Of a stretch of 64,000 nt of DNA, positions 1 through 64,000 are shown piece after piece (positions within the stretch are counted from its first letter, which is position 1; each line of letters begins with the position of its first letter). The translations under genes were made by a program, and so were the position numbers. Under the pieces are notes generated by a model that made no database searches, had not been told where the DNA came from, and worked only from the letters and a program-made list of their open reading frames with translations. This DNA comes from Halorientalis marina (GTDB lineage: Archaea > Halobacteriota > Halobacteria > Halobacteriales > Haloarculaceae). The stretch lies in contig NZ_CP095487.1 of assembly GCF_023028345.1 (NCBI RefSeq), positions 3,472,001 through 3,536,000 on the forward strand, in the 5' to 3' direction.

Positions 1-61
1 CATGGCTCACATTCATCAAACAGTCAGAACATACATCCGACAATAATCTCAAACCACAATC

Positions 62-337
62 ATGACACAGTGCCCCGAATGTGGCGACGACACAAGCCTC
101 TACGAGTGTGGTGAGTGTGGTGTCGATCATTGTGTTGACTGTCGCCTGCCCGATGAACACACCTGCGAGCCGCCAGAAACAACGACTGAGGCAGACGGCC
201 GGACGGCGATTCTAGGACTCTCTGGTAAACAGTGGGGTGCCGTAGTCGTTCTATGGTTTGCTACGGTCGGGAGTAACCCTGATATTACGACCGCAGCAGG
301 AATGGTCGTGCCTTTGTCGGTTCTCTGGCCGTTGTGA
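62..337 (+). CDS. AN1-like zinc-finger membrane protein, probably frameshifted
   Basis: The N-terminus carries a dense Cys/His set (C4, C7, C16, C19, C24, C27, H33, C35) spaced like an AN1-type zinc finger. A hydrophobic stretch follows (about residues 59-91) and the frame then stops at 337. A second reading frame running through the stop, from about 304 to the TAA at 427-429, encodes a convincing second membrane helix and a polar tail. The intact protein was therefore probably about 120 residues with two membrane helices, and a single-base indel near 305-335 broke it. The next gene starts 3 bp after that second frame ends, as expected if 429 was the original stop. Function is unknown. Confidence 0.55.
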   Translation: MTQCPECGDDTSLYECGECGVDHCVDCRLPDEHTCEPPETTTEADGRTAILGLSGKQWGAVVVLWFATVGSNPDITTAAGMVVPLSVLWPL

Positions 338-431
338 TTGCAGTTACCGGACTGTGGGTGAAAGTCCGACCGAACAGTGGCGATGAACAGACCGCAGACG
401 ACACGACCGCAACGAAAGCGAGTGAGTAATA

Positions 432-797
432 ATGAGCAACGAAAACAAAATCCCGACGTTGATGGTTTGTACGCCTGGAATCACGGCGAAACGGTTTACG
501 CGCGATCCAATCGGCACCGAAGGTGAGTTTTCGCCCGGTGACGACCGAGTGAACCCATACCGTTCGGTTGATGAACGCGAAGAGGTTGAACGGGTGAAAG
601 CCAAGCGCGACCGTCAAGAGAAGCGTGGCCCGCAACGAGACGACGTAATCAGCACACCGTTCGCAGAGAACAGCGGCAACGATCTCGTGAAAGTCCCCAT
701 CGAGGACCCAACAGCAGACCCGGACCCATTCGCGTTTGACGACGTGAGCTTTGGCAATATGCAACTGCCGGGCCTTGGCGACGGGCCACGCTTCTGA
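432..797 (+). CDS. Hypothetical protein of the integrated element
   Basis: This is a 121-residue hydrophilic protein with no membrane segment and no family I recognise. The middle is charged and probably helical (residues about 45-75, rich in E, R, K and D) and the C-terminal third is acidic and rich in proline and phenylalanine. It begins 3 bp after the apparent original stop of the preceding zinc-finger membrane gene, so the two were probably co-transcribed. No gene follows on this strand for about 3.7 kb. Codon use is less GC-biased than in the chromosomal genes after 9.7 kb, which fits membership of the integrated element. It could be a structural or regulatory protein; nothing in the sequence decides this. 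Confidence 0.5.
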   Translation: MSNENKIPTLMVCTPGITAKRFTRDPIGTEGEFSPGDDRVNPYRSVDEREEVERVKAKRDRQEKRGPQRDDVISTPFAENSGNDLVKVPIEDPTADPDPFAFDDVSFGNMQLPGLGDGPRF

Positions 798-1445
798 ATC
801 CTATTCTACGGCGGATTGTATCGACAAAACCCCTACCCCTGACGTAGACAATTCGGCACGAACGGCATTGTGTCTGTGCGATATTCGGCAGAAACGGTCT
901 GCTGGATATAGGTACGTGCATGGTACGATAGCACACCATACCCGTGTGTCCCCTCCCCCCTATCACGCATTGTACGATAGACCAGTAGGGGCGTGTGTGT
1001 TGTGTGTGTGAACAGCGACACTCTACAGCTATGTTGCCTGTCGACAGAAAGCGTGTGACGGCGAAGAGGACACCGTATGGCTGACGAAGGTTGTGGGGCG
1101 GTGCCCATCTATCTATACTGTCTGGCAATCCTAGAGTCTTTGGTGAGTCCGAGGGCAGTGAGTCGATACTGTTAGTCTCTATTCAGTCAGACTCTCCTGC
1201 GTGACTATCTTGTTTACCTCTCTGCCTTTGCTAACTAACGTCGGTGCGAACCTGTCACGTCGTGCGGTTCACACAGACAGCACGTTAGCCACGACTCTCC
1301 TGCTGGAAAGAGAGGACCGCTGTAAACCTCGCGTGTATATATTATATGCCGTAGCCGTTTACAGCGACAGCAGTAACCACAGACGCCGTGAGTCTATGGG
1401 CGTATTGAGATATGGATAGGGACGCTACTACTTACTAAGGCCGTT

Positions 1446-1458
1446 GCGCGTTAGTACG
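1446..1458 (+). repeat. Iteron-like 13-bp repeat, copy 1
   Basis: Exact copy of GCGCGTTAGTACG. It starts 57 bp before copy 2 and lacks the downstream GTCATGCGATT block found with copies 2 and 3. Possible initiator-binding site. Confidence 0.6.
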
Positions 1459-1502
1459 TAGGTACACTGTTGCCCTGAATGAATGAACCCTCAGTTCCTA
1501 CC

Positions 1503-1566
1503 GCGCGTTAGTACGAATGTGTAGGTTGCTTCTTTCACCGTCCATCCTTGGTGCCGTCATGCGATT
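1503..1566 (+). repeat. Composite direct repeat, copy 2
   Basis: The block starts with the 13-mer GCGCGTTAGTACG followed by AAYGT, has a divergent middle of about 35 bp, and ends with GTCATGCGATT at 1556-1566. It recurs 113-114 bp downstream (1616-1680). In this copy the ATG inside the terminal box reads M-R-L-stop, so the box is unlikely to be conserved for coding reasons. Confidence 0.6.
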
Positions 1567-1615
1567 GTAGCCACAACGATGAAAGCCACTCAACAACGAT
1601 CCTCGACGACAGTAC

Positions 1616-1680
1616 GCGCGTTAGTACGAACGTATATCGCTGGTTGTTGTTGGCTTTCGTCCCTATGCAGTCATGCGATT
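1616..1680 (+). repeat. Composite direct repeat, copy 3
   Basis: Same layout as 1503-1566: GCGCGTTAGTACG, AACGT, a divergent middle, then GTCATGCGATT at 1670-1680. Conservation of both ends with a diverged centre looks like two protein-binding boxes at fixed spacing, for example iterons or a partition site. Confidence 0.6.
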
Positions 1681-2096
1681 AGTCCAAAGCCATAGCAACG
1701 AGGGACAGCTGACGATCTACAGCGAAGAGAAACAGGAACCATTCGCCGTTGCACCCCCTCTACCACAATTAGAATCGGATTTGGCTCTTCGCGCGATAAC
1801 GGGCGTATGTACGCCCCTGCCGGTAGTTGTTTGTGGTTATTTTCGATTTTCCCCATGCGCGTTGGGTACAGTACCGTACATGGTTCTCTCTGTCTTTTTT
1901 CTTGATTATGTTATGATGTAGTGTCTTAGGCGTTCTCTGTGTCCTTTAGCATAGTTGCCTGTGCTATCCTTTAGTAGGGTGTCTGTCGTGGTGATTCAGT
2001 GGCTGTTATGCCTCTGGCCCGTCGTTCGTGCGTTGTATCGGGTGTAGAACAGTCGCCTAAGCGTCTATCTTGTCAATTCATACCCGCTTTCGGTGG

Positions 2097-2567
2097 TCAA
2101 AAGGTGCCATCCTGCCAATAGTCGTCGGTATCTGTGGTGTGTGACTGCCGTGAGTGTGTGTCTTGGCTACTCTCCCCTGAAATCATACCCGAATCGTCAT
2201 GCTCATGGTCACACTCAAAACGAAGTTGCACACCGCTCGGGAGTGATGGGATTGAGGCACTGTCCCTGTTATCCACGTCGAGATAGTCCCACACGTCAAG
2301 CACAGTATCACAGTCCGGGCAGTACCATTTGCCTTCGGGTAGTTCAAACCAGTGACCTTTGCTATCTTCGGCTTCGTCGTGTAGTTCTCCCCCACAGTCC
2401 GGGCAGTCGGTGACGTTCTGTTGTAGCACATCCAGGTAGGCGGCGACAACCTCGACTGCCCGATGAAAGCCCCGTGGCTCTTTGCCATTCAATTCAGTTG
2501 CTATGTCCATCAAACGATTCTTGTTTTCGTAGGTGGTTCGCGCCCTGAAGTTACGGTTTCGGGTCAT
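2097..2567 (-). CDS. Zinc-ribbon protein of the element, leftward operon
   Basis: This 156-residue protein has a basic N-terminal half (residues 1-50) that may form a small helical DNA-binding unit. A zinc ribbon follows, with two C-P-D-C pairs about 30 residues apart (near residues 55-58 and 83-86). The C-terminus is acidic and rich in S, H and D, and probably disordered. It is the last gene of the leftward operon: its ATG overlaps the TGA of the upstream two-helix membrane gene by 4 bp, implying translational coupling. Function is unknown; a nucleic-acid-binding role is inferred from the ribbon only. Confidence 0.6.
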   Translation of the reverse strand: MTRNRNFRARTTYENKNRLMDIATELNGKEPRGFHRAVEVVAAYLDVLQQNVTDCPDCGGELHDEAEDSKGHWFELPEGKWYCPDCDTVLDVWDYLDVDNRDSASIPSLPSGVQLRFECDHEHDDSGMISGESSQDTHSRQSHTTDTDDYWQDGTF

Positions 2568-2800
2568 TGGCTTAGAAGAATTGCGGCGATTGCCAGCAGT
2601 ACGATCACTCCGGCGACAGCAGCGGCGACGAATCCACCACTGAAAGACGACGACAACCCGTTACTGGCGGTACTGTTGGTTATCGAGGGTGCCGATTCGA
2701 TAGGTGGGTCAACGAGCACGTATCCGATAGCGCCGGCTACAACAGTCACACCACCACCGAACAGGATTCTTGCCCCGAGTGAGTCCCCACGTCCGCTCAT
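2564..2800 (-). CDS. Small two-helix membrane protein
   Basis: The protein has 78 residues and two hydrophobic helices: about residues 10-30, and a stronger one near the C-terminus (about 55-77) rich in A, V, I and L. A Ser/Asn/Thr-rich loop separates them. The start ATG at 2800 overlaps the stop of the upstream 49-residue zinc-ribbon gene by 4 bp, and its own stop overlaps the next start, so it sits in the middle of a coupled operon. Small two-helix proteins are common in haloarchaeal plasmids and viruses, but I recognise no specific family. Confidence 0.6.
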   Translation of the reverse strand: MSGRGDSLGARILFGGGVTVVAGAIGYVLVDPPIESAPSITNSTASNGLSSSFSGGFVAAAVAGVIVLLAIAAILLSQ

Positions 2801-2946
2801 GTTTTCTTCTCTCTCGCTCTGCCGCTTCCGTCACGCTTCATATCAGGGCATGACGGACACGCTTTGGGACGGTCGACACCGGACGGCACGAACACCCGCA
2901 CGTAGTTCTCAGTGACGTGCGACCCACAGTTATCACACTCAGGCAT
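2797..2946 (-). CDS. 49-residue zinc-ribbon microprotein (DUF7563-like)
   Basis: This short frame starts at ATG 2946 and ends at TGA 2797. It has an N-terminal C4-x2-C7 pair followed by G-S-H-V-T and a second pair, C30-x2-C33, then a basic tail. The pattern resembles the small haloarchaeal zinc-finger family I know as DUF7563, whose members begin with a CxxCGSHVT motif. It overlaps the upstream gene by 8 bp and the downstream gene by 4 bp, which supports real translation. Probable role: a small nucleic-acid- or protein-binding zinc finger. Family assignment is from memory of the motif. Confidence 0.65.
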   Translation of the reverse strand: MPECDNCGSHVTENYVRVFVPSGVDRPKACPSCPDMKRDGSGRAREKKT

Positions 2947-3202
2947 CCCTATCACCGTATGGGTTCCCGCCGTTCATCTTTGCACAACTCCCACAGAAAC
3001 TTGTGTTTCTCCGCCTGTTGAATTTCTCTAGCGACGTGGCCCGCAGAATCCGGGCGTTGATTGCGCAGAGAGTGGTGAAATCACCGTTTTCGGTTTCTTT
3101 TGGGATATGCCAGATGTTGTTGCCGGCAGTGGCAAACAGCACTGTCTTCTCGCTGTTTTCGACCTTCTCGGCAGGAACGGTATTGTGCTGTTGGTGGCTC
3201 AT
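2939..3202 (-). CDS. Hypothetical element protein with Cys pairs
   Basis: This 87-residue protein is basic towards its C-terminus, with a run of Arg/Asn around residues 60-67. A C-x2-C pair (CGSC, about residues 70-73) and an isolated Cys near residue 44 might form a metal site. Its ATG at 3202 overlaps the upstream gene by 4 bp, and its end overlaps the following zinc-ribbon microprotein by 8 bp, so it belongs to the coupled leftward operon. I recognise no family. Confidence 0.55.
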   Translation of the reverse strand: MSHQQHNTVPAEKVENSEKTVLFATAGNNIWHIPKETENGDFTTLCAINARILRATSLEKFNRRRNTSFCGSCAKMNGGNPYGDRDA

Positions 3203-3534
3203 TGTTTCTCACCGTTCAAATCCCAGTCATCGGTCATCTGAAACCCGTTGTACGCGCCGCAGGCCGTTTTCAGGACACATTCAAGAGTTACGTCCTTTGG
3301 CGAAACGTCATGATCTCGTGCGATAGCTTCCCGTGTCTGTCGGATTCTCTTATCTTCGTCAAACGACAGTAGCCCGTTGTTGAAGGCTTCGAGGGCTGCA
3401 CCGACAACATCCGGCCGAGAGAGTTCATCCGGTGCAACGTCACGGTCCTGTGCGACTTTCTCCCGCGCCTGCTCGAATTGTTCAATGTGCTCTTCGCGTT
3501 TGAGGGTAAGATACACACCTTCTGTTTCGCTCAT
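3199..3534 (-). CDS. Hypothetical acidic helical protein
   Basis: This 111-residue protein contains two similar helical segments. Residues about 20-50 include an R-D-x-A-P-D-E-L stretch, and residues about 65-95 include R-D-H-D-V-S-P-K-D-V, each followed by a predicted helix. This looks like an internal duplication and may indicate two copies of a small fold, possibly ribbon-helix-helix or helix-turn-helix related. The start overlaps the stop of the membrane-anchored regulator (3531-3534, ATGA), so the two are translationally coupled and may work together. No function is recognised. Confidence 0.55.
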   Translation of the reverse strand: MSETEGVYLTLKREEHIEQFEQAREKVAQDRDVAPDELSRPDVVGAALEAFNNGLLSFDEDKRIRQTREAIARDHDVSPKDVTLECVLKTACGAYNGFQMTDDWDLNGEKQ

Positions 3535-4286
3535 GCGGTTTCACCTCCGAAGAACCACGACAGAAGCCGTGCCGGGGCACCGATGGCACCGCCCGCGTGG
3601 GCCAGTGTTGCGACGAGTCCAGCAATCCCAGTCGCGTAGGACAATGCTAGCAGAGCGTTACCAGCAGTAGCGGACGTGTAGAGGCTGAGTGCTAGCCACG
3701 TTCCGAACGTGACTATGACGACAATTCCACTACCAAGAACGCCCATGTAGATAGCACCTGGAATACTGACGGTCATTTCGGAGGTGTCAATAACCGGCCG
3801 CCCGCCAGTGACCCGATTACGGGCACTTTTGTACGTTTTCCAGCCGATGAAAGCCAGTAGAATAACCAGCATAGCAGCGGGTATGCTCATATTGCCACGA
3901 TCCCCGGACAGTCGAGATAGTAGCCCGGCAGTGTTGTTCGTGGGTTCAGGCTCTTCGGGTCCATCATAGTCCGCTGGCGCGTCACGTGGTTGTGTTTGCA
4001 TACCGCCTGAAGCGGGTGCTCCCGTGTCGGCAGGCTCCGCAGGACCAACGTACCACCCGACACTTTTCCCACGGCCACGCCCGACTTCGAACTTATTGAT
4101 CTTCCCTTCGCTCTCCAAGCTGTCTAACCGCCGGTAGACAGTTTTTCGGTCATACTCGACTTCGTGCGCTTCCTCGATCTCGTCTTTAATCGTGGATGTT
4201 GACGGGTACACGTCCCCCTGCGGCCACTCCTCCACCGCGGCAACGAAATCATCATCATCCACATCCGCATTACGCCCACGTGCCAT
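3531..4286 (-). CDS. Membrane-anchored winged-helix regulator
   Basis: I chose ATG 4286 (251 residues); a longer frame to 4340 would read through the operator-like box. Residues about 8-75 form a winged helix: a D-R-K-T-V-Y-R-R-L recognition-helix-like segment, then a Gly/Arg-rich wing. A Pro/Thr/Glu linker (about 80-125) leads to three hydrophobic helices (about 131-151, 172-200, 207-235). DNA binding at the N-terminus and a membrane domain at the C-terminus suggest a one-component regulator that senses the membrane or a membrane protein. It heads the leftward operon. Three operator-like boxes lie in the divergent promoter region directly upstream, so autoregulation is likely. The architecture is seen; the sensing role is inferred. 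Confidence 0.65.
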   Translation of the reverse strand: MARGRNADVDDDDFVAAVEEWPQGDVYPSTSTIKDEIEEAHEVEYDRKTVYRRLDSLESEGKINKFEVGRGRGKSVGWYVGPAEPADTGAPASGGMQTQPRDAPADYDGPEEPEPTNNTAGLLSRLSGDRGNMSIPAAMLVILLAFIGWKTYKSARNRVTGGRPVIDTSEMTVSIPGAIYMGVLGSGIVVIVTFGTWLALSLYTSATAGNALLALSYATGIAGLVATLAHAGGAIGAPARLLSWFFGGETA

Positions 4287-4287
4287 A

Positions 4288-4397
4288 TGTCCCACTTGGA
4301 TAGCCGCAAACTTAGTCTTTACCCACGTGGTGCATATCATCTATTATAACCTTGAATAATGTCCCAAGTGACGGTATATGTTTATGTCCCACTTGGT
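4288..4397. promoter_or_regulatory. Three operator-like boxes in the divergent promoter region
   Basis: TGTCCCACTTGG occurs at 4288-4299 and again at 4385-4396. A related box at 4360-4370 reads TGTCCCAAGTG, in which CCAAGTG is the reverse complement of CACTTGG. The boxes bracket TATA-like sequences for both strands (TTATAA near 4345 for the leftward operon; TTATATA near 4400 rightward). Likely binding sites for the winged-helix protein starting at 4286. Confidence 0.55.
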
Positions 4398-4504
4398 CTT
4401 ATATAGGGGTAAGAACGCTGCCGTGGCTACGCGAGATTGAGTCGGTCGGGGGAGAAAAGCCCCAACCAGTGTGTTGGTACACTCTGGTTTTGGCGGGGCA
4501 GTAG

Positions 4505-4511
4505 TATAAAA
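4505..4511 (+). promoter_or_regulatory. TATA element for the rightward replication operon
   Basis: TATAAAA lies 66 bp before the first start codon (4577), placing transcription initiation near 4535 and leaving a leader of about 40 nt. A GCGCACG/CGTGTGC imperfect inverted repeat follows it. Confidence 0.4.
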
Positions 4512-4576
4512 CCGCGCACGTTTCGACGTGTGCGGGGCGTTACGGCGCGTTCGATAACTAGCCACCCTTTCCACAA

Positions 4577-4774
4577 ATGGCGACGAACGACCGCAACGCC
4601 CCTGCAAAAGAGGGGCGCACGAAGCGAGGTAAAGATACCGAACCAAACCGCGATAGCTTGGCGTTTTACGCCGAGAAAGCGCCCGAAGGCACGTCTACTA
4701 CGGCGATCATTGGCGCGTACCATAGCGACAAACGCGCCAGTGAAATTGAGGACTGGGGGGAGTACGATGCTTGA
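4577..4774 (+). CDS. Hypothetical basic protein heading the replication arm
   Basis: This 65-residue protein has a very basic N-terminal third (residues 1-25, rich in R, K and N) and a more structured acidic second half. It is the first gene of the rightward operon, following the TATA element at 4505. Its last 8 bp overlap the start of the next 40-codon ORF. I recognise no family. The charge pattern would suit a small nucleic-acid-associated protein, but that is a guess. Confidence 0.5.
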   Translation: MATNDRNAPAKEGRTKRGKDTEPNRDSLAFYAEKAPEGTSTTAIIGAYHSDKRASEIEDWGEYDA

Positions 4775-4889
4775 GGTTGAAAAGCTGGCTCAGGACGATC
4801 CCGAAGCCGTCCGAGAGTTCGCCCACGGCTGTCCGAATCCGCTCAAGAGTCACCTGCTGGCGATTGTTGACGATGTGGAGGGTTCGTAA
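4767..4889 (+). CDS. 40-residue microprotein
   Basis: The frame runs from ATG 4767 to TAA 4887-4889 and encodes a compact acidic protein with helix-favouring composition. It overlaps the upstream gene by 8 bp, and its stop shares one base with the next ATG (TAATG). Such tight chaining over successive short frames is the main evidence that it is translated. No family or function is recognised. Confidence 0.5.
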   Translation: MLEVEKLAQDDPEAVREFAHGCPNPLKSHLLAIVDDVEGS

Positions 4890-5038
4890 TGCTCGGGAAA
4901 CGAGCGAACTACAAGTGCCCTTCCTGTGGCAGTTTGTCAATTTTCCGGGAAGTGGGGCGGCTGTTCATCTGTTTGGACTGCCGAACACCGACGTTGGAAC
5001 GGCCCGGCCGTCCCCGTGATAGGTGGTGGTCAGGATGA
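4889..5038 (+). CDS. 49-residue zinc-ribbon microprotein
   Basis: The protein has C10-x2-C13 and C28-x2-C31 knuckles separated by about 15 residues, the layout of a rubredoxin-like or transcription-factor-type zinc ribbon, followed by an Arg/Pro-rich tail. It starts on the last base of the previous stop codon and ends with a 4-bp ATGA overlap into the next ORF. Its place just ahead of the zinc-ribbon/winged-helix protein and the primase-helicase suggests a replication or transcription accessory role. Function is unproven. Confidence 0.6.
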   Translation: MLGKRANYKCPSCGSLSIFREVGRLFICLDCRTPTLERPGRPRDRWWSG

Positions 5039-5127
5039 ATTGGTGCTGGCCCGAGAGTTCGCCGTCGACCGGCTGGCGCGACGTGGCGCGGATCATGGCC
5101 GCGACCCAGGGGGTGAGCCACCGATGA
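5035..5127 (+). CDS. 30-residue linking ORF
   Basis: ATG 5035 to TGA 5125-5127 gives 30 residues, including three Trp and one Cys. It overlaps both neighbours by exactly 4 bp (ATGA), filling the only gap between two better-supported genes. It may be a real microprotein or may serve mainly to carry ribosomes to the next start. There is no homology to cite. Confidence 0.35.
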   Translation: MNWCWPESSPSTGWRDVARIMAATQGVSHR

Positions 5128-5924
5128 ACCAGTTAACATTAGCGGATATTAACGCTAGTTCACTATCGAACTACGTTACCTGGGTCTACAACGATAACGC
5201 CGGTCACGGTGAGATACAGCCATACGCACACTCAAACGAGGACTGGATAGCTACCTGTTCGGACTGTGGCACGCGGGTTGATTCAGTCATTGACACACGT
5301 TCTGACTGGGATGGTGGCATTGTGAGTGGTGTCGAGAGCGAGATAGACGATGGTGTTTATCGCTACGAACACGCCGACACTCCCATCTGCCGTGATTGTG
5401 TCGAGCGGACCACCAGCAGTTGGGGCGGATGGGAAACTCACGAAGCGGACCACGAAACGGTGGTTAGCAAGTACGGTAAGAATCCGTCCGAAACAGTCCT
5501 TGAGCTAGGGAAGATGCAACGGGCGGTGTTGCTGGCAATGCTGGATCATTGGGACGGGTCGCACCCTAGCGAATTTGAAGGATGGGTGAAACGAGTTGAT
5601 GTAACCCGACAAATCGCTAGTGCGGACTACCATTCAGCAACGTCGACCAATTCGTTGTATGCCAGTGTGTCCCGCGCGGTTCACTCTCTGATTGACCGTG
5701 GGCTGCTGACAGGCGCTTATCGGGCGTGGCACACCTATCATGGCGACAGTCCACCGATGAACGCCCACGAGGATCAACCTTGGTCGGGCGACCAGGGCGA
5801 CAGTCCATTTGACGGCAACCAGAACGATAACCCGACTATCGAGAAGGTCCGGCTACGGATGGATGGGCTACGCGCTGGTGCGTTAATATCAGAGTATCTT
5901 AACGGAGGTGCTACGCCGCGATGA
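5124..5924 (+). CDS. Zinc-ribbon/winged-helix protein preceding the primase-helicase
   Basis: I chose ATG 5124 (266 residues) because it makes the same ATGA overlap with the upstream ORF seen throughout the operon; a longer frame from 4926 would overlap two other genes. Residues C45, C48, C89 and C92 form two C-x2-C knuckles around a Trp/Asp-rich insert. Residues about 128-200 look like a winged helix (helix, T-R-Q-I-A turn, helix, R-G-L-L wing). The C-terminus is polar. Placement directly before the replication gene, with a 4-bp overlap, suggests an origin-binding or accessory initiator protein. The function is inferred. Confidence 0.6.
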   Translation: MNQLTLADINASSLSNYVTWVYNDNAGHGEIQPYAHSNEDWIATCSDCGTRVDSVIDTRSDWDGGIVSGVESEIDDGVYRYEHADTPICRDCVERTTSSWGGWETHEADHETVVSKYGKNPSETVLELGKMQRAVLLAMLDHWDGSHPSEFEGWVKRVDVTRQIASADYHSATSTNSLYASVSRAVHSLIDRGLLTGAYRAWHTYHGDSPPMNAHEDQPWSGDQGDSPFDGNQNDNPTIEKVRLRMDGLRAGALISEYLNGGATPR

Positions 5925-8293
5925 ACCAGTTGCCCCCAAAAGACGCCTATCCAGAGTGGGCGAAAGCATACGATAATTGGGCGTTGTGGTCCCGCGAATC
6001 CGAAAACGCCGGGAAGCCACTTAAGAAGAATCAATACGGTGCCAGTTGGTCTGACCCGGACTGTGGGTACTCATTTGAGGACGCCTATGAAGCCGCCCAG
6101 TCTGACGACTACTTTGATGGCATTGGGTTGGTAGTCCCCGACGACGCCGTAATATACGGGATAGACCTTGATGGGTGCCTTCGAGAGCCGAACGCACCAA
6201 AACCGAAAGACTGGGTGCCGAAGCTCGATCTGTTTGTTGACGACGCCTATATTGAGTATTCTAAGTCCGGTACTGGCCTACATATCTTTGCGAAAGGCAA
6301 CGTGCCGGAGTGGTGGACTAACAGCCACTTTAGCAACGATGAACACGAAGGCGTTGAAGCCTATGATAACAAGTTCTTCATTTTTACTGGCGACAGGCTC
6401 CCTATCTCGGCAGATACGCCCGAGGAGGTTGATCCGCGACCGTGGCTCATGAAAGCCTACAAAGGGGTTCGTGGCCGTCTCCCGACGCTTGGAACGCCCG
6501 ATGCTGATAGTGACGATTACGACGGTTCACATGAGCTGTCCAAGGCAGATATTGAAAACGCATTGGACAGTCTCAATCCCGATATGGGACACTCTGAATG
6601 GGTCCGAATGGCATTTGCCGTGTACGACTGGGATGATGGAAACACCGGGAGGAGTGTCTTTGAGAGTTGGTCACGACAAGGTAGTAAGTTCGACTCTGCC
6701 GCCGAGAGCACGATTGAATGGGTCTGGTCAAACGCCGATGATGGGGACTCAAACAACAATACGTCCCTTGGATCGTTGATCTACGAAGCTAAGCAAAATG
6801 GCTGGTCGTACCCAACAACGGACGGCGGTACTACCACACAACAGCAGAGTTCGGACAGGCCAGCAGGCAACACCGATTCGGACGAATCCGATGATGGGGA
6901 CGGATGGGATTATGTCCGGGGTCAGTACCAGGCCGCGTCAACAAAAGAGAGTCCCGTCGAGAAGAACGACGCCCGGTTTGAAGCCGCCGAACAGTTGTTA
7001 GACGAGTTCCGTTTCGCCAACCGGGAGGACGATGATGTGCTGTTCGTGTACGACGAAAGTAGTGGTATCTACGAGGAGAATGGTGAAAGCGTCATTCGCC
7101 AACGGGCGCGGAAAGGGCTACAGGGTGCCTTTGCCCGTCAAGAGGTTGGGGAACTGGCCGAACACATCCGCGCGGCACGGACGTATGCTATCGAAGAGTT
7201 TGGTGGCCCTGAGTGGCATATCGCTCTTGACAATGGGGTGCTACGGATTGACCGGGGCGGGAACGCCGATCTACTCAACCATGACCCCGAATACCTGTTC
7301 ATCAATCAGGCCGGGACACGGTACGACCCCGACGCCGACTGTCCCCGCTGGAAGCGATACCTGAAAGAGACAGTCAAATCCGACACGCACCGGATGAAAC
7401 TACAGGAATACGCCGGCTACTGCCTCATGCACTGGGGGATGCCCGAACACAAGGCGTTGTTCCTGGTTGGCCCGCAGGCGTCCGGTAAGTCGACGTTCGC
7501 AGATACAATCCGCGCCCTGTTGGGTGGAGCGGACAACGTGGCGAGCATGGCCCCGCAACAGATGACCAGCCGTTTCGGGACTGCCGAACTGTTCAGTGCA
7601 TGGGCCAACATTCGCAACGACATTCCGCCAAAAACGATTGAAGAAACTGGCACGTTCAAGGAGATTACAGCGGGCGATCCCATCAAAGCCGAACGAAAGG
7701 GTAAGCCACTGTTCCACTTCCGACCCACGGCAAAGCACATATTCAGTGCTAACCAGCTGCCCGACGCCGAGGACGATGATGGGGCGTTCTACCGCCGTGT
7801 GTTGCTCGTGCCATTCCCAACGACCATTCCCCGCGAGCAACGGAATAAGTCGCTAGACGACAAGCTCCGCGACGAGTTGCCCGGTATCCTGAATTGGGCG
7901 CTTGATGGACTGTCCCGGCTTCTACAGCAGGACGGTTTCACGGGCGATCTCTCCGTGCATGAGACGGCAGAGACGTGGGATAAGTGGGGCAACACCGTTG
8001 ATAGATTCGCCAAAGTATGCCTGGAAACGTCGGGTAGTGGAACACCGAAGCCGAAGAAAGAGGTGTACGCTATGTACCAACGGTTCTGCGATGACGAGAA
8101 CTTCCCGGCGGACACACAACGCAAGATGACGCGCCGGCTGAAAACGGAGCATGGGATACAAGACGGGCACGCGACGGTTGACGGTCGACAACAGCGGTGC
8201 TTCCTCAATGTCGAATATACGTCCCGTGCCGAACAGTACCAGGAGTCCGACGACGATGATGTGAATGGGTCGGGCCTTGGCGACTACTCCTAA
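5921..8293 (+). CDS. PrimPol / D5-type SF3 helicase replication protein
   Basis: This 790-residue protein combines a primase-polymerase and a helicase. Near residue 79 is an Asp motif (Y-G-I-D-L-D-G) and near 117-126 an S-G-T-G-L-H-I-F motif, the metal-binding and SxH signatures of the archaeo-eukaryotic primase superfamily. Residues about 205-270 resemble a PriCT-2 domain. After an acidic linker comes a D5-N-like region and then an SF3 AAA+ helicase with Walker A G-P-Q-A-S-G-K-S-T (about 516-524), a Walker B-like segment near 560 and sensor F-S-A-N-Q-L-P near 607. Plasmid and phage proteins of this type prime and unwind DNA for self-replication. It is the last gene of the rightward operon and the best evidence that the element is a replicon. 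Confidence 0.85.
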   Translation: MNQLPPKDAYPEWAKAYDNWALWSRESENAGKPLKKNQYGASWSDPDCGYSFEDAYEAAQSDDYFDGIGLVVPDDAVIYGIDLDGCLREPNAPKPKDWVPKLDLFVDDAYIEYSKSGTGLHIFAKGNVPEWWTNSHFSNDEHEGVEAYDNKFFIFTGDRLPISADTPEEVDPRPWLMKAYKGVRGRLPTLGTPDADSDDYDGSHELSKADIENALDSLNPDMGHSEWVRMAFAVYDWDDGNTGRSVFESWSRQGSKFDSAAESTIEWVWSNADDGDSNNNTSLGSLIYEAKQNGWSYPTTDGGTTTQQQSSDRPAGNTDSDESDDGDGWDYVRGQYQAASTKESPVEKNDARFEAAEQLLDEFRFANREDDDVLFVYDESSGIYEENGESVIRQRARKGLQGAFARQEVGELAEHIRAARTYAIEEFGGPEWHIALDNGVLRIDRGGNADLLNHDPEYLFINQAGTRYDPDADCPRWKRYLKETVKSDTHRMKLQEYAGYCLMHWGMPEHKALFLVGPQASGKSTFADTIRALLGGADNVASMAPQQMTSRFGTAELFSAWANIRNDIPPKTIEETGTFKEITAGDPIKAERKGKPLFHFRPTAKHIFSANQLPDAEDDDGAFYRRVLLVPFPTTIPREQRNKSLDDKLRDELPGILNWALDGLSRLLQQDGFTGDLSVHETAETWDKWGNTVDRFAKVCLETSGSGTPKPKKEVYAMYQRFCDDENFPADTQRKMTRRLKTEHGIQDGHATVDGRQQRCFLNVEYTSRAEQYQESDDDDVNGSGLGDYS

Positions 8294-8326
8294 CTAACGC
8301 CGTACCTGTTCTTTACGCTCTGCTTT

Positions 8327-8354
8327 GGAAAATTTTTGAGCGCGAAATTTTTCC
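8327..8354 (+). terminator. Hairpin after the primase-helicase gene
   Basis: GGAAAATTT and AAATTTTTCC arms flank a short GC-containing loop, 34 bp after the stop codon. The A/T-rich stem with T-runs is consistent with transcription termination of the rightward operon. Confidence 0.45.
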
Positions 8355-8499
8355 ACATCGTAGCATACCCACCGACAGCGGTAGGTATCATACTACAACC
8401 CGATTACTGCTCTTTACCGTGGTGAAAGTGTAATCTCTGCCTTCAGCCGCTAACAATACAATAAACGACCATATCACTAAACTGACTACACGACCCCCC

Positions 8500-8550
8500 C
8501 GAAATCTTTGCGGGAGTGCGTGTGCGCGTGTGCGCTCGCCCAAAGATTCG
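8500..8550. repeat. Inverted repeat with alternating purine-pyrimidine loop
   Basis: Left arm 8500-8516 (CGAAATCTTTGCGGGAG) and right arm 8535-8550 (CTCGCCCAAAGATTCG) pair with one bulge and one mismatch. The loop between them is almost purely alternating GT/GC, a composition that favours Z-DNA. It may be a cruciform, a protein-binding site or a terminator. Confidence 0.5.
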
Positions 8551-8713
8551 GCACCCATTGTGTAGTAAGCAAACTGATATACAACCGTCCGTTGCTAAGG
8601 GCGGTGAAAAAAGGACATAACACTTTCACTGAGGTTGTGAACTGCCGCCCACGTTCGCTATAGCGGTTATAGCCAACCGTGGTATTAACTACATGGGTCA
8701 CAATGTGGCCCAT

Positions 8714-8956
8714 ATGAGTGAATGGACTCACTCAGACGGTTTGGACAGAGAAACCCGCCAGCGACGGGCAAAAAACGGGAAGTGCGTTATCTGTGGCGGC
8801 GACTACGATCACATTGAGCCAGTCAAGAGTACCGACACAGATAGCGACTGGCCGATGCTTGGACGTGCATTTGTGCATGGCGACACCGAGTGTATTGAGT
8901 GGCCGACTGGCGTGACGCAGGAGTACGACACAGTGAATGAGCGAATCATTCAGTGA
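8714..8956 (+). CDS. Hypothetical Cys-containing element protein
   Basis: The protein has 80 residues from ATG 8714; an in-frame ATG at 8693 would add seven residues. I prefer 8714 because a TATA-like TTAAC lies about 30 bp upstream and leaderless starts are usual here. A K-C-V-I-C-G-G knuckle followed by an Asp/His segment, with a later His and Cys (H-G-D-T-E-C), could bind zinc. The imperfect inverted repeat TGGGTCACAATGTGGCCCA around 8695-8713 covers the start region and may be an operator. The 3' end overlaps the next gene by 20 bp. Confidence 0.5.
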   Translation: MSEWTHSDGLDRETRQRRAKNGKCVICGGDYDHIEPVKSTDTDSDWPMLGRAFVHGDTECIEWPTGVTQEYDTVNERIIQ

Positions 8957-9173
8957 CCGCGTGACGACACTGGTTGAAGAGACGGCCTTGAGCGACCAAC
9001 AGGCCCGTGTAGCTCTGTATCGGTATCAGGGCTACTCATGGACCGAGATAAGCGAAGAAATGGACATAGGCCGGGACACGGCACGGAACTACCACGACCG
9101 CGCCAAGGAGAAGTATGAACAGGCCAGTGCGACAGTCGAGAGGTTAGAAGAAATCGGGTTTGGTGCCGAGTGA
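8937..9173 (+). CDS. Small helix-turn-helix protein (sigma-region-4-like)
   Basis: This 78-residue protein has a clear helix-turn-helix: S-D-Q-Q-A-R-V-A-L (about 19-28), then G-Y-S-W-T-E-I-S-E-E-M-D-I-G-R-D-T-A-R-N-Y-H (about 32-53). That is the arrangement of sigma-70 region-4 and LuxR-type modules, followed by a coiled-coil-like C-terminal helix. It overlaps the preceding gene by 20 bp and is the last element gene before the chromosomal junction. Likely a transcription regulator of the element, possibly controlling maintenance or excision; that role is inference. Confidence 0.6.
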   Translation: MSESFSDRVTTLVEETALSDQQARVALYRYQGYSWTEISEEMDIGRDTARNYHDRAKEKYEQASATVERLEEIGFGAE

Positions 9174-9192
9174 CGCGCGACTGATTTTCGTC

Positions 9193-9251
9193 GATACCTA
9201 CCAGTTTGCGTATAGAAAGGGGTGTCTGAAAATCTATCAGGTATCTGGTAG
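9193..9251. other. Inverted-repeat pairs near the right end of the element
   Basis: GATACC (9193-9198) pairs with GGTATC (9240-9245), and CTACCAG (9198-9204) pairs with CTGGTAG (9245-9251). Two alternative stems so close to the junction could be recombinase arm sites. No integrase gene lies in the window. Confidence 0.3.
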
Positions 9252-9327
9252 TGGTTGCACCGTCCTTACGCCGTGTGGCGATTCGCATACCCACGGCATA
9301 GGGTTGGTTGTAAGAATGAATGGTGCA

Positions 9328-9669
9328 TTATGCGGCTTTCATCGAGAAGGCGTGATCCACGCTGTCGGTCTCGAACGGGAGTCGCTCGAAGTCGCCCTGG
9401 AGGAAGCCAACGGCGCGGTCGTCGGTGTACGAGCGGGCGTTCCGGACCATCTCCGGCGAGGCGTCGACGCCGTAGGCGCGTCCCGCTCCCTTGATCTCGC
9501 GGAGGGCGCGGGCGGCGTACCCGCTCCCACAGCCCAGATCGAGCACCGTGTCGCCGGCCTCGACCGGCATCCGTTCGAGGACGTGTTTCGCGGTGTGCCA
9601 GTGGCGCTCCTCCATCCCCCTGTCGCGCCCCTCGCTGGCCCACCGGTCGAACTCCTCGCGAACGCTCAT
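9328..9669 (-). pseudogene. Class I SAM methyltransferase truncated by element insertion
   Basis: From ATG 9669 the frame encodes a normal methyltransferase N-terminus: V-L-D-L-G-C-G-S-G-Y motif I near residue 45, an acidic motif II region, and an F-E-R-L-P-F segment. It ends abruptly after D-H-A-F-S-M plus three residues. Relatives known to me continue from this motif (usually H-x-F-S-M-E-A-F-Y-Y) for about another 100 residues. Homologous sequence appears to stop near 9340, exactly where composition changes to that of the AT-rich element. The missing C-terminal half probably lies beyond the left end of the element, outside the window. The product is almost certainly inactive. Confidence 0.75.
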
Positions 9670-9786
9670 GGATGTGCCAGTCCCCGGCCCGACAAAACGG
9701 GTTCGGTCGCGGCCGCTCCGTGACCGCGCCAGCGGCACCGAGGCCGCTCCGGGACCGTTTTAGCCCTCGGGGGCGAGACCGTCGGC

Positions 9787-10230
9787 ATGGTCGGGAAAAG
9801 CCGTCGGTTCGCGGTCGCCGACACGGCCCAGCAGATCGTCGGCGGGTTCCTGCTGGCCGGGCCGTTCGTCGTCACCGAGGAGGTCTGGGTGCTGGCCGCA
9901 CGGATGACCGTCGGCCACCTCGCCGCCGTCGTCACCATCGTCTTCGCCATCGGCTACGGCGCCCTCTACAAGGCCGACGACGACCGCGACCCCGACAGCG
10001 AGCAGGAGGTCGCCGGTATCCCCCTCCGCTTTCTCTCGCTGATGTGCGTCGCCTTCGGCTCCGTCACCGTCCTCGCGCTCGCCTTCACCGCGCCCCGGAC
10101 CTTCCTCGTCGAGGGCGAAATCCTCGCGGCTCCGACACCGACCCTCGTCGCGCTCACTACGGTCAAGGCCGTCGCCGTCGGCGCCATCTTCAGCGTCGTC
10201 GGCGCCGCGACGGCGGACTCCGTCTTCTAG
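9787..10230 (+). CDS. DUF2391-like integral membrane protein
   Basis: This 147-residue protein has four hydrophobic segments (about residues 15-35, 42-60, 83-103 and 118-140) and short charged loops, including an acidic D/E-rich loop near 65-75. Its size and layout match the haloarchaeal DUF2391/TIGR02587-type membrane proteins as I know them; biochemical function is unknown. The first intact chromosomal gene right of the element, it is followed immediately by a hairpin (10231-10255) that may terminate transcription. Confidence 0.65.
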   Translation: MVGKSRRFAVADTAQQIVGGFLLAGPFVVTEEVWVLAARMTVGHLAAVVTIVFAIGYGALYKADDDRDPDSEQEVAGIPLRFLSLMCVAFGSVTVLALAFTAPRTFLVEGEILAAPTPTLVALTTVKAVAVGAIFSVVGAATADSVF

Positions 10231-10784
10231 GCCCCCACTTTTTACTGCGGGGGGCTTCCTCGGGCGCAGAGCGCCCTGTGGGAGCCCCCCGTCTGCTCAC
10301 GGGCGCTTTGCGCCCGTTCGCATGGTATGCGGGACCTTCGGTCCCGCACTATTGCAAAAACTTGGGGAAAAACGACGGAACTCGCGCCACGGCGCGAGTT
10401 CCGTGATTCCCGTGAGTGACCACAGGGAGCGAACGGGATCGTACGGAAATCTTCGATTTCCGTGATGCCAAAAATCTCCGATTTTTGAGCAGCTCGGCAG
10501 AGCTTGCTCTGACGGTGACCGCGCTCACTTCGTTCGCGCGGATGCTTGATTCGCTCACGCTGACCGCCCAACGAAGACGGCCGCCCTGCCCTTCCCCGGG
10601 TCGTGCGGCCCGCGAGGCCGCGGGCACGCACTCCCGGCCGACCGCACCACCGGTGACTGCAGTGATTGGAGACGGTTGAACGGCAGCGAGGCCGCGTCGT
10701 AGCCGTGTCCGCGCGGATACCAGGGCTCGAACCCCCCGACCGAGACCCGCAACCTTAACGCCGTCGCCGGTGTTCTGTGGCGAT
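10231..10784. repeat. Tandem cluster of short perfect hairpins in an intergenic region
   Basis: No gene is visible. Successive inverted repeats occupy 10231-10255, 10248-10291 (nested, 12-bp arms plus an inner GGGCGC/GCGCCC stem), 10300-10316, 10329-10347, 10377-10402 (perfect 12-bp arms), 10444-10462, 10469-10487, 10488-10510 (imperfect) and 10519-10541. Several have TTC or TTT loops. The arms differ in sequence, so this is not one repeat copied, but many independent palindromes in a row. Region 10545-10750 shows no obvious structure. A TATA-like CTTAAC near 10755 precedes the next gene. Confidence 0.75.
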
Positions 10785-11363
10785 ATGGATTACCAGCTCG
10801 CTATCGAGAACACGCCGGACACCATCCCGGGGGGAACCGGGATTCTGCTTCTCCATCCGAGCACGGGCGAGACCGACCGCATCGACACCGACTTCCTCTC
10901 GACCGACACCGACCACATGCTCATCGTCTCGACCCGCACCACCGCCCGCGAGGTCGAGCAGAAACTGGAGTACTACGAGGTCGACGAGACCAAGGCCGTC
11001 ATCCTCGACACCCTCTCCATCGAGCGGGGCTACACCCGCCGACAGAGCAAGAACGTCCGCTACGTCTCCTCGCCGGACGACCTGACGAGCATCGTCGACC
11101 ACGTCGGCGAGTTCCTCGACGGCCACGACGGGAAGCTCCGCGTCACCGTCGACTCGCTCAACGAGATGGCCTACTACGCCGACGCGGACCGCACCCGCGA
11201 CGCCGCCGAAGCCATCCTCGGCCTCCTCGACGACCACGATGCCGTCGGCCTCTTCCATCTCGACCGCGAGGTCCACGACGGCTCGACCGTCGAGGCCTAC
11301 CGCGACCTGTTCGACGGCGTCATCGAACTCGACACCGACGGCACCGTCACCTCGACGTTCTAG
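10785..11363 (+). CDS. KaiC/RecA-fold-like haloarchaeal protein without a P-loop
   Basis: From ATG 10785 (192 residues; a longer frame from 10770 is possible) the protein shows alternating strands and helices and a T-G-I-L-L-L-H-P-S-T-G-E-T segment where KaiC-like proteins would have a Walker A, but the G-K-[ST] is absent. It resembles the haloarchaeal 'HTR-like' or DUF7090-type proteins, whose function is unknown. A TATA-like element about 30 bp upstream supports a leaderless start. Its stop codon overlaps the stop of the convergent gene on the other strand. Confidence 0.6.
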   Translation: MDYQLAIENTPDTIPGGTGILLLHPSTGETDRIDTDFLSTDTDHMLIVSTRTTAREVEQKLEYYEVDETKAVILDTLSIERGYTRRQSKNVRYVSSPDDLTSIVDHVGEFLDGHDGKLRVTVDSLNEMAYYADADRTRDAAEAILGLLDDHDAVGLFHLDREVHDGSTVEAYRDLFDGVIELDTDGTVTSTF

Positions 11364-12142
11364 TCCTCGAGGGCCGCGAACGTCTTGCGCGCCCACTCGA
11401 CGGCGTAGGCCGGTCCGTTCCGGCTGTAGGCGCCGGTATCCAGCGCCGCGAAGGGCGCGGGCACCTCGATCCCGTGTTTGATAGCGCTACAGGCCAACTC
11501 CGCCGCCGCCGGGAACTCCGTCTCGCCGCGTGCCATCTCGCCGGCGAGTCCGTCGAGGCGGGGCGTCAGCCGCTCGCCGGCGTCGAGCCACGCCTCGAAG
11601 AGGGCCGGATGCGCCTCGTCCCAGTCCGCGAAGACCTCGCGGGTCCGCAGTCCCAGGTGGGCGGTGTACAGCGCGGCCGCGAGCTGGTAGTCGCCGGCCG
11701 GCGAGAGCGGCGTCGCGGCCACGAGGTCGGGGTACCGCTCCTCGAAAAAGCCAAGGAAGTGCTCGGGCGCGTCGAGGCCCACCTCGACGAGCGCCTCGGC
11801 GAGCAGGAAGGAAACGAAGTCCTCGGGTGACCCCTGGAGCCGCGGCTTGACGAACACGGCCGGCGGGTCGGTCTGACGGGTCCAGGCGACGCCGCCGTCA
11901 CCGGGCATCCCGACCGTGAACTCGCCGCCGGCGTAGCGGCGAAGTTCGTCGGGTGCGTCGGCCGGCACCCACTCGTCGGGGTAGCTATGGGGGTCGAGCC
12001 CGTCGACGACCAGCGCGAGGTCCTCCGCGACGGCCGGGTCGAGCGTCTCGAAGTCCCGCTGGCAGTCGAAAACGAGGGCGTCGGGCGCGTGTGTCTCTCG
12101 GACGGCCGCGAGCGCGCCCGAGAGGGGGCGCTCGTCGAACAT
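11360..12142 (-). CDS. Conserved haloarchaeal hypothetical protein
   Basis: This 260-residue soluble acidic protein is largely helical and Ala/Leu/Asp-rich, with no signal peptide or recognised motif. The size and context fit a haloarchaeal DUF (possibly DUF7089), but I have no firm family identification. Its ATG shares one base with the stop of the upstream 28-residue membrane peptide gene (TGATG), so the two are coupled. It converges on the KaiC-like gene with overlapping stop codons, leaving no room for a terminator between them. Confidence 0.6.
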   Translation of the reverse strand: MFDERPLSGALAAVRETHAPDALVFDCQRDFETLDPAVAEDLALVVDGLDPHSYPDEWVPADAPDELRRYAGGEFTVGMPGDGGVAWTRQTDPPAVFVKPRLQGSPEDFVSFLLAEALVEVGLDAPEHFLGFFEERYPDLVAATPLSPAGDYQLAAALYTAHLGLRTREVFADWDEAHPALFEAWLDAGERLTPRLDGLAGEMARGETEFPAAAELACSAIKHGIEVPAPFAALDTGAYSRNGPAYAVEWARKTFAALED

Positions 12143-12228
12143 CAGACCGCCGCGCTGACCATCAGTCCGACGGCGATCAGCCCGAAGACGGCGATAGTGG
12201 CGAGTACGATCTTGGTGGCTTGGCTCAT
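12142..12228 (-). CDS. 28-residue single-helix membrane microprotein
   Basis: ATG 12228 to TGA 12142 encodes an N-terminal M-S-Q-A-T-K and then one continuous hydrophobic helix of about 20 residues ending in A-A-V. The stop overlaps the start of the 260-residue gene by one base, arguing that it is translated and coupled. Tiny single-helix proteins of this type are frequent in haloarchaea and normally missed by gene callers. It may anchor or regulate the downstream product at the membrane; that is inference. Confidence 0.6.
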   Translation of the reverse strand: MSQATKIVLATIAVFGLIAVGLMVSAAV

Positions 12229-12373
12229 GTGTGCTCGTTCCCGGAGTAACGATTTAAACCTTCGATTTCGTCCCCGGCGAGCACACCGGCTGGCCGGCGT
12301 GGCACCCGGGTTCCGGCGGTCGCGAACCGCCGCGGGTCAACGGTTAATGTGCAGTACTCCCTATAGAGGTGCG

Positions 12374-13246
12374 ATGCGCGATCAGGCTCGGTACGACTAC
12401 ACGCCGGTGACCGAACGGGAGTACGACCTGCCGAACGACGCCAACGTCGCCGTGTGGATAGCGCCGAACGTGGAGTACTTCAAGATCGACGTGCCGTCGA
12501 CGGCGATCTACCCCGACGCCGCCGAGTTCCAGCCGGACGTGCTCAACCACGGCTGGCGGGACTACGGTGCGCGGGTGGGGATCTGGCGGCTGCTCGACGT
12601 GCTCGACGCCCACGACGTCACCCCGACCGTCTCGCTGAACGCCGAGGTCTGTGACCACCAGCCCGCGGTCGTCGAGGGACTCGTCGAGGCCGGCGCCGAG
12701 TTCATGTGTCACGGCCAGTCCAACTCACAGTTGCACGTCGGGATGGAGTACGAGGAGGAACGGGCGCTCATCGAGGCCGCCCGCGACCGGATCGCCGAGG
12801 CGACAGGGACGGAGCCGCGCGGCTGGCTCGCGCCCGCCCTCGCCGAGAGCTACAACACCCCGGACATCCTCGCCGAACTCGGCTTCGAGTACATCTGTGA
12901 CTGGTGTAACGACGACCAGCCCTACGAGTTCGACGTCGCGGATGGGGACCTGCTCTCGGTGCCGTACTCGCTGGAGCTCAACGACTTCGAGGCGTTCCTC
13001 GAGTTCGGCTACACCCCTGCACAGTTCGGGCAGATGATCAAAGACGAGTTCGACGTGCTCTACGAGGAGGGGCAGGAACCGGGCAACGGGAAGGTGCTCT
13101 GTCTCGCCCTCCACCCGTTCATCAGCGGCCAACCCTTCCGCCGGAAGTACCTCGACGACGTCCTCGAATACATCACCGGACACGACGACGTGTGGCTGAC
13201 CACCGGCGGGGAGATCGCCGATCATTACATCGAACACTACCGGTAG
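12374..13246 (+). CDS. Polysaccharide-deacetylase-family protein (PuuE-like)
   Basis: I chose ATG 12374 (290 residues). The sequence has the fold hallmarks of the NodB/PuuE group: an early acidic/Asn segment (N-A-E-V-C-D-H), an H-G-Q-S-N metal-site-like motif near residue 118, and a P-R-G-W-L-A-P segment near 150. PuuE-like members act on allantoin or other C-N bonds rather than on chitin. The amidase gene begins on the base after this stop codon, so the pair probably degrades or remodels an amide- or ureide-containing compound. The metal ligand set has not been verified. Confidence 0.75.
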   Translation: MRDQARYDYTPVTEREYDLPNDANVAVWIAPNVEYFKIDVPSTAIYPDAAEFQPDVLNHGWRDYGARVGIWRLLDVLDAHDVTPTVSLNAEVCDHQPAVVEGLVEAGAEFMCHGQSNSQLHVGMEYEEERALIEAARDRIAEATGTEPRGWLAPALAESYNTPDILAELGFEYICDWCNDDQPYEFDVADGDLLSVPYSLELNDFEAFLEFGYTPAQFGQMIKDEFDVLYEEGQEPGNGKVLCLALHPFISGQPFRRKYLDDVLEYITGHDDVWLTTGGEIADHYIEHYR

Positions 13247-14545
13247 ATGCCAACCGAACTGCTCCAGGCGTCGTCGCTCGTCGAAACCGCGAGACGGCTC
13301 CGAGACGGCGACCGCTCCGTCGCGGCCGAACTCGACGCACGCCTCGACCGACTGGCCGCCGTCGAACCCGAGATCGAGGCGTTCGTCACCGAGGACGCCC
13401 GTCGCGAACGCGTGACAGCGGCGGCGGAACGGCTCCCGGACGGTCCGCCGCCCGAGCGGCCGCCGCTGTACGGCGTCCCGGTCGGTATCAAGGACGTGTT
13501 CCACGTCGACGGGCTCCCAACGCGTGCCGGGTCGGACGTGCCACCGGCGGCACTGACCGGTCCCGAGGCCGCCGTCGTCGAACGCCTGCGGGCGGCCGGC
13601 GCGGTCGTCCTCGGGAAGACCGTCACGACCGAGTTCGCGTACTTCCACCCGGGACCGACGCGGAACCCACACGACACGGCGCACACGCCGGGGGGTTCCT
13701 CGAGCGGGAGCGCCGCGGCCGTCGCCGCCGGCGAGGTCCCGCTCGCGCTCGGCACACAGACCGCCGGGTCGACGATCCGGCCCGCCGCGTTCTGTGGCAT
13801 CGTCGGGCTGAAACCGACCTACGGCCGCATCCCGACCGACGGGCTTCTGCCGCTCGCCCCCTCGCTCGACCACGTCGGGCTGTTCACGGCGGACGTCGAC
13901 AGTATGCGGCTCGCAGCGTCGGTCTGCTGTGACGAGTGGCACGCCGTCACCGATCCGAGAGCGCCCGTCCTGGCCGTGCCGGACGGTCCCTACCTCGAAC
14001 AGGCCGATTCGGCGGGACTGGCAGGGTTCGAGCGGGCCGTCGACGCGCTCGACGGCGCCGGCTACACCGTGCGACGGATCGACGCGCTCGGAGACGTCGA
14101 GACGGTCAACGGCCGCCACACGGCACTGCTGGAGGGGGAGGCCGCGGTCGCCCATCACGACTGGTACGAGTCCCACGGCGACGCCTACCACGAGACCACG
14201 GCGAATCTGATCGAGCGCGGCCGTGAGGTGTCCGTCGGAGCGCTCGCGAGCGCCCGGGCGTCGCGGACCGCGTTGCGCGAGCGCTTGACCGAACTACTGG
14301 CCGAGGCGGGCGCGGACTGCTGGCTGGCGCCGGCGGCACCCGGTCCGGCGCCCGAGGGCATCGACAGCACCGGCGACGTCGTGATGAACCTGCCCTGGAC
14401 CCACGCGGGCCTGCCGGTCGCCTCGCTGCCCGCGGGGGCGACGGACGGCCTCCCGCTCGGGGTACAGGTCGTCGGTCCGTTCGGCGCCGACGAGCGGTTG
14501 CTTGCCTGGTGTGCGGGGATCGAAGGGGTAGTGGCTGACGCGTGA
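13247..14545 (+). CDS. Amidase-signature family hydrolase
   Basis: The 432-residue protein has the Ser-cisSer-Lys triad region: Lys82 in V-G-I-K-D-V-F, the Gly/Ser-rich loop G-G-S-S-S-G-S (about 149-155) providing the cis-Ser, and the probable nucleophile Ser175 in Q-T-A-G-S-T-I-R-P. Length is normal for the family. It could be a stand-alone amidase (AtzF- or allophanate-hydrolase-like) rather than GatA, because no gatB or gatC is nearby. It follows the deacetylase gene with no spacer, and its end overlaps the next methyltransferase start (GTGA). Confidence 0.85.
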   Translation: MPTELLQASSLVETARRLRDGDRSVAAELDARLDRLAAVEPEIEAFVTEDARRERVTAAAERLPDGPPPERPPLYGVPVGIKDVFHVDGLPTRAGSDVPPAALTGPEAAVVERLRAAGAVVLGKTVTTEFAYFHPGPTRNPHDTAHTPGGSSSGSAAAVAAGEVPLALGTQTAGSTIRPAAFCGIVGLKPTYGRIPTDGLLPLAPSLDHVGLFTADVDSMRLAASVCCDEWHAVTDPRAPVLAVPDGPYLEQADSAGLAGFERAVDALDGAGYTVRRIDALGDVETVNGRHTALLEGEAAVAHHDWYESHGDAYHETTANLIERGREVSVGALASARASRTALRERLTELLAEAGADCWLAPAAPGPAPEGIDSTGDVVMNLPWTHAGLPVASLPAGATDGLPLGVQVVGPFGADERLLAWCAGIEGVVADA

Positions 14546-15318
14546 CCGACCCATCGCTCGACCAGGTGTTCGCACGGCTCGCCGACCGCGACGGCGACGC
14601 GGCTGGCATCTACACGACGCTCGCACCGCTGTACCGCGCGATGTACGCCGCACGTGGCCGGGTCGAGGGGCAACTCGCGACGGTTCGCGAGTTCGCGCCG
14701 GCGGCGACGCGGACGGTCCTCGAACTCGGCTGTGGGACCGGGGACCTGCTCGGCGCACTCGGGGCGCGGTACGACCGGGCGGTCGGTGTCGACCCCAGCC
14801 CGGCGATGTGTCGGTTCGCCGCTCGCCACGGCCCCGTCTGTCGGGCCGACGCCCGCGGGTTCACACCCCGGAGCGCCGACCTCGTCGTCCTCGTCGGGGC
14901 CGTGCTCGGACACGTGCGTCCGGACGACGAAGCACGCGCGGCCCTCGAACACGTCCGGGAGACGCTCCGACCCGGCGGGCGCGTCGTCTGTTCCGTCCAC
15001 GACCGGCGCGGACTCGACGGCCCGCGCGAGCGGTCGCTGACGCGGACGGTCGAGGGATACGAGGTCACACAGACGGACGAACAGCGTCCGACGGCCGACG
15101 GCGAGTTCGAGTGGCGAGTCACGTTCACCGTGACCGCCCCGTCGGGCGAGCGGCGCCAGGTGACGACGACGACGACACTCCGGGCCTTCGAGCCGTCCGA
15201 ACTAGAGCGGTGGTTCGCGGACGCGGGACTCGACGTGATCGAGACGCGGCCGCGAACGTACGTGGACGGCGACGGCGAGGACGGGCGAGCGTTCGTGATT
15301 GCCGGCAGGCGGCGCTAG
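14542..15318 (+). CDS. Class I SAM-dependent methyltransferase
   Basis: GTG 14542 starts a 258-residue protein overlapping the amidase stop by 4 bp. Motif I (V-L-E-L-G-C-G-T-G-D-L-L, about residues 58-69), an acidic residue after the second strand (G-V-D-P-S), and a post-motif L-R-P-G-G-R-V segment identify a Rossmann methyltransferase. The substrate is unknown; membership in a deacetylase-amidase operon points to small-molecule modification. The 3' end overlaps the stop of the convergent MATE pseudogene. Confidence 0.8.
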   Translation: MTDPSLDQVFARLADRDGDAAGIYTTLAPLYRAMYAARGRVEGQLATVREFAPAATRTVLELGCGTGDLLGALGARYDRAVGVDPSPAMCRFAARHGPVCRADARGFTPRSADLVVLVGAVLGHVRPDDEARAALEHVRETLRPGGRVVCSVHDRRGLDGPRERSLTRTVEGYEVTQTDEQRPTADGEFEWRVTFTVTAPSGERRQVTTTTTLRAFEPSELERWFADAGLDVIETRPRTYVDGDGEDGRAFVIAGRRR

Positions 15319-15907
15319 TCGTCCGCGCCCGTGCCGAGGTCCGCCGCGCTGGCGACACGGCGCCACCGGCCGGACCAGTACCGGCCGACGTTGACCGTGG
15401 CCTGGAGGTAGAAGTGGCCGACGAGCGCGACGAACACGGCGGGGAGACCCCAGCCGAGGCCGGGCGCGACGGACACGCTCCCGAGCGAGAGCGTGTAGCC
15501 GACCGGGAGCGCGAGCAGGGCGACAGGAATCCGGAACAGGTACATCCCGGCGACGGTGGCGTACAGCGGGTACCGGGTGTCGCCGGCGCCCCGGAGGCAG
15601 CCACGCATCGTCCGCGAGGCCGAGAACGCGAGGACGACGACGCCGAACACCCGGACGAAAGACACCGCCAGGGCCGGGAATGCGGTGCCGAACGCGAGGA
15701 CGATGGGGCGGGCGGCGACGACCAGCACGGCACCGACCAGCGCCTGCGTGGCGAGTGCGATACGGAGCGTCTGCCAGCCGTACTCGCTGGCCGTCTCGGC
15801 GTCGCCGGCCCCCAGCGACTGGCCTTCTCGCGGTCGGCGACCCCCAGCCGGGCCAGTGCGACCGGGAAAGACATGAGGGCGTCACGGACCGCGGCACGAA
15901 TCCCCAT
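15315..15907 (-). pseudogene. MATE-family efflux transporter with a large internal deletion
   Basis: The first frame (ATG 15907) gives a typical haloarchaeal MATE start, with A-L-A-R-L-G-V-A-D-R-E-K near residues 17-28. In a different frame, from about 15820 onward, the sequence reads G-Q-S-L-G-A-G-D followed by the last four to five membrane helices of a MATE protein and its C-terminus to 15315. About 280 central codons are missing and the two parts are out of frame. An open frame from 15728 covers only part of the C-terminal remnant and is not a functional transporter. The join lies in a GAGAAGGCCAGTCG segment. Confidence 0.75.
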
Positions 15908-15979
15908 CTACGGGCGCCTAGGCCGAGAGTGTCGTGTGACTTTCGGAGCCGGAACCGACAGGACGTACCGTGACAGCGC

Positions 15980-16225
15980 TCAGGGAATGAGCTGCTCGCC
16001 GTCGTCGTCGTAGACGGCGATGGCGTCGACGGGGCAGGCCCGTGCGGCGAATTTCGCGTCCATCTCCGCGTCGTCGGGGACCTCGCGGACGAACAGGTCC
16101 TCCTCGCTCTCCTCGCCGTCGACGAGGACGGCCTTGCCGGCGTCCTCGTCGCGCTCGAAAGCCTCCCACTCGGCCACGCACTGGAACATCCCGATACAGG
16201 TGTCGCGGTCGTACTCGATGCGCAT
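15980..16225 (-). CDS. Single-cluster ferredoxin, probably [3Fe-4S] type
   Basis: This 81-residue acidic protein starts at ATG 16225. Cluster ligands are C10, C16 and C64 (followed by Pro). In a [4Fe-4S] ferredoxin the motif is CxxCxxC...CP, but here the second position is Met13 (C-I-G-M-F-Q-C), as in [3Fe-4S] ferredoxins that serve cytochromes P450 or similar partners. Residues 24-50 form an acidic haloadaptive loop. It is monocistronic between a pseudogene and cheC, so its partner is not evident. Cluster type is inferred from the missing Cys. Confidence 0.8.
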   Translation of the reverse strand: MRIEYDRDTCIGMFQCVAEWEAFERDEDAGKAVLVDGEESEEDLFVREVPDDAEMDAKFAARACPVDAIAVYDDDGEQLIP

Positions 16226-16284
16226 ACGACCGGGTTTGGCCGGCGGCGACAAAGGGATGGCGGCGAACCGTGGGGGTGGCGACC

Positions 16285-16950
16285 TCAGGTCAGTTCGGAG
16301 AAGTCGGCGGGCGACTGCACGGCGTCGTCGATGGAGTCGATGTCGATCTCGTTGATGAGATCGACGAGCGGTTCGAGTTCCGGGAACGTGTAGCAGGTGA
16401 GGTTGAGGCCGACGTTCTCGGCGGTGATCTGGGAATCGATGACGAAGACGATTTCGCTGTCGGGCCACTCCGTGATTTCCGCGAGGATGGCCGAACTGTC
16501 GCCGTAGGCGAACCGTGGCGGTGAGTGCTGGATGGTCGTCCCGAGCACGTTCGCCCAGCCGTCGATGAACGCGGAGGTGAGGATGTTGCCGATCTCCTGG
16601 ACGGCGGACTTCTGCATGTCGGTGAAGCCGCCGTCCTCGTCGACGCCCATGTCCTGCCCGAGCATGGCGTTTGCCACCCGTTTGGCCTCGACGACCGAGA
16701 CCAGAAAGAGGAGATAGCCGTACGGCTCGTCCTCCAGTTCGACGTAGATACCGACGTTGGCGTCCGTGGTCGAGGCCTGCCGGAGGTGGGTCTGTACGTC
16801 GTCGAAATCGAGGAAGTTCAACTTCGAGACGGCCGCGTCGGTCTCGATACCGCTCATCTGCTGGAGGTTGCTCGCGACCGTATCGGCCCCCTCCTTTGCC
16901 AGCCCGTTGAAGAGATGGAGTTTCCGCACGTCGACCTTCAACTCGTCCAT
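16285..16950 (-). CDS. cheC: CheC-like CheY-P phosphatase
   Basis: This 221-residue protein has a repeated alpha-beta-beta-alpha layout with one complete phosphatase signature S115-x3-E119-x2-N122 (S-A-V-Q-E-I-G-N) followed by a downstream Pro pair. The equivalent first site near residue 15 lacks the full E-x2-N pattern, so a single active site is likely. CheC proteins dephosphorylate CheY in archaella-based taxis. No other che genes are visible nearby, as is usual for orphan haloarchaeal CheC paralogues. Confidence 0.8.
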   Translation of the reverse strand: MDELKVDVRKLHLFNGLAKEGADTVASNLQQMSGIETDAAVSKLNFLDFDDVQTHLRQASTTDANVGIYVELEDEPYGYLLFLVSVVEAKRVANAMLGQDMGVDEDGGFTDMQKSAVQEIGNILTSAFIDGWANVLGTTIQHSPPRFAYGDSSAILAEITEWPDSEIVFVIDSQITAENVGLNLTCYTFPELEPLVDLINEIDIDSIDDAVQSPADFSELT

Positions 16951-17084
16951 AGCCGAATCACGGACCCGAGCGGTATCAAACTACGGGGGGCGTCAGTCCG
17001 TCGAAAGACGCGGCGCCCGGACCGGACGACGCCGCCACCGGCGGACACGACAGTTTAAATCCGGGGCCGCGCTAAGGGTCGCCA

Positions 17085-19529
17085 ATGGATGTCGCGGCGA
17101 TTCCGGGGGTCCCGGACTGGTTGCCCGAGCACCTGCAGGGCGAGGGCATCGAGGAGCTGTACCCGCCACAGGCCGAGGCGGTCGAGGCCGGCGTCACGGA
17201 GGGCCGGAACCTCGTCGCGAGCGTGCCGACCGCGAGCGGGAAGACGCTCGTCGCCGAACTCGCGATGCTCTCGGCGGTGGCCGGCGACGGGACGGACGCG
17301 AGCGGGGCGACCGAGGGCGCTACCGACGGCAAGGCCCTCTACATCGTGCCCCTCCGGGCGCTGGCGAGCGAGAAGGCCGAGGAGTTCGAGCAGTTCGAAC
17401 AGGACGGCGTGTCGGTGGGCGTCGCGACGGGCAACTACGAGTCCGACGGGGAGTGGCTGGCCGACCAGGATATCATCGTCGCCACGAGCGAGAAGGTGGA
17501 CTCGCTGGTGCGCAACGACGCGCCCTGGATCGACGACCTCGCCTGCGTCGTGGCCGACGAGGTCCACCTCGTCGACGACGGCGAGCGCGGCCCCACACTG
17601 GAGGTGACGCTGGCGAAACTCCGGCAGTTGAATCCGGACTTACAGACGGTGGCGCTGTCGGCGACAATCGGCAACGCCGACGAACTCGCCGACTGGCTGG
17701 GCGCCGAACTCGTCGATTCGGACTGGCGGCCCATCGAACTCCAGAAGGGGGTCCACTACGGGCAGGCCCTCCACCTGGAGGACGGGAGTCAGCAGCGCCT
17801 GGAAGTGCAAAGCGGCGAGAACGAGACCGCCGCCATCGTCCGGGACACGCTCGCAGACGACGGCTCGACGCTCGTGTTCGTCAACTCCCGGCGGAACGCG
17901 GAGGCCGCGGCCCGGCGGCTGGCGTCGACCACCGACGACTTCCTGACCGACGCGGAGCGCGAGCGCCTGGCGGAAATCGCGGCGGAGATACGCGACGTGA
18001 GCGACACGGAGACGAGCGACGACCTCGCCGACGCTGTGGCGAAGGGAGCGGCCTTCCACCACGCGGGCTGTGCAAGCGAGCACCGCTCGCTCGTCGAGGA
18101 AGCGTTCCGGGACCGCCTCCTGAAGGTGGTCTCGGCGACGCCGACGCTCGCGGCGGGGGTCAACACCCCATCGCGGCGCGTGGTCGTCCGCGACTGGCGA
18201 CGCTACGACGGCGCGGCCGGCGGGATGAAACCCCTCTCCGTGCTCGAAGTCCACCAGATGATGGGGCGGGCCGGCCGCCCCGGGCTGGACCCCTACGGCG
18301 AGGCGGTGCTGATCGCCAGCAGCCACGACGAACTCGACGAACTGTTCGAGCGGTACGTCTGGGCCGAACCCGAGCCGGTGGAGTCGAAACTGGCCGCCGA
18401 GCCCGCGCTCCGGACGCACCTGCTCGCGACCGTCGCGTCGGGCTTTGCCGCCTCGCGGACGGGGCTGCTGGAGTTCCTCGAACGGACGCTCCACGCCACG
18501 CAGAACGCCGACCGGAGTCAGCTGGAAGGTGTCACCGACCGGATGCTCGACTACCTCGAACGGAACGGGTTTCTCCAGCGGGGGGCACAGAGCGCCCCGG
18601 ACGGGTCGAGCGGGGAGGACTCCGACCCGCGAGGCGGCGACCAGTTGCAGGCGACGAACCTCGGTCACACCGTCTCCCGGCTCTACCTCGATCCGATGAG
18701 CGCCGCCGAGATCGTCGACGGCCTCGAACACGGGGGCGGGGGAACGGCGGAGACGACGGAGGCGGCAGACGAAGCGAGCGAGCCGGGGTTCACCCGGGCC
18801 AGTGACCTCGTCGAGGACGAGGACGGGGCCGACGGGGGGCCGCCGACGGCGCTCGGACTGTACCACCTCGTCGCACGGACGCCCGACATGTACGAGCTGT
18901 ACCTCCGGAGTGGCGACGAAGAGGAGTACACGGCGATGGCCTACGAGCGCGAGGACGAACTGCTGGGGCGGACACCCCACGAGCGCGAGGAACGGTTCGA
19001 CGACTGGCTCTCGGCGCTGAAGACCGCACGTCTGCTGGAGGACTGGGCGAGCGAGGTCGAAGAGGACGAGATCACCGAACGCTACGGCGTCGGCCCGGGG
19101 GACATCCGCGGGAAGGTCGAGACCGCCCAGTGGTTGCTCGGTGCCGCCGAGTCGCTGGCCGGCGAACTCGGCCTCGACTGCACGCCAGCCATCCGGGAGG
19201 CGCGCACGCGAGTCGAACACGGCGTGAGGGCGGAACTCGTCGACCTCGCGGGCGTCCGCGGGGTCGGGCGCAAACGTGCCCGGCGGCTCTACGACGCCGG
19301 TATCAGGACCCGCGCGGACCTCCGGGAGGCCGACAAGTCCGTGGTGCTGGGGGCGCTCCGCGGCCGGGAGAAGACGGCCGAAAACGTCCTCGAGAACGCC
19401 GGCCGGCAGGACCCGTCGATGGAGGACATCGAACCGGCCGAGGTCGACGGCGTCGAGGAGCCGGTCGCGAACGGCGGCGACGGCGCGGACGAAGACGAGG
19501 AGGACCAGTCCAGCCTGGGTGATTTCTGA
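17085..19529 (+). CDS. hel308: Hel308 (Hjm) ATP-dependent DNA helicase
   Basis: The protein has 814 residues: an SF2 helicase with Walker A in V-P-T-A-S-G-K-T (about 48-56), a D-E-V-H box near 158, S-A-T-I-G-N near 191, the C-terminal RecA domain with Q-M-M-G-R-A-G-R (about 390), then winged-helix, ratchet and a terminal helix-hairpin-helix ([10 protein letters not shown], about 725-735). Family members unwind lagging strands at stalled forks. Haloarchaeal acidic insertions are present near residues 75-85 and 505-520. The stop codon shares one base with the start of cgi121. A TTTAAA element near 17055 fits a leaderless start. Confidence 0.92.
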
Positions 19530-20029
19530 TGGCGGTCGTCGAGGGACGAGCCGAGGTCGAGGACGTGGACGCGTTCGTGGCTCGACTCGGCGAGATCGGC
19601 GCGGAGTACGGCTGTGCGGTGACGGCGTTCGACGCCCGCTACGTCGTCGACCGCGCGCACCTCGACCGGGCGGTGGACCTGGCGGACCGGGCCCGCGAGC
19701 GCGGCGAGGCCATCGCCGACGACCACGGCATCGAGATACTGCTGTACGCCGCGGGCCGCCGGCAGATTCGGCGTGCGCTGGAGATGGGTGTCGCCGCGGG
19801 CGGATGCCCCGTCGTCGTCGTCGTCCACGACCGCGAGGGGACGGGCGACGAGCGGGCGGCCACAGCAGCGGTCCGGGACCAACTGGACCCGGCCGACACC
19901 CTCGGCGAGTACGACGAGGAGCGCGTCCGCGCGTTCTTCGGGGTCGAGGACGCGGAACTGGCGGCGACCGACGCCGGCCTCCCCGCACTCGTCCGCGAGC
20001 GCGTGGCCCTCCTCCCCGTCGAGAAGTGA
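19529..20029 (+). CDS. cgi121: KEOPS complex subunit Cgi121
   Basis: This 166-residue protein matches the archaeal Cgi121 layout: a central helix region, then I-E-I-L-L-Y-A-A-G-R-R-Q-I-R-R-A-L-E-M-G-V and a hydrophobic V-V-V-V-V-H-D strand. Cgi121 binds tRNA and helps the KEOPS complex make t6A37. The start shares a base with the hel308 stop (TGATG), so the two genes are translationally coupled. No other KEOPS gene is in the window. Confidence 0.85.
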   Translation: MAVVEGRAEVEDVDAFVARLGEIGAEYGCAVTAFDARYVVDRAHLDRAVDLADRARERGEAIADDHGIEILLYAAGRRQIRRALEMGVAAGGCPVVVVVHDREGTGDERAATAAVRDQLDPADTLGEYDEERVRAFFGVEDAELAATDAGLPALVRERVALLPVEK

Positions 20030-20166
20030 AATCCCGACGACGTCGGCCAGTATCCGGCAGCATAGTCCGGGAAACGAACGACGACGTGGTTTCGTGACAC
20101 TCGCTAGCACGAGACGAGTCGGTGGTATCGGGGGGAAATCGTGCCGACACCGGAGGACGGTCGCGT

Positions 20167-20907
20167 ATGAGCAGTGGACGACGGGCGGGAACGGGGGTGT
20201 TGGTAACGCTGGCGGCGCTGCAGTGGATCGCGGGGCCGGCGGCGGCAGCGTCGGGTAGCGGCGGCCGACCGCTCGGCTGGGCGATCATCACGGGGATGGC
20301 GGTGAGCGCCGGCCTGCTCGCCGGGTACGTCACGGTGGCGGAGCGGCGCGAGCGGGCGCGGGGCGTCCGTGACTGGCTCGGGCTCGCCGTCGGTCCGCTG
20401 CTGGTCGCGCTCGGCCTGACCGCGATGGGAACGGCGGCGAGCGGCGGCCCCGCAGTCGCCGGCGTCGCGGGCGGCGTCGGAACCGTCGGCGCGTGGGCCG
20501 TCTCGACACGGGGTGACGGCGGGCGTCGGTCGGAACCGACCTCGCTCGCCACGCTCGCCCGCCACCGCGCGGTCGAGGGGACGGCGCTGGCCGGCGCGTA
20601 CGTCGCCGGCTCCGGGGTCGGGCTCCTCGGGGCCGTCGTCCTCGCGGGTCACGTCACTGCCGACACCGCGGCCGTCGGCGGCTTCTACGGGACGAACCGG
20701 CTCCGATGCACCGGGAGAGCGGTCCTCGTCCAGTGTGGGGCCCTCGCGGGCGCCGTCGGCGGGCTCGCCCTCGTCGGCGACATCCCGCCGGTGGGCAGCG
20801 TCGTCGCCCTCGCACTCGCGGGTGGCGTCCTCGTCGCCATCGGCGGCCTCGAAACGACCACGCACCTCCCGACGCCTCGTTACGAGGCGACCGAGGCGCG
20901 ATTGTAG
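20167..20907 (+). CDS. Multi-helix membrane protein, unknown function
   Basis: From ATG 20167 the protein has 246 residues. A longer frame from 20122 would add 15 polar residues without a hydrophobic start and is less likely. Seven or so Gly/Ala/Val-rich hydrophobic stretches run through the protein with short basic loops such as R-R-E-R-A-R. The N-terminus (about residues 8-30) looks like a signal or first helix ending in P-A-A-A-A-S. I recognise no family. It stands alone, in the same direction as cgi121 but 137 bp away. Confidence 0.55.
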   Translation: MSSGRRAGTGVLVTLAALQWIAGPAAAASGSGGRPLGWAIITGMAVSAGLLAGYVTVAERRERARGVRDWLGLAVGPLLVALGLTAMGTAASGGPAVAGVAGGVGTVGAWAVSTRGDGGRRSEPTSLATLARHRAVEGTALAGAYVAGSGVGLLGAVVLAGHVTADTAAVGGFYGTNRLRCTGRAVLVQCGALAGAVGGLALVGDIPPVGSVVALALAGGVLVAIGGLETTTHLPTPRYEATEARL

Positions 20908-21143
20908 GATTTTATTGCCGGTAGCTATGACACATCCGGTGGAGAGCGGGGTCGGGGCCGCCGGCGACCGACTGAACGACCGGCCGGTCGTCGTGGCCGT
21001 TCCGCCTCACGGGCAGTTCGCAGGGACGGACCGGCCGACGCCGCCGTGTGGCAACTAGTGTCGCGACAGAGACTGTCACACGTGCCGGCGGCGTCGGCCG
21101 GAATCCAATCGGTAAGGCCGCTCGGGACCGTCGTTGAAGGGGT

Positions 21144-22586
21144 ATGAGCGACGCCGAACAGCCGGAGACGGGCAGTCACGAGCACCACGAACACGACCAC
21201 GGCGTCGAGGGGCCGGGATACGCGACGCCACAGGCCGCCATCGAGGAGGCCGAACCGGAGGAGACTGCGTACGTGATGGGGCTGCACGTCGGGCAGGACG
21301 TGGACGCGCCGGATTTCCTGGCCGTCGTCGACGTCGACCCCGACTCCGAGACGTACGCGGAGATCGTCGAGCGCGTCCGGATGCCGAACAAGGGCGACGA
21401 ACTCCACCACTTCGGGTGGAACGCCTGTTCCTCGTCGTGTCACGTCGGCGGGTTGGAGCGCCGGCACCTCGTCATCCCGGGCCAGCGCTCCTCGCGCATC
21501 CACATCGTGGACACGAAAGAGCGCCGCGACCCCGAGATCACGAACGTCATCGAACCCGAGGAGGTGTACGACCACGACCTCTCGGCACCACACACCGTCC
21601 ACTGCATCCCGGACGGCGAAATCCTCGTCTCGATGCTCGGGGACGCGGACGGCGACCTCCCCGGCGGCTTCCTCGAACTGAACGACGACTTCGAGGTGCA
21701 GGGCCGGTGGGACCCACCGGGCGAGATCGAGATGAACTACGACTTCTGGTACCAGCCGCGCCACGACGTGATGCTGTCGACTGAGTGGGCCGCCCCGAAG
21801 ACCTACTACCCCGGCTTCGACCTCGAGGACGTCGAGGACGGGAAGTACGGCCAGCGCCTCCACTTCTGGAGCTGGTCGGAGGGCACCGTCGAGCAGACCA
21901 TCGACCTCGGCGAGGACGGGCTGATTCCCCTGGAGGCGCGGTTCCTCCACACGCCCGAGAGCACCCACGGCTACGTCGGGGCCGCCCTCTCCTCGAACAT
22001 CATCCACTTCTGGGAGGAGAGTGGGTCACGGAGCGACCCGGACGCGAGCGGTGACGAGCCGCGAGTCGGGGAGTACCGGGCGGAGCCCGCAATCGAGTTC
22101 GACGACCGCGAACACGAGGACTGGGACATGCCCGTCCCGGCGCTGGTGACGGACATCCTCGTCTCGATGGACGACCGCTACCTCTTCGGGTCGAACTGGC
22201 TCCACGGCGAGGTCTGGATGTACGACATCTCCGACCCCGCCAACCCCCGGAAGGCCGACTCCATCTCCATCGGCGGCTACTTCGGGGACCGCCAGGAACT
22301 GAACGACCGCGAACTCGTCGCCGGCCCGCAGATGCTCCAGTTGAGCCTCGACGGCGAACGGCTCTACTGGACCACCTCGCTGTTCTCCTCCTGGGACAAC
22401 CAGTTCTTCCCCGAGATGGCCGAGAAGGGGTCCGTGATGCTGAAAGCCGACGTGAACCCCCGCAAGGGCACCCTCTCGCTGGACGAGGACTTCCTCGTGG
22501 ACTTCGGGGACCTCCCCGAGGGGCCGGCCCGGGCCCACGAGATCAGGTGGCCCGACGGCGACTGCACGAGCGACGTGTGGCAGTGA
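21144..22586 (+). CDS. Selenium-binding-protein / methanethiol oxidase family protein
   Basis: The 480-residue protein has a His-rich N-terminus, an H-H-F-G-W-N-A-C-S-S-S-C-H segment (about 91-103), an A-P-H-T-V-H-C-I-P-D-G segment (about 152-162), and the repeated S-D-P...P-x-A/K beta-propeller strands typical of SELENBP1/methanethiol oxidase. The family is a copper-dependent enzyme oxidising methanethiol to formaldehyde, H2S and H2O2. The haloarchaeal substrate is untested. It lacks an obvious export signal, and its stop overlaps a [2Fe-2S] ferredoxin start, suggesting that electrons may be passed to that partner. Confidence 0.85.
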   Translation: MSDAEQPETGSHEHHEHDHGVEGPGYATPQAAIEEAEPEETAYVMGLHVGQDVDAPDFLAVVDVDPDSETYAEIVERVRMPNKGDELHHFGWNACSSSCHVGGLERRHLVIPGQRSSRIHIVDTKERRDPEITNVIEPEEVYDHDLSAPHTVHCIPDGEILVSMLGDADGDLPGGFLELNDDFEVQGRWDPPGEIEMNYDFWYQPRHDVMLSTEWAAPKTYYPGFDLEDVEDGKYGQRLHFWSWSEGTVEQTIDLGEDGLIPLEARFLHTPESTHGYVGAALSSNIIHFWEESGSRSDPDASGDEPRVGEYRAEPAIEFDDREHEDWDMPVPALVTDILVSMDDRYLFGSNWLHGEVWMYDISDPANPRKADSISIGGYFGDRQELNDRELVAGPQMLQLSLDGERLYWTTSLFSSWDNQFFPEMAEKGSVMLKADVNPRKGTLSLDEDFLVDFGDLPEGPARAHEIRWPDGDCTSDVWQ

Positions 22587-22894
22587 CGGTCACGCTGGCG
22601 TGGCCCGACGGCCGCACCGAAACCGTCGAGTGCGGGGCCGGGGAGTCCATCGTCGACGCCGCCGAGGGTGCGGGGATCGGACTCCCCTATGGCTGTCTCA
22701 CCGGCGCGTGTGGCACCTGTACGGCCCGTCTGTGTGACGGTGACATCCACTACGAACGCCCGCCTCGCGCCCTCAAGGAACGCCACCGCGAGGCCGGCTA
22801 CGTGCTGGCCTGTATCGCCCGTCCCCGGACCGACTGCCGGCTCGAAGTCGGTGCCCACCTCCAGGCCGAACTGGTCGAGAACCCCTGGAAGTGA
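22583..22894 (+). CDS. Plant-type [2Fe-2S] ferredoxin coupled to the methanethiol-oxidase homologue
   Basis: I chose GTG 22583, which makes a GTGA overlap with the upstream stop and puts the first beta-strand (V-T-V-T-L-A-W-P-D-G) at the N-terminus (103 residues). The cluster motif C-x4-C-x2-C (C-L-T-G-A-C-G-T-C) and a later A-C-I-A are present. It lacks the acidic insertion of the main haloarchaeal ferredoxin and is closer to isc- or oxygenase-type ferredoxins. The coupling implies a dedicated redox partner for the upstream protein. Confidence 0.8.
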   Translation: MTVTLAWPDGRTETVECGAGESIVDAAEGAGIGLPYGCLTGACGTCTARLCDGDIHYERPPRALKERHREAGYVLACIARPRTDCRLEVGAHLQAELVENPWK

Positions 22895-22955
22895 GTCGTT
22901 GCCGGGCGTCTGTCGGGTCGATAACCGTTTGGGAAGAGTCACGATACCGTGTCAC

Positions 22956-23320
22956 ATGACGACGCTCGACGATCCCGTGACCGTCGGCGGCGTCCGGTTC
23001 CGGAACCGGCTCCACGCGACCGGCCACGGCGACGTGGCCGTGTTCTGCGAGGGTGGCGTCCGGACCCGGGAGCAGTGTGACAGGCTGCTGGGGCCGGCGC
23101 CCGCGAACCGGCAGCCGATCTCGTGGGGATGGCCCGGCCGTTCTACGCCGAACCGCGGCTGGGCGCGCGCTTGCTCGCGGGCGAGGACGCCCTCTGTCGG
23201 AGCTGCAACAACTGTACCGCCCCCCAGGTGACCGGCGCGGAGGGGCGGTGTCGAACGCCAGAGACCGTCCGCGAGCGTGCCCGGGTCACCGACGAAGGCG
23301 TCTACGAGCGCCAGCAGTGA
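22956..23320 (+). pseudogene. NADH:flavin oxidoreductase (OYE family) remnant
   Basis: ATG 22956 begins a typical family N-terminus (V-x-V-G-G-V-R-F-R-N-R-L). About 20 residues on, the sequence jumps to the C-terminal part: C-E-G-G-V-R-T-R-E-Q, then, in a second frame, G-M-A-R-P-F-Y-A-E-P and a Cys cluster C-R-S-C-N-N-C-T-A-P. Roughly 280 codons of the barrel are missing, and at least one frameshift separates the halves near 23090-23125. The product cannot be an active enzyme. An intact member of the same superfamily lies at 55060-56160. Confidence 0.75.
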
Positions 23321-23405
23321 GGGCGCTTTCGGCGACCGCCCCGGTCGGGACGCGCCGCGATACTTTCCGAAAAGACATACGGGTCGACCGCATACGGATG
23401 TGCGA

Positions 23406-24257
23406 ATGACACCCGCGCCCGAATCGAAGTCCGTGTCGGTCAGCCCCGAGACCGGGGAGGACGAGACGAACGTTCGGTATCTCGAAGCCGGCGAGGGACC
23501 GCCGGTCGTCCTGTTGCACGGCGTCGGCCTCGACGCTGCGGCGATCTCCTGGAAACACGCCATCCCCGAACTGGCCGAGAACCACCGCGTGATCGCGCCG
23601 GACCTGCCCGGCCACGGCGAGAGCGACAAGCCCCAGCGCCGCTACACGACCGACTACTACATCGACGTGCTGGACGAGCTGGTCGCGGAGCTTGCCCTCG
23701 ACACGCCACAGCTCGCCGGTATTTCGATGGGCGGCGGCATCGCGCTCGGGTACGCGCTGGAAAACGAGGTCGAGCGGCTGGCGCTGGTCGACAGCTACGG
23801 GCTCGGGAGCGACGCCCCGTGGCGCCCGGCGGCGGCGATGGCCCTGCGGATTCCCGTCGTCGACCGGATGGTCTGGGAGAGCATGGGCGTCAACGAGGGC
23901 ACCGTCCGGGACACGCTCCGGGGGTACATGACACAGGCCTCGGAGGAGTTCGTGGCCGAGATCCACGAGATACTCCAGAACGACGACTGCGGTCGGACGC
24001 TCCGGAGCTGGCAACGCAGCGAGTTCCAGGCCTTCGGGTTCAGGACCTGCTATCTGGAGGAGCTCGCGGAGCTGTCGACGCCGACGCTGTTGATTCACGG
24101 CGCCGACGACACCCTCCTCCCGGCGTCGTGGTCGCGGCGGGCCGACGACCGACTCCCGGAGAGCGAACTCCACGTCTTCGAGGACTGTGGTCACTGGCCG
24201 CCACGGGAGCGGCCGGCGACGTTCAACGACAGACTGACTACCTTTTTCGCGAGCTGA
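23406..24257 (+). CDS. Alpha/beta-fold hydrolase
   Basis: I chose ATG 23406 (283 residues). The oxyanion-hole segment V-V-L-L-H-G-V-G (about 36-43), the nucleophile elbow G-I-S-M-G-G-G (Ser near residue 106), an acidic residue in H-G-A-D-D-T-L-L, and a late His in E-D-C-G-H-W-P-P identify a standard catalytic triad. The cap between the elbow and the acid is about 100 residues. It resembles haloarchaeal MhpC/BioH-like esterases; the substrate is unknown. It lies alone between the OYE remnant and the PHA locus. Confidence 0.8.
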   Translation: MTPAPESKSVSVSPETGEDETNVRYLEAGEGPPVVLLHGVGLDAAAISWKHAIPELAENHRVIAPDLPGHGESDKPQRRYTTDYYIDVLDELVAELALDTPQLAGISMGGGIALGYALENEVERLALVDSYGLGSDAPWRPAAAMALRIPVVDRMVWESMGVNEGTVRDTLRGYMTQASEEFVAEIHEILQNDDCGRTLRSWQRSEFQAFGFRTCYLEELAELSTPTLLIHGADDTLLPASWSRRADDRLPESELHVFEDCGHWPPRERPATFNDRLTTFFAS

Positions 24258-24310
24258 GGGAGAACTGCGGGGGAACGGGCGGGCGTCCGAGCGGAGCCGG
24301 AAACGGCGAC

Positions 24311-24931
24311 TCAGTCCGGGAGGTCGTCGGGAAGCTCGTCGATGAGGACGACGGCCTCGCCGTCGATGACGGTCTCGCCGTCGGCCGACACCGTCGTCGT
24401 CAGGCGGTACTGGTCGTTGCCCAGGTCCTCGACGATCTCGCATTCGGCTGTACAGCGGTCGTCGACCCGGACGGGGTTGTGGAACTCCAGGTCCTGAGAG
24501 AGATAGACGACCAGTCCGGGCAGACGCGCGAGCGCGGCGGAGATGAGGCCGCCGACGAGCGTTCCGTGGGCGATACGGCCACGAAATCGGGTCTGACTGG
24601 CGTACTCGTCGTCAAGGTGCAGGGGGTTCGTGTCGCCGCTCGCGGCCGCGAAGGACTCGACGTCCTCCTCGGTGATCGTCTTGGTGAAGATGACGCGGTC
24701 GCCGACGCCCAGCTCCGTCCGGTCGGCCTCGCTCAGTTCGACGGTCCACTCCGGGAGGTCCTCGTCGGCCTCAATGCGGTCACGGGTCTGGGGATCGGGG
24801 CCGTTCTCGGAGGGATTGACGCCGAAGGCCGCGAATGCCGCACGGTTCGCGGCGAGGACGCTGTTGAAGACGTGCGAGGACGTCTCCGTCCACGTGTCCA
24901 ACAGCGCGCTCCGGCTCGGATTGGAGCTCAT
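24311..24931 (-). CDS. MaoC-like (R)-enoyl-CoA hydratase of the PHA locus
   Basis: I chose ATG 24931 (206 residues) because a TTTTAATAC box about 27 bp upstream fits a leaderless start; ATG 24940 is the alternative. The hot-dog hydratase motif D-T-N-P-L-H-L-D-D (catalytic Asp and His) lies near residues 105-113 and is followed by G-R-I-A-H-G. The N-terminal 80 residues form an extra helical region found in haloarchaeal PHA-locus MaoC proteins. It would convert enoyl-CoA to (R)-3-hydroxyacyl-CoA for PHA synthesis. It is divergent from phaR with a shared palindrome between them. Confidence 0.8.
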   Translation of the reverse strand: MSSNPSRSALLDTWTETSSHVFNSVLAANRAAFAAFGVNPSENGPDPQTRDRIEADEDLPEWTVELSEADRTELGVGDRVIFTKTITEEDVESFAAASGDTNPLHLDDEYASQTRFRGRIAHGTLVGGLISAALARLPGLVVYLSQDLEFHNPVRVDDRCTAECEIVEDLGNDQYRLTTTVSADGETVIDGEAVVLIDELPDDLPD

Positions 24932-25095
24932 TGACACCACTTGTTGGGTACGGCTGTATTAAAACGTGGTGGTTCGGCGGTTTCGGGAGTCGTATCGCAC
25001 GATTTCGGGCAGTACGGGCGCACGGACGTCCGTTCGGACGTGCGCTGCCACGACGCGTCGGACCGTTCGGGGGGCGTTTGGGTTGTCGACATCTG

Positions 25096-25112
25096 TTACC
25101 ACCTAATGGTAA
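25096..25112. promoter_or_regulatory. Palindrome upstream of phaR
   Basis: TTACCA-N5-TGGTAA is a perfect 6-bp inverted repeat about 20 bp upstream of the TATA-like CTTTATGG (25133-25140) of the phaR-phaP operon. PhaR of Haloarcula hispanica is an AbrB-type autoregulator, so this is a plausible PhaR operator. Confidence 0.45.
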
Positions 25113-25169
25113 TGAGTGGTGAGAAAGAAAACCTTTATGGTGTCTAGTGGTGTAGAGAGTAGTGAACCG

Positions 25170-25478
25170 ATGACCGAGGAGAACGACGGTCGGGATGCCA
25201 CGATGTGGCCCCCGACGATGATGAAGAACTTTCAGCAGGCCAGCGAGCAAGCGGTCGAGCAACAGCAGGAGTTCCTGCAGGGATTGCTCGGCGGCGGTAC
25301 CTCAGGTGTGGGTGTACCCCAGTTGGGTGCGATGAGCCAGATGGCGACGTTCAAGACGCGCGTTCAGTCCGGTGGTCGGGTCAGCATTCCCGATGCCGAG
25401 CGCGAAGCGCTCGACATCGAGGAAGGCGACATCGTCCAGACCGTCGTGATTCCGGTCAAACGTAACAGAGAAGACTAA
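25170..25478 (+). CDS. phaR: AbrB-domain PHA regulator PhaR
   Basis: I chose ATG 25170 (102 residues). The N-terminal half is a Gln/Glu-rich amphipathic helix (about 18-45) resembling a phasin segment. The C-terminal half is a SpoVT-AbrB swapped-hairpin domain (F-K-T-R-V-Q-S-G-G-R-V-S-I-P, about 65-78, then L-D-I-E-E-G-D). In Haloarcula hispanica the equivalent gene represses phaRP and responds to PHA granules. A DNA-binding fold joined to a granule-like helix fits a regulator titrated by granules. The gap to phaP is 2 bp. Confidence 0.75.
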   Translation: MTEENDGRDATMWPPTMMKNFQQASEQAVEQQQEFLQGLLGGGTSGVGVPQLGAMSQMATFKTRVQSGGRVSIPDAEREALDIEEGDIVQTVVIPVKRNRED

Positions 25479-25480
25479 CC

Positions 25481-26032
25481 ATGACAGACTACACTACTCC
25501 CGTCAGCACGACCTTCGAGATGCAGCGCGCGGCAATCAAGCAGAGCCAGCAGGCCTTCGAGCAGTCCGTCGAGTTCCAGCAGAACGTCGGCCAGGCGGTC
25601 CTCGACAGCCTCGACACCCAGGAGTCGGCCCAGCGCCGCGGTGTGGAGCTGAGCCAGCAGGCTATCCACAGCTACCTCGACGCCGTCGAGAACACGGTGC
25701 CCGGTATGGGCGGCACCGTCGAGGAAGTCCGCACCGCCGTCGACGAGCAGTTCGAGTTCCTGCTCGAGAACCACGCCGAACTCTTCGAGAACCTCGGCTC
25801 CGAGTTCGACGAGGGCATCGACGCCTACGACGACCTGACCGGCGACTACGTCGCCGCCATGGACGAGCAGATCGAGATGGTGCTCGACGCCCACGAGGAC
25901 CTGGAAGGCCAGTCCGTCGAGGCCGTCGAGCAGGTCGAAGAGCAGATGGCGCAGCTCCAGGACCAGGTCGAGCAGGTTCAGGACCAGGTCCAGGAAGTCC
26001 AGGAGCAGGCCCAGGAACAGCTCGAGGCGTAA
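25481..26032 (+). CDS. phaP: PHA granule phasin PhaP
   Basis: This 183-residue protein is almost entirely helical, rich in Gln, Glu, Val and Ala, with a terminal coiled coil of Q-x-Q-V-E/D heptads (about 145-183). It has no Cys and no membrane helix. Composition, length and position between phaR and phaE identify the haloarchaeal phasin, which coats polyhydroxyalkanoate granules. It is co-transcribed with phaR (2-bp gap). A T-rich tract follows about 20 bp after the stop. Confidence 0.85.
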   Translation: MTDYTTPVSTTFEMQRAAIKQSQQAFEQSVEFQQNVGQAVLDSLDTQESAQRRGVELSQQAIHSYLDAVENTVPGMGGTVEEVRTAVDEQFEFLLENHAELFENLGSEFDEGIDAYDDLTGDYVAAMDEQIEMVLDAHEDLEGQSVEAVEQVEEQMAQLQDQVEQVQDQVQEVQEQAQEQLEA

Positions 26033-26050
26033 GCCCGAACGAACAGCCCG

Positions 26051-26060
26051 TTTTTTATTT
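26051..26060 (+). promoter_or_regulatory. T-rich tract: likely phaRP terminator and phaEC TATA box
   Basis: TTTTTTATTT lies 19 bp after the phaP stop and is centred about 27 bp before the phaE ATG. It can act both as a T-rich archaeal terminator and as a TATA element for a leaderless phaE transcript. This matches separate phaRP and phaEC transcription known in Haloarcula. Confidence 0.45.
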
Positions 26061-26082
26061 CGGTACACGATAGAATCCAACC

Positions 26083-26622
26083 ATGAGTGACGCAAACGAG
26101 ACACAAGAGAACTGGAACGAGATGGTAGAGCAGATGAACAACGCGGTCGCCGAATCGGTCGAGCAGAACATGGAGGCCCAGGCGGCCTTCATGGAGTCCT
26201 GGGCCGAGGCCGTCGAAGGGTCGATGCCCGAGGAAGAGGAGCTGACGGAGGGCATCGAGGGCTACAACCGCGCCTACGAGGTGTGGATGGACGCGGCCGG
26301 CAAGATGTTCGAGCGCTCGACCGACGCCGCTCAGGGGGAGGACGTCGAGCCCTCGGAGATGCGCGATATCTGGCTCCAGAGCGCCAACGAGGCGTTCAAG
26401 GAGGTCATGAGCACGTCGGCGTTCGCGTCGGCGAACGGCCAGCTCGTCGAGGCGATGATGGATATGCAGGAGGAGGCCGACGAGGTCACGCAGGACACCA
26501 TCAGTCAGATGGGCCTGCCGACCCGTGACGACGTGATGGAGGTCGGCGAGCGGCTCGTCGAACTCGAACGCCGCCAGCACCGCGTCGAGGAGAAACTCGA
26601 CGAGATCCTGGAACAGCTATGA
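26083..26622 (+). CDS. phaE: PHA synthase subunit PhaE
   Basis: The protein has 179 residues, helical and acidic, with no catalytic motif. It ends in a C-terminal coiled coil ([15 protein letters not shown], about 150-165). PhaE is the partner subunit that activates class III PHA synthase. Its stop overlaps the phaC start (ATGATG at 26619), so the two subunits are made together. A TATA-like tract 27 bp upstream suggests its own promoter. Confidence 0.85.
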
Positions 26623-28028
26623 TGAACCCACTGCAAGCCGCGTTGGACGTCCAGCGCCAGGGTTACGAAGCGATGACCGACCTCGTCGAGAAAGCCGAGG
26701 TCGCACCGGAGCGAGCCGGTCCGCTCGCCCAGATCGGGGTCGGGGAGACGCCCAGCGAGGTCGTCCACACCGAGAACAAGCTCGAGCTCCTCCACTACAA
26801 GCCCGAGGAGGCCGGTATCGACGTGCCCGAGGAGGAGCGCAGCGAGATTCCGATCATCATCGTGTACGCGCTGATCAATCGGCCGTACATCCTCGACCTG
26901 CAGGAGGAGCGGTCGGTCGTGCGTCGCCTGCTCGAAGCGGGCCACGACGTGTACATGATCGACTGGAACGAGCCCTCGCGGATGGACCAGCACCTCACGC
27001 TCGACGACTACGTCAACCGCTACATGGACAACTGCGTCGACGCCGTCCGCGAGCGGTCCGAGCTGGAGAAGATCAACATCCTCGGATACTGTATGGGCGG
27101 GACCATGAGCGTCATGTACACCGCGCTCCACCAGGAGAAGGTCAACGCGCTGGCGCTGATGGCGTCCGGCCTGTACTTCGACGACACGGGCGGCGTCCTC
27201 GAAGACTGGGGCGACGACCAGTACTACGACCCAGAGGACGTGCGTGCGACGATGGGCAATATGCCCGCGGAGATGCTCGACGTCGGGTTCGCGCTGATGG
27301 ACCCCGTCGACAACTTCGTCTCGAAGTACGTCCGCCTCTACGACAACATCGAGGACGAGGACTTCGTCGAGAACTTCGCCCGGATGGAGCGGTGGCTCGA
27401 CGAGGGCATCGACGTGGCCGGCGAGGCCTACGTCCAGTTCCTCGAGGACATCTACCAGGGCAACAAGCTCTACGAGAACGAACTGGAACTCGACGGCAAA
27501 CACGTCGACATCACCGAGATCGACGTGCCGCTGCTCCAGCTCATGGGCGAGTACGACCACCTCATCCCCGCTGCCGCCCAGAAGCCGTTCAACGACGTGG
27601 TCGGCTCCGAGGACGTCACGACCATCGAGTACCCGACCGGCCACATCGGCCTGTCGGTCTCGGGGTCGTCCCACGAGAACGTCTGGCCGCAGGTCTGTGA
27701 CTGGTTCCACGAGTACGGCTACGCCGACATCGACGAGGGCGACGCCACCCAGATCGAGATCGACGACGTGGAAGACGAGAGCGCCGACGCCGCCGTCGAG
27801 GCCGCGGAGGAACCCGAGGCCGAGGAACCGCCGAGCGACCCCGAACCGGACGTCGAGGTCGAGGCCGGCATCGAGTCGGTCAGCGGCATCGGCCCGACTT
27901 ACGCCGAGCGCCTGCGCGACATCGGCATCGAGACGACCGGCGACCTCGCTGCCGCCGACGTCTCGACGGTCGCCGAGGCCGCAGGAGTCTCCGAGTCCCG
28001 CGCCGGGGACTGGCTCGACCAGGTGTGA
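26619..28028 (+). CDS. phaC: Class III PHA synthase catalytic subunit PhaC with C-terminal HhH extension
   Basis: The 469-residue protein has the lipase-box-like G-Y-C-M-G-G (nucleophile Cys near residue 162), an acidic residue in M-G-E-Y-D-H-L (about 310) and the His in P-T-G-H-I-G-L (about 340), the PhaC catalytic triad. After about residue 385 there is an acidic linker (E/A/P-rich) and then a helix-hairpin-helix-like module ([12 protein letters not shown], about 420-432). Bacterial class III PhaC lacks this extension. Haloarchaeal enzymes are known to be longer at the C-terminus. Start is ATG 26619 or 26622. Confidence 0.92.
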
Positions 28029-28032
28029 GCCG

Positions 28033-28119
28033 GGCGGCACGACCGCAGGGAGTGCCGCCGAACTGGCGAACGGGCCCCCGGCCCGTGAGCCGGATGGCGC
28101 GAACGGAGTGAGCGCCATC
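28033..28119. repeat. Two hairpins after phaC
   Basis: GGCGGCAC/GTGCCGCC (28033-28040 and 28052-28059) and GATGGCGC/GCGCCATC (28093-28100 and 28112-28119), each with an 11-bp loop. The second contains GCGCGAACGGAGTGAGCGC, one base different from the reverse complement of the hairpin at 10521-10539. They may terminate phaEC. Confidence 0.6.
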
Positions 28120-28236
28120 TGACGGGCGAGCGGGAAGCAACGACACATGGAGTGATCTTTCCCACGACGGAAGCACCTCGCGACGGTTTTTGCGTGCCGC
28201 CTACCCTTTTTGCCCCGGCGGGTGTAATCAGTGTAT

Positions 28237-28977
28237 ATGCTGGAAAATCAGACCTGTGTGGTGACTGGAAGCTCCCGCGGTATCGGCCGCGGGATCGCCG
28301 AGGAGCTCGGCCGTCACGGGGCCAACGTCGTCGTCAACTACCGTTCCTCGGAGGCGGGTGCAAGAGAGGCCGTCGAGGCAATCGAGGACGCGGGCGGGGA
28401 CGCCATCGCTGCCCAGGCCGACGTGTCCGATTTCGAGGCCGTCCAGGCCATGCGCGAGGAAGTCCACGACGCCTTCGGCTCCGTGGACGTGCTCGTGAAC
28501 AACGCCGGCATCACCATCGACAAGAAGTTCGAGAACATGACCAAGGAGGACTGGGAGACGGTGATGCGGGTGAACCTCGGGGGCGTGTTCAACTGCACGA
28601 AGATCTTCTTCGAGGACGTGAAGGCCGCCGACCACGGCCGCCTGGTCAACATCTCCTCGGTCGTGGGCCAGCAGGGCAACTACGGCCAGGCCAACTACGC
28701 CGCTACCAAGTCGGGGCTGTTCGGTTTCACCCGGACGCTCGCGCTGGAGCTGGCCTCCACGGGGTCGACGGCCAACTGCGTCGCCCCCGGCTTCGTCGAG
28801 ACCGATATGCTGGAAGATGTCCCCGAGCGCGTCCAGGAGAAGATCATCGACCGCATCCCCCTCAACCGGTTCGCCACCGTCGACGACATCGCCGGCATCG
28901 TCCGCTTCGTCGCCAGCGAGGAGTCCAGTTACATGACCGGACAGATACTCGGGGTCAACGGCGGCATGGAGTGGTAG
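28237..28977 (+). CDS. phaB: Acetoacetyl-CoA reductase / FabG-type SDR (PhaB)
   Basis: I chose ATG 28237 (246 residues); GTG 28231 is the alternative. A TATA-like ACCCTTTTT about 30 bp upstream supports a leaderless start. The cofactor motif T-G-S-S-R-G-I-G-R-G-I (about 10-20), N-N-A-G (about 88) and the catalytic Ser, Y-x3-K (Y-A-A-T-K near 153-157) are complete. Position right after phaEC makes it the likely NADPH-dependent reductase supplying (R)-3-hydroxybutyryl-CoA. Generic FabG activity cannot be excluded. Confidence 0.85.
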   Translation: MLENQTCVVTGSSRGIGRGIAEELGRHGANVVVNYRSSEAGAREAVEAIEDAGGDAIAAQADVSDFEAVQAMREEVHDAFGSVDVLVNNAGITIDKKFENMTKEDWETVMRVNLGGVFNCTKIFFEDVKAADHGRLVNISSVVGQQGNYGQANYAATKSGLFGFTRTLALELASTGSTANCVAPGFVETDMLEDVPERVQEKIIDRIPLNRFATVDDIAGIVRFVASEESSYMTGQILGVNGGMEW

Positions 28978-29007
28978 GGAAAGCGTCCGGGCCGTCGGTG
29001 GGGCCGG

Positions 29008-29307
29008 TCAGCCCCCGCCGTCGGTCGTCTCGCCCGCCAGTCCCAGCGGGTGGGCGAGAAAGCCGAAGGCGTGCATGAGCGCGAAGATGACGACGTAGGA
29101 CACGAATATCGTCCCGCCCTCGCCGATGCCCAGTCGCGTCACGAGAACGAGGGTCACGATCGCGCCGACGAGGGCGGCGGCCAGGACGGTCACGGCTCGG
29201 CGGCCGCGCGGCTCGACGAACGTCGGCGCCGCGTCGCCGTAGATCGCTGCGTTCAGAGCGGTACCGATGGAAGGGACTATGCGCAGCACTGGCAGCGGAA
29301 CTATCAA
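29008..29307 (-). CDS. Small membrane protein, unknown function
   Basis: This frame of up to 99 residues has two hydrophobic helices (about 38-58 and 65-88) and a Gly/Thr/Asp tail. The start is uncertain: a TATA-like AGATATTTG on this strand near 29312 would favour a downstream start (GTG 29289). It converges on phaB. I recognise no family. Confidence 0.5.
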   Translation of the reverse strand: MIVPLPVLRIVPSIGTALNAAIYGDAAPTFVEPRGRRAVTVLAAALVGAIVTLVLVTRLGIGEGGTIFVSYVVIFALMHAFGFLAHPLGLAGETTDGGG

Positions 29308-29359
29308 ATATCTGTTGATAACCGCGGCCGTTTAGCCGGTCGCCCGCACACGACCCTCC

Positions 29360-29800
29360 ATGCGCGTCAGCGTCATCGGCGGGAGCCAGGTCGACGAGGC
29401 AACGCACGACACCGCGGTCGCCGTCGGCCAAGAACTCGCCCATCGGGGCCACGCCGTCGTCTGTGGCGGGCTCGGCGGCGTAATGGCGGCCGTCTGCGAG
29501 GGGGCGACCGAAGCCGGCGGCCACACCATCGGGGTCCTGCCCGGCGAGGACCGGACGGCGGCGAACGAGTTCGTCGACACCGCCGTCGCCACGGGGCTGG
29601 GCAACGCCCGGAACGCCCTCGTCGTCATGAACGGCGACGCGACCATCGCCGTCAACGGCGGGACGGGGACGCTCTCGGAGATCGGGCACGCGCTCGATTT
29701 CGGCCGCCCGGTCGCGGGGCTCGACACCTACGATATCGCGGGCGTCGAGGCGGTCGAGACGCCGACGGCGGCCATCGAGTACGTGGAGCAGGCGGTGTGA
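29360..29800 (+). CDS. LOG / TIGR00725-like SLOG-fold protein
   Basis: The 146-residue protein has an early S-V-I-G-G-S strand-loop, C-G-G-L-G-G-V-M (about 38-45) and the nucleotide-binding N-G-G-T-G-T-L-S-E motif (about 97-105). These are hallmarks of the LOG family formerly annotated as lysine decarboxylase. LOG enzymes cleave nucleoside monophosphates at the N-glycosidic bond; the archaeal TIGR00725 branch is less well defined. It is monocistronic. Confidence 0.75.
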   Translation: MRVSVIGGSQVDEATHDTAVAVGQELAHRGHAVVCGGLGGVMAAVCEGATEAGGHTIGVLPGEDRTAANEFVDTAVATGLGNARNALVVMNGDATIAVNGGTGTLSEIGHALDFGRPVAGLDTYDIAGVEAVETPTAAIEYVEQAV

Positions 29801-29823
29801 CGAGCGGCAGGGATCGGCGTCGC

Positions 29824-30063
29824 TCAGTCCTCGGCGATAGCGTCTGCGGCCCGCCACAGGAGCCACCCGGCCAGCAGGGAGAGCACGCCGAGCAACCGGA
29901 CCCGCCGGGTGGTGTTCTCGCGGGGTTCGAAGTCGACGGCGAGCACACGGTCGTAGCCGGTCTGGGCGGCACGGACTATCAGACCCGGAGCGAGGAGGTG
30001 TGCCACGCCGGAGAGGACGTTACTGACCGCTGACAGTCTGAGGAGTGTCGCGAGGCGGGTCAT
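29824..30063 (-). CDS. Small two-helix membrane protein
   Basis: The 79-residue protein has hydrophobic helices at about residues 8-32 and 55-72 and a conserved-looking charged middle (D-F-E-P-R-E-N-T-T-R-R). This resembles haloarchaeal membrane proteins of unknown function. Convergent with the LOG-like gene, it is followed upstream by an unrelated ligase gene on the same strand. Confidence 0.55.
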   Translation of the reverse strand: MTRLATLLRLSAVSNVLSGVAHLLAPGLIVRAAQTGYDRVLAVDFEPRENTTRRVRLLGVLSLLAGWLLWRAADAIAED

Positions 30064-30159
30064 CCGTACGACGGTTCGGCAGGAGCGTCTTAACGGTTGG
30101 TTTCCGGGCCGGGAACGGACCCGGAACCGGGGCCGGACGGGTCGCCGTCGCGTGACCGG

Positions 30160-31677
30160 TCACTGGAGCCAGTCGACGAACGACCCCTCGATCAGCGTGT
30201 CGGCCTGTCTGTCGATGTAGGCGGCCTGCATCTCCCAGATGGCCTCGGTGAGGGGGACGCCGGCGTCGACGGCGTCGCGCACACGACGCCACTTCCAGCA
30301 GGCCGGCGTGGTCTCGCGGTCGGCGCGTTCACGGAGCGGCCGGATGTAGCGGTGGGCCTCCTCTGCGGTCAGCCCCCGCAGTTCCAGGCCGTCACGGGCG
30401 TACTCGAACAGTTCGTTGTAGATACGGTCGTTGTCGCCGGTCTCCTGATGGTCGGCGGTGAGCCAGGTGAACTCCGCGTCGAGGCCGTCACAGACCGCGG
30501 CGTAGAAGTTGGCCTTGGCGGTCTGCCAGTCCAGTTCCTTGACGGGATGTTCCCGTCGCGGGAGGCTCTCCATGAGGCCGGCGAAGACGGCCTGGAAGGC
30601 AACGGCATCGGACAGCGTCGGCTGTGCCGAGAGGGGGCGAAACTCGATGCGGGCGTTGGCGTCCTGGCGGCTCGGGCCGTCGAAGACGGGACGCACCCAC
30701 CGCCAGTAGCTGCCGTGTTTGTGCCGGAAGTGCCGAAAGCGGTCGTCGAACCGCCGACCCGATTCGATCTCGCGGGGGATGATCGTCTCGTCGGCAGCGA
30801 TGTCGTCGATGGCCTCGCCGACGGTGTCGAAGTCGGGCGGGAAACACACCTTGGGCTCGCCGTCGCCGGTCACGGGGTTGAGCACGTCCTCGAAGACGGC
30901 GATGCGGTTCTCCATCCAGGCGTCGGCGACGATCTGCCCGTCCGGCGCGTCGTCGTAGAGATCCGGCGGGAAAAACGGGGAGTTCGCGCCGAGGGCAGCC
31001 AGCGGGCCGGCGACCCGGAGTGCGTAGGTGAAGTGTTCGGGCAGGTCCGGCGCGTGGGCGACCTGGTAGTGGGGCTGAATCGAGGTGATGAGGCTCTCGG
31101 GCATCACCGTGTCGGCTTCGAGGTGGACGTGTGGCGCGTCGATGGTGAGTCCCGAGGGGTAGTCGGTGTTCGCCATCGCGTGGTAGCGGACGGCGTCGCT
31201 CATGTTCGTCGCGATGCGAACGCCGTTCTCCTCGACGCTGTCACAGAGGTACTCCGAGGCCGTCTCGCCGTTGGGTGGGACCGTCCACATACCGTCGCTG
31301 ACGAGGCGGATGTCCTCGGCTTCCAGCGCGGTCTGTGCCGCGGCGACGTGTGCCCGAAGCTCCGCGGCCTGTTCTTCGAGCCCGTACAGTGACAGCGGGG
31401 CCGGCGTCGTCCCGATCTCGGCGTTGTGCAGGCCCAGTTCCTTCTCGAATCCCACCCGGCGCAGGAGGTGGCGAGGGACCCGCACCAGCGCGTCCGTGCG
31501 GGTATCGACGGCGTACAGTTCCTGTTCCAGCCCGACGATGGCCTGTGAGTTGTCGAAGGTGCCATCGTGGACCTCGGCTTTGAGTTCTTCGGCCTCCGCG
31601 TCGGCACGCGACTGGAACTCGTCGGGGTCGACCCGCAGGGTTTCGTCGACCCGTGCCGCGAGTTCGGAGCCGGACAT
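30160..31677 (-). CDS. GCS2-like carboxylate-amine ligase family protein
   Basis: I chose ATG 31677 (505 residues) because a GATAAG element about 27 bp upstream suggests a leaderless start; ATG 31698 would add seven residues. The sequence contains G-L-E-Q-E-L-Y near residue 50, H-N-A-E-I-G-T-T-P-A (about 86), N-A-R-I-E-F-R-P-L near 340 and H-V-H-L-E-A-D, a pattern of acidic/Arg pairs like the GCS2 glutamate-cysteine ligase fold. Haloarchaea make gamma-glutamylcysteine, but the usual GshA is shorter, so the substrate here is uncertain. Confidence 0.65.
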   Translation of the reverse strand: MSGSELAARVDETLRVDPDEFQSRADAEAEELKAEVHDGTFDNSQAIVGLEQELYAVDTRTDALVRVPRHLLRRVGFEKELGLHNAEIGTTPAPLSLYGLEEQAAELRAHVAAAQTALEAEDIRLVSDGMWTVPPNGETASEYLCDSVEENGVRIATNMSDAVRYHAMANTDYPSGLTIDAPHVHLEADTVMPESLITSIQPHYQVAHAPDLPEHFTYALRVAGPLAALGANSPFFPPDLYDDAPDGQIVADAWMENRIAVFEDVLNPVTGDGEPKVCFPPDFDTVGEAIDDIAADETIIPREIESGRRFDDRFRHFRHKHGSYWRWVRPVFDGPSRQDANARIEFRPLSAQPTLSDAVAFQAVFAGLMESLPRREHPVKELDWQTAKANFYAAVCDGLDAEFTWLTADHQETGDNDRIYNELFEYARDGLELRGLTAEEAHRYIRPLRERADRETTPACWKWRRVRDAVDAGVPLTEAIWEMQAAYIDRQADTLIEGSFVDWLQ

Positions 31678-31757
31678 ATCCACCCCTGAATCTCCCAACG
31701 GGATAAGCGTAGGGCTCTCGACCCGTCCGGCGGGCCGGCGGGGCGCCGCGGTCGCCG

Positions 31758-32129
31758 TCAGGACTGCGGCACGACCACGACCGGTACGTCGAGGCTCACG
31801 AGCAGGTCGGCGGCGGTCCCGCCCAGTCCCGGCGCCGCCTCGGGGTCGCCGCGACGGGCACCGATCACGACCTCGTCGATCCCTCGCTCGGCGACGAGGG
31901 CCTGGACGGTCTCGCTCGGGCGCCCCTCGCGGACAAGCGTCTCGACTGCCGGCTCCACCAGGCGCGTCCGGGCGACGTTCGTCGCGTCGCCGGCGTCACG
32001 CTCGTCGGTGTCGTCGTCGGCGACGCTCACCACGATCACCGTGTCGTCGTCGGTGACGCGGTCACCGAGGTAGTCACAGGCGGCGGCGGTCGTGTGAACC
32101 GAGGCGGTCGCGACGAGGAACGTCGTCAT
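31758..32129 (-). CDS. UspA-family universal stress protein
   Basis: I chose ATG 32129 (123 residues), which places a beta-strand at the N-terminus. The C-terminal part has V-V-I-G-A-R-R-G followed by G-x-A-A-D-L-L and V-P-V-V-V-V-P, the usual UspA nucleotide-binding layout, although the G-x2-G-x9-G-S spacing is altered and the Ser is missing. ATP binding may be lost. It is single-domain, shorter than average, and divergent from the nuclease gene at 32261. Confidence 0.75.
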   Translation of the reverse strand: MTTFLVATASVHTTAAACDYLGDRVTDDDTVIVVSVADDDTDERDAGDATNVARTRLVEPAVETLVREGRPSETVQALVAERGIDEVVIGARRGDPEAAPGLGGTAADLLVSLDVPVVVVPQS

Positions 32130-32260
32130 ACGTGAGCGTGCGAGCGCGAGCCACATCCCCCTTTCCCCGGACGCGTCGGGAACTGGTCAGTGCGTCCGCC
32201 CGACTGCGTGTGCGGCGCCAGGCACGGAACGTTTAGGTACGGGCCACTCCAGGTGTCGCT

Positions 32261-33016
32261 GTGCGCATCGAGAACAGTTTCATCCCGGTCCGGGGCGTCG
32301 GCGAGCGGACGGAGCGGAAGCTCTGGCGGGCCGGCGTGACCCACTGGGACGAGTTCGAAGGGGACGTCGTCGGGTCGACCACCGCCGACCGCATCGAGTC
32401 GTTCATCGACACCGCCCGCGACCGCCTGGCCGCCGGGGACGCGACCTACTTCGACCGGCAGTTCCCCTCCGGCGAGCGCTGGCGGCTCTACGAGAACTTC
32501 CGGGACGATGCCTGTTTCTTCGACATCGAGACCACCGGCCTCGACCAGCAGCGCGACCGCGTGACGACCGTCTCCGTCCACCGCGGCGGCGAGACCGAGA
32601 CCTTCGTCCGCGGCCGCGACCTCTCCGCCGACCGCCTCCGCGACGCCTTCCGCGACGCCTCCCTGCTCGTCACGTTCAACGGGAAACGCTTCGACGTGCC
32701 CTTCCTCGAGACCTCCTTCGACCTCTCGCTCGACTACCCTCACCTCGACCTGATGTACCCCTGCCGGCAGCTGGGGCTCACGGGCGGACTGAAGGTCATC
32801 GAGGGGGAGATCGGCGTCGACCGCGACCGCCCGGACATCTCCGGGGAGGACGCCGTTCGCCTCTGGCGCGAGTACGAGCGCGGCGACGACGACGCCCTCG
32901 AGACGCTCGTCTCCTACAACCGCGAGGACGCCGTGAACCTCCGGGCGCTCTCCGATACCGTCGCCGACCGCCTCCACGCCGACGTGTTCGAGCCGGCCGT
33001 CGACGGAGCGGAGTGA
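32261..33016 (+). CDS. RNase H-like 3'-5' exonuclease (YprB-type)
   Basis: GTG 32261 follows a TTTAGGTA box by about 27 bp, indicating a leaderless start (251 residues). Residues about 5-50 look like a small helix-hairpin-helix or SAM-like region (V-R-G-V-G-E-R-T). The nuclease core has F-F-D-I-E-T-T-G-L (about 86-94), F-N-G-K-R-F-D-V-P (about 142-150), L-D-L-M-Y and Y-N-R-E-D-A-V-N-L (about 221-229), the four acidic motifs of the DEDD exonuclease superfamily (RNase_H_2). The DNA or RNA substrate is unknown. Confidence 0.75.
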   Translation: MRIENSFIPVRGVGERTERKLWRAGVTHWDEFEGDVVGSTTADRIESFIDTARDRLAAGDATYFDRQFPSGERWRLYENFRDDACFFDIETTGLDQQRDRVTTVSVHRGGETETFVRGRDLSADRLRDAFRDASLLVTFNGKRFDVPFLETSFDLSLDYPHLDLMYPCRQLGLTGGLKVIEGEIGVDRDRPDISGEDAVRLWREYERGDDDALETLVSYNREDAVNLRALSDTVADRLHADVFEPAVDGAE

Positions 33017-33067
33017 GGGGCGGCGTCCCGGCCGCCCGGCGTCGCGTCCACGTCCTCGGCGCCCTCC

Positions 33068-34504
33068 TCAGGCCATCGACGGCGTCGGCACGCCGTCGCC
33101 GGTGAAAAACTGCCCGTGAAACCCCATCGGGAGCACCTCGGGCAGCGGTGCGCGCGCCCGTTCGGTCAGGTCCGAAGCGTCGAGGACCAGCAGGACCGAC
33201 CGCTCGGCGGCGGCGTCCAGCGCCACCGACAACAGGACGCCGTCGTCCTCGGCGTTCCGACCCGGGCGCCCGACGAACACCGGTTCGCCCGGGAAGGTGT
33301 CCGGGTCCGTCCACGTCGCGGCCGTCTCGCCGCGTTCGGTGTCGACCTTCCGGAGACAGTCGAGAAAGCCCCGCGGCCGGTCGGCCTCGCTGCCGGCTCC
33401 CCAGACGTAGCGGTGTTTTCGACCCGCCCGCCGCCGGTAGTCGACCATCGGGAACTCGAAGGGGCCGGCGTGCAGGCGCTCGCGCTCGATGGGGCCGCCG
33501 TCGAGGGGCACACAGTATCGCCGGAGTTCCCCGCCGTGCGGCCGCGCATCGGGCCGGCGCAGTTCGTCGAGATACAGGTCCGTGACCACGGAGGCATCGT
33601 CGAAGGCCACGAGGTCGATCACGACCGCGCCGTCGTCGGTGAAGGCGTTGGCGTGGTGGAACGTGAAGAAGGGGTCGACGCGGCGCTCGGCGACGAGCGC
33701 CCCCGTCTCGCGGTCGAGGACGAGAAAGCGGGTGCCGGCCGCGGGACGCCAGCTGAAGTTCTCGACGAACGGCTTCCCGCGGGCCATTTGGAGCGGCGTG
33801 GTGTCGAACGGGTGCTCGGTCAGGACGACGTGGTCGGTCGTCAGCGCGAAACTGTGCATGTAGCTCGGGCGGTCGACGGCGACCGAGCCGATCTCCGCGC
33901 GCCGGGTCGCCCCCTTCGGGCGGCAATAGACGCGGTACCGGCTCTCGCGGCCGAGGTCGACGCCGAGGCCGACCGCCTGCTCGTGGTCGAAATCGTAGTG
34001 GGTGTGGGCGAGCGACCACGTCACGGCGAGGTCGTCGGCGAAGGTGTGCGTCCGCCGGGCCGCGAGCGTCTCCGGGTCGAAGACGACCGAGCGCGGCGTC
34101 TCGGTGACGGCCGCGAACTCGCCGCCGATCCGGGTGATCGTCACCGAGGCGTTGTCGGTGAAGCGGCCGCGAGCGACCTGGTAGAGCCGCCGGAGCAGGC
34201 CGTGGTCCGGGTTGGTCCCGAACTCCATGAACGCGAGGTCGCCCTCGCGGCTGGCGTGCTCGAAGGCTTCGCTCCCCAGAAAGCGGGCGCTGTAGCGGAC
34301 CGCGCCGTCGTCGATGTCGAAGGCCCGCAGGAGCGCGAACCCGTCGAACCAGTGGTTCACCTCGCGGTCGCCGGCGTGGAAGCGCCCGGGGCCGTTCCGG
34401 AGGAGTCGCCCGTCGAGCCACGGCGGCACCGTCCCCTCGACCGGCAGTTCGCGGTCGTCGACGCGGCCCTCGAAGGGGGCCAGTCCCACCCGGTGGTCAC
34501 CCAT
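33068..34504 (-). CDS. Carotenoid cleavage oxygenase (RPE65/CCD family)
   Basis: The 478-residue protein has the four iron-ligating His contexts of the family: S-L-A-H-T-H-Y, S-Y-M-H-S-F-A-L-T, F-T-F-H-H-A-N-A-F and G-F-H-G-Q-F-F. It also has W-L-D-G-R-L-L-R-N-G-P-G-R-F near the N-terminus and the family's final F-H-G segment. These enzymes cleave carotenoids or apocarotenoids with O2. Haloarchaeal retinal is usually made by the unrelated Brp/Blh protein, so this enzyme may act on bacterioruberin or apocarotenoids. No carotenoid genes are adjacent. Confidence 0.85.
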   Translation of the reverse strand: MGDHRVGLAPFEGRVDDRELPVEGTVPPWLDGRLLRNGPGRFHAGDREVNHWFDGFALLRAFDIDDGAVRYSARFLGSEAFEHASREGDLAFMEFGTNPDHGLLRRLYQVARGRFTDNASVTITRIGGEFAAVTETPRSVVFDPETLAARRTHTFADDLAVTWSLAHTHYDFDHEQAVGLGVDLGRESRYRVYCRPKGATRRAEIGSVAVDRPSYMHSFALTTDHVVLTEHPFDTTPLQMARGKPFVENFSWRPAAGTRFLVLDRETGALVAERRVDPFFTFHHANAFTDDGAVVIDLVAFDDASVVTDLYLDELRRPDARPHGGELRRYCVPLDGGPIERERLHAGPFEFPMVDYRRRAGRKHRYVWGAGSEADRPRGFLDCLRKVDTERGETAATWTDPDTFPGEPVFVGRPGRNAEDDGVLLSVALDAAAERSVLLVLDASDLTERARAPLPEVLPMGFHGQFFTGDGVPTPSMA

Positions 34505-34597
34505 GCGAGCCGACAGGGGTGGACGGGAAAAGAAGGTGCCGACGGCAGGCGGTTCGCGACGGGACTCGGGACGGACGCGACGAGGGCGATGGAGCCG

Positions 34598-35209
34598 TCA
34601 GTCGTGTTCCACGTCGACTTCCCCGGTGTCGAACCACTCGCCGGGGCTGGTGGGGTGGTCGGCCCACGCCCCCTCGTCGTACTCGTCGTCGACGTCCTCG
34701 GTCTCGAACCACTCGTCGGGGTCGGACGGCTCCAGCCGGCGACGCATCCGGACGAAATCGAGGTCGACGTCCTCGATGGTCGCGACCTCGTCTTCGAGTT
34801 GCCAGTAGCCGACCGACTGGTAGAAGGTGACGGCGTTCTGCGCGGCGATGATGTCCAGTTCGACGATGCCCTGGAACTCCGCGCTGAGTTCGAGGTGTTT
34901 GACCAGCGCGGTCGCGATCCCCTCGCCGTGGTAGTTCGGGCGGACGTAGACGGCGTCGATACGCTCGTCGGGGACGTTCAGGGCGCCGTAGCCGACGATC
35001 TCGCCGGCGACCTCGGCCACGTGGACGACGAACTGGTCGTCGTCGATGGCCTGCTCGAAGGTGCCCACGTAGTCGTCTTTCGGCTTCCACACCTCGACCT
35101 GTTCGGGAGAGTACTGCCAGTGTTCGAGGTCCTCGATGGCCTCCCGCTTGATGTCGAGGATCTCCTCCGCGTCGGCGGGCGACGCCCGACGAAAGCTCAC
35201 GTCCGACAT
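34598..35209 (-). CDS. GNAT acetyltransferase with acidic repeat tail
   Basis: I chose ATG 35209 (203 residues) because the longer frame to 35533 is a shadow of the neighbouring gene's opposite-frame composition. The GNAT core shows the acetyl-CoA loop R-P-N-Y-H-G-E-G-I-A-T-A-L (about 92-104) preceded by I-D-A-V-Y-V. After residue about 160 comes an unusual tail with two related units, D-P-D-E-W-F-E-T-E-D-V and S-P-G-E-W-F-D-T-G-E-V, separated by Asp/Glu-rich sequence. The acceptor substrate is unknown. The tail could mediate binding to a partner. Confidence 0.75.
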   Translation of the reverse strand: MSDVSFRRASPADAEEILDIKREAIEDLEHWQYSPEQVEVWKPKDDYVGTFEQAIDDDQFVVHVAEVAGEIVGYGALNVPDERIDAVYVRPNYHGEGIATALVKHLELSAEFQGIVELDIIAAQNAVTFYQSVGYWQLEDEVATIEDVDLDFVRMRRRLEPSDPDEWFETEDVDDEYDEGAWADHPTSPGEWFDTGEVDVEHD

Positions 35210-35354
35210 CTCTTGGCGTGTCCCGAGCCCGCTGGGCCCACCCCACGTACGGCACTCACTGATAAAAATCGTCCCCCGGTAACCGCCCTCGAAACCACCA
35301 GTCAGCGCGTCGAAAAGAAAGGGGGAGTACTGGCCCGGCCACCCCTGCTGGTGA

Positions 35355-35681
35355 CTACTGTGCGGCCGGGTCCGCCGCGGCTTCCGCGGCCGAAACGTCC
35401 TCGACCGCGATGTCCGCATCCCCGTCCGCGCCCACGTCGTCCGACGGGGCTCGACGGCGCCGGACCACGGCTGCCGCGACGCCCGCCAGAACGACCAGTC
35501 CGACGACCGCACCGACGCGACCGCCTGCCTCACGCGAACCCTCGTCGGGTGCCCCGCCCGACGCGTCGGCCGGTCCCTCGGTCACCGCTTCGTGGTCCGC
35601 GTCGTCGCCCGTCCGGGGCGACGGGGCGAACGTGGCGTCGTCGAGGTGTACTTCGAACAGTGTGACGGTATCGAATGCCAT
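35355..35681 (-). CDS. Single-pass membrane protein, unknown function
   Basis: I chose ATG 35681 (108 residues), with TCTATAAG about 27 bp upstream, a clear leaderless promoter. An N-terminal soluble part of about 50 residues precedes one membrane helix (about 53-72) followed by R-R-R-R and an acidic/Ala-rich tail. The GGAPDEG...GGRVGAVVG junction and helix-plus-basic stop resemble a C-terminal anchor, though the tail is long for that. The family is unknown. Confidence 0.5.
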   Translation of the reverse strand: MAFDTVTLFEVHLDDATFAPSPRTGDDADHEAVTEGPADASGGAPDEGSREAGGRVGAVVGLVVLAGVAAAVVRRRRAPSDDVGADGDADIAVEDVSAAEAAADPAAQ

Positions 35682-35792
35682 ACACATCGTACGCCGGTCG
35701 TGTACTTATAGACGTAGTGATACGAGGTGGCAGACGGCAGCCCCGCGGGTCGGCGGTCAGCGGGGAACTGCGAGAGCGGCCGGCGGACCCGA

Positions 35793-36140
35793 TCAGCGCA
35801 CGCCGCGGGCGAGCGAGCCGAGCAGGGCACCGACCAGCGGGAGAGCAGTGCTGACGGCCAGCACCTGCCCCATCCCGAGATACCGCGAGAGGTCGCCGGT
35901 GACAGCCAGCCAGCCGGCGAACGCGAGCCACGCGAGGACGCCGAATCCGAGGCCGGCGAGCAGGCCGCGCCGGAGCGAGGGCTGGACGAGCGCGACCAGC
36001 GCCCCGCCGAGGACGAACCCGAGCCAGTGGAGCCAGACGACGGCGAGTGAGAGGACGCCGGCCGCGAGCGTCGCCAGGCGCCTGCGCCGCGGCGCCGCCC
36101 TGAGCGCGTCGAGACGCGCCCCGAGGTCGGCGGCGCTCAT
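35793..36140 (-). CDS. Small membrane protein coupled to penicillin acylase
   Basis: The 115-residue protein has a basic N-terminus (A-A-P-R-R-R-R-L) and three to four hydrophobic helices covering about residues 24-110. Its ATG overlaps the acylase stop by 4 bp, so it is translated with that enzyme and may help it fold, export or anchor. I recognise no family. Confidence 0.55.
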   Translation of the reverse strand: MSAADLGARLDALRAAPRRRRLATLAAGVLSLAVVWLHWLGFVLGGALVALVQPSLRRGLLAGLGFGVLAWLAFAGWLAVTGDLSRYLGMGQVLAVSTALPLVGALLGSLARGVR

Positions 36141-38620
36141 CCGTCCCCCTCCCCGTCCTCGAAGCGAACCGCGGGGCCGCCGTCGGGCGCGTCGAGGGGC
36201 ATCTCCTTGTACTCCCCGTCGGCCCAGGCCCGGAGCTGGTCGCTGTAGTGGTCGGAGAACGGCGAGCCGTCGTTGCCGCCCGGGAAGGCGGCCGTCGAGG
36301 TGTCCCCGGCCATCGGACAGACCATCCGCCAGCTACTGCCCGCCTGGTCTTCCTTCCGGAAGTTGTTCAGCGTCCCCTCGGCGCCGTCGGTCGGGTACCG
36401 TGGGTAGTTGAGCCACGAGCGGTCGAAGGGGTGATCGATGGCCGTTCGGTTGTAGTCGCCGAAGACCGCCCAGTCCTCGTCGTCGAGTTCGGCGGCCGTC
36501 CGGTCCAGGGCCTCGGCGATGGCCGCGTCCCGCCCGTCGGGGAACCAGTCGGACTCCGGCGGGAGCGTCAGCAACACCCAGTCGATGCCGTAGTACTCCT
36601 CGGGGTCGCGGCGGCCGCCGAGTGCCGATTCCAGCCGCGGGCGGAAGATCGATTCCGCGTAGTGGTCGAGAAAGCGGGCGAAGACCAGCGCCGCCCGCGA
36701 GTCGCGGGTCATCCGGTAGTCCCAGCCCTCCAGGTCGTCGAGGAGGGCGGCGGCCGCCTCGCTCGTCGCCTCGCGGGCGTCGAGCATCGCCGGGACGAAC
36801 AGTTCAGCCCGCTTGTCGTAGGCGTCCAGCTGGACGGACTGCATGAACGCGGGGTCGACCGACCGGTCACCGGCGACGCGGTCATCGAGTCGCTCCCAGA
36901 GTCGCTGGCCCCGGAACGGCGAGGAGTAGGGTTTCCCGAAGTAGTAGGGGATGGCCGCGGCGTCGACCACGCGCTGGTTCGCCGTCCCGATGTACGGCGG
37001 GTTCACGGCGTGTGGCATATCCTCGAAGGCGACGAACCCGCGCCCCTCCCAGTCGGTCTCGCCGTAGGGGGTGTAGCCGGCCCACTCGCCCTCGCGGGCG
37101 GAGCCGTCGAACACCCGGTCGCCCCGGACCGGTTCGCCGTCAGTCCGGCGAAGCGGGATCTTTCCCGTGACCCGGTAGAGGGTATCCCCGTCGCGGGAGG
37201 CGTAGACACAGTTCTGTGCGGGGAGGTCGAAGGTCTCCAGGGCGTCCTGTACGTCCCCGAGTCCCGCGCTCGTGTTGAGCCCGTACACCGCCTCCGTCGT
37301 CCGCGTGGCCGCCAGCCCGGTCCAGGCGACGCCGACCGCGGTGCGGAACGCGTCGCCGTCGCCCTCGGCGCCCAGTACTGGGCCGTGGACGGTCTTTCGG
37401 ACCTCGACCGTGCGGTCCGGACCGTCCGAGACCGCGATGGTCCGCTCCTCGCGGTCGAAGGAGCGCCACTCGTCGCCGTAGCGGTACTCGGCTCCCTCGG
37501 CCCGCGTCTCGTACTCGTAGAAGTCGATGACGTCCGCGCCGGTGTTGGTGAAGCCCCACGCGCCGGCCTCGTTCTCGCCGATGACGACGAAGGGGACGCC
37601 CGGGAACGTCACGCCGCGGGCGTGGGTCGCGGGGCCGTCGAGGTGCATCTCGTACCACACCGGGGGCGCCATCAGGGAGAGATGCGGGTCGTTGGCGACG
37701 ATGGGCGCACCCGAGGCCGTGTAGTCGCCGGAGACGACCCAGGAGTTCGAGCCGACCCATCCCGGCGGCTCGTTGGCCGACAGCCAGGCGTCGAGGTCGG
37801 GGTGAGTCGGTCGCCGGTCGGTCGCGGCGCGGGGACCACCGGTCCCGTCGCCGCCCTCGCTCCCGTACGTGACGGTCGTCCCGCTCTCGGGGCCGCGGAC
37901 GCCCGGCGGGTAGTCGTGGCCGAGGATTCGCGAGTCCCCGTCGAGGGTGTTCGGGTACAGCTCCGCGGCGACCGCGGGGCCGAGTTCGGCCGCGACCGTC
38001 TCCTCGCGGAGGGTCCGGAAACTGCCGTTCAGCTGCCAGCCGATCTGTTTCTCCGCGAGCATGGCGTCGGCGGGGGTCCACGGCGCCGGCTCGAAGTCCA
38101 GCAGGTCGAACTCCATGGGGAGTCGGGCGGGCCCCGGCGTCTCCGGGAGGTGGCGGTTCACGCCCTCGGTGAACGCTTCGACGTAGTCGCCGACCGTCGA
38201 CCCCTCCAGGCGGTTCCAGGTCGCCTCGGCGGCCCCCGCGAAGTCCATCGCGACCCGGAACCGGTCGGAGGGGAGCGCGATTTCGCCGACGACCGCCGAG
38301 AGCTGGCCGCGCATCTGCCGGCGCTGGAGGTCCATCTGGAACAGGCGGTCAGCGCCCTGTGCGAACCCGGCGGCGAAGTAGAGGGCGCGCTCGTCGTCGG
38401 CCGAGACGTGGGGGACGCCCGCGTCGTCGTACCGGAGCCGTGCCGGGCCGTACGGTGATTCGACGGTTTCCGGCAGGCTATCACGGACGGTGTCCCAGAC
38501 CGCGCCGCTGAACGGCGCGAACCGTTCGAGGTACGTCCGCACGGGCGGGGCGAACCCGCCCGCGACGCCGCCGGCCAGCAGCGCCCCCAGCACCCCCCGA
38601 CGCGTCCGCTCGCGGTCCAT
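36137..38620 (-). CDS. Penicillin acylase family N-terminal-nucleophile hydrolase
   Basis: I chose ATG 38620 (827 residues). The first 25 residues contain R-E-R-T-R-R-G-V-L-G and a Gly/Ala hydrophobic stretch, a Tat-like signal. The self-cleavage site V-G-S-N-S-W-V-V puts the nucleophile Ser at about residue 291, with N-D-P-H-L about 20 residues later, as in the family. The alpha region ahead of it and the large beta region behind have normal lengths. Members hydrolyse amides such as N-acyl homoserine lactones or beta-lactam side chains; the haloarchaeal substrate is unknown. The end overlaps the small membrane protein gene. Confidence 0.88.
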   Translation of the reverse strand: MDRERTRRGVLGALLAGGVAGGFAPPVRTYLERFAPFSGAVWDTVRDSLPETVESPYGPARLRYDDAGVPHVSADDERALYFAAGFAQGADRLFQMDLQRRQMRGQLSAVVGEIALPSDRFRVAMDFAGAAEATWNRLEGSTVGDYVEAFTEGVNRHLPETPGPARLPMEFDLLDFEPAPWTPADAMLAEKQIGWQLNGSFRTLREETVAAELGPAVAAELYPNTLDGDSRILGHDYPPGVRGPESGTTVTYGSEGGDGTGGPRAATDRRPTHPDLDAWLSANEPPGWVGSNSWVVSGDYTASGAPIVANDPHLSLMAPPVWYEMHLDGPATHARGVTFPGVPFVVIGENEAGAWGFTNTGADVIDFYEYETRAEGAEYRYGDEWRSFDREERTIAVSDGPDRTVEVRKTVHGPVLGAEGDGDAFRTAVGVAWTGLAATRTTEAVYGLNTSAGLGDVQDALETFDLPAQNCVYASRDGDTLYRVTGKIPLRRTDGEPVRGDRVFDGSAREGEWAGYTPYGETDWEGRGFVAFEDMPHAVNPPYIGTANQRVVDAAAIPYYFGKPYSSPFRGQRLWERLDDRVAGDRSVDPAFMQSVQLDAYDKRAELFVPAMLDAREATSEAAAALLDDLEGWDYRMTRDSRAALVFARFLDHYAESIFRPRLESALGGRRDPEEYYGIDWVLLTLPPESDWFPDGRDAAIAEALDRTAAELDDEDWAVFGDYNRTAIDHPFDRSWLNYPRYPTDGAEGTLNNFRKEDQAGSSWRMVCPMAGDTSTAAFPGGNDGSPFSDHYSDQLRAWADGEYKEMPLDAPDGGPAVRFEDGEGDG

Positions 38621-38655
38621 GTCCGGGGGGCGGGCGCCGCGGTCAAAAAGCTTCC

Positions 38656-39405
38656 CTACAGCGAGCCCCACCGCAGATAGACCATCACGGCGATGATGGC
38701 GAGCTGGAAGACCCCCTGCACGCCCGAGAGCTTCGCGTTGCGCATCCCGATCCGGCTGATCACGTCCGAATCCGGATTCTCGGAAGTCATCTCGCGGTAC
38801 ATCCTGACCTCGCCGGGCAGCAACACGCCGAACCCGAGGACGCTCAGGACGGTGATGATCGCGAGCGTCGCGAGGATGGGCGTGCTGGTCATGGCGAACG
38901 ACGGGAGCGTCAGCGCGAGGCCGGCCCCGCTGCCGACCGCGACGATCCCGAAAGCGGCGAGCCAGCGCGGGTCGCGGAAGGCGTCGAACTGCCAGCCGAT
39001 GAGCAGGACGACCGGCACCAGCGTCGCGGCCGTCAAAAGCGCCAGCCACGGGTCGGCGTTCGGAAAGACCCCGAGGCGGAGCGCGAGCGTGATGCCGCCG
39101 GCGATGGTGACCGTCGCCAGCGACGGCATCAGGAAGGTCATCTTCGGCGTGAACCGCTGGAAGACGGACGCGCGCGTCTCCACCGCCAACCCGCCGATGA
39201 CCGGCCCCAGGACCAGCGCCATGAACAGGTCGATGCCGGTCCAGAGGACGCCCGCCATGACGTGGACGTAGATGTGCCGGCCCACCGACGCGACCGTCAC
39301 GGCGTAGAGAAGCGCCGCCAGCGGAATCGCGACCGCACCCGTCGCGAAGGCCGGGTTCGCCCGTCGAGCCATGCCCCTGATCGTGCCCCGTATCGTCGCC
39401 GTCAT
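38656..39405 (-). CDS. Multi-helix membrane protein (DUF2269/CopD-like)
   Basis: The protein has 249 residues from ATG 39405, or 238 from ATG 39372. About seven hydrophobic helices are visible. H-V-M-A-G-V-L-W-T-G-I-D-L-F and a later R-F-T-P-K-M segment resemble the heme/copper-handling DUF2269/CopD membrane group, in which the His and Trp of the H-x2-A-G-x2-W motif are conserved. Its position beside a divergent two-domain halocyanin gene supports a link to copper or electron transport. The assignment is by motif memory. Confidence 0.6.
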   Translation of the reverse strand: MTATIRGTIRGMARRANPAFATGAVAIPLAALLYAVTVASVGRHIYVHVMAGVLWTGIDLFMALVLGPVIGGLAVETRASVFQRFTPKMTFLMPSLATVTIAGGITLALRLGVFPNADPWLALLTAATLVPVVLLIGWQFDAFRDPRWLAAFGIVAVGSGAGLALTLPSFAMTSTPILATLAIITVLSVLGFGVLLPGEVRMYREMTSENPDSDVISRIGMRNAKLSGVQGVFQLAIIAVMVYLRWGSL

Positions 39406-39575
39406 ACCTCCCGGCGCGACCGGGCGAGTAAAATAGGCAGCGGCGACTTCGCGGTGCCGAGGACTGCGGTGATGGCGTGGCACCACAGGGCCACGGAGCG
39501 GCACGGACGGCGGTTTCCGGAGTCCGAAAATCGAGCCGGGCGTTTTTGCCCGTCCGTCTGATTTCTTCGAACGGA

Positions 39576-40595
39576 ATGGTCCCCCAACCGAACAGACGGC
39601 GCCTGCTGGCGACGGCGGCGCTGACGATTGCCGGCACGGTCGCCGGCTGTACAGAGGCACAGTCGAGCGCGGACGAGGGCGCGCCGGCGGATTCGACGAC
39701 CGAACCGCCGACGGAATCGCCGACGGAATCGCCGGAGTCGGGGAAACCCGCGACCACCACCACCGCGGCGGAGACGGTCCCGTACTTCGACGGCTGGATG
39801 GCGGACGCCCGCGGCTACGACTACGCGGTCGCCGACTACCGCGGCGAGAGCGAGGTGACGGTCGCCGTCGGCGCCCCCCACGACGACGGGCACTTCGCGT
39901 TCGCCCCGCCGGTCGTCCAGGTCGACCCCGGCACGACCGTCCGCTGGGAGTGGACCGGCGAGGGCGGCGCCCACAACGTCGTCGCCGAGGACGACAGCTT
40001 CGACTCCGGTGACCCAGTGGTCGAATCCAGCCAACAGTTCGAACACACCGTCGAGGAGACCGGCGTCTACCGGTATCACTGCGCGCCACACCGCGGCCTC
40101 GGCATGAAAGGCGTCGTCGTCGTCGGCGACGACTACCCGACCAGGCCCGCGAGCGAGGTCGACCGAACCGAACCGGACGAGGGGACGCCGGCCCACGTGG
40201 GGCACGACCACGACGACGAGACGCCGACCCCGACCGACGGGCCGTACGGCGGCTACCTCGCCGGCACCTCGAACTTCGACGGGACGACCGCCGACCGGAC
40301 CGACGCCGACGAGGTCGTCGTGACGGTGGGGTCGCAGGCAAACGGCGGCGGGTTCGGCTTCACGCCGGCCGCGGTCGAGGTGACGCCGGGGACGACCGTC
40401 CGCTGGCGCTGGACCGGGAACGGCGGCGCCCACAACATCGTCGCCGAGGACGGCGCCTTCGACTCCGGCGACGTCGTGGCCGAACCCGGCGACCACTTCG
40501 AGTACACCGTCGAGGAGACCGGCGTCCACCGGTACTACTGTGCGCCACACAAGGCGCTGGGAATGAAAGGCGTCGTGGACGTCGTCGAGGACTGA
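39576..40595 (+). CDS. Two-domain halocyanin (blue copper lipoprotein)
   Basis: I chose ATG 39576 (339 residues). The N-terminus has a Tat lipoprotein signal: R-R-R-L-L-A, a hydrophobic stretch, then A-G-C as lipobox with Cys about 25. A Ser/Thr/Pro/Glu-rich linker precedes two homologous cupredoxin domains. Each domain has G-G-A-H-N, Y-x-C-A-P-H and L-G-M-K-G, giving the His-Cys-His-Met type 1 copper site twice. Halocyanins carry electrons at the outer face of the membrane. The tandem arrangement is a duplication within one protein. Confidence 0.9.
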   Translation: MVPQPNRRRLLATAALTIAGTVAGCTEAQSSADEGAPADSTTEPPTESPTESPESGKPATTTTAAETVPYFDGWMADARGYDYAVADYRGESEVTVAVGAPHDDGHFAFAPPVVQVDPGTTVRWEWTGEGGAHNVVAEDDSFDSGDPVVESSQQFEHTVEETGVYRYHCAPHRGLGMKGVVVVGDDYPTRPASEVDRTEPDEGTPAHVGHDHDDETPTPTDGPYGGYLAGTSNFDGTTADRTDADEVVVTVGSQANGGGFGFTPAAVEVTPGTTVRWRWTGNGGAHNIVAEDGAFDSGDVVAEPGDHFEYTVEETGVHRYYCAPHKALGMKGVVDVVED

Positions 40596-40784
40596 ACGAC
40601 CGGTCCGTGGCTCCGAGCGGGGTCCCGCCGTCGGTTTTCGGACCCCGGAAACGATCCGCCCGGTATTTGTGCCAGGGGTGACAACGCCGTGTGGGAACGA
40701 CACGCGGACGGCCCTGTCCGCGAGCGGTGTCGCCCCGACCGCCCAGGACGATGACGGCCCCCCACTCGCCCCCCAGGAGGACAC

Positions 40785-41165
40785 ATGGGACCGCCAGCCG
40801 AGCGTGACGAGGACGACCTCCAGCGACTGCTCGACGCGCTCGGGGACCCGGACTGCCGGCGGATCGTCCGGGAACTCGACGACCCGATGACCGCCAAGGA
40901 ACTCATGGACGCCTGCGACCTCTCCCAGACCACGACGTACCGGAAACTCGACCGCCTGAGCGAGACCGCCCTCGTCGCCGCCGACACCGAACTCCGCGAG
41001 GACGGCCACCACACGACCCGCTACGAGCGCGCCGTCGAAGGCGTGTTCGTCGACCTCGCCGGCACCGCGCCGGACGAAGCCGACGACATCACGCTCGTGG
41101 AGGACGAGGAATCGCCCGACGAGACCCTCGCGCGGCTCTGGTCACAGGTGGGTGAGCAGCTGTGA
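40785..41165 (+). CDS. ArsR-like winged-helix regulator
   Basis: The 126-residue protein has a winged helix: L-L-D-A-L-G-D-P-D-C-R-R-I-V (about 15-28), A-K-E-L-M-D-A-C-D-L-S-Q-T-T-T-Y-R-K-L (about 37-55), then a T-R-Y-E-R wing. No metal-binding Cys cluster of classical ArsR is evident (two isolated Cys). Its stop overlaps the start of a four-helix membrane protein. This regulator/membrane-protein pair is a recurrent haloarchaeal arrangement; the signal is unknown. Confidence 0.7.
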   Translation: MGPPAERDEDDLQRLLDALGDPDCRRIVRELDDPMTAKELMDACDLSQTTTYRKLDRLSETALVAADTELREDGHHTTRYERAVEGVFVDLAGTAPDEADDITLVEDEESPDETLARLWSQVGEQL

Positions 41166-41449
41166 TGGTCCCGCCCGTCGCCGTCGCGTTCAAGACCGTG
41201 ACGCTCGTGCTCGGCGTCGTCGTCGCCCTCCTGGCGTTCCGGGCGTACCGCCGGCTCGGGACCGACGGCCTCCAGTGGCTCGCGGTCGGGTTCGGGGTCG
41301 TCACGCTCGGCTCCCTGCTGGCCGGCGTCGCCGACCAGTTGCTCGACGTGTCCGCCCACGACGCCATCGTCGTCGAGAGCGGCCTCACGACCCTCGGCTT
41401 CCTCGTCATCACCTACTCGCTGTACGCGACTCGGCGAGCGAGTGCCTGA
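41165..41449 (+). CDS. DUF7521-like membrane protein paired with the regulator
   Basis: I chose ATG 41165 (94 residues; GTG 41162 would add one). Three hydrophobic helices are visible (about 5-25, 38-58, 70-88), with F-R-A-Y-R-R-L-G-T-D-G between the first two. The start overlaps the stop of the winged-helix gene, so the pair is coupled and the membrane protein may sense a signal for the regulator. Family name is from memory of the motif. Confidence 0.65.
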   Translation: MVPPVAVAFKTVTLVLGVVVALLAFRAYRRLGTDGLQWLAVGFGVVTLGSLLAGVADQLLDVSAHDAIVVESGLTTLGFLVITYSLYATRRASA

Positions 41450-41451
41450 AC

Positions 41452-44118
41452 TTACTCGATGTGGATCGCCGGCTTGTTCGGCCGGGCCTTGGCCGCGAGG
41501 TCGTCGCCGTCGCCCGCCTGCCTGACGGTCACGTCGGCCCCGAACTCGTCCTCGAAGAGCCACGCCGCCTGTTCGAGCGTCTCCAGTTCCCGGTCGGCGG
41601 CGACGATGGGCTCCAGTTCCGCCACCCGCTCGGCGAGGTCGGCGGCGTACTCGCCGGCGGCGTCGCGGCGGTCGCCCACGCGGTCGTCGTCCAGTATCTG
41701 TCCCACGACGGCATCGTCCGGGTTGGCGTCGCGGGCGATCCCGTAGGCGCGGTGTTTCCAGTCCTGAGCGACGACGATCTCGATGGCGTCGGGGTCGTCG
41801 ATGTCCACCACGTCGGTGATGTCGCGCACGTCCGCCAGCGTCGTGCGGATGAGTTCCCGTTCGATCCGGTAGTCGGGCACGTCCTGGAGCGGCGTCGGCC
41901 AGTCGGCACCCGCGACGGGCGCCTCCTCTTCGAGGCCGTGCCACATCTCCTCGGCGAGGTAGGGGGCGATGGGTGCGAGCAGTGTCGCCAACGTCCGCAA
42001 CCCGCGGGCGTAGGCGTACTTGTACGGCGCCTCGTAGCCGCGGTACCGCCGGAGGAGGCGGGCGAACGTCTGGAGTTCGGTGATGACACGATGGAACCGG
42101 AACCGCTCGTACTCGTCGGTGACGGCGGCGATGGTCCGGTCGATCTCGCGTTCGAGGTAGGCGTCGTGGTCGGTGCTCTCGGTGCGGACCGACTCCCGGG
42201 AGCGGAAGTCCTGGACCATCCCGTAACAGGTCTGCTGGAAGTCGTAGACGTTGCTCACGTCCTTGACGGTCCACTCGAAGTCCTGGCGGGGGTGGGCGGC
42301 CGCGAGGACGAACAGCCGGGTCGTCTCCGCGCCGTACTCGTGGGGCGCGATGGCGTTGCCCTTCGATTTGGACATCTTCTGGCCGCTGTGCAGGACCGTC
42401 CCCTGATTGATGAGTCGCTCGACGGGCTCCCGGCGGTCGAGCAGGCCGATGTCGGCCAGCGCGCGGGTGAAAAAGCGGATGTACAGCAGGTGGAGGACGG
42501 CGTGTTCCTCGCCGCCGACGTACACGTCCACGGGGAGCCACTCGTCGGCCGTCTCGGAGTCGAACGGCGCCGAATCGAGGTCCGGCGAGAGATAGCGCAG
42601 GAAGTACCACGAGGAGTCGACGAAGGTGTCCATCGTGTCCGTCTCGCGCTCGGCGGGACCGCCACAGTCGGGGCACGTGGTCTCGACGAAGTCCTCGTTC
42701 GCGGCGAGGGGGTTCCCCGTCGTCTGGACGTACTCCGGGAGTTCCACGGGCAGGTCCTCGTCGGGGACGAGCACGTGGCCGCAGTCCGGGCAGTCGACGA
42801 CGGGGATGGGCGTCCCCCAGTAGCGCTGGCGGGAGATGAGCCAGTCCCGGAGGCGGTAGGTCACGGATTCGGTGACCGCGTCGTGGTCGCGGAGGCGTTC
42901 GCGGGCCGCCTCGCTGGCGAGGCCGTCGTACTCCCCGCTGTTCGTCAGCATGCCGTCGCCGGTGAACGGTGCGTCCGGCAGGGGTGATTCGTCGTCGCCC
43001 AGCGGTTCGACGACCGCCTCGACCGGCAGGTCGTGCTCGACCGCGAAGGCGTGGTCGCGTTCGTTGTGGGCCGGGACACCCATCACGGCGCCCGTCCCCA
43101 CGTCGTCGAGGACGTAGGCCGCGACGTACACCGGCAGTTCCTCGCCGGTCAGGGGATGGGTCGCCGTCGCCGCCGTCTCGACGCCGGAGGCGTCCGCGTC
43201 TTCGGGGTCGGTCCCGCGCATCTCGTCGACGTACGCGGCGACCGCCTCGTCCCCGTCGGCCAGTTCCGCCGCGAGGTCGTGGCCCGGCGAGACCGCGAGG
43301 AAGGTCGCGCCGTAGACGGTGTCCAGTCGCGTCGTAAAGGTCTCGACGGCGCGGTCCGCGACGCCGCCGCCGTCGACCGCGAAGGTGATCTCGGCGCCCT
43401 CCCGCCGGCCGATCCAGTTGCGCTGGATGTCGCGGACGCTGTCGGGCCACCCCCCCAGGTCGTCCAGGCCCTGGTACAGTTCCTCGGCGTAATCGGTGAT
43501 GGTGAAGAACCACTGGTCGAGTTCGCGCCGCTCGACCGGCGTCTCACAGCGCCAGCAGACCTCCGTGGTGCCGTGGTCGTGGTCGTCCGCCTGGTCCGCC
43601 TCGACCTCGCTGACCTGCGCGTCCGCGAGCACCGTCTCGCAGTCGGGACACCAGTTGACGGTCGCGCCGGCCTTCTCGACGAGGCCTTCCTCGTAGAGGC
43701 GGGCGAACAGCCACTGGTTCCAGCGGTAGTAGTCGGGGTCGCAGGTGGTGATCTCCCGGGACCAGTCGTAGCCAAAGCCCATCGTCCGGAGTTCGTCTTT
43801 CATCCGGTCGATGCAGGTCCGGGTCCAGGACTCGGGGTCGGTGTCGCGGTCGTAAGCGGCGTTCTCCGCGGGGAGTCCGAAGGCGTCCCACCCCATCGGG
43901 TGGAGCACGTCGTCGCCGGACATCCGGCGGTAGCGGGCGTAGGCGTCCGTGATGGCGTAGTTGCGGACGTGTCCCATGTGGAGCGAGCCGGAGGTATAGG
44001 GGAACATCCCGAGGACGTACGTCGGGTCGTCGGCGTCGTCCGGGCACTCGTAGACCCCCTCCGCCGCCCACACCTGTTGCCAGTACTCCTGGACCTCGGC
44101 GGGATTGTAGTGCGACAT
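41452..44118 (-). CDS. leuS: Leucyl-tRNA synthetase (bacterial type)
   Basis: The 888-residue class I synthetase has the H-M-G-H signature at residues 47-50 and the K-M-S-K-S motif near residue 581. A CP1 editing domain contains T-T-R-L-D-T, and zinc Cys pairs (C-P-D-C and C-W-R-C, about 158-190; C-P-D-C-G-H and C-P-D-C-G-G further on) are present. The M-F-P-Y-T-S-G-S-L-H opening and 888-residue length are those of bacterial LeuRS rather than the longer archaeal form, as known for haloarchaea. It charges tRNA-Leu. It converges with the DUF7521-like gene. Confidence 0.95.
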   Translation of the reverse strand: MSHYNPAEVQEYWQQVWAAEGVYECPDDADDPTYVLGMFPYTSGSLHMGHVRNYAITDAYARYRRMSGDDVLHPMGWDAFGLPAENAAYDRDTDPESWTRTCIDRMKDELRTMGFGYDWSREITTCDPDYYRWNQWLFARLYEEGLVEKAGATVNWCPDCETVLADAQVSEVEADQADDHDHGTTEVCWRCETPVERRELDQWFFTITDYAEELYQGLDDLGGWPDSVRDIQRNWIGRREGAEITFAVDGGGVADRAVETFTTRLDTVYGATFLAVSPGHDLAAELADGDEAVAAYVDEMRGTDPEDADASGVETAATATHPLTGEELPVYVAAYVLDDVGTGAVMGVPAHNERDHAFAVEHDLPVEAVVEPLGDDESPLPDAPFTGDGMLTNSGEYDGLASEAARERLRDHDAVTESVTYRLRDWLISRQRYWGTPIPVVDCPDCGHVLVPDEDLPVELPEYVQTTGNPLAANEDFVETTCPDCGGPAERETDTMDTFVDSSWYFLRYLSPDLDSAPFDSETADEWLPVDVYVGGEEHAVLHLLYIRFFTRALADIGLLDRREPVERLINQGTVLHSGQKMSKSKGNAIAPHEYGAETTRLFVLAAAHPRQDFEWTVKDVSNVYDFQQTCYGMVQDFRSRESVRTESTDHDAYLEREIDRTIAAVTDEYERFRFHRVITELQTFARLLRRYRGYEAPYKYAYARGLRTLATLLAPIAPYLAEEMWHGLEEEAPVAGADWPTPLQDVPDYRIERELIRTTLADVRDITDVVDIDDPDAIEIVVAQDWKHRAYGIARDANPDDAVVGQILDDDRVGDRRDAAGEYAADLAERVAELEPIVAADRELETLEQAAWLFEDEFGADVTVRQAGDGDDLAAKARPNKPAIHIE

Positions 44119-44175
44119 CGGCCGTTGGTGGCTCTGGAACGGCCAGCACTATGACGTTTCTGCCGATCCGACGCC

Positions 44176-44925
44176 TCAGGACTCCTGATCGGTGGGGCGC
44201 ACCAGCATCTCGTTGATCGCCACTCGGTCGGGCCGGGTGACGGCGTAGCGGATGGCGTCGGCAATGTCCCCGGGCTGGAGGAAAGTCAGGTCCTCGGCCA
44301 TCTCGGCCATGCGTTCGCGGACCTGCTCGTCGGGGATGTGCATCCCGAGTTCCGTGTCCACCGCGCCGGGTTCGATCACCGTCACGCGGACGCCGCTCTC
44401 GCTCGTCTCCTTCCGGAGCGACTCCGAGAAGGCGTTGACGCCGAACTTCGTCGCCGAGTAGCCCCCCGAGGCCTCGTTCGCCCGCCGGCCCGCGACCGAG
44501 GAGATGTTGACGATGTGGCCGTCGTCCCGTTCGAGCATCCCCGGCAGGACCTCTCTGGTCGCGGCCATCAGCCCCATCAGGTTCACGTCGAGCATCTGCT
44601 GGAGGTCCTCGACGTCCGCCCGAATCACCGGCGCGAGCAGCATCACGCCCGCGTTGTTGACGAGGACGTCCGGACTCCCCAGTTCCTCGCGCGTGGTCTC
44701 GATCATCGCCCGGACCTCCTCGATCTCGGTCACGTCGGCCGTGACCGGCAGGGCCGTGCCGCCCTCGCTCTCGATGTCGTCGGCCAGTTCGTCGAGTCGG
44801 TCGGTCCGCCGGGCGCTGATCGCGACCGCCGCGCCCTCGTCGGCGAGGGCTTTCGCCGTCGCTCGACCGATTCCGGAGGACGCGCCCGTCACCAGTGCCA
44901 CGTCGCCGTCGAGTGTCTGACTCAT
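44176..44925 (-). CDS. Short-chain dehydrogenase/reductase
   Basis: The 249-residue protein has T-G-A-S-S-G-I-G-R-A (about 14-23), N-N-A-G-V (about 90-94), a catalytic Ser in N-I-S-S-V-A-G and Y-S-A-T-K (about 156-160). A-R-R-T-D-R after the second strand suggests NADP(H) preference. It most resembles YdfG/serine-dehydrogenase-like classical SDRs; the substrate is unknown. It is monocistronic, upstream of leuS on the same strand with a 57-bp gap. Confidence 0.8.
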   Translation of the reverse strand: MSQTLDGDVALVTGASSGIGRATAKALADEGAAVAISARRTDRLDELADDIESEGGTALPVTADVTEIEEVRAMIETTREELGSPDVLVNNAGVMLLAPVIRADVEDLQQMLDVNLMGLMAATREVLPGMLERDDGHIVNISSVAGRRANEASGGYSATKFGVNAFSESLRKETSESGVRVTVIEPGAVDTELGMHIPDEQVRERMAEMAEDLTFLQPGDIADAIRYAVTRPDRVAINEMLVRPTDQES

Positions 44926-45027
44926 GACTCACCGATAGGGACGGCCCACTCGTAAGGGGCCACCCTGCGGCAAACCACTCGTTCCAATCCGCCAACAAGC
45001 GCGGCGCGTGCGGCCGCAGTCCGGCAG

Positions 45028-45130
45028 TTTCACTTTCACTCCGCATGGCTGGCGTATATGCCCCTCGACGCACAAACAGCAGGTAGAGGGCGAGACGCCC
45101 TCCAGTGTCACACGCTCCCCTTTCACTTTC
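45028..45130 (+). promoter_or_regulatory. Promoter/leader of the 50-residue zinc-ribbon gene
   Basis: TTTCACTTTC occurs at 45028-45037 and exactly again at 45121-45130, immediately before the ATG at 45132. Between them lie a TATATG element (about 45055) and a perfect GAGGGCG-AGA-CGCCCTC hairpin (45086-45102) that would sit in the leader RNA. This may be a regulated leader. Confidence 0.4.
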
Positions 45131-45131
45131 C

Positions 45132-45284
45132 ATGCAATCACCAACCAGCGACTTGCTCGGCGACTGTCCGCGGTGTCGTGCGCCGATTCCCGCGGGGAAC
45201 CTGCTCATCCGCTACGAGCGGACCGACGGTCACGCGGTCTACGCCGAGTGCCCGGACTGTGGCGAGCCGGTCCACCCGGCCTGA
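45132..45284 (+). CDS. 50-residue zinc-ribbon protein
   Basis: ATG 45132 to TGA 45284. C12-x2-C15 (C-P-R-C) and C40-x2-C43 (C-P-D-C-G-E) form a zinc ribbon with a central beta-like segment (N-L-L-I-R-Y-E-R). The layout is common among small haloarchaeal zinc-finger proteins; function is unknown. The leader carries a repeated box and a hairpin. Its short length means standard gene calling may miss it. Confidence 0.65.
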   Translation: MQSPTSDLLGDCPRCRAPIPAGNLLIRYERTDGHAVYAECPDCGEPVHPA

Positions 45285-45322
45285 GGGGGCGCCACGTCGG
45301 GACGCGCCGACAGCACCCCTCG

Positions 45323-45628
45323 TCAGCGGCCGTCGCGCAGGCGACCGCTCGTCTCGACCTGAATATCGAGTTTGTCCGTTCCGCGTATCCAGTCGAGGTA
45401 GTCGGCCAGTCGGTCGGCCTCCTGCAGGGCGTCGATGGTGTCGTACTCCTCGCGTAGCTCCGCGTTCGAGAACACGGCGTGGATCTGGTCGTGGCAGGGG
45501 CGACACAGCGTGACCGTGGGGCTCTCGGCGCGGCGCTCGGGCCGCAGGTGGTGGTCCTGGATCGCCTGCGGGTCGTCGATGCGCTCGCCCGGAACCACGC
45601 GGCGACAGAGCGCACACGTCGTCGGCAT
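45323..45628 (-). CDS. HNH-domain protein
   Basis: I chose ATG 45628 (101 residues). C5-x2-C8 and a later C-R-P-C pair (about 42-45) frame an I-Q-D-H-H-L-R-P-E motif and end in H-D-Q-I-H-A-V-F, the His-Asn/His-His ββα-metal nuclease layout of the HNH superfamily. The C-terminus is helical and acidic. Stand-alone HNH proteins of this size may nick DNA or be inactive. No restriction or homing partner is near. Confidence 0.7.
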   Translation of the reverse strand: MPTTCALCRRVVPGERIDDPQAIQDHHLRPERRAESPTVTLCRPCHDQIHAVFSNAELREEYDTIDALQEADRLADYLDWIRGTDKLDIQVETSGRLRDGR

Positions 45629-45680
45629 CACCCGACGTACGGACGCCGGATACTTGGGTTCGCGGGCCTACCCCTCGCAC

Positions 45681-45992
45681 ATGGCAGAACTCGACCCCGA
45701 CACGCTCCTGCCCAGCGATCGGATGCGCCAGCAGGCCCTCGACGGCGAGGTGACACAGATTCACCGCGGCCAGCAGTACGCCGACGAGGGTGACACCTTC
45801 GAGGTCGACGGCACGACCTTCGAGGTCGTGACCGTCGCGGACACGACCCTCGGAGACCTGACCGACGAGGACGCCCGCGCCGAGGGGGCGCGTGACCTCG
45901 ACCACTACAAGCAGATCCTCGACCGAGCCCACGATAACTTCGAGTGGGACGACGACTCCGAGATCGTGCTCCACAGATTCGAGAAGGAGTGA
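45681..45992 (+). CDS. ASCH-domain protein
   Basis: The 103-residue acidic protein (ATG 45681) shows the ASCH pattern: an I-H-R-G-Q-Q-Y-A-D-E-G-D-T-F segment, F-E-V-V-T-V, a helix with L-T-D-E-D-A-R-A-E-G, and a final strand I-V-L-H-R-F-E. ASCH domains are PUA-related and thought to bind RNA or modified nucleosides. It is divergent from the HNH gene. Confidence 0.7.
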   Translation: MAELDPDTLLPSDRMRQQALDGEVTQIHRGQQYADEGDTFEVDGTTFEVVTVADTTLGDLTDEDARAEGARDLDHYKQILDRAHDNFEWDDDSEIVLHRFEKE

Positions 45993-46059
45993 CCGACGAG
46001 TGGCCCGCGGCGAGGACGAGTCGTGAGGGCTATATTCGTCGCCAACGGAGGCACGGGAC

Positions 46060-47859
46060 ATGGACGGCGAGAGTGCCGCGGGTGTCCGACTCCTGTACGT
46101 GACACCCAGCGCCGAGCGCGCGCGCGAGGCGGCGAGCGAGCTAGCGGCGACGGAGCGGGTGACGGTCGAGACGTGCGAGACCGTCGAGGCAGCGATGGCG
46201 ACTCTCGGAACCAGTGACCGCCCGGAGTGTCTCGTCAGCGATCACGATCTGCCGGACATCGACGCGGTCGCGTTCCTGCAGATGGTCCGGTCACAGTACC
46301 CGGACCTCCCGTTCGTCCTCTTCACGAGCGAGGGGGACGAGTCGGTCGCCAGTCGGGCGATCTCGGCCGGCGTGACCGACTACCTCATCAGGGACGAACA
46401 CGAGAACCAGTGGGCGGCGCTGGTCGAACTCGTCGAGACGGCGGTCGAGTATTACCGAACGCAGACGGACCTCGTGGAGACGGAAGCGCGGGCACGGACG
46501 ATCCTCGAGGCGTCGCCGGACGCGGTGGGTATCATCCGCGACAGGCGGTTCGTCTACGCCAACGCGAGCGCCGTCGACATCTTCGGCGTCGACGACGCGG
46601 CGGCGCTGACGGGCGAGCCGCTCCACCAGTTTCTCCACGCGAGCGGACAGTCGCTCACGGAGGAGCGACTCCGGCGGATTCAGGCCGGCGAATCGAGCAT
46701 CGACCGCCTCAACAGCACCGTCGTCGGCACGGACGGCAGAACCGTTCCGGTCGAACTCTACGCCACCCGGATCGAGTGGGAGGGCGCGCCCGCCACGATC
46801 CTCGTCGTCCGGCGCATCGCCGAGTCCGAGGGGTCGGATCGCCTGTTGCGGCGCTTCCATCGGGCAGTCCACGCCGCCGGTCACGCCGTCTTCATCACTG
46901 ATGTCGACGGGACGATCACGTACGTCAACCCGGCGTTCGAGCAGATCACCGGCTACACCGCCGCGGAGGCGATCGACGAGACGCCACGTCTGCTGAAATC
47001 GGGATACCACGGCGCGGCGTTCTACCAGGACCTCTGGGAGACGATTCTGGACGGCGAGATCTGGGAGGCGGAGGTCGTCAACGAGGCGAAATCCGGCGAG
47101 CGATACAACGCCCATCAGACCGTCGCCCCGGTCAGCGACGAGGACGGCGATCTGGTCGAGTTCGTCGCCATCCAGACGGACGTGACCGACCGGAAGGAAC
47201 GCGAACAGCAGTTACACGTCCTCGAGCGTATCCTCCGGCACAACGTCCACAACGACATGTCGGTCGTCCTCGGTCAGGCAGAGCGAATCGAGATCGAAGC
47301 CGACGGCGAAATCGCGGCCGCGGCCCGACAGATCCGAGAGACCGGCGGTCGCCTCCTCGAGACGGTCGACAAGGAGCGTGATATCGTGGAGTTGCTCTCG
47401 GAATCGCGCCCGATCGAGACGATCGACCTGTGCGAGCGCGTCCAGCGGACGGTCGACTCCCTCGCCGAGACCTACCCGCACGCGACCATCGACACCACGG
47501 TTCCCGAGCCGGTGCGCGTCACCGCTATCACGGAGATCGAGGTCGGCCTCTCGGAACTCGTCGAGAACGCGATCATCCACAGCGACCGCTCGACGCCGAC
47601 GGTCGAGGTGCGGGTCGAGGTGGGCGACGAGACGGTCACGGTGCAGGTCATCGACGACGGCCCGCGGATTGCCGAGGAGGAGTCCGAGGTACTCACCAAC
47701 GGCGAGTCGCTCGGCCCGCTGTACCACGGCAGCGGCCTCGGGCTCTGGCTGGTCAACTGGATCGTCAAACGGTCCGACGGAGTGCTCCGGTTCAGCGAGA
47801 ACGAGCCGCGTGGGAACGTGGTGACGATGGAACTGAACCGCACCGGTGGCCCGGAGTGA
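46060..47859 (+). CDS. REC-PAS-PAS sensor histidine kinase
   Basis: ATG 46060 is preceded by CTATATT about 27 bp upstream, so it is leaderless. Of 599 residues, 1-125 are a receiver-like domain (V-S-D-H-D-L-P-D phospho-acceptor region). Residues about 145-255 form a PAS domain and about 265-390 a second PAS/PAC with N-P-A-F-E-Q-I-T-G-Y. The H-box L-R-H-N-V-H-N-D-M follows near 395, then a HATPase domain with N-A-I-I-H-S-D and G-S-G-L-G-L-W. No membrane helix is present, so the kinase is cytosolic. Signal and partner regulator are unknown. Confidence 0.88.
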   Translation: MDGESAAGVRLLYVTPSAERAREAASELAATERVTVETCETVEAAMATLGTSDRPECLVSDHDLPDIDAVAFLQMVRSQYPDLPFVLFTSEGDESVASRAISAGVTDYLIRDEHENQWAALVELVETAVEYYRTQTDLVETEARARTILEASPDAVGIIRDRRFVYANASAVDIFGVDDAAALTGEPLHQFLHASGQSLTEERLRRIQAGESSIDRLNSTVVGTDGRTVPVELYATRIEWEGAPATILVVRRIAESEGSDRLLRRFHRAVHAAGHAVFITDVDGTITYVNPAFEQITGYTAAEAIDETPRLLKSGYHGAAFYQDLWETILDGEIWEAEVVNEAKSGERYNAHQTVAPVSDEDGDLVEFVAIQTDVTDRKEREQQLHVLERILRHNVHNDMSVVLGQAERIEIEADGEIAAAARQIRETGGRLLETVDKERDIVELLSESRPIETIDLCERVQRTVDSLAETYPHATIDTTVPEPVRVTAITEIEVGLSELVENAIIHSDRSTPTVEVRVEVGDETVTVQVIDDGPRIAEEESEVLTNGESLGPLYHGSGLGLWLVNWIVKRSDGVLRFSENEPRGNVVTMELNRTGGPE

Positions 47860-47863
47860 GCCG

Positions 47864-48982
47864 TCACGCCGCGAGCACGATGGGGATGGGGCTGAAACAG
47901 AGCAGGCCCAGCACGAGCGTCACGGCAGCGACCGCCTTCCGGCGGGGGCCGAGCGGCGAATCGTCGATCGGTTTGGCCCCCTGGATGCGTCCGATCACGA
48001 GCACGAGCACGCCCCAGAGTATCCAGAGCGGCGCCGCGCGGCCGTCCTCGAAGACGAAGAGGTAGCCGGCGAGCGCGAACAGCGCGAGCGGAACGGCCGT
48101 CTGGATGCGGTCGATGTGGTCACCCACGAGCGCCCGGACGACGTGGGCACCGTCGAGCTGGCCGACCGGCAGGAGGTTCAGGAAGGTGACGAAGGCGCCG
48201 ACCCAGCCGCCGACGACGACGGGGTGGACCGCGAGCGACGGGTCGGCGTACCGGAGCGGCTCGCCCAGCGCGACCGCGACCCCCTGTATCAGGAGCGGGT
48301 ACCCGAGTTCGTACCGGGCGAACAGCGACGTGCCGGCCGCCGTACCGGTCTCGATGGGCGGGAGCGAGACGCCGACGGCGGTCACGGCGACGGCCGCGAC
48401 GAGGCCGGCCAGCGGACCGGCGACGCCGATATCGAACAGTGCTTTCCGGCTCGGAATGTTGTCACGCATCCGGATGAGCGCGCCCATCGTCCCGATGACG
48501 TTGGGAAGCGGGATGAAGTAGGGGAGCGTCGCCTCCACGTCGTGGTACCGGCTGAGCGCGTAGTGACCGAGTTCGTGGACGCCGAGGACGGCCAGCACGG
48601 CCGCGGTAAACGGCCAGGCCTGGAGGACGGTCGCGGGGTCCGCCGCGACCGGCAGGCCGTACCACTGTGCGCCGACGAACAGCGTCGTCCCGACCGTCGC
48701 GAGAAAGAGCACGACGTTGAGCCACGGGATCCCGTCGACGGACGTGGATCGTTCGGTCGCGACCAGCACGTGCTCGCCCGTCTCGTAGTTCAGCCGGACG
48801 CGGTACCCCCGCTTGCGGAACAGGGGCGCCAGGCTCTCGATCACCGACTCCTTCTCGGCCAGTGGCTCCCCGTAGTAGCGGACGTTCTCGCCCTCGACCT
48901 CCACGTCGTACACGTGGAACGTCTCCGTCAGCCGATCCGGTTCGGGCAGGTCTGAAGGCACCGACCTGGGCGGTGTCGACAT
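47864..48982 (-). CDS. Site-2 (M50) intramembrane metalloprotease
   Basis: I chose ATG 48982 (372 residues); the frame upstream lacks a plausible start. An N-terminal soluble region of about 90 residues is followed by about seven helices. The zinc site H-E-L-G-H (near residue 144) and N-L-L-P-V-G-Q-L-D-G (near 290) are complete. S2P enzymes cut membrane-bound regulators or signal peptides. It converges with the sensor kinase gene with a 4-bp gap. Confidence 0.85.
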   Translation of the reverse strand: MSTPPRSVPSDLPEPDRLTETFHVYDVEVEGENVRYYGEPLAEKESVIESLAPLFRKRGYRVRLNYETGEHVLVATERSTSVDGIPWLNVVLFLATVGTTLFVGAQWYGLPVAADPATVLQAWPFTAAVLAVLGVHELGHYALSRYHDVEATLPYFIPLPNVIGTMGALIRMRDNIPSRKALFDIGVAGPLAGLVAAVAVTAVGVSLPPIETGTAAGTSLFARYELGYPLLIQGVAVALGEPLRYADPSLAVHPVVVGGWVGAFVTFLNLLPVGQLDGAHVVRALVGDHIDRIQTAVPLALFALAGYLFVFEDGRAAPLWILWGVLVLVIGRIQGAKPIDDSPLGPRRKAVAAVTLVLGLLCFSPIPIVLAA

Positions 48983-49115
48983 CACACGCGCTAGGGGTTT
49001 GCCCCGTAAATACCTGTTCGCCGGCCCGAGTGCGGACGACCGGCGGCGCGACACGACTGCCGCGCCGGCACCGCCCGTGGTCAGTTTCAAGACGGCCGCA
49101 GCCCTAGCAGTGTCG

Positions 49116-49874
49116 ATGGCACGGACGACCCCACCGACCGTCGACGGCGTCCTCGCCGACCTCCGTGAGCGCGGCTACGAAATCGACCGACCCGAGGGAC
49201 GGGCGACGCCGGCCGCGGTCGCGACCGGCGGCGAGGCACCCGGCGCACGCACCGACGCGCCGCTGGCCGTCGAACCGCTCGGCGATCCGGCGCCGCTGTA
49301 TCTCGTCGCCCGCCTCGCCGACGCCGCCCGGAACGGGCGCGTCCCCCTGCTCGTCGTCGACGAGGGCGATGTCGACGCCGCGCTCGACGTGCTCCGCCCG
49401 CCGCTCCTCGTCGCCGACGACACCGACGGGCGGCGGACGTTCTACACGATCCCGGACCGCATCCGATTGACCGACGGCAGCGTGGCCTGCGTTCGCACCG
49501 ACGGCGACTTCACCTGGCGGGAGGTCGCGGCCGGCGGACTGGCGGCCGCCGACTCGACGCCCGACCTCGTGCTCGAAACTGCGGGGGAGACGGTGGCCGC
49601 CTTCGACGGCGTCGACGGCCTCACCTGTCCCGGCCCCGTGCCCGACGCGTTCCCCCACCGGTACGAGTGGGGTGCGGACAAGCGGATTCACGTCTTCGAC
49701 CGCGACGGCGAGGTCGGGCGCTACGACGGCGTCGCCGCGATGAAAGACAACGCCTACCGACCGGTGCCGCTCCCGCTCGTGCCCGAACACCACGTCCGAG
49801 AGAATCCGGACCTCGCCCACCGCTGGCTCGTCGCGACCACGGACGGCCAGGCGGCCACCTACCACACCGCCTGA
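49116..49874 (+). CDS. Conserved haloarchaeal hypothetical protein
   Basis: This 252-residue protein from ATG 49116 is soluble and acidic with mixed alpha/beta pattern and no motif I recognise. A conserved-looking block Y-E-W-G-A-D-K-R-I-H-V-F-D-R-D-G (about 187-202) may mark a small beta domain. It precedes a methyltransferase remnant by 3 bp; the two may once have formed an operon. It is divergent from the S2P protease. Confidence 0.55.
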   Translation: MARTTPPTVDGVLADLRERGYEIDRPEGRATPAAVATGGEAPGARTDAPLAVEPLGDPAPLYLVARLADAARNGRVPLLVVDEGDVDAALDVLRPPLLVADDTDGRRTFYTIPDRIRLTDGSVACVRTDGDFTWREVAAGGLAAADSTPDLVLETAGETVAAFDGVDGLTCPGPVPDAFPHRYEWGADKRIHVFDRDGEVGRYDGVAAMKDNAYRPVPLPLVPEHHVRENPDLAHRWLVATTDGQAATYHTA

Positions 49875-49877
49875 CCC

Positions 49878-50088
49878 GTGGCGCTGAAAGACGCTATCGC
49901 GGAACTTCGACCTGCGCGTCGACGCCGACGAGGCCCGAACGGGCCGCTTTCGGACCCTCGCGCGTCTCCTCTGGACAGAGATGACCCGCGTCGCCGACGC
50001 CGCTCCCGGGCGGGTCCTCGACGCCGGCGCGGGGAGCGGTGCGAGCACGCGCGTCCGCCGCGAGCACGCCCCGTCGGTCGTCGCGTGA
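49878..50088 (+). pseudogene. Methyltransferase remnant: frameshifted and 3'-truncated
   Basis: GTG 49878 starts A-L-K-D-A-I-A; after a one-base shift near 49902 the second frame reads N-F-D-L-R-V-D-A-D-E-A-R and then a methyltransferase motif I, V-L-D-A-G-A-G-S-G, ending at TGA 50088 about 15 residues later. The rest of the Rossmann domain is absent. The truncation point sits about 6 bp from the truncated end of the convergent kinase fragment, implying a shared deletion. Confidence 0.7.
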
Positions 50089-50094
50089 GGCCGC

Positions 50095-50778
50095 TCAGTA
50101 GTAGAACAGCGCGACGACGAGACAGCAGGCGGTGACGACGTAGGTGACTGGCCCCCAGTCGATGGCGGTGAGTTCCGCGGCGTAGAACAGGGTCCCGACA
50201 GTCGGGAGGACGCCACCGACGGTGAACAGTTGCGTCCGTCGGAGTGCCTGTCCGGAAGTGCGGCGCCAGTGGCCGACGAACAGCGCGATGGCGGCGAACG
50301 ACAGCGCCAGCGAGTACAGCGCGTGGATGTAGTACCACGGGCCGTAGGTCATCGTCAGGCGCGCGAGGTCGCCGGTGGTCGTCATCTCGGCGCTCGCGCG
50401 GACCAGTCCGTGTACCCCGAGGTAATTCGTCCACACCAGGACGTTCGTGAGGACGGGGACCACCGCTAGCACGGCGACGTTCCGGCGAGTCACCAGGTCC
50501 GCGCGTCCGGTGTACTGGAGTGCGAAGACGATGAACGCGAGCGTGACGAGGCTCGGCCCGGCGAAGCGGAGCGTGTTCCAGAACAGCGCCTGCCCGAGGA
50601 CGGTACTCGCGAGCTGGAGCGCGTAACTCCCGGCCCAGACGACGATCGCACCGAACAACCCGAGCATCGTGTACGCTCCCTTCTGGGAGCGCTGTGTCAG
50701 GGTTACTGCGAACAGTCCCGCGACGATGAGCGCCGTGATTCCCAGCGGAATGGTGTACGGCGTCGATTGCCAACTCAT
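50095..50778 (-). pseudogene. Histidine kinase 7TM sensor domain, truncated
   Basis: From ATG 50778 the frame encodes 227 residues with seven membrane helices, matching the N-terminal 7TM module of haloarchaeal sensor kinases (HisKA_7TM type; Y-T-G-R-A-D-L-V-T-R-R-N near 95). It stops right after the last helix (F-Y-Y). The PAS, HisKA and HATPase domains normally following are missing. It may still make a membrane protein, but kinase function is gone. A deletion that also cut the convergent methyltransferase is the simplest cause. Confidence 0.65.
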
Positions 50779-50854
50779 AGTACTGCATCCTCGACGAGAG
50801 GCGCTGGTAACGGTTCGAGACGTATCAGTGAACGATAGAGAACAGGCAATTAGT

Positions 50855-51460
50855 TCATTCGAGACGGGCCGCGACGGCGTCACGGTCAGCGGGCGTGTCG
50901 ACGTTCGTCGCCCACCCGTCGAGGGGGACGGTCTCGACGGTGCCGCCGGCCGCGAGGAGGTCATCGATGGCAGGGGTGAGTTCGTACTCGCCGGTCGAGG
51001 CCGAGTCGACCGGCCGGCAGGCCTCGAAGACCGCCGGGGAGAAGGCGTAGAAGCCACGCGGGACGGTCGCCGACGGCGGGTCGTCGGGTTTCTCCACGAG
51101 ACCGGTCACGCGGCCCGCGTCGTCGAGCTCGATGACGCCCGCCCGGACGGCTTCCTCGCGCGGGACGTCCTCCGCGAGCAGTGTCACGTCGGCGCCGGTG
51201 GCGTGGTGACGCTCCGGAACCGCCGCGAGGTCGGCGTCGAACACGTTGTCGCCGTTCATCGCGAGGAAGTCGCCGTCGCCGGCGGGGCCGTCGGCGGCCG
51301 CGGGTCCGCCGTTCGCTCCCGCCGGGGCGGCCGCGCTCGCGAGCGGTTCGTCGCCGGTCGTCGCGTACAGTTCGACGTCGTCGGCGAAGTGTTCGGCGAG
51401 CGCCTCCGCGATGGCCTGGGCCTCACCTTCCGTCGTGTCGGGGTCGACGCGTATCCGCAT
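50855..51460 (-). CDS. Chimeric protein: small-protein N-terminus fused to a nucleotidyltransferase C-terminus
   Basis: ATG 51460 opens a 201-residue frame. Residues 1 to about 45 form a compact domain unrelated to nucleotidyltransferases. An Ala/Gly/Pro-rich linker (about 45-65) follows. From about 66 on the sequence is the second part of a sugar-phosphate nucleotidyltransferase (F-L-A-M-N-G-D-N-V-F, V-E-K-P-D, G-F-Y-A-F-S-P). The N-terminal G-x-G-T-R-L-R-P-L-T signature of about 95 residues is absent, so catalysis is not expected. This looks like two genes fused by deletion. It overlaps the upstream acyl-CoA dehydrogenase stop. Confidence 0.6.
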   Translation of the reverse strand: MRIRVDPDTTEGEAQAIAEALAEHFADDVELYATTGDEPLASAAAPAGANGGPAAADGPAGDGDFLAMNGDNVFDADLAAVPERHHATGADVTLLAEDVPREEAVRAGVIELDDAGRVTGLVEKPDDPPSATVPRGFYAFSPAVFEACRPVDSASTGEYELTPAIDDLLAAGGTVETVPLDGWATNVDTPADRDAVAARLE

Positions 51461-52677
51461 TAGTAGGATTTGGGGAAGCCGAGTTCCTGGCTGATGTGGT
51501 TGTAGGCCATCTGCTGGGTGACCGGTGCCAGGCGGGTGAGGTTGATCTCGCGCCACCACCGCTCGACGTCGTACTCCTTCGCGTAGCCCCAGCCGCCGAA
51601 GGCCTGCATCGACTGCTTGACGGCCTCGATGCCCGCCTCGACGGCCGTCGCCTTCGCGACGTTGGACTCGTAGCCACAGGGCTCGCCCTGGTCGAACAGC
51701 CACTCGGCCTTCTGTCGCATCAGTGCCGCCGTCTCCATCCGCGTGTACGCCTTCGTGATGGGGAAGGAAACGGCCTGGTGCTCGCCGACGGGGCGCCCGA
51801 ACACCTCGCGGTCGTTCGCGTACTCGATGGCCTTCTCGGCGGCGAGTCTGCCGATGCCCGTCCCCGCGGCCGCGAAGCCGATGCGTTCGGGGTTGAGCAT
51901 GTCCACGAGCGCCCACCAGCCGTCGTCCTCCTGCCCGAGCAGGTCGTCCTCGTGGACGCGCACGTCCTCGAAGAAGACCTCACAGGACTTCGAGTAGTTG
52001 ATGGCGTGTTTCTCGATGGGCGACACCGAGATGCCCGGACTGTCCATGTCGACGATGAAGAGGCTAATCCCGTCGGTCCCCTTCTCCACCTCGTCGCGGG
52101 GCGTGGTTCGGGTGACGAGGACCATGTTGTCCGCGCGGTCCGAGAAAGTGATCCACGCCTTCTGCCCGTTGATGACGTACTCGTCGCCCTCCTCAGAAGC
52201 CGTGGCTTCTGTGGGGTCAGCCGAGGTTTCCTCGGCGGAGTCTTTCTCCGCGCGTGTCGTTACGTTCAGCGTGTTCGTCCCCGCTTCGGGTTCGGTGATG
52301 CCGATGGAGAAGTTCCGCTGGCCGGTCGCGATGTCGGGCAGGTACCGCTCTTTCTGCTCGTCGGTACCGTTCTCGCGGATGCCGATTGCGGCCATCCCGC
52401 CGGTGAGGACGAGATACCAGGTGCCGGCCATGCCACAGCCCTCGGCACACAGCGTCTCCATCGCCAGGCCCATCTCGGCCATGCCCATCCCGGCGCCCTC
52501 GTACTCCTCGGGAACGAGTAGGCCGTGAAAGCCCGCGTCGGCGAGTTCGTCCCAGAAGCCCTGGGCGAACTCCCCGGCTTCCTCTTTCTCGCGCCAGTAC
52601 GCCGGTCCGTACTCGGCCGCCACGTCCGCGGCCGTCGAGCGGATCATTGACCGTTCCTGTGTGGTTTCGAAGTTCAT
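51460..52677 (-). CDS. Acyl-CoA dehydrogenase with an in-frame palindromic insertion
   Basis: I chose ATG 52677 (405 residues). The FAD/acyl-CoA segments are typical: I-G-I-T-E-P-E-A-G-T (about 126-135), W-I-T-F-S, G-R-P-V-G-E-H-Q-A-V (about 315), and Q-A-F-G-G-W-G-Y (about 368-375). Residues about 144-164 are an acidic Ser/Glu/Ala/Thr insert not expected in the family, and its DNA (52194-52250) is three perfect hairpins in a row. The insert lies in a surface loop before D-E-Y-V-I-N-G and keeps the frame, so activity may survive. The fused downstream ORF starts on its stop codon. Confidence 0.85.
   Translation of the reverse strand: MNFETTQERSMIRSTAADVAAEYGPAYWREKEEAGEFAQGFWDELADAGFHGLLVPEEYEGAGMGMAEMGLAMETLCAEGCGMAGTWYLVLTGGMAAIGIRENGTDEQKERYLPDIATGQRNFSIGITEPEAGTNTLNVTTRAEKDSAEETSADPTEATASEEGDEYVINGQKAWITFSDRADNMVLVTRTTPRDEVEKGTDGISLFIVDMDSPGISVSPIEKHAINYSKSCEVFFEDVRVHEDDLLGQEDDGWWALVDMLNPERIGFAAAGTGIGRLAAEKAIEYANDREVFGRPVGEHQAVSFPITKAYTRMETAALMRQKAEWLFDQGEPCGYESNVAKATAVEAGIEAVKQSMQAFGGWGYAKEYDVERWWREINLTRLAPVTQQMAYNHISQELGFPKSY
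52194..52250. repeat. Three tandem hairpins inside the acyl-CoA dehydrogenase gene
   Basis: CAGAAGCC-GT-GGCTTCTG (52194-52211), GCCGAGG-TTT-CCTCGGC (52220-52236) and CGGAG-TCTTT-CTCCG (52236-52250) are consecutive perfect inverted repeats. The style matches the intergenic hairpin cluster at 10231-10541. The block contributes about 19 in-frame codons. Confidence 0.7.
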
Positions 52678-52873
52678 ACTCGTTCCTGAGAGTTCCACGA
52701 TGGTGAACCCGGCGGCGGTCGGCGTACACGTCCCGGCCGGGTAGATGGTGCCGAGTACCGATACCCTCGCCGGCCCTATAGTTTGCCCCGAGCGACCGGG
52801 GCGGTATTTGAACCGCGCGCGGTTGGCGGGCGACAACACGGGGTTTCACGGTGGGTGGCGCCGTGCCACGGGC

Positions 52874-53479
<606 letters not shown>

Positions 53480-53495
53480 CCCGCCCCGCGCCCGC

Positions 53496-53870
53496 TCACG
53501 TCGACCGATCACGCCACAGGAGGCCGAGCAACAGAGCGACCAGGACGACCTGCACCGCCTTGTCGACGTAGCCGACGGGCGTGTAGGCACCCGCCTTGAC
53601 GACGTACCACAGCGGAATCTGGACCCCGGTGTAGACCACGCCGACGGCGTACAGCAGTCGCCGCCGGTACCCGACGAGAAAGAGCGCCAGCGCGCCGAAA
53701 AAGCCGACGCCAGCGATCAGGACCGGCGGTGCGCCCTCCACGACCCCCGCGTACAGGTGCAAAACGCCAGTCACAGCCACCAGTACGACCGCGGTCCAGT
53801 GTTCCGCTCCCAGCGACGCCGTCTCGATCAGTCCCGCTTCCGAGCCAGCATCGTGTTGTTGTGTGCTCAC
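53496..53870 (-). CDS. Four-helix membrane protein (DUF7475-like)
   Basis: GTG 53870 lies 27 bp after a TATATT element on this strand, so a leaderless 124-residue start is preferred over ATG 53909. Four hydrophobic helices fill residues about 25-120, with H-L-Y-A-G-V and a G-Y-R-R-R-L-L-Y-A loop. I recall a haloarchaeal DUF with this layout (DUF7475); no function is known. Confidence 0.55.
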   Translation of the reverse strand: MSTQQHDAGSEAGLIETASLGAEHWTAVVLVAVTGVLHLYAGVVEGAPPVLIAGVGFFGALALFLVGYRRRLLYAVGVVYTGVQIPLWYVVKAGAYTPVGYVDKAVQVVLVALLLGLLWRDRST

Positions 53871-53999
53871 ACAGCAATCGTCCACTCGTGGAGGTATATT
53901 GGGTTCCATCGCTCTCAGAAAGTCGGAAGAGCCGAAAGCGATATTGTTCTCTGTTCACACTGCTATAAACTACTATCGAGACGGGCGACTGGATGAGTT

Positions 54000-55010
54000 C
54001 TATTCCGAGACCTTCACCAGCTGTTTGCCGATGTTGACGCCCTCGAACAGGCCGAAGAAGGCGTCGGGCATGTTCTCGAAGCCCTCGGTGACGGTCTCCT
54101 TGTACTGCACGTCGCCGCTCTGGACCCACCCCGCCAGTCGCTCGGTGGCCTTCCGGAAGTGCGGCTGGAAGTCGCTGACGATGAACCCTTCGACGCGGGC
54201 CTTCTTCTGGACGAGCGTCGTCAGCTTCCGGGGGCCGGTCGGCAGTTCCGTCGCGTTGTACAGCGAGATCTGCCCGCAGACCGCGACCCGTGCGAACTCG
54301 TTGAGGTTGGCGAAGGCGGCGTCGGTGATCGGGCCGCCGACGTTGTCGTAGTACACGTCGACGCCCTCCGGACAGGCCTCCGCGACCGCGGCACGGAGGT
54401 TCTCGGTCTCCTTGTAGTTGATCGCGTCGTCGAAGCCGAGTTCGCCGGTGAGCCAGTCGGTCTTCTCCTCGGCACCGGCGATCCCGACGACCCGACAGCC
54501 GTTGAGCTTGCCGATCTGGCCGGCGACGGAGCCGACCGCGCCCGCCGCCCCCGAAATCAGGACGGTGTCGCCGGGTTCGGGCTCGGCCACGTCGAGCATC
54601 CCGAAGTAGGCGGTGCGGCCGGGCATCCCCAGCACGCCCAGTGCCGTCGAGACGGGGGCGAGGTCGGGGTCGACCGGCTGGAGCGCGTCGCCGTCGGCGG
54701 TCGCGTACTCCGCCCACAGGAGTTCGCCGGTCGCCATGTCGCCGGACTCGAAGCGCGGGTGGTTCGACTCGACGACCTCGCCGACGACGCCGGCTTTCAT
54801 CGGCTCGCCCACGTCCCACGGCTCGGCGTAGGACTCGGCGTCGCGCATCCGGCCGCGCATGTACGGGTCCACCGAGAGGTACCGCGATTCGACGAGGACC
54901 TCGCCCGGTCCGGGGTCGGGGACGTCGGCTTCGACCAGTTCGAAGTTCTCCATCGTCGGTTCGCCGGTCGGACGGCTCGCGAGGTGCCACTGCCGATTGG
55001 TATCCGTCAT
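54000..55010 (-). CDS. NADP-dependent MDR oxidoreductase (leukotriene B4 12-hydroxydehydrogenase-like)
   Basis: I chose ATG 55010 (336 residues). The N-terminal S-V-D-P-Y-M-R-G-R-M, M-P-G-R-T-A-Y-F-G (about 128-136), the Rossmann V-L-I-S-G-A-A-G-A-V-G-S (about 148-159) and Y-Y-D-N-V-G-G (about 218-224) are the signature of the zinc-free MDR branch that reduces activated double bonds (prostaglandin/alkenal reductases, curcumin reductase). It is in the same direction as the OYE gene, 49 bp downstream of it, suggesting an enone-reduction pair. Confidence 0.85.
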   Translation of the reverse strand: MTDTNRQWHLASRPTGEPTMENFELVEADVPDPGPGEVLVESRYLSVDPYMRGRMRDAESYAEPWDVGEPMKAGVVGEVVESNHPRFESGDMATGELLWAEYATADGDALQPVDPDLAPVSTALGVLGMPGRTAYFGMLDVAEPEPGDTVLISGAAGAVGSVAGQIGKLNGCRVVGIAGAEEKTDWLTGELGFDDAINYKETENLRAAVAEACPEGVDVYYDNVGGPITDAAFANLNEFARVAVCGQISLYNATELPTGPRKLTTLVQKKARVEGFIVSDFQPHFRKATERLAGWVQSGDVQYKETVTEGFENMPDAFFGLFEGVNIGKQLVKVSE

Positions 55011-55059
55011 CCCACGGGGGAACGAGCGGGGGCCGAATGAGGTTTCGGGTCCCGGAGCC

Positions 55060-56160
55060 TCAGAACGCCCGCCAGTACTGGCGAGGGACGTCCACGTCGT
55101 CCAGCCGGTCCAGTTCCTGCGCGGCGTGGAGCGTGAAGTAGGGGTCCCGGAGGTGCTCGCGGCCGAGGATGGCGAGGTCGGCCCGACCGGTCCGGACCAA
55201 GGCGTCGGCCTGCTCCGGTGCGGTGATGCCCCCGACGGCACCGACGCGGATGTCCGAGTCGGTCTCCTCGGTGACCCGCTGGGCGTATGGCACCTGGTAG
55301 CCCGGGCCGGTGTCGGGTACCTGCTGGTCGGGGTGGATGGCCCCCGCGCTCACGTCGACGAGGTCGACGCCGTGGGCGGCGATGCGGTCGGCGAAGCGGA
55401 CGGACTGGTCGACGGTCCAGGACTCGCGGTCCGGGAGCCAGTCGGTCGCGGAGATGCGGACGAACAGCGGCTTCTCGTCGGGCCAGACCTCGCGGACGGC
55501 GTCGATGACCTCCAGCGGGTACCGGATGCGGCTCGCGAAGTCGCCGCCGTACTCGTCGTCCCGGTCGTTGGTCACCGGCGAGAGGAACTCGTGGAGGAGG
55601 TAGCCGTGAGCGGCGTGGACCTCCGCGATTTCGAACCCGGCCTCGTCGGCCCGGCGGGCGGCGTCGGCGAAGGCTCCCCGGACGGTCGCGAGGTCCTCGG
55701 CGTCCATCGCGCGGGTCGGCGGCGCGTCGGCGTCCGCGTAGGGCCACGGCTCTGCCGAGGGCGCGATGGCCTCCCAGCCGCCCTCGTCGGGTTGGAGCGG
55801 GTCGTGGCCGTCGGCGGGCCGGGTGGTCGCGGCCTTCCGGCCGGCGTGGGCCAGCTGGATGCCAGGGAGACTGCCCTGCTCGCGGACGAAGTCAGTGATG
55901 TCCGCGAGCGCGTCGGCGTGCTCGTCGCTCCAGATACCGAGGTCCTCCGGGGAGATGCGCCCGCGTGCCTCGACGGCGGTAGCCTCGCTCATGACGATGC
56001 CGGCGCCGCCGACGGCGCGGGAGGTGAGATGCTGGAAGTGCCAGTCCGTCGCGAGGCCGTCGCGGGCCGCACAGGAGTACTGACACATCGGCGAGACCAT
56101 CACGCGGTTGGGCGACTCGGCGTCGGACAGCGAGAGAGGGGTGAACAGATCGGCGCTCAT
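55060..56160 (-). CDS. Old yellow enzyme family NADH:flavin oxidoreductase (YqjM-like)
   Basis: I chose ATG 56160 (366 residues); ATG 56169 is also possible. The short length, the S-P-M-C-Q-Y-S near residue 22 (Cys and Tyr of the YqjM class), Q-L-A-H-A-G-R-K-A (about 101-109), H-A-A-H-G-Y-L-L-H-E-F-L-S-P (about 165-178) and a C-terminal G-R-E-H/R-D-P segment define the thermophilic-like OYE branch. It uses FMN and NAD(P)H to reduce activated alkenes. It is likely co-transcribed with the MDR reductase downstream. A pseudogene of the same superfamily lies at 22956-23320. Confidence 0.88.
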   Translation of the reverse strand: MSADLFTPLSLSDAESPNRVMVSPMCQYSCAARDGLATDWHFQHLTSRAVGGAGIVMSEATAVEARGRISPEDLGIWSDEHADALADITDFVREQGSLPGIQLAHAGRKAATTRPADGHDPLQPDEGGWEAIAPSAEPWPYADADAPPTRAMDAEDLATVRGAFADAARRADEAGFEIAEVHAAHGYLLHEFLSPVTNDRDDEYGGDFASRIRYPLEVIDAVREVWPDEKPLFVRISATDWLPDRESWTVDQSVRFADRIAAHGVDLVDVSAGAIHPDQQVPDTGPGYQVPYAQRVTEETDSDIRVGAVGGITAPEQADALVRTGRADLAILGREHLRDPYFTLHAAQELDRLDDVDVPRQYWRAF

Positions 56161-56375
56161 CGTCGTCACCAGGCGACCCCCGGCCTAACGCCCGGCGTTC
56201 GCGGCGAGACGGGCCGCTATCCCGGACGCGCTCGGGCCCCGTCGCGCCCGCCCGTCAGTCCGCCCCGACCGCCGGGCGGCGCGTCGTTTCGCGCCCGTCC
56301 GGCGTTGATATATCCCGTCGGTGCGAGAACCCGAGAGCCGCGTTTATGTCGGCTCGCGTCCACGATACGGGCGAG

Positions 56376-56738
56376 ATGGGTGGGTCCGACTCGGCGGCCG
56401 GAGAGGGGGACGTGTCGCTCGTCTGGCGCGTCGAGCGGCGACTCCCCGAATCCCACGCCGTCCTCTGGACGGTGGTCGTCGTCGCCTCGGCGCTGGACGT
56501 GGTGACGACCATCGCCGGGCTCGGCCTGGGCGTCGAGGAGGGCAACGCCGTCGCCCGGGCCTTCCTCGCGACCTACGGGACGCCCGGGATCGGGATGCTC
56601 AAACTCGTCGCGCTGGTCGTCCTCGTGGTCACGTGGGCGGTCCTGCCCGACCGCCTGGCCGAGCGCGCGCTGGCCGGCTTCGCCGTCGTCTCGGTCGTCG
56701 TGGTCGGACTCAACACGCTGACGCTGGCGGGGCTGTGA
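56376..56738 (+). CDS. DUF5658-like membrane protein
   Basis: I prefer ATG 56376 (120 residues) over 56346 because a CGTTTATG box at about 56340 fits a leaderless start near 56370. Three helices lie at about 30-50, 70-90 and 98-118. L-D-V-V-T-T-I-A-G-L-G-L-G-V-E-E-G-N is the motif of the small DUF5658 family. Function is unknown. It precedes the MFS gene by about 120 bp. Confidence 0.6.
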   Translation: MGGSDSAAGEGDVSLVWRVERRLPESHAVLWTVVVVASALDVVTTIAGLGLGVEEGNAVARAFLATYGTPGIGMLKLVALVVLVVTWAVLPDRLAERALAGFAVVSVVVVGLNTLTLAGL

Positions 56739-56862
56739 CGCGGGCGGGGTGTGGCGGCCGTGACGCGGGCGTGGGTGAGCATGGAGCGCGCGGGCGTGGG
56801 ACTCCGCCACACGGCCGCGCGGACCCGAGCCACACAAGTACGGGCCGTTCCAGACACGGGGC

Positions 56863-58080
56863 GTGAGCACCCACGACGAGCGGCTGTTCGCGGGCTACGG
56901 CGGGCGGATGCTGGTCAGCCTCGCGGTCGCGTGGGCGACCCTCCAGTTCGGCCGCTTCCTGCTCTCGCCGCTGTTGCCGGCCATCATCGACGACCTCGGC
57001 ATTACGAAGGTCGCCGCCGGGGTCGCGCTCGGGGCCTTTCAGGGCATCTACGCACTCACGCAGTTCCCGAGCGGCCGGCTCTCCGACCGGTTCACGCGAG
57101 CGTCGCTGATCGTCCCCGGGCTCGGGACGCTGGCCGTCGGCTTCCTCGTCCTCTCCGTCACGGTCTCCTACCCCCTCTTCCTGCTCGCGGCGGTCGTCGT
57201 CGGCGTCGGGAAGGGCCTCTTCGCGGTGCCCTCGCGGGCGCTGCTCTCGGACCTGTTCGTCGCACGCCGCGGGCGGGCACTGGGGCTTTACTCGGCCGGG
57301 ACGGACGTTGGCGGCATCCTCGCGTCGGCGGTCGGGGTGCTCGTGACCGGCGGGGCGGCGGCGTGGCTCCCCCAGGCGGTCACGACGGGGGCGCTTGACT
57401 GGCGGGCGCCGTTCGCCCCGGTCGCCGTCCTGCTCGCGCTGATCGGCGTCGTCTACGTCGTCTGGAACCGCGACGCCTACGAACTCGGGCGGACGGAGAT
57501 CGGGCTGGTCGCGACCGTCCGCCGGCTGGCGACCACCCGCGCCCAGCGGGAGGCGCTGGTCGCGTTCGCGCTCTTCTATTTCGTCATCGGCGCGTGGGTG
57601 AACTTCCTCCCGACCTACCTGACCGAATCGAAGGGATTCTCCGAGTCGCTGGCGGCGGGCCTGTTCGCCGTCGTCTTCCTCGTCGGCATCTGGGCGAAAC
57701 CCCTGGCCGGCGCGGTCTCGGACCGGGTCCCCCGGCGGCCGGTCGCGGTCGTCACCCTGCTCTTTGCCGGTGGGGCGCTCGTGGTCGTCGAGGCCGTCGG
57801 CGGTCTGCTCCCCGTCGTCGCCGCCATCGCCGTCTTCGCGGTCGGCTACAAGGCGCAGTTCCCCATCGCGGACGCCATCCTGCTCGACGCGGCACCGGAC
57901 GAAAACGTCGGCGGCGACCTCGGCGCGGCGCGGGCGCTCTTCCTCGGCGTCGGCGCACTCGGCCCCGTCTATCTCGGGGTCGTCGCCACGGCCGTCTCCT
58001 ACCGGGTGGCCTTCGCCGGCCTCGTGGCCTGCCTGCTCGCGAGCGCGGGCCTGCTGGCACGCGGCGCGCTGCGGGGGTGA
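56863..58080 (+). CDS. MFS transporter
   Basis: GTG 56863 starts a 405-residue protein with about 12 membrane helices. The loop 2-3 motif G-R-L-S-D-R-F-T-R (about 71-79) and a second-half equivalent A-G-A-V-S-D-R-V-P-R-R-P (about 284-295) are the major-facilitator signature. The substrate is unknown; the sequence looks most like haloarchaeal anion- or drug-type permeases. It is not obviously in an operon. Confidence 0.85.
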   Translation: MSTHDERLFAGYGGRMLVSLAVAWATLQFGRFLLSPLLPAIIDDLGITKVAAGVALGAFQGIYALTQFPSGRLSDRFTRASLIVPGLGTLAVGFLVLSVTVSYPLFLLAAVVVGVGKGLFAVPSRALLSDLFVARRGRALGLYSAGTDVGGILASAVGVLVTGGAAAWLPQAVTTGALDWRAPFAPVAVLLALIGVVYVVWNRDAYELGRTEIGLVATVRRLATTRAQREALVAFALFYFVIGAWVNFLPTYLTESKGFSESLAAGLFAVVFLVGIWAKPLAGAVSDRVPRRPVAVVTLLFAGGALVVVEAVGGLLPVVAAIAVFAVGYKAQFPIADAILLDAAPDENVGGDLGAARALFLGVGALGPVYLGVVATAVSYRVAFAGLVACLLASAGLLARGALRG

Positions 58081-58163
58081 CGGACCCGCGTCCGGGACGG
58101 AACCGCAGTCGGGCGGTCGAGTCTCGAAACGACTTTCAGGCTGGTCGAAATATTCGATTGACG

Positions 58164-59357
58164 ATGGTCGAGCGGTCCAGCCCCCGGCGACCGCTGTTGC
58201 TCGTCGCCCTCCTCGTACTGGTGGGTGTCGTCGGCGTCGGACTGCTCGTCGGTGCCACCGGCGGGGAGTCGGTCCGACAGCCGAGCGCCGAGGACGCCGC
58301 GGCACAGCTCCGGAGCCTCGACGGGTTCGCCGCGACCCGGGAAACGGTGATCGAACGCGGCAACGAGACCCACCGGACGGTCGACCGCGTGCATCGCCGG
58401 TTCGGCGACGCGGTCCGGATCGAGCGCCGATCCGGTCCGGGACGTGTCGACCTCGTCGTCGCGAACGCGTCCGGACGGTGGCAGTACGACCGCGACGCGA
58501 ACACGGCCACGTGGTACGACGTGAACGGGAGCGCCGGCGCCGGCTTCGACCGGATCCCGCAGCTACTGGCCCGGCTGAACCGGACGGCCGACGCCGCGGA
58601 CGGGGCGCCGACCCGCGGCGTGTCGCCGCTGCCCGTCGTCCCGGCCGCGGGCGGCAACGCCTCCGTCGACGGCCCCGCGGGCGCGGCGACCGACGGGTAC
58701 GCAGTCAGCTACGAGGGGACCGATACCGTCGGCGGCCGGGATGTGTTCGTCGTCAGCGTGTCTCACGCGGGTGGCGGCGCGACGCCGGTCGCCAACTACA
58801 CACAGACCCTCTGGCTCGACGCCGAGCGGTACGTCCCGCTGAAACGACAGACCGGCTGGACGCAGGGCGGCGAGCGCACCGTCGTCACCGCGACGTACAC
58901 GAACGTCACGTTCGACCCCGAGTTCCCGGCGGAGACCTTCCGGTTCCAACCGCCGACGAACGCCACCGTCGAGCGAGCCGTCGCGCCCGACCAGCAGCGG
59001 TACGGCTCCGTCGTCGCGCTCCGTGCGGCGGCGTCGATGTCGGTGCCGGAGCCGAACCTGCCCGCCGACTTCGTCCTGGCGAGTGCGACCCGGACCGACG
59101 GCGAGCGGGTCACGAGCGTCGGCCTCCGGTACGTCAACGCGACCGCGACGGTCGAGTTCGCGAAGATCGAGCCGGTCTACCGCCCGAGTACGGAGGGCGA
59201 ACGGGTCACGGTCGCCGGCCGGGCGGCCACGTACCGGACGCTCGGCCCGGACCGGTCCGTCGTCTGGACCTGCGACGGCACCCAGTACAAGCTCACGACG
59301 ACCGGCGTCGACCGGGCGGAACTGCTCGCCCTCGCCGACTCCGTCGGCTGTCGGTGA
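58164..59357 (+). CDS. LolA-like secreted/anchored protein
   Basis: ATG 58164 gives 397 residues. Residues about 9-31 form a single N-terminal helix followed by a polar region, so the bulk is probably extracellular. The body has repeated beta-strands with Y-x-Q-T-L-W-L-D (about 213-220), V-T-A-T-Y-T-N-V and F-R-F-x-P-P, as in haloarchaeal outer-membrane-lipoprotein-sorting-like (DUF4367/LolA superfamily) proteins. Potential N-glycosylation sequons (N-x-S/T) are frequent, consistent with export. Ligand unknown. Confidence 0.65.
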   Translation: MVERSSPRRPLLLVALLVLVGVVGVGLLVGATGGESVRQPSAEDAAAQLRSLDGFAATRETVIERGNETHRTVDRVHRRFGDAVRIERRSGPGRVDLVVANASGRWQYDRDANTATWYDVNGSAGAGFDRIPQLLARLNRTADAADGAPTRGVSPLPVVPAAGGNASVDGPAGAATDGYAVSYEGTDTVGGRDVFVVSVSHAGGGATPVANYTQTLWLDAERYVPLKRQTGWTQGGERTVVTATYTNVTFDPEFPAETFRFQPPTNATVERAVAPDQQRYGSVVALRAAASMSVPEPNLPADFVLASATRTDGERVTSVGLRYVNATATVEFAKIEPVYRPSTEGERVTVAGRAATYRTLGPDRSVVWTCDGTQYKLTTTGVDRAELLALADSVGCR

Positions 59358-59405
59358 GCGGCGGCGCGGGCGACCCGGGCCACGCTCACGGCGCTAAAGA
59401 GGATT

Positions 59406-59421
59406 TACTCGTAGTAGAATA
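59406..59421 (+). promoter_or_regulatory. TrmB-like site upstream of gdh
   Basis: TACT-N7-GAATA, one mismatch from the Halobacterium TrmB consensus TACT-N7/8-GAGTA. It ends about 4 bp before a TTTTTA element (59425-59430), which is about 27 bp ahead of the gdh ATG (leaderless). Confidence 0.55.
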
Positions 59422-59454
59422 AACTTTTTAGCCGCGTAGGGCGAAGTCGGTGGT

Positions 59455-60540
59455 ATGGACGCAGTCGCGATCCGTCGCGGGGAGAGCGAGCCGACGGTAC
59501 TCGACATCGACCGGCCGACGCCCGGGGCGGGCGAGGCACTGGTGCGGACGCTCCGTGTCGGCGTCGACGGGACGGACGCGGAGGTCATCGGGGGCAGTCA
59601 CGGCGGCTTTCCGGAGGGTGCGGACCACCTCGTCCTGGGCCACGAGGCGGTCGGCGTCGTCGAGGAGGTGGTCGGCGAGAGCGAGCTCGAACCCGGGGAC
59701 GCAGTGGTACCGACGATCAGGCTGCCGCCGGCGGCGGGCCCAAACGAGTACTTCGAGCGCGGGGAGGCGGACATGGCGCCGCCCGAGGCCTGCCTGGAGC
59801 GGGGTATCGACGGTGCCCACGGGTTCATGAGCGAGTACTTCACGAGCCCCGTCGAGAACCTGGTGCCGATCCCCCGCGAAGCCGCCGAGTGGGGGTTCCT
59901 GGTGGAGCCGATCAGCGTCGTGGAGAAGGCACTGGACCTGGCGACGGCCTCGCGGTCGACGTTCGACTGGCGGCCCGAGAGCGGGTTCGTTCTCGGGAAC
60001 GGGTCGCTCGGCCTGCTCACGCTCGCGCTGCTCGACCAGCGCGGCTACGACCGGTTGTACTGTCTGGGTCGTCGGGACCGCCCCGACCCGACCATCGAGA
60101 TCGCCGAGGGGATCGGTGCGACCTACGTCGACAGCAGGGAGACGCCGGTCGACGAGTTCCCCGCCGCCCACGAACAGACCGACCTCGTCGTCGAGGCCAC
60201 GGGCTACGCGAAACACGCCTTCGAGTCCGTCGCGGCGCTGGCGCCCAACGGCGTCGCCGCGCTGCTCGGCCTGCCCGAATCCTGGGAGTTCACGGTCGAC
60301 GGCGGCCGCCTGCACAAGGACCTCGTGATGATGAACAAGGCGCTGGTCGGGAGCGTGAACGCGAACCGCCGGCACTTCGCGGCGGCGGTCGACAGCCTCG
60401 ACGCGCTCCCCGAGTCGCTGCTCGAATCCATCGTCACCTCGGTCCACGACGTGGCCGACTACCGGGCGGCCTTCGGGGGCCGGACCGACGGCGGCGACCC
60501 AAAGCGTATCAAGACCGCCGTCGCATTCTCGGAGCTATGA
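59455..60540 (+). CDS. gdh: Glucose 1-dehydrogenase
   Basis: The 361-residue protein is strongly similar in layout to the Haloferax mediterranei enzyme: L-R-V-G-V-D-G-T-D near residue 35 (catalytic zinc Asp), L-V-L-G-H-E-A-V-G (His/Glu zinc ligands, about 60-68), P-N-E-Y-F-E-R-G (about 97-104), F-V-L-G-N-G-S-L-G-L-L (about 180-190) and C-L-G-R-R-D-R-P-D-P for NADP binding. It oxidises glucose to gluconolactone, entry to the semi-phosphorylative Entner-Doudoroff pathway. kdgK follows after 34 bp. The promoter carries a TrmB-like site. Confidence 0.92.
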   Translation: MDAVAIRRGESEPTVLDIDRPTPGAGEALVRTLRVGVDGTDAEVIGGSHGGFPEGADHLVLGHEAVGVVEEVVGESELEPGDAVVPTIRLPPAAGPNEYFERGEADMAPPEACLERGIDGAHGFMSEYFTSPVENLVPIPREAAEWGFLVEPISVVEKALDLATASRSTFDWRPESGFVLGNGSLGLLTLALLDQRGYDRLYCLGRRDRPDPTIEIAEGIGATYVDSRETPVDEFPAAHEQTDLVVEATGYAKHAFESVAALAPNGVAALLGLPESWEFTVDGGRLHKDLVMMNKALVGSVNANRRHFAAAVDSLDALPESLLESIVTSVHDVADYRAAFGGRTDGGDPKRIKTAVAFSEL

Positions 60541-60574
60541 CGCCGTCACCGAGCGACCGCGTGGAGGGAGCCTC

Positions 60575-61528
60575 GTGACCGACCTCGTCACCGCCGGCGA
60601 GACGATGCTGCGGTACTCGCCGCCCGACGGCGAGCGCCTCGAACGGGCCGACGAGTTCGCGGTCCACGTCGCCGGCGCCGAGAGCAACGTGGCCGTCGCC
60701 GCCGCGCGCCTCGGTCTCGACACGGCGTGGCTGTCGAAGCTCCCCGACGGACCGCTCGGCCGGCGAATCGCCGACACGCTCCGGAGCCACGGCGTCGACC
60801 CGGCCGTGACCTGGGCCGACGAGGGCCGGGTCGGGACGTACTACCTCGAACCGGGCGGCCGCCAGCGCGAGACGGCCGTCGTCTACGACCGCGCGGACTC
60901 GGCGGTCACGACCGCGACGGTCGAGGGCCTCGCGACCGACCGCCTCGACGACGCCGCGGCGTTTCACACCACGGGGATCACGCCCGCGCTCTCGGCGACG
61001 CTCGCGGAGACGACCGCGGCCCTGCTCGACCGGGCGCAGGATGCGGGGGCGACGACCGTCTTCGACGTGAACTACCGGGCGAAGCTCTGGGACGCCGCCG
61101 AGGCGCGGGCGACGCTTTCCGACCTGCTGCCGGCCGTCGACGTGCTCGTCGTCGCCCAGCGGGACGCGCGGGCGGTGCTCGACTACGACGGCGACGCCGA
61201 GGCCGTCGCCCGCGACCTCGCCGCCGACTACGGCTTCGAGACGACGGTCGTCACCCGGGGGAGCGAGGGCGCGCTCGCGCTCCACGAGGGGGCCGTCCAC
61301 GAGCAACCGGCCTACGACGCCGACGACAGCCGCCCCATCGGCACGGGCGACGCCTTCGTCGGCGGCTTCCTCGCGCAGTACCTCGGGGGCGGCGACGTGC
61401 CGACGGCCCTGTCCTGGGGCGCCGCGACCGCGGCGCTGAAACGCGAGATTCGCGGCGACGTGGCGCTCGTTACCCCCGCGGAGGTCCGTGCCGTCACCGA
61501 GTCCGACGCCGGCGGCATCGGTCGCTGA
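60575..61528 (+). CDS. kdgK: 2-keto-3-deoxygluconate kinase
   Basis: GTG 60575 starts a 317-residue PfkB-family kinase. It has the N-terminal A-G-E-T-M-L-R-Y, the sugar-binding A-E-S-N-V-A-V-A-A-A-R-L-G (about 35-47), F-D-V-N-Y-R-A-K-L-W (about 162-171) characteristic of KDG kinases, and the P-loop-like catalytic G-T-G-D-A-F-V-G-G-F near 255. It makes KDPG from KDG in the semi-phosphorylative pathway. It lies 34 bp after gdh, most likely in one transcript. Confidence 0.88.
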   Translation: MTDLVTAGETMLRYSPPDGERLERADEFAVHVAGAESNVAVAAARLGLDTAWLSKLPDGPLGRRIADTLRSHGVDPAVTWADEGRVGTYYLEPGGRQRETAVVYDRADSAVTTATVEGLATDRLDDAAAFHTTGITPALSATLAETTAALLDRAQDAGATTVFDVNYRAKLWDAAEARATLSDLLPAVDVLVVAQRDARAVLDYDGDAEAVARDLAADYGFETTVVTRGSEGALALHEGAVHEQPAYDADDSRPIGTGDAFVGGFLAQYLGGGDVPTALSWGAATAALKREIRGDVALVTPAEVRAVTESDAGGIGR

Positions 61529-61598
61529 CGGCCGCTCGCGCTGTCGGCGGCCGAACCGATGGCGACGAGAACGCTGCCGACGGCGGCTCGCGTCCTGC

Positions 61599-62834
61599 TC
61601 ACGCCGGATCGAACAGCGTCTCGCCGGCGACCATGTGCTCGGCGACGGCGTCGAGGTCGAGCGTGACGCCGAGGCCGGGCTCCTCGGGAATCTCGATGGA
61701 CCCGTTCTCGATGACGGTCCCCTCGACGAGGTCGCCCCACCAGGGGAGCTCGTAGGAGTGGTACTCGACGGCCAGCGCGTTCGAGATGGCCGCACCGATC
61801 TGCGCGGAGGCCATCGTCCCGACGGGGGAGGCGACGTTGTGCATCGCCACGGGGACGTAGTACTGGTTCGCCACGTCGGCGATCTTGCGGGTCTCGCGCA
61901 TCCCGCCGACCTTGGGCATGTCCGGGGCGACGATGTCGACGGCCCCGTCCTCGATCAGCCGCCGGAGTTCGGTCACGCGGTAGCGGTTCTCGCCGACGGC
62001 GATGGGCGTCAGCGTCGACTCCGTGACCGATTCCTGGACCGCCAGGTTCTCCGGGGGGACGGGGTCTTCGAGCCACCACACGTCGTACTCCTCGATGGCG
62101 GCCGCGAGCCGCTTGGCCGAGCTCGCGGAGAACGTCCAGTGGCAGTCGAAGGCCACGTCCGCGCGGTCCCGCACGCGTTCGGTGACGCGCTCGACGATCT
62201 CGGCCTTGTGTCGGATCTCGCCGGGCCGGAGGTGGCGGTTCGCGCGGTCCTTCTCGTGGCCGGAGGGGACGTCGAGGTCGAACTTCAGGGCGTCGTAGCC
62301 GAGTTCCTCGACGACGCGTTCGGCCTCGTCCGCGCAGGCTTCGGGGTCGGCCTCGGCCTCGGTGTGACAGTCGCAGTAGACGCGCATCTCGTCGCGGTAC
62401 TTCCCGCCGAGCAGCTGGTAGGCGGGGACCTCGAGCAGTTTGCCCGCGAGGTCGTGGAGCGCGACCTCGATGCCGGAGATGGCGGTGACGGTGACGCCCT
62501 CCACCGAACCCTCGCCGGACATCTTCTGGATCAGGTGTTCGTAGAGCCGGTCGATGTCGAGCGGGTTCTCGCCGACGACGAACGGCGTCATCCGCTCGAT
62601 GAGTTCGGGGACCCCCGCACCCCAGTAGGCCTCGCCGGTACCGACCACGCCGGCGTCGGTGTAGACCCGCACGAGCGTCCACGGGAAGTTCCCGTCGACC
62701 ATCGTCGTCTGCACGTCCGTGATCTCGACGTCGCGGGGCCCGCGGTCCGCCCCGAGTCCCATCGCCGACGACGACAGATCGCGCATCGTGTACTCCGCGT
62801 TCGGGTCCGTCAACCCCGCGTAGTCCCTGCTCAT
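61599..62834 (-). CDS. gad: D-gluconate dehydratase (enolase superfamily)
   Basis: The 411-residue protein has the superfamily acid-base and metal motifs: K-F-D-L-D (about 186-190), D-C-H-W-T (about 231-235), W-W-L-E-D-P-V-P (about 256-263), A-V-G-E-N-R-Y (about 282-288) and a final A-M-H-N-V-A-S-P. It dehydrates gluconate to KDG. With gdh and kdgK it completes conversion of glucose to KDPG; the aldolase is not in the window. ATG 62834 lies 27 bp after a GTTTTAG box on this strand (leaderless), and a TrmB-like site lies just upstream of the box. Confidence 0.88.
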   Translation of the reverse strand: MSRDYAGLTDPNAEYTMRDLSSSAMGLGADRGPRDVEITDVQTTMVDGNFPWTLVRVYTDAGVVGTGEAYWGAGVPELIERMTPFVVGENPLDIDRLYEHLIQKMSGEGSVEGVTVTAISGIEVALHDLAGKLLEVPAYQLLGGKYRDEMRVYCDCHTEAEADPEACADEAERVVEELGYDALKFDLDVPSGHEKDRANRHLRPGEIRHKAEIVERVTERVRDRADVAFDCHWTFSASSAKRLAAAIEEYDVWWLEDPVPPENLAVQESVTESTLTPIAVGENRYRVTELRRLIEDGAVDIVAPDMPKVGGMRETRKIADVANQYYVPVAMHNVASPVGTMASAQIGAAISNALAVEYHSYELPWWGDLVEGTVIENGSIEIPEEPGLGVTLDLDAVAEHMVAGETLFDPA

Positions 62835-62873
62835 ACGCCGTCCTTGCCGTCCAGCGACTAAAACGTGAGTGTT

Positions 62874-62889
62874 TACTCGAATAAGAGTT
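62874..62889 (-). promoter_or_regulatory. TrmB-like site upstream of gad
   Basis: TACT-N7-GAGTT, one mismatch from TACT-N7/8-GAGTA, ending about 10 bp upstream of the gad TATA-like box. It shares the TTTACTCG core with the site before gdh. It also lies 63 bp beyond the pckA stop. Confidence 0.55.
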
Positions 62890-62951
62890 GTATTTCGCCT
62901 GCCGCCGCAGCGACGGCGGGCGGCCGGTGGCGCCCGGGAGGCGTCCCCCGC

Positions 62952-64000
62952 TCAGTAGACGGCGTCGCGGATCTCGTCGTCGAGGTCCTCGAACTGGTCG
63001 AGGTAGGCCTCGCGCTCGGCGCGCAGGTCCGCGAGTGCCTCCTCGTGGTCGTCGAGGTTCGCAGCCACGTCGAAGTCGGTCACGTCCATCCCGGGCACCT
63101 CGCCGGGGACGGTGAGGCCGGTGGCCTCGTCGTGGGTCCACTCGACGGTCCCGCGAGCGATCTCGCGCAGGAGCGTCACGGTGTCCTCGACGCCCACGTC
63201 GCGGCCGCCGACGGAGCCGGTGTTGAGGACGTAACACTCGACGTCGAGGTCGGCGATGAGGTCGCGGAAGCGGTTGCCCTCCGCGCCCTCCGGGCCGACG
63301 ATGAAGGGGTTGGTGCCGACGACGCGGATGGACTCCCCGGCCTTCGAGGGGTCGCCCGCGCTGGTCTGGACGGACTCGCCGAGCATGAACGCGACCGCAC
63401 CCTGTGCGGGGTCGAGCCTGGCGACCGGCGGCATCGCCGGGTTCCGGGTGATGAAGAAGACCTGATCCACGTCCGGGAGGTCGATCTCCTCGCCCGCGGA
63501 GGAGAGTTCGGAGCGCTGGATGACCGCGCGACCGTTCGAGGTGTGGCGGTCGGAGTCGAAATCGACCGTGCCGTCGTCGGCCACGTCGACGTTCTCCAGC
63601 ACCGCGGACTCGTCGGTCGCGGCGCCGTGGAGCTGTGGTTGCTCGCTCTCGTCGAGGCCGATGGTCTTGATGTACAGCCCCTGGCCCTCGCTGCCGGCGA
63701 CGGTGCCGTCGGGCAGGAGCGCACACACGTCGTCCTGGCGCATGGTCGCATCCTCGGGGTCGTCCAGCCGGAGGCCGTGGGCCGTCAGCGTGGACTTGCC
63801 GGTGCCCGAGAGGCCGAGGAACAGCTGGCCGACGGTGTCGAGGTCGTCCTCGCCGTCCGCGCCGCGCTGGAGGCGGACGCGCTTGCTGCCGGCGTGGAGG
63901 CCGAGTCCGCCCTGCCGTTTCGCGTCGAGCATGAACAGGCGGAGGAACGACTTCTTGGCCTCGCCGGTGTAGTCCGAGCCGAGGACGGCGGTAAAGCCCT
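62952..64000 (-). CDS. pckA: Phosphoenolpyruvate carboxykinase (ATP), partial
   Basis: About 349 C-terminal residues are visible; the N-terminus is beyond position 64000. The frame enters with A-V-L-G-S-D-Y-T-G-E-A-K-K-S-F, followed by the kinase-1a P-loop G-L-S-G-T-G-K-S-T and D-D-V-C-A-L-L-P-D-G (kinase-2-like), then the P-A-M-P-P-V-A and adenine-binding segments of ATP-type PEPCK. It interconverts oxaloacetate and PEP for gluconeogenesis. Its proximity to glycolytic gdh-kdgK-gad fits joint control, since TrmB is known to act on both pathways. Confidence 0.92.
   Translation of the reverse strand, partial: GFTAVLGSDYTGEAKKSFLRLFMLDAKRQGGLGLHAGSKRVRLQRGADGEDDLDTVGQLFLGLSGTGKSTLTAHGLRLDDPEDATMRQDDVCALLPDGTVAGSEGQGLYIKTIGLDESEQPQLHGAATDESAVLENVDVADDGTVDFDSDRHTSNGRAVIQRSELSSAGEEIDLPDVDQVFFITRNPAMPPVARLDPAQGAVAFMLGESVQTSAGDPSKAGESIRVVGTNPFIVGPEGAEGNRFRDLIADLDVECYVLNTGSVGGRDVGVEDTVTLLREIARGTVEWTHDEATGLTVPGEVPGMDVTDFDVAANLDDHEEALADLRAEREAYLDQFEDLDDEIRDAVY

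Follow-up and report, generated by a model that had tools for sequence, protein, structure and literature searches.

Is a cluster of palindromes inside an acyl-CoA dehydrogenase (ACAD) gene a native part of the enzyme, or is it a mobile element that has entered the reading frame? The question is raised by a gene in a 64,000-nucleotide stretch of the Halorientalis marina genome (G000:C1:3472001-3536000, to be referred to as the window). A preliminary description of this DNA proposed that three palindromes encode an acidic insert ahead of the conserved DEYVING residues of the protein, and that they recall the palindromic elements found in Rickettsia genes. The features of the locus, in window coordinates, are as follows.

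51460–52677, minus strand: ACAD gene, 404 codons after the ATG, matching Pfam Acyl-CoA_dh_N, _M and _1
51460–51462 and 52675–52677, minus strand: stop codon and ATG of the ACAD gene
52240–52242, minus strand: GAC codon at the left junction, the RAC target, read as host sequence; empty sites read GAR AAR GAY GGC in two close pairs
52189–52239, minus strand: inserted element, 51 bp or 17 codons, SAEETSADPTEATASEE, missing from most orthologous genes
52220–52236, minus strand: hairpin 1, GCCGAGG-AAA-CCTCGGC, the conserved hairpin of the family
52191–52214, minus strand: hairpin 2, core CAGAAGCC-AC-GGCTTCTG at 52194–52211, variable and covarying
52189–52191, minus strand: right end codon, here GAG, RAC in most copies, followed by the G of the host GGC
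52235–52251, plus strand: third palindrome, half host and half element, a junction product

On the coding strand the left flank reads GAG AAA GAC up to the junction, the insert reads TCC GCC GAG GAA ACC TCG GCT GAC CCC ACA GAA GCC ACG GCT TCT GAG GAG, and the right flank continues with GGC GAC GAG. The encoded insert is acidic and lies before DEYVING, as had been proposed. All three palindromes exist on the plus strand: CAGAAGCC-GT-GGCTTCTG at 52194–52211 (8-bp arms), GCCGAGG-TTT-CCTCGGC at 52220–52236 (7-bp arms), and GCGGAG-TCTTT-CTCCGC at 52235–52251 (6-bp arms, read by eye). However, the element consists of two hairpins only. The third palindrome shares 2 nt with the second and extends across the left junction, and it was therefore rejected as a part of the element. 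It is imperfect in Natrinema altunense, though the insert there also comes after GCGGAG.

The local statistics of the hairpins are modest. Pairs of perfect hairpins (arms of at least 7, within 60 nt) are found at 5 places in the window, compared to a mean of 1.0 and a maximum of 3 in 20 first-order Markov resamplings, and close perfect hairpins are not very rare here. As a result, the case for an element rests on comparison. It is the presence or absence of the 51 bp in near-identical genes, the recurrence elsewhere and the covariation of the arms that go beyond chance.

In the best of five AlphaFold predictions for the window protein, with a mean pLDDT of 80.9 compared to poor values of 54.7–58.7 for the rest, the insert appears as a disordered loop between the strands at residues 141–144 and 165–176, with pLDDT below 50 for residues 147–160. 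For this protein, the insert thus appears to sit in an unstructured part. Two solved relatives show a gap in this region when aligned.

Of 185 relatives, the best 80 were aligned together with 4 of 28 matches from the same genome. Six of these 84 ACADs have the insert, always with 17 residues and at the same codon. It is missing from the other 78, and this comparison of orthologues, proposed in the preliminary description, favors insertion. The bearers are the window gene, a 44%-identical paralogue in the same genome, N. altunense, Natronorubrum thiooxidans and two Halobacteriales metagenome-assembled genomes. Among the non-bearers are a paralogue from the same genome with 88% identity, Halorientalis pallida (89%), H. 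regularis (88%) and N. pallidum, as well as Archaeoglobus-type and Bathyarchaeota homologues within the aligned set. The rows nearest to the window gene in the tree, H. pallida and H. regularis, lack the insert.

Two filled/empty pairs define the insertion precisely. The N. altunense (filled) and N. pallidum (empty) genes have 97.5% DNA identity, and the difference beyond 2.5% of the bases is exactly these 51 bp. The genes of Natronorubrum thiooxidans (filled) and N. sulfidifaciens (empty) have 95.6% identity and differ by 4.4% of the bases and the 51 bp. In these two closest pairs the insertion follows RAC and precedes G, nothing else is changed, and the divergence adjacent to the insert is not raised. 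In a quick tree computed from 82 ACADs with the insert columns removed (L004 and the partial L067 of the 84 rows were omitted), five changes are needed at this one codon, all forced by the starred branches, and one of the five is a deep paralogue on a very long branch. Such counts do not separate gain from loss, and a precise loss between flanking GAC copies could mimic a gain. The sulfite reductase of the same genome was the other gene for which orthologues were compared; its 17-residue insert is found in none of 19 other homologues fetched, four of which are congeneric near-orthologues. A distant sulfite reductase homologue (L284) has a different, shorter insertion at the same place. Two sulfite reductase genes (L277 and L289, in genomes G006 and G167) have one in-frame TAG.

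The scattered presence among ACADs, with absence in sister species, makes it hard to believe that the insert is an inherited, useful acidic loop of halophilic enzymes. The peptide is indeed acidic and frame-specific, and some inserts persist between related species, such as the 48-nt copies in L157, L175 and L186. On the other hand, the element also enters unrelated enzymes.

When the element and a short piece of ACAD flank were used as the query in a simple DNA search of 392 genomes of the order, 19 genomes gave 24 matches, all in frame 0 of a long open frame, with topoisomerase I and an acyl-CoA ligase among the hosts. A covariance model (R2) was built from 25 copies, 23 of these 24 matches and two plasmid copies, with the host flank excluded, and a second (R3) from 97 copies. 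R2 has matches in 178 of the 392 genomes at E ≤ 0.01, and R3 in 229 of the 392 genomes and 70 of 95 genera at E ≤ 1e-4, with the E-values of both models being rough only. The window insert (52189–52242) scores 76.2 bits with R2 and 69.3 bits with R3. A second window match at 35360–35396 (21.3 bits with R2, 10.4 bits with R3) was taken as chance. In most copies the element is 48–57 nt long, measured from RAC to RAC.

The genome of the window has 10 matches at E < 1e-4, so the element is palindromic and genome-repeated. All ten, the two ACAD copies included, are in frame 0 of open frames of at least 215 codons. The hosts include four histidine kinases, the two ACADs, and enzymes of the sulfite-reductase, semialdehyde dehydrogenase and argininosuccinate-lyase types. 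The other in-frame clusters that the preliminary description suggested looking for in this genome are therefore present, and together with the 51-bp filled/empty pairs and the copies in other genes and genomes they bear out its central idea, a palindromic element that enters genes in frame and behaves like those of Rickettsia.

Among 196 genomes sampled from the phylum, a single one outside the order (G522) has matches at E ≤ 1e-4, and 12 others outside it have single matches at E between 5e-4 and 1e-2. G522 has 24 matches (L238–L246 among the loci); of the 13 inspected, several are identical and most have only short open reading frames (ORFs) around them. Viral carriers were also considered and set aside: two pattern scans of viral contigs gave 0 and 2 matches, both of the latter lacking the second hairpin by eye. 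No element match was found in phage records.

The reading frame of the copies is strongly restricted. Of 122 inspected matches (97 plus 25), 111 have the element spanned by an ORF in frame 0 with 200 codons or more. This set was drawn from 60 loci, without the matches judged to be chance (L208 and L210) and a near-copy of L157 (L163), and from 41 further matches, without the window copy met again (L218), 13 matches in G522, and weaker second matches in L233 and L249. The model length is indivisible by three in six of the 111 (53 four times, 47 and 50); since the frame continues through them, these were read as matches ending short of a codon. In a further set of 40 among the R3 matches listed, unused in any model and with hosts judged by ORF rather than by Pfam, 36 are genic and in frame 0, with lengths of 48 nt (23 copies) or 54 nt (13 copies), and the remaining four are all 53 nt long. 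One of the copies classed as non-genic, L328, has a 500-codon frame; it was so classed because it is 53 nt long, resembles the other non-genic copies and lacks a Pfam match.

The hosts are diverse and mostly recognizable. A Pfam domain is matched in frame 0 at 1e-8 by 44 of 50 non-ACAD hosts, selected as mostly distinct. Of the six without a match at this limit (L173, L176, L193, L198, L206 and L219), L206 has one at 2.7e-7, and L176, L193, L198 and L219 have none at 1e-5. The matched hosts include leucyl- (LeuRS), glutamyl-type and class II tRNA synthetases, an SRP54-type GTPase, a PolX-like polymerase, HMG-CoA reductase, tetrahydrofolate dehydrogenase/cyclohydrolase, argininosuccinate synthase, an anthranilate-synthase-type enzyme, S-adenosylhomocysteine hydrolase, Pus10, sulfite/nitrite reductases, pyridine nucleotide-disulphide oxidoreductases and sensor kinases. 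With an ORF limit of 150 amino acids, 113 copies fall into 48 host homology groups, one of which (L162) is probably not a gene and contributes the two probably non-genic copies of this set. The largest group, with 40 of the 113 copies, is entirely of the ACAD type, with the element located before a [DG]-rich turn and a Y/W/F-V strand. By eye, 39 of the 40 are at the same aligned motif, and the other, L119, is a shortened variant. The insert in L119 (1495–1578) has hairpin 1 only, with further unusual residues upstream.

Among the genic copies, frame 0 has stops in none of the 111, and it is the sole frame that is both stop-free and strongly acidic. The mean charge per element is –3.41 in frame 0, as compared to –1.45 to +4.63 in the other frames and –1.26 per 17 residues of the hosts. 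RACG sites in the host genes are in sense frame 0 in 40% of cases and in antisense frame 0 in 31%. As they are mostly outside sense frame 0, the use of a single frame has to result from a filter or from strand-coupled targeting.

Eight of the 11 copies of the first set outside frame 0 have lengths indivisible by three. Long ORFs in other frames extend across some of the non-genic copies. None of 13 such ORFs (12 in other frames over the non-frame-0 copies, and the frame-0 ORF of L328) matches Pfam at 1e-5, and they were taken as non-coding for this reason. There is one clear exception to the frame rule, a TnpB gene (L364, G381:C1:2672283-2672336), in which the 54-nt element is one base out of phase and encodes a basic peptide. 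A probably non-genic class, mostly 53 nt long, is represented by L162, L164, L174, L194, L215, L298, L299, L303 and L328. Its hairpin 2 often ends with TTCGTCGAAC, a similar CGTCRAAC often stands just before the element, and the multiple-of-three rule is not followed.

These frame data also bear on an RNA-level explanation, in which the hairpins are cut from the mRNA as an intron and the protein is made without the loop. Archaea splice some mRNAs, and the RNA hairpins of the element are strong, with folding z values of –3.7 to –7.5 for seven copies. An intron, however, needs neither the stop-free frame 0 of the genic copies nor the 48- or 54-nt lengths of all 36 genic copies in the further set, and eight loci gave no Rfam match at the gathering score. 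We regard this explanation as highly improbable.

The arms of the hairpins covary. Among the 25 copies found by sequence alone and aligned with MAFFT, 96.2% of the cells pair, compared to 86.8% after shuffling and at most 46.6% in slid controls. Changes on both sides are seen in 7 of the 17 pairs, with 39 compensated cells against 12.7 in the shuffled alignments. For the 97 copies, 16 of the 17 pairs have changes on both sides, and 306 cells are compensated against 89.3, in an alignment that leans towards the model because it was fitted to it and its copies were chosen by it. Hairpin 1 is near constant and hairpin 2 is very variable. The arms therefore vary between copies yet stay paired, in agreement with the non-identical arms of the preliminary description. 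Covariation of this kind can arise if the folded form is recognized, or through quasi-palindrome correction.

The latter possibility belongs to an explanation without any mobile element. Snap-back synthesis (template switching) during replication can create palindromes, and quasi-palindrome correction keeps their arms perfect, so that each cluster could have formed in place. The near-perfect pairing of hairpin 2 with free sequence, the junction palindrome at the ACAD gene and the tandem repeats in histidine kinases are in line with this, but hairpin 1 and the spacer have a sequence common to copies across genera and unrelated genes, which disfavors independent snap-back events. As an account of the element as a whole it is very unlikely, while correction of this kind may explain the perfection of the arms.

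The insertion site shows a clear target bias. Of the 113 copies, 96 have GAC or AAC as the left codon. The right end is followed by a host G in 45 of the 48 host groups, compared to 54% after RAC codons generally (p=1.7e-9), and in 30 of 36 copies of the further set (p=2e-4). At the ACAD gene alone, a 3-nt duplication fits equally well. In histidine kinases the native N-box reads N(AAC)-AVEH and the filled one reads N-[AVEHGSTxxx...D]-AVEH, with a right codon that is mostly GAC. Judging from this pattern, the target would be the left RAC, and the element would end with the right RAC. The histidine-kinase N-box may be the birthplace of the element. In L233, L250, L251, L221, L222, L224 and L226, all histidine kinases, the element lies exactly in the N-box (NAVEH), sometimes in tandem. 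The 5′ end of the element resembles the N-box.

Copies in the same genome are not especially alike. For unrelated hosts within a genome the likeness is 0.675, compared to 0.670 with permuted genome labels (556 of 2000 permutations are as high). A general within-genome likeness was therefore not found, and there is no sign of recent bursts. Individual copies can nonetheless be close: the ACAD and topoisomerase I copies of genome G008 are identical at 51 of 54 positions, and the inserts of the two own-genome ACAD copies share 57 of 60 bases, compared to 59.9% for the whole genes, insert included.

Recombination between genes could account for the presence of 40 of the 113 copies at a single ACAD-type site. 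Extended to the whole family, this would mean that the element spreads mainly by short-tract gene conversion between alleles or paralogues, filling the same codon repeatedly. Recombination is frequent in haloarchaea, as described in PMC3990103. The same codon is filled in diverse ACADs, and copies at homologous hosts of different genomes are more alike (0.743) than those at unrelated hosts in other genomes (0.670). Two sulfite reductases have inserts that are 98% alike with flanks only 71% alike, and in 36 of 63 pairs at the same site, the elements resemble each other more than their flanks do. In six same-site pairs, however, the elements are just 44–59% alike and the flanks 76–83% alike, so one site can hold rather different elements. 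Moreover, there is no conversion tract around the insert in the two near-identical filled/empty pairs, and gene conversion leaves the roughly 48 unrelated host groups and the topoisomerase/ACAD pair unexplained. As the main mode of spread, it is improbable.

Another candidate is a terminal-only remnant of an IS200/IS605 transposon, like the haloarchaeal PATEs with two end palindromes, moved by a TnpA that cuts single strands at a short target. In the description of the PATEs and IS605-type elements of Haloquadratum and Natronomonas (PMC3119063), the anatomy is alike: palindromes near the ends, no target duplication, and a short left target outside the element. The same account reports heterogeneous copies with little similarity, a 52-bp terminal-only form, and strain-specific insertions that occur though most tnpA genes are broken. 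The histidine kinases fit as well, since the left RAC there probably serves as the target and the right one as the end of the element. On the other hand, a search for IS200-type TnpA (PF01797) was positive in 6 of 11 genomes with the element; the five without a match, G086, G092, G248, G382 and G522, have 10, 4, 10, 8 and 24 element matches, respectively (G086 is 89% complete and G522 is 84% complete). In addition, R3 gives at most 19.7 bits over 44 TnpA/TnpB loci, with transposon boundaries unmapped, and no convincing element ends. Proteins of the TnpB type are found in 9 of the 11 genomes, with no match in G092 or G522 at the limits used. Of 30 TnpB loci, nine have a perfect hairpin of at least 7 bp in the 260 nt behind them, and none of these hairpins is element-like by eye. 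IS200-type TnpA was therefore rejected as the general mover. An enzyme that has since been lost, or a different one, may still have moved the element. We consider the remnant explanation unlikely, though there may be a mechanistic kinship with these transposons. In the genome of the window, a TnpB gene is located about 1.3 kb from the element-bearing ACAD paralogue (G000:C1:901847-902047 and 903368-904585).

The reading that best explains these observations, with a probability of about 0.85, is a mobile haloarchaeal palindrome of two hairpins that enters at RAC^G without regard to frame and is then selected for one acidic frame. The insertion itself is probably blind to the reading frame, since copies outside frame 0 mostly have lengths indivisible by three and the copy in the TnpB gene uses another frame. 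In genes, a single frame, with a length divisible by three, would survive selection, because no other frame both lacks stops and yields a hydrophilic, acidic and disordered loop of a kind tolerated by salt-adapted proteins. The precise in-frame insertion, its recurrence in many unrelated hosts, the target bias, the frame pattern and the covarying arms are seen directly in the data. We infer that the frame pattern reflects selection in a halophilic proteome, and that the element persists as a selfish rather than a beneficial sequence.

For the movement itself, the following sequence of events seems most likely. Replication or repair would expose single-stranded DNA, which would fold into the two hairpins. 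A structure-recognising enzyme or repair pathway would then join the hairpin DNA after RAC and before G, on the same strand. Selection would purge products that are out of frame, interrupting or basic. The survivors would be flexible acidic loops, and recombination between alleles and paralogues could spread them further. A broader form of this reading is offered tentatively, at a little less than even odds. Most haloarchaea would contain still-active palindromes that are recognized by shape, invade proteins and are moved by machinery other than the IS605 TnpA; their acidic frame would be a standing source of salt-compatible loops in core enzymes; and hairpin 1 may have come from a snap-back duplication of the N-box (NAVEH).

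Comparable behavior has been described in a few organisms. The palindromic elements of Rickettsia (RPEs) are about 150 bp long and form ten families in intracellular bacteria (PMC10969869), and nearly half of the first ones lay in genes (PMC10969869, PMC2996958). According to the description in PMC2996958, in-frame palindromes in housekeeping genes occur in two genera of intracellular bacteria and in one methanogen. By these descriptions, the RPEs and the in-frame palindromes of Wolbachia behave in the same way as the haloarchaeal element. In comparison, the latter is mostly 48–57 nt long, has two covarying hairpins and a RAC^G site, and is found in free-living archaea; by its length it is not a Rickettsia palindromic family. 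The coding palindromic repeats of Methanocaldococcus jannaschii (FEBS Lett 2005), located in housekeeping genes as cited in PMC2996958, are an archaeal precedent for in-frame palindromes in another archaeal lineage, the likeness being taken from the citing description. The PATEs and IS605-type elements have end palindromes like those of the present element, as compared by description, but the account in PMC3119063, as far as it covers them, describes no in-frame gene inserts, and TnpA was not found in 5 of 11 element bearers. PARCELs are likewise palindromic coding DNA, but they are tandem amphipathic repeats of bacteria and eukaryotic microbes, with none reported in the archaeal genomes then available, as stated in PMC2996958.

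A search of full-text literature, covering openly licensed papers only, found no haloarchaeal in-frame palindrome, and its absence in print is thus unproven. To our knowledge, there is no settled mode of movement for in-frame palindromes of the Rickettsia, Wolbachia or methanogen type. A behavior known from few genera is now found in 229 of 392 sampled genomes of one order, and this order contains easily cultured, genetically tractable species. With the filled/empty pairs, the target motif, the frame pattern and the covarying hairpins, the mode of insertion and the effect on the enzyme are directly testable. The element provides a concrete route by which short acidic loops can enter core halophilic proteins. 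It also calls for caution, as acidic loops seen when haloarchaeal proteins are aligned may stem from mobile DNA and not from adaptation.

The preliminary description also linked the insert to an intergenic hairpin cluster at 10.3 kb in the window, and this kinship was rejected. Neither R2 (9 matches in the whole window) nor R3 (43 matches) at E ≤ 10 has a match in 10240–10620, and the arms and loops differ from those of the element. This region is an intergenic array of many perfect hairpins with differing arms and often TTC or TTCG loops. The GC content is 0.52–0.59 at window positions 1–10000 and 0.64–0.73 elsewhere in the window; this difference in composition suggests that positions 1–10000 are a foreign or integrated region.
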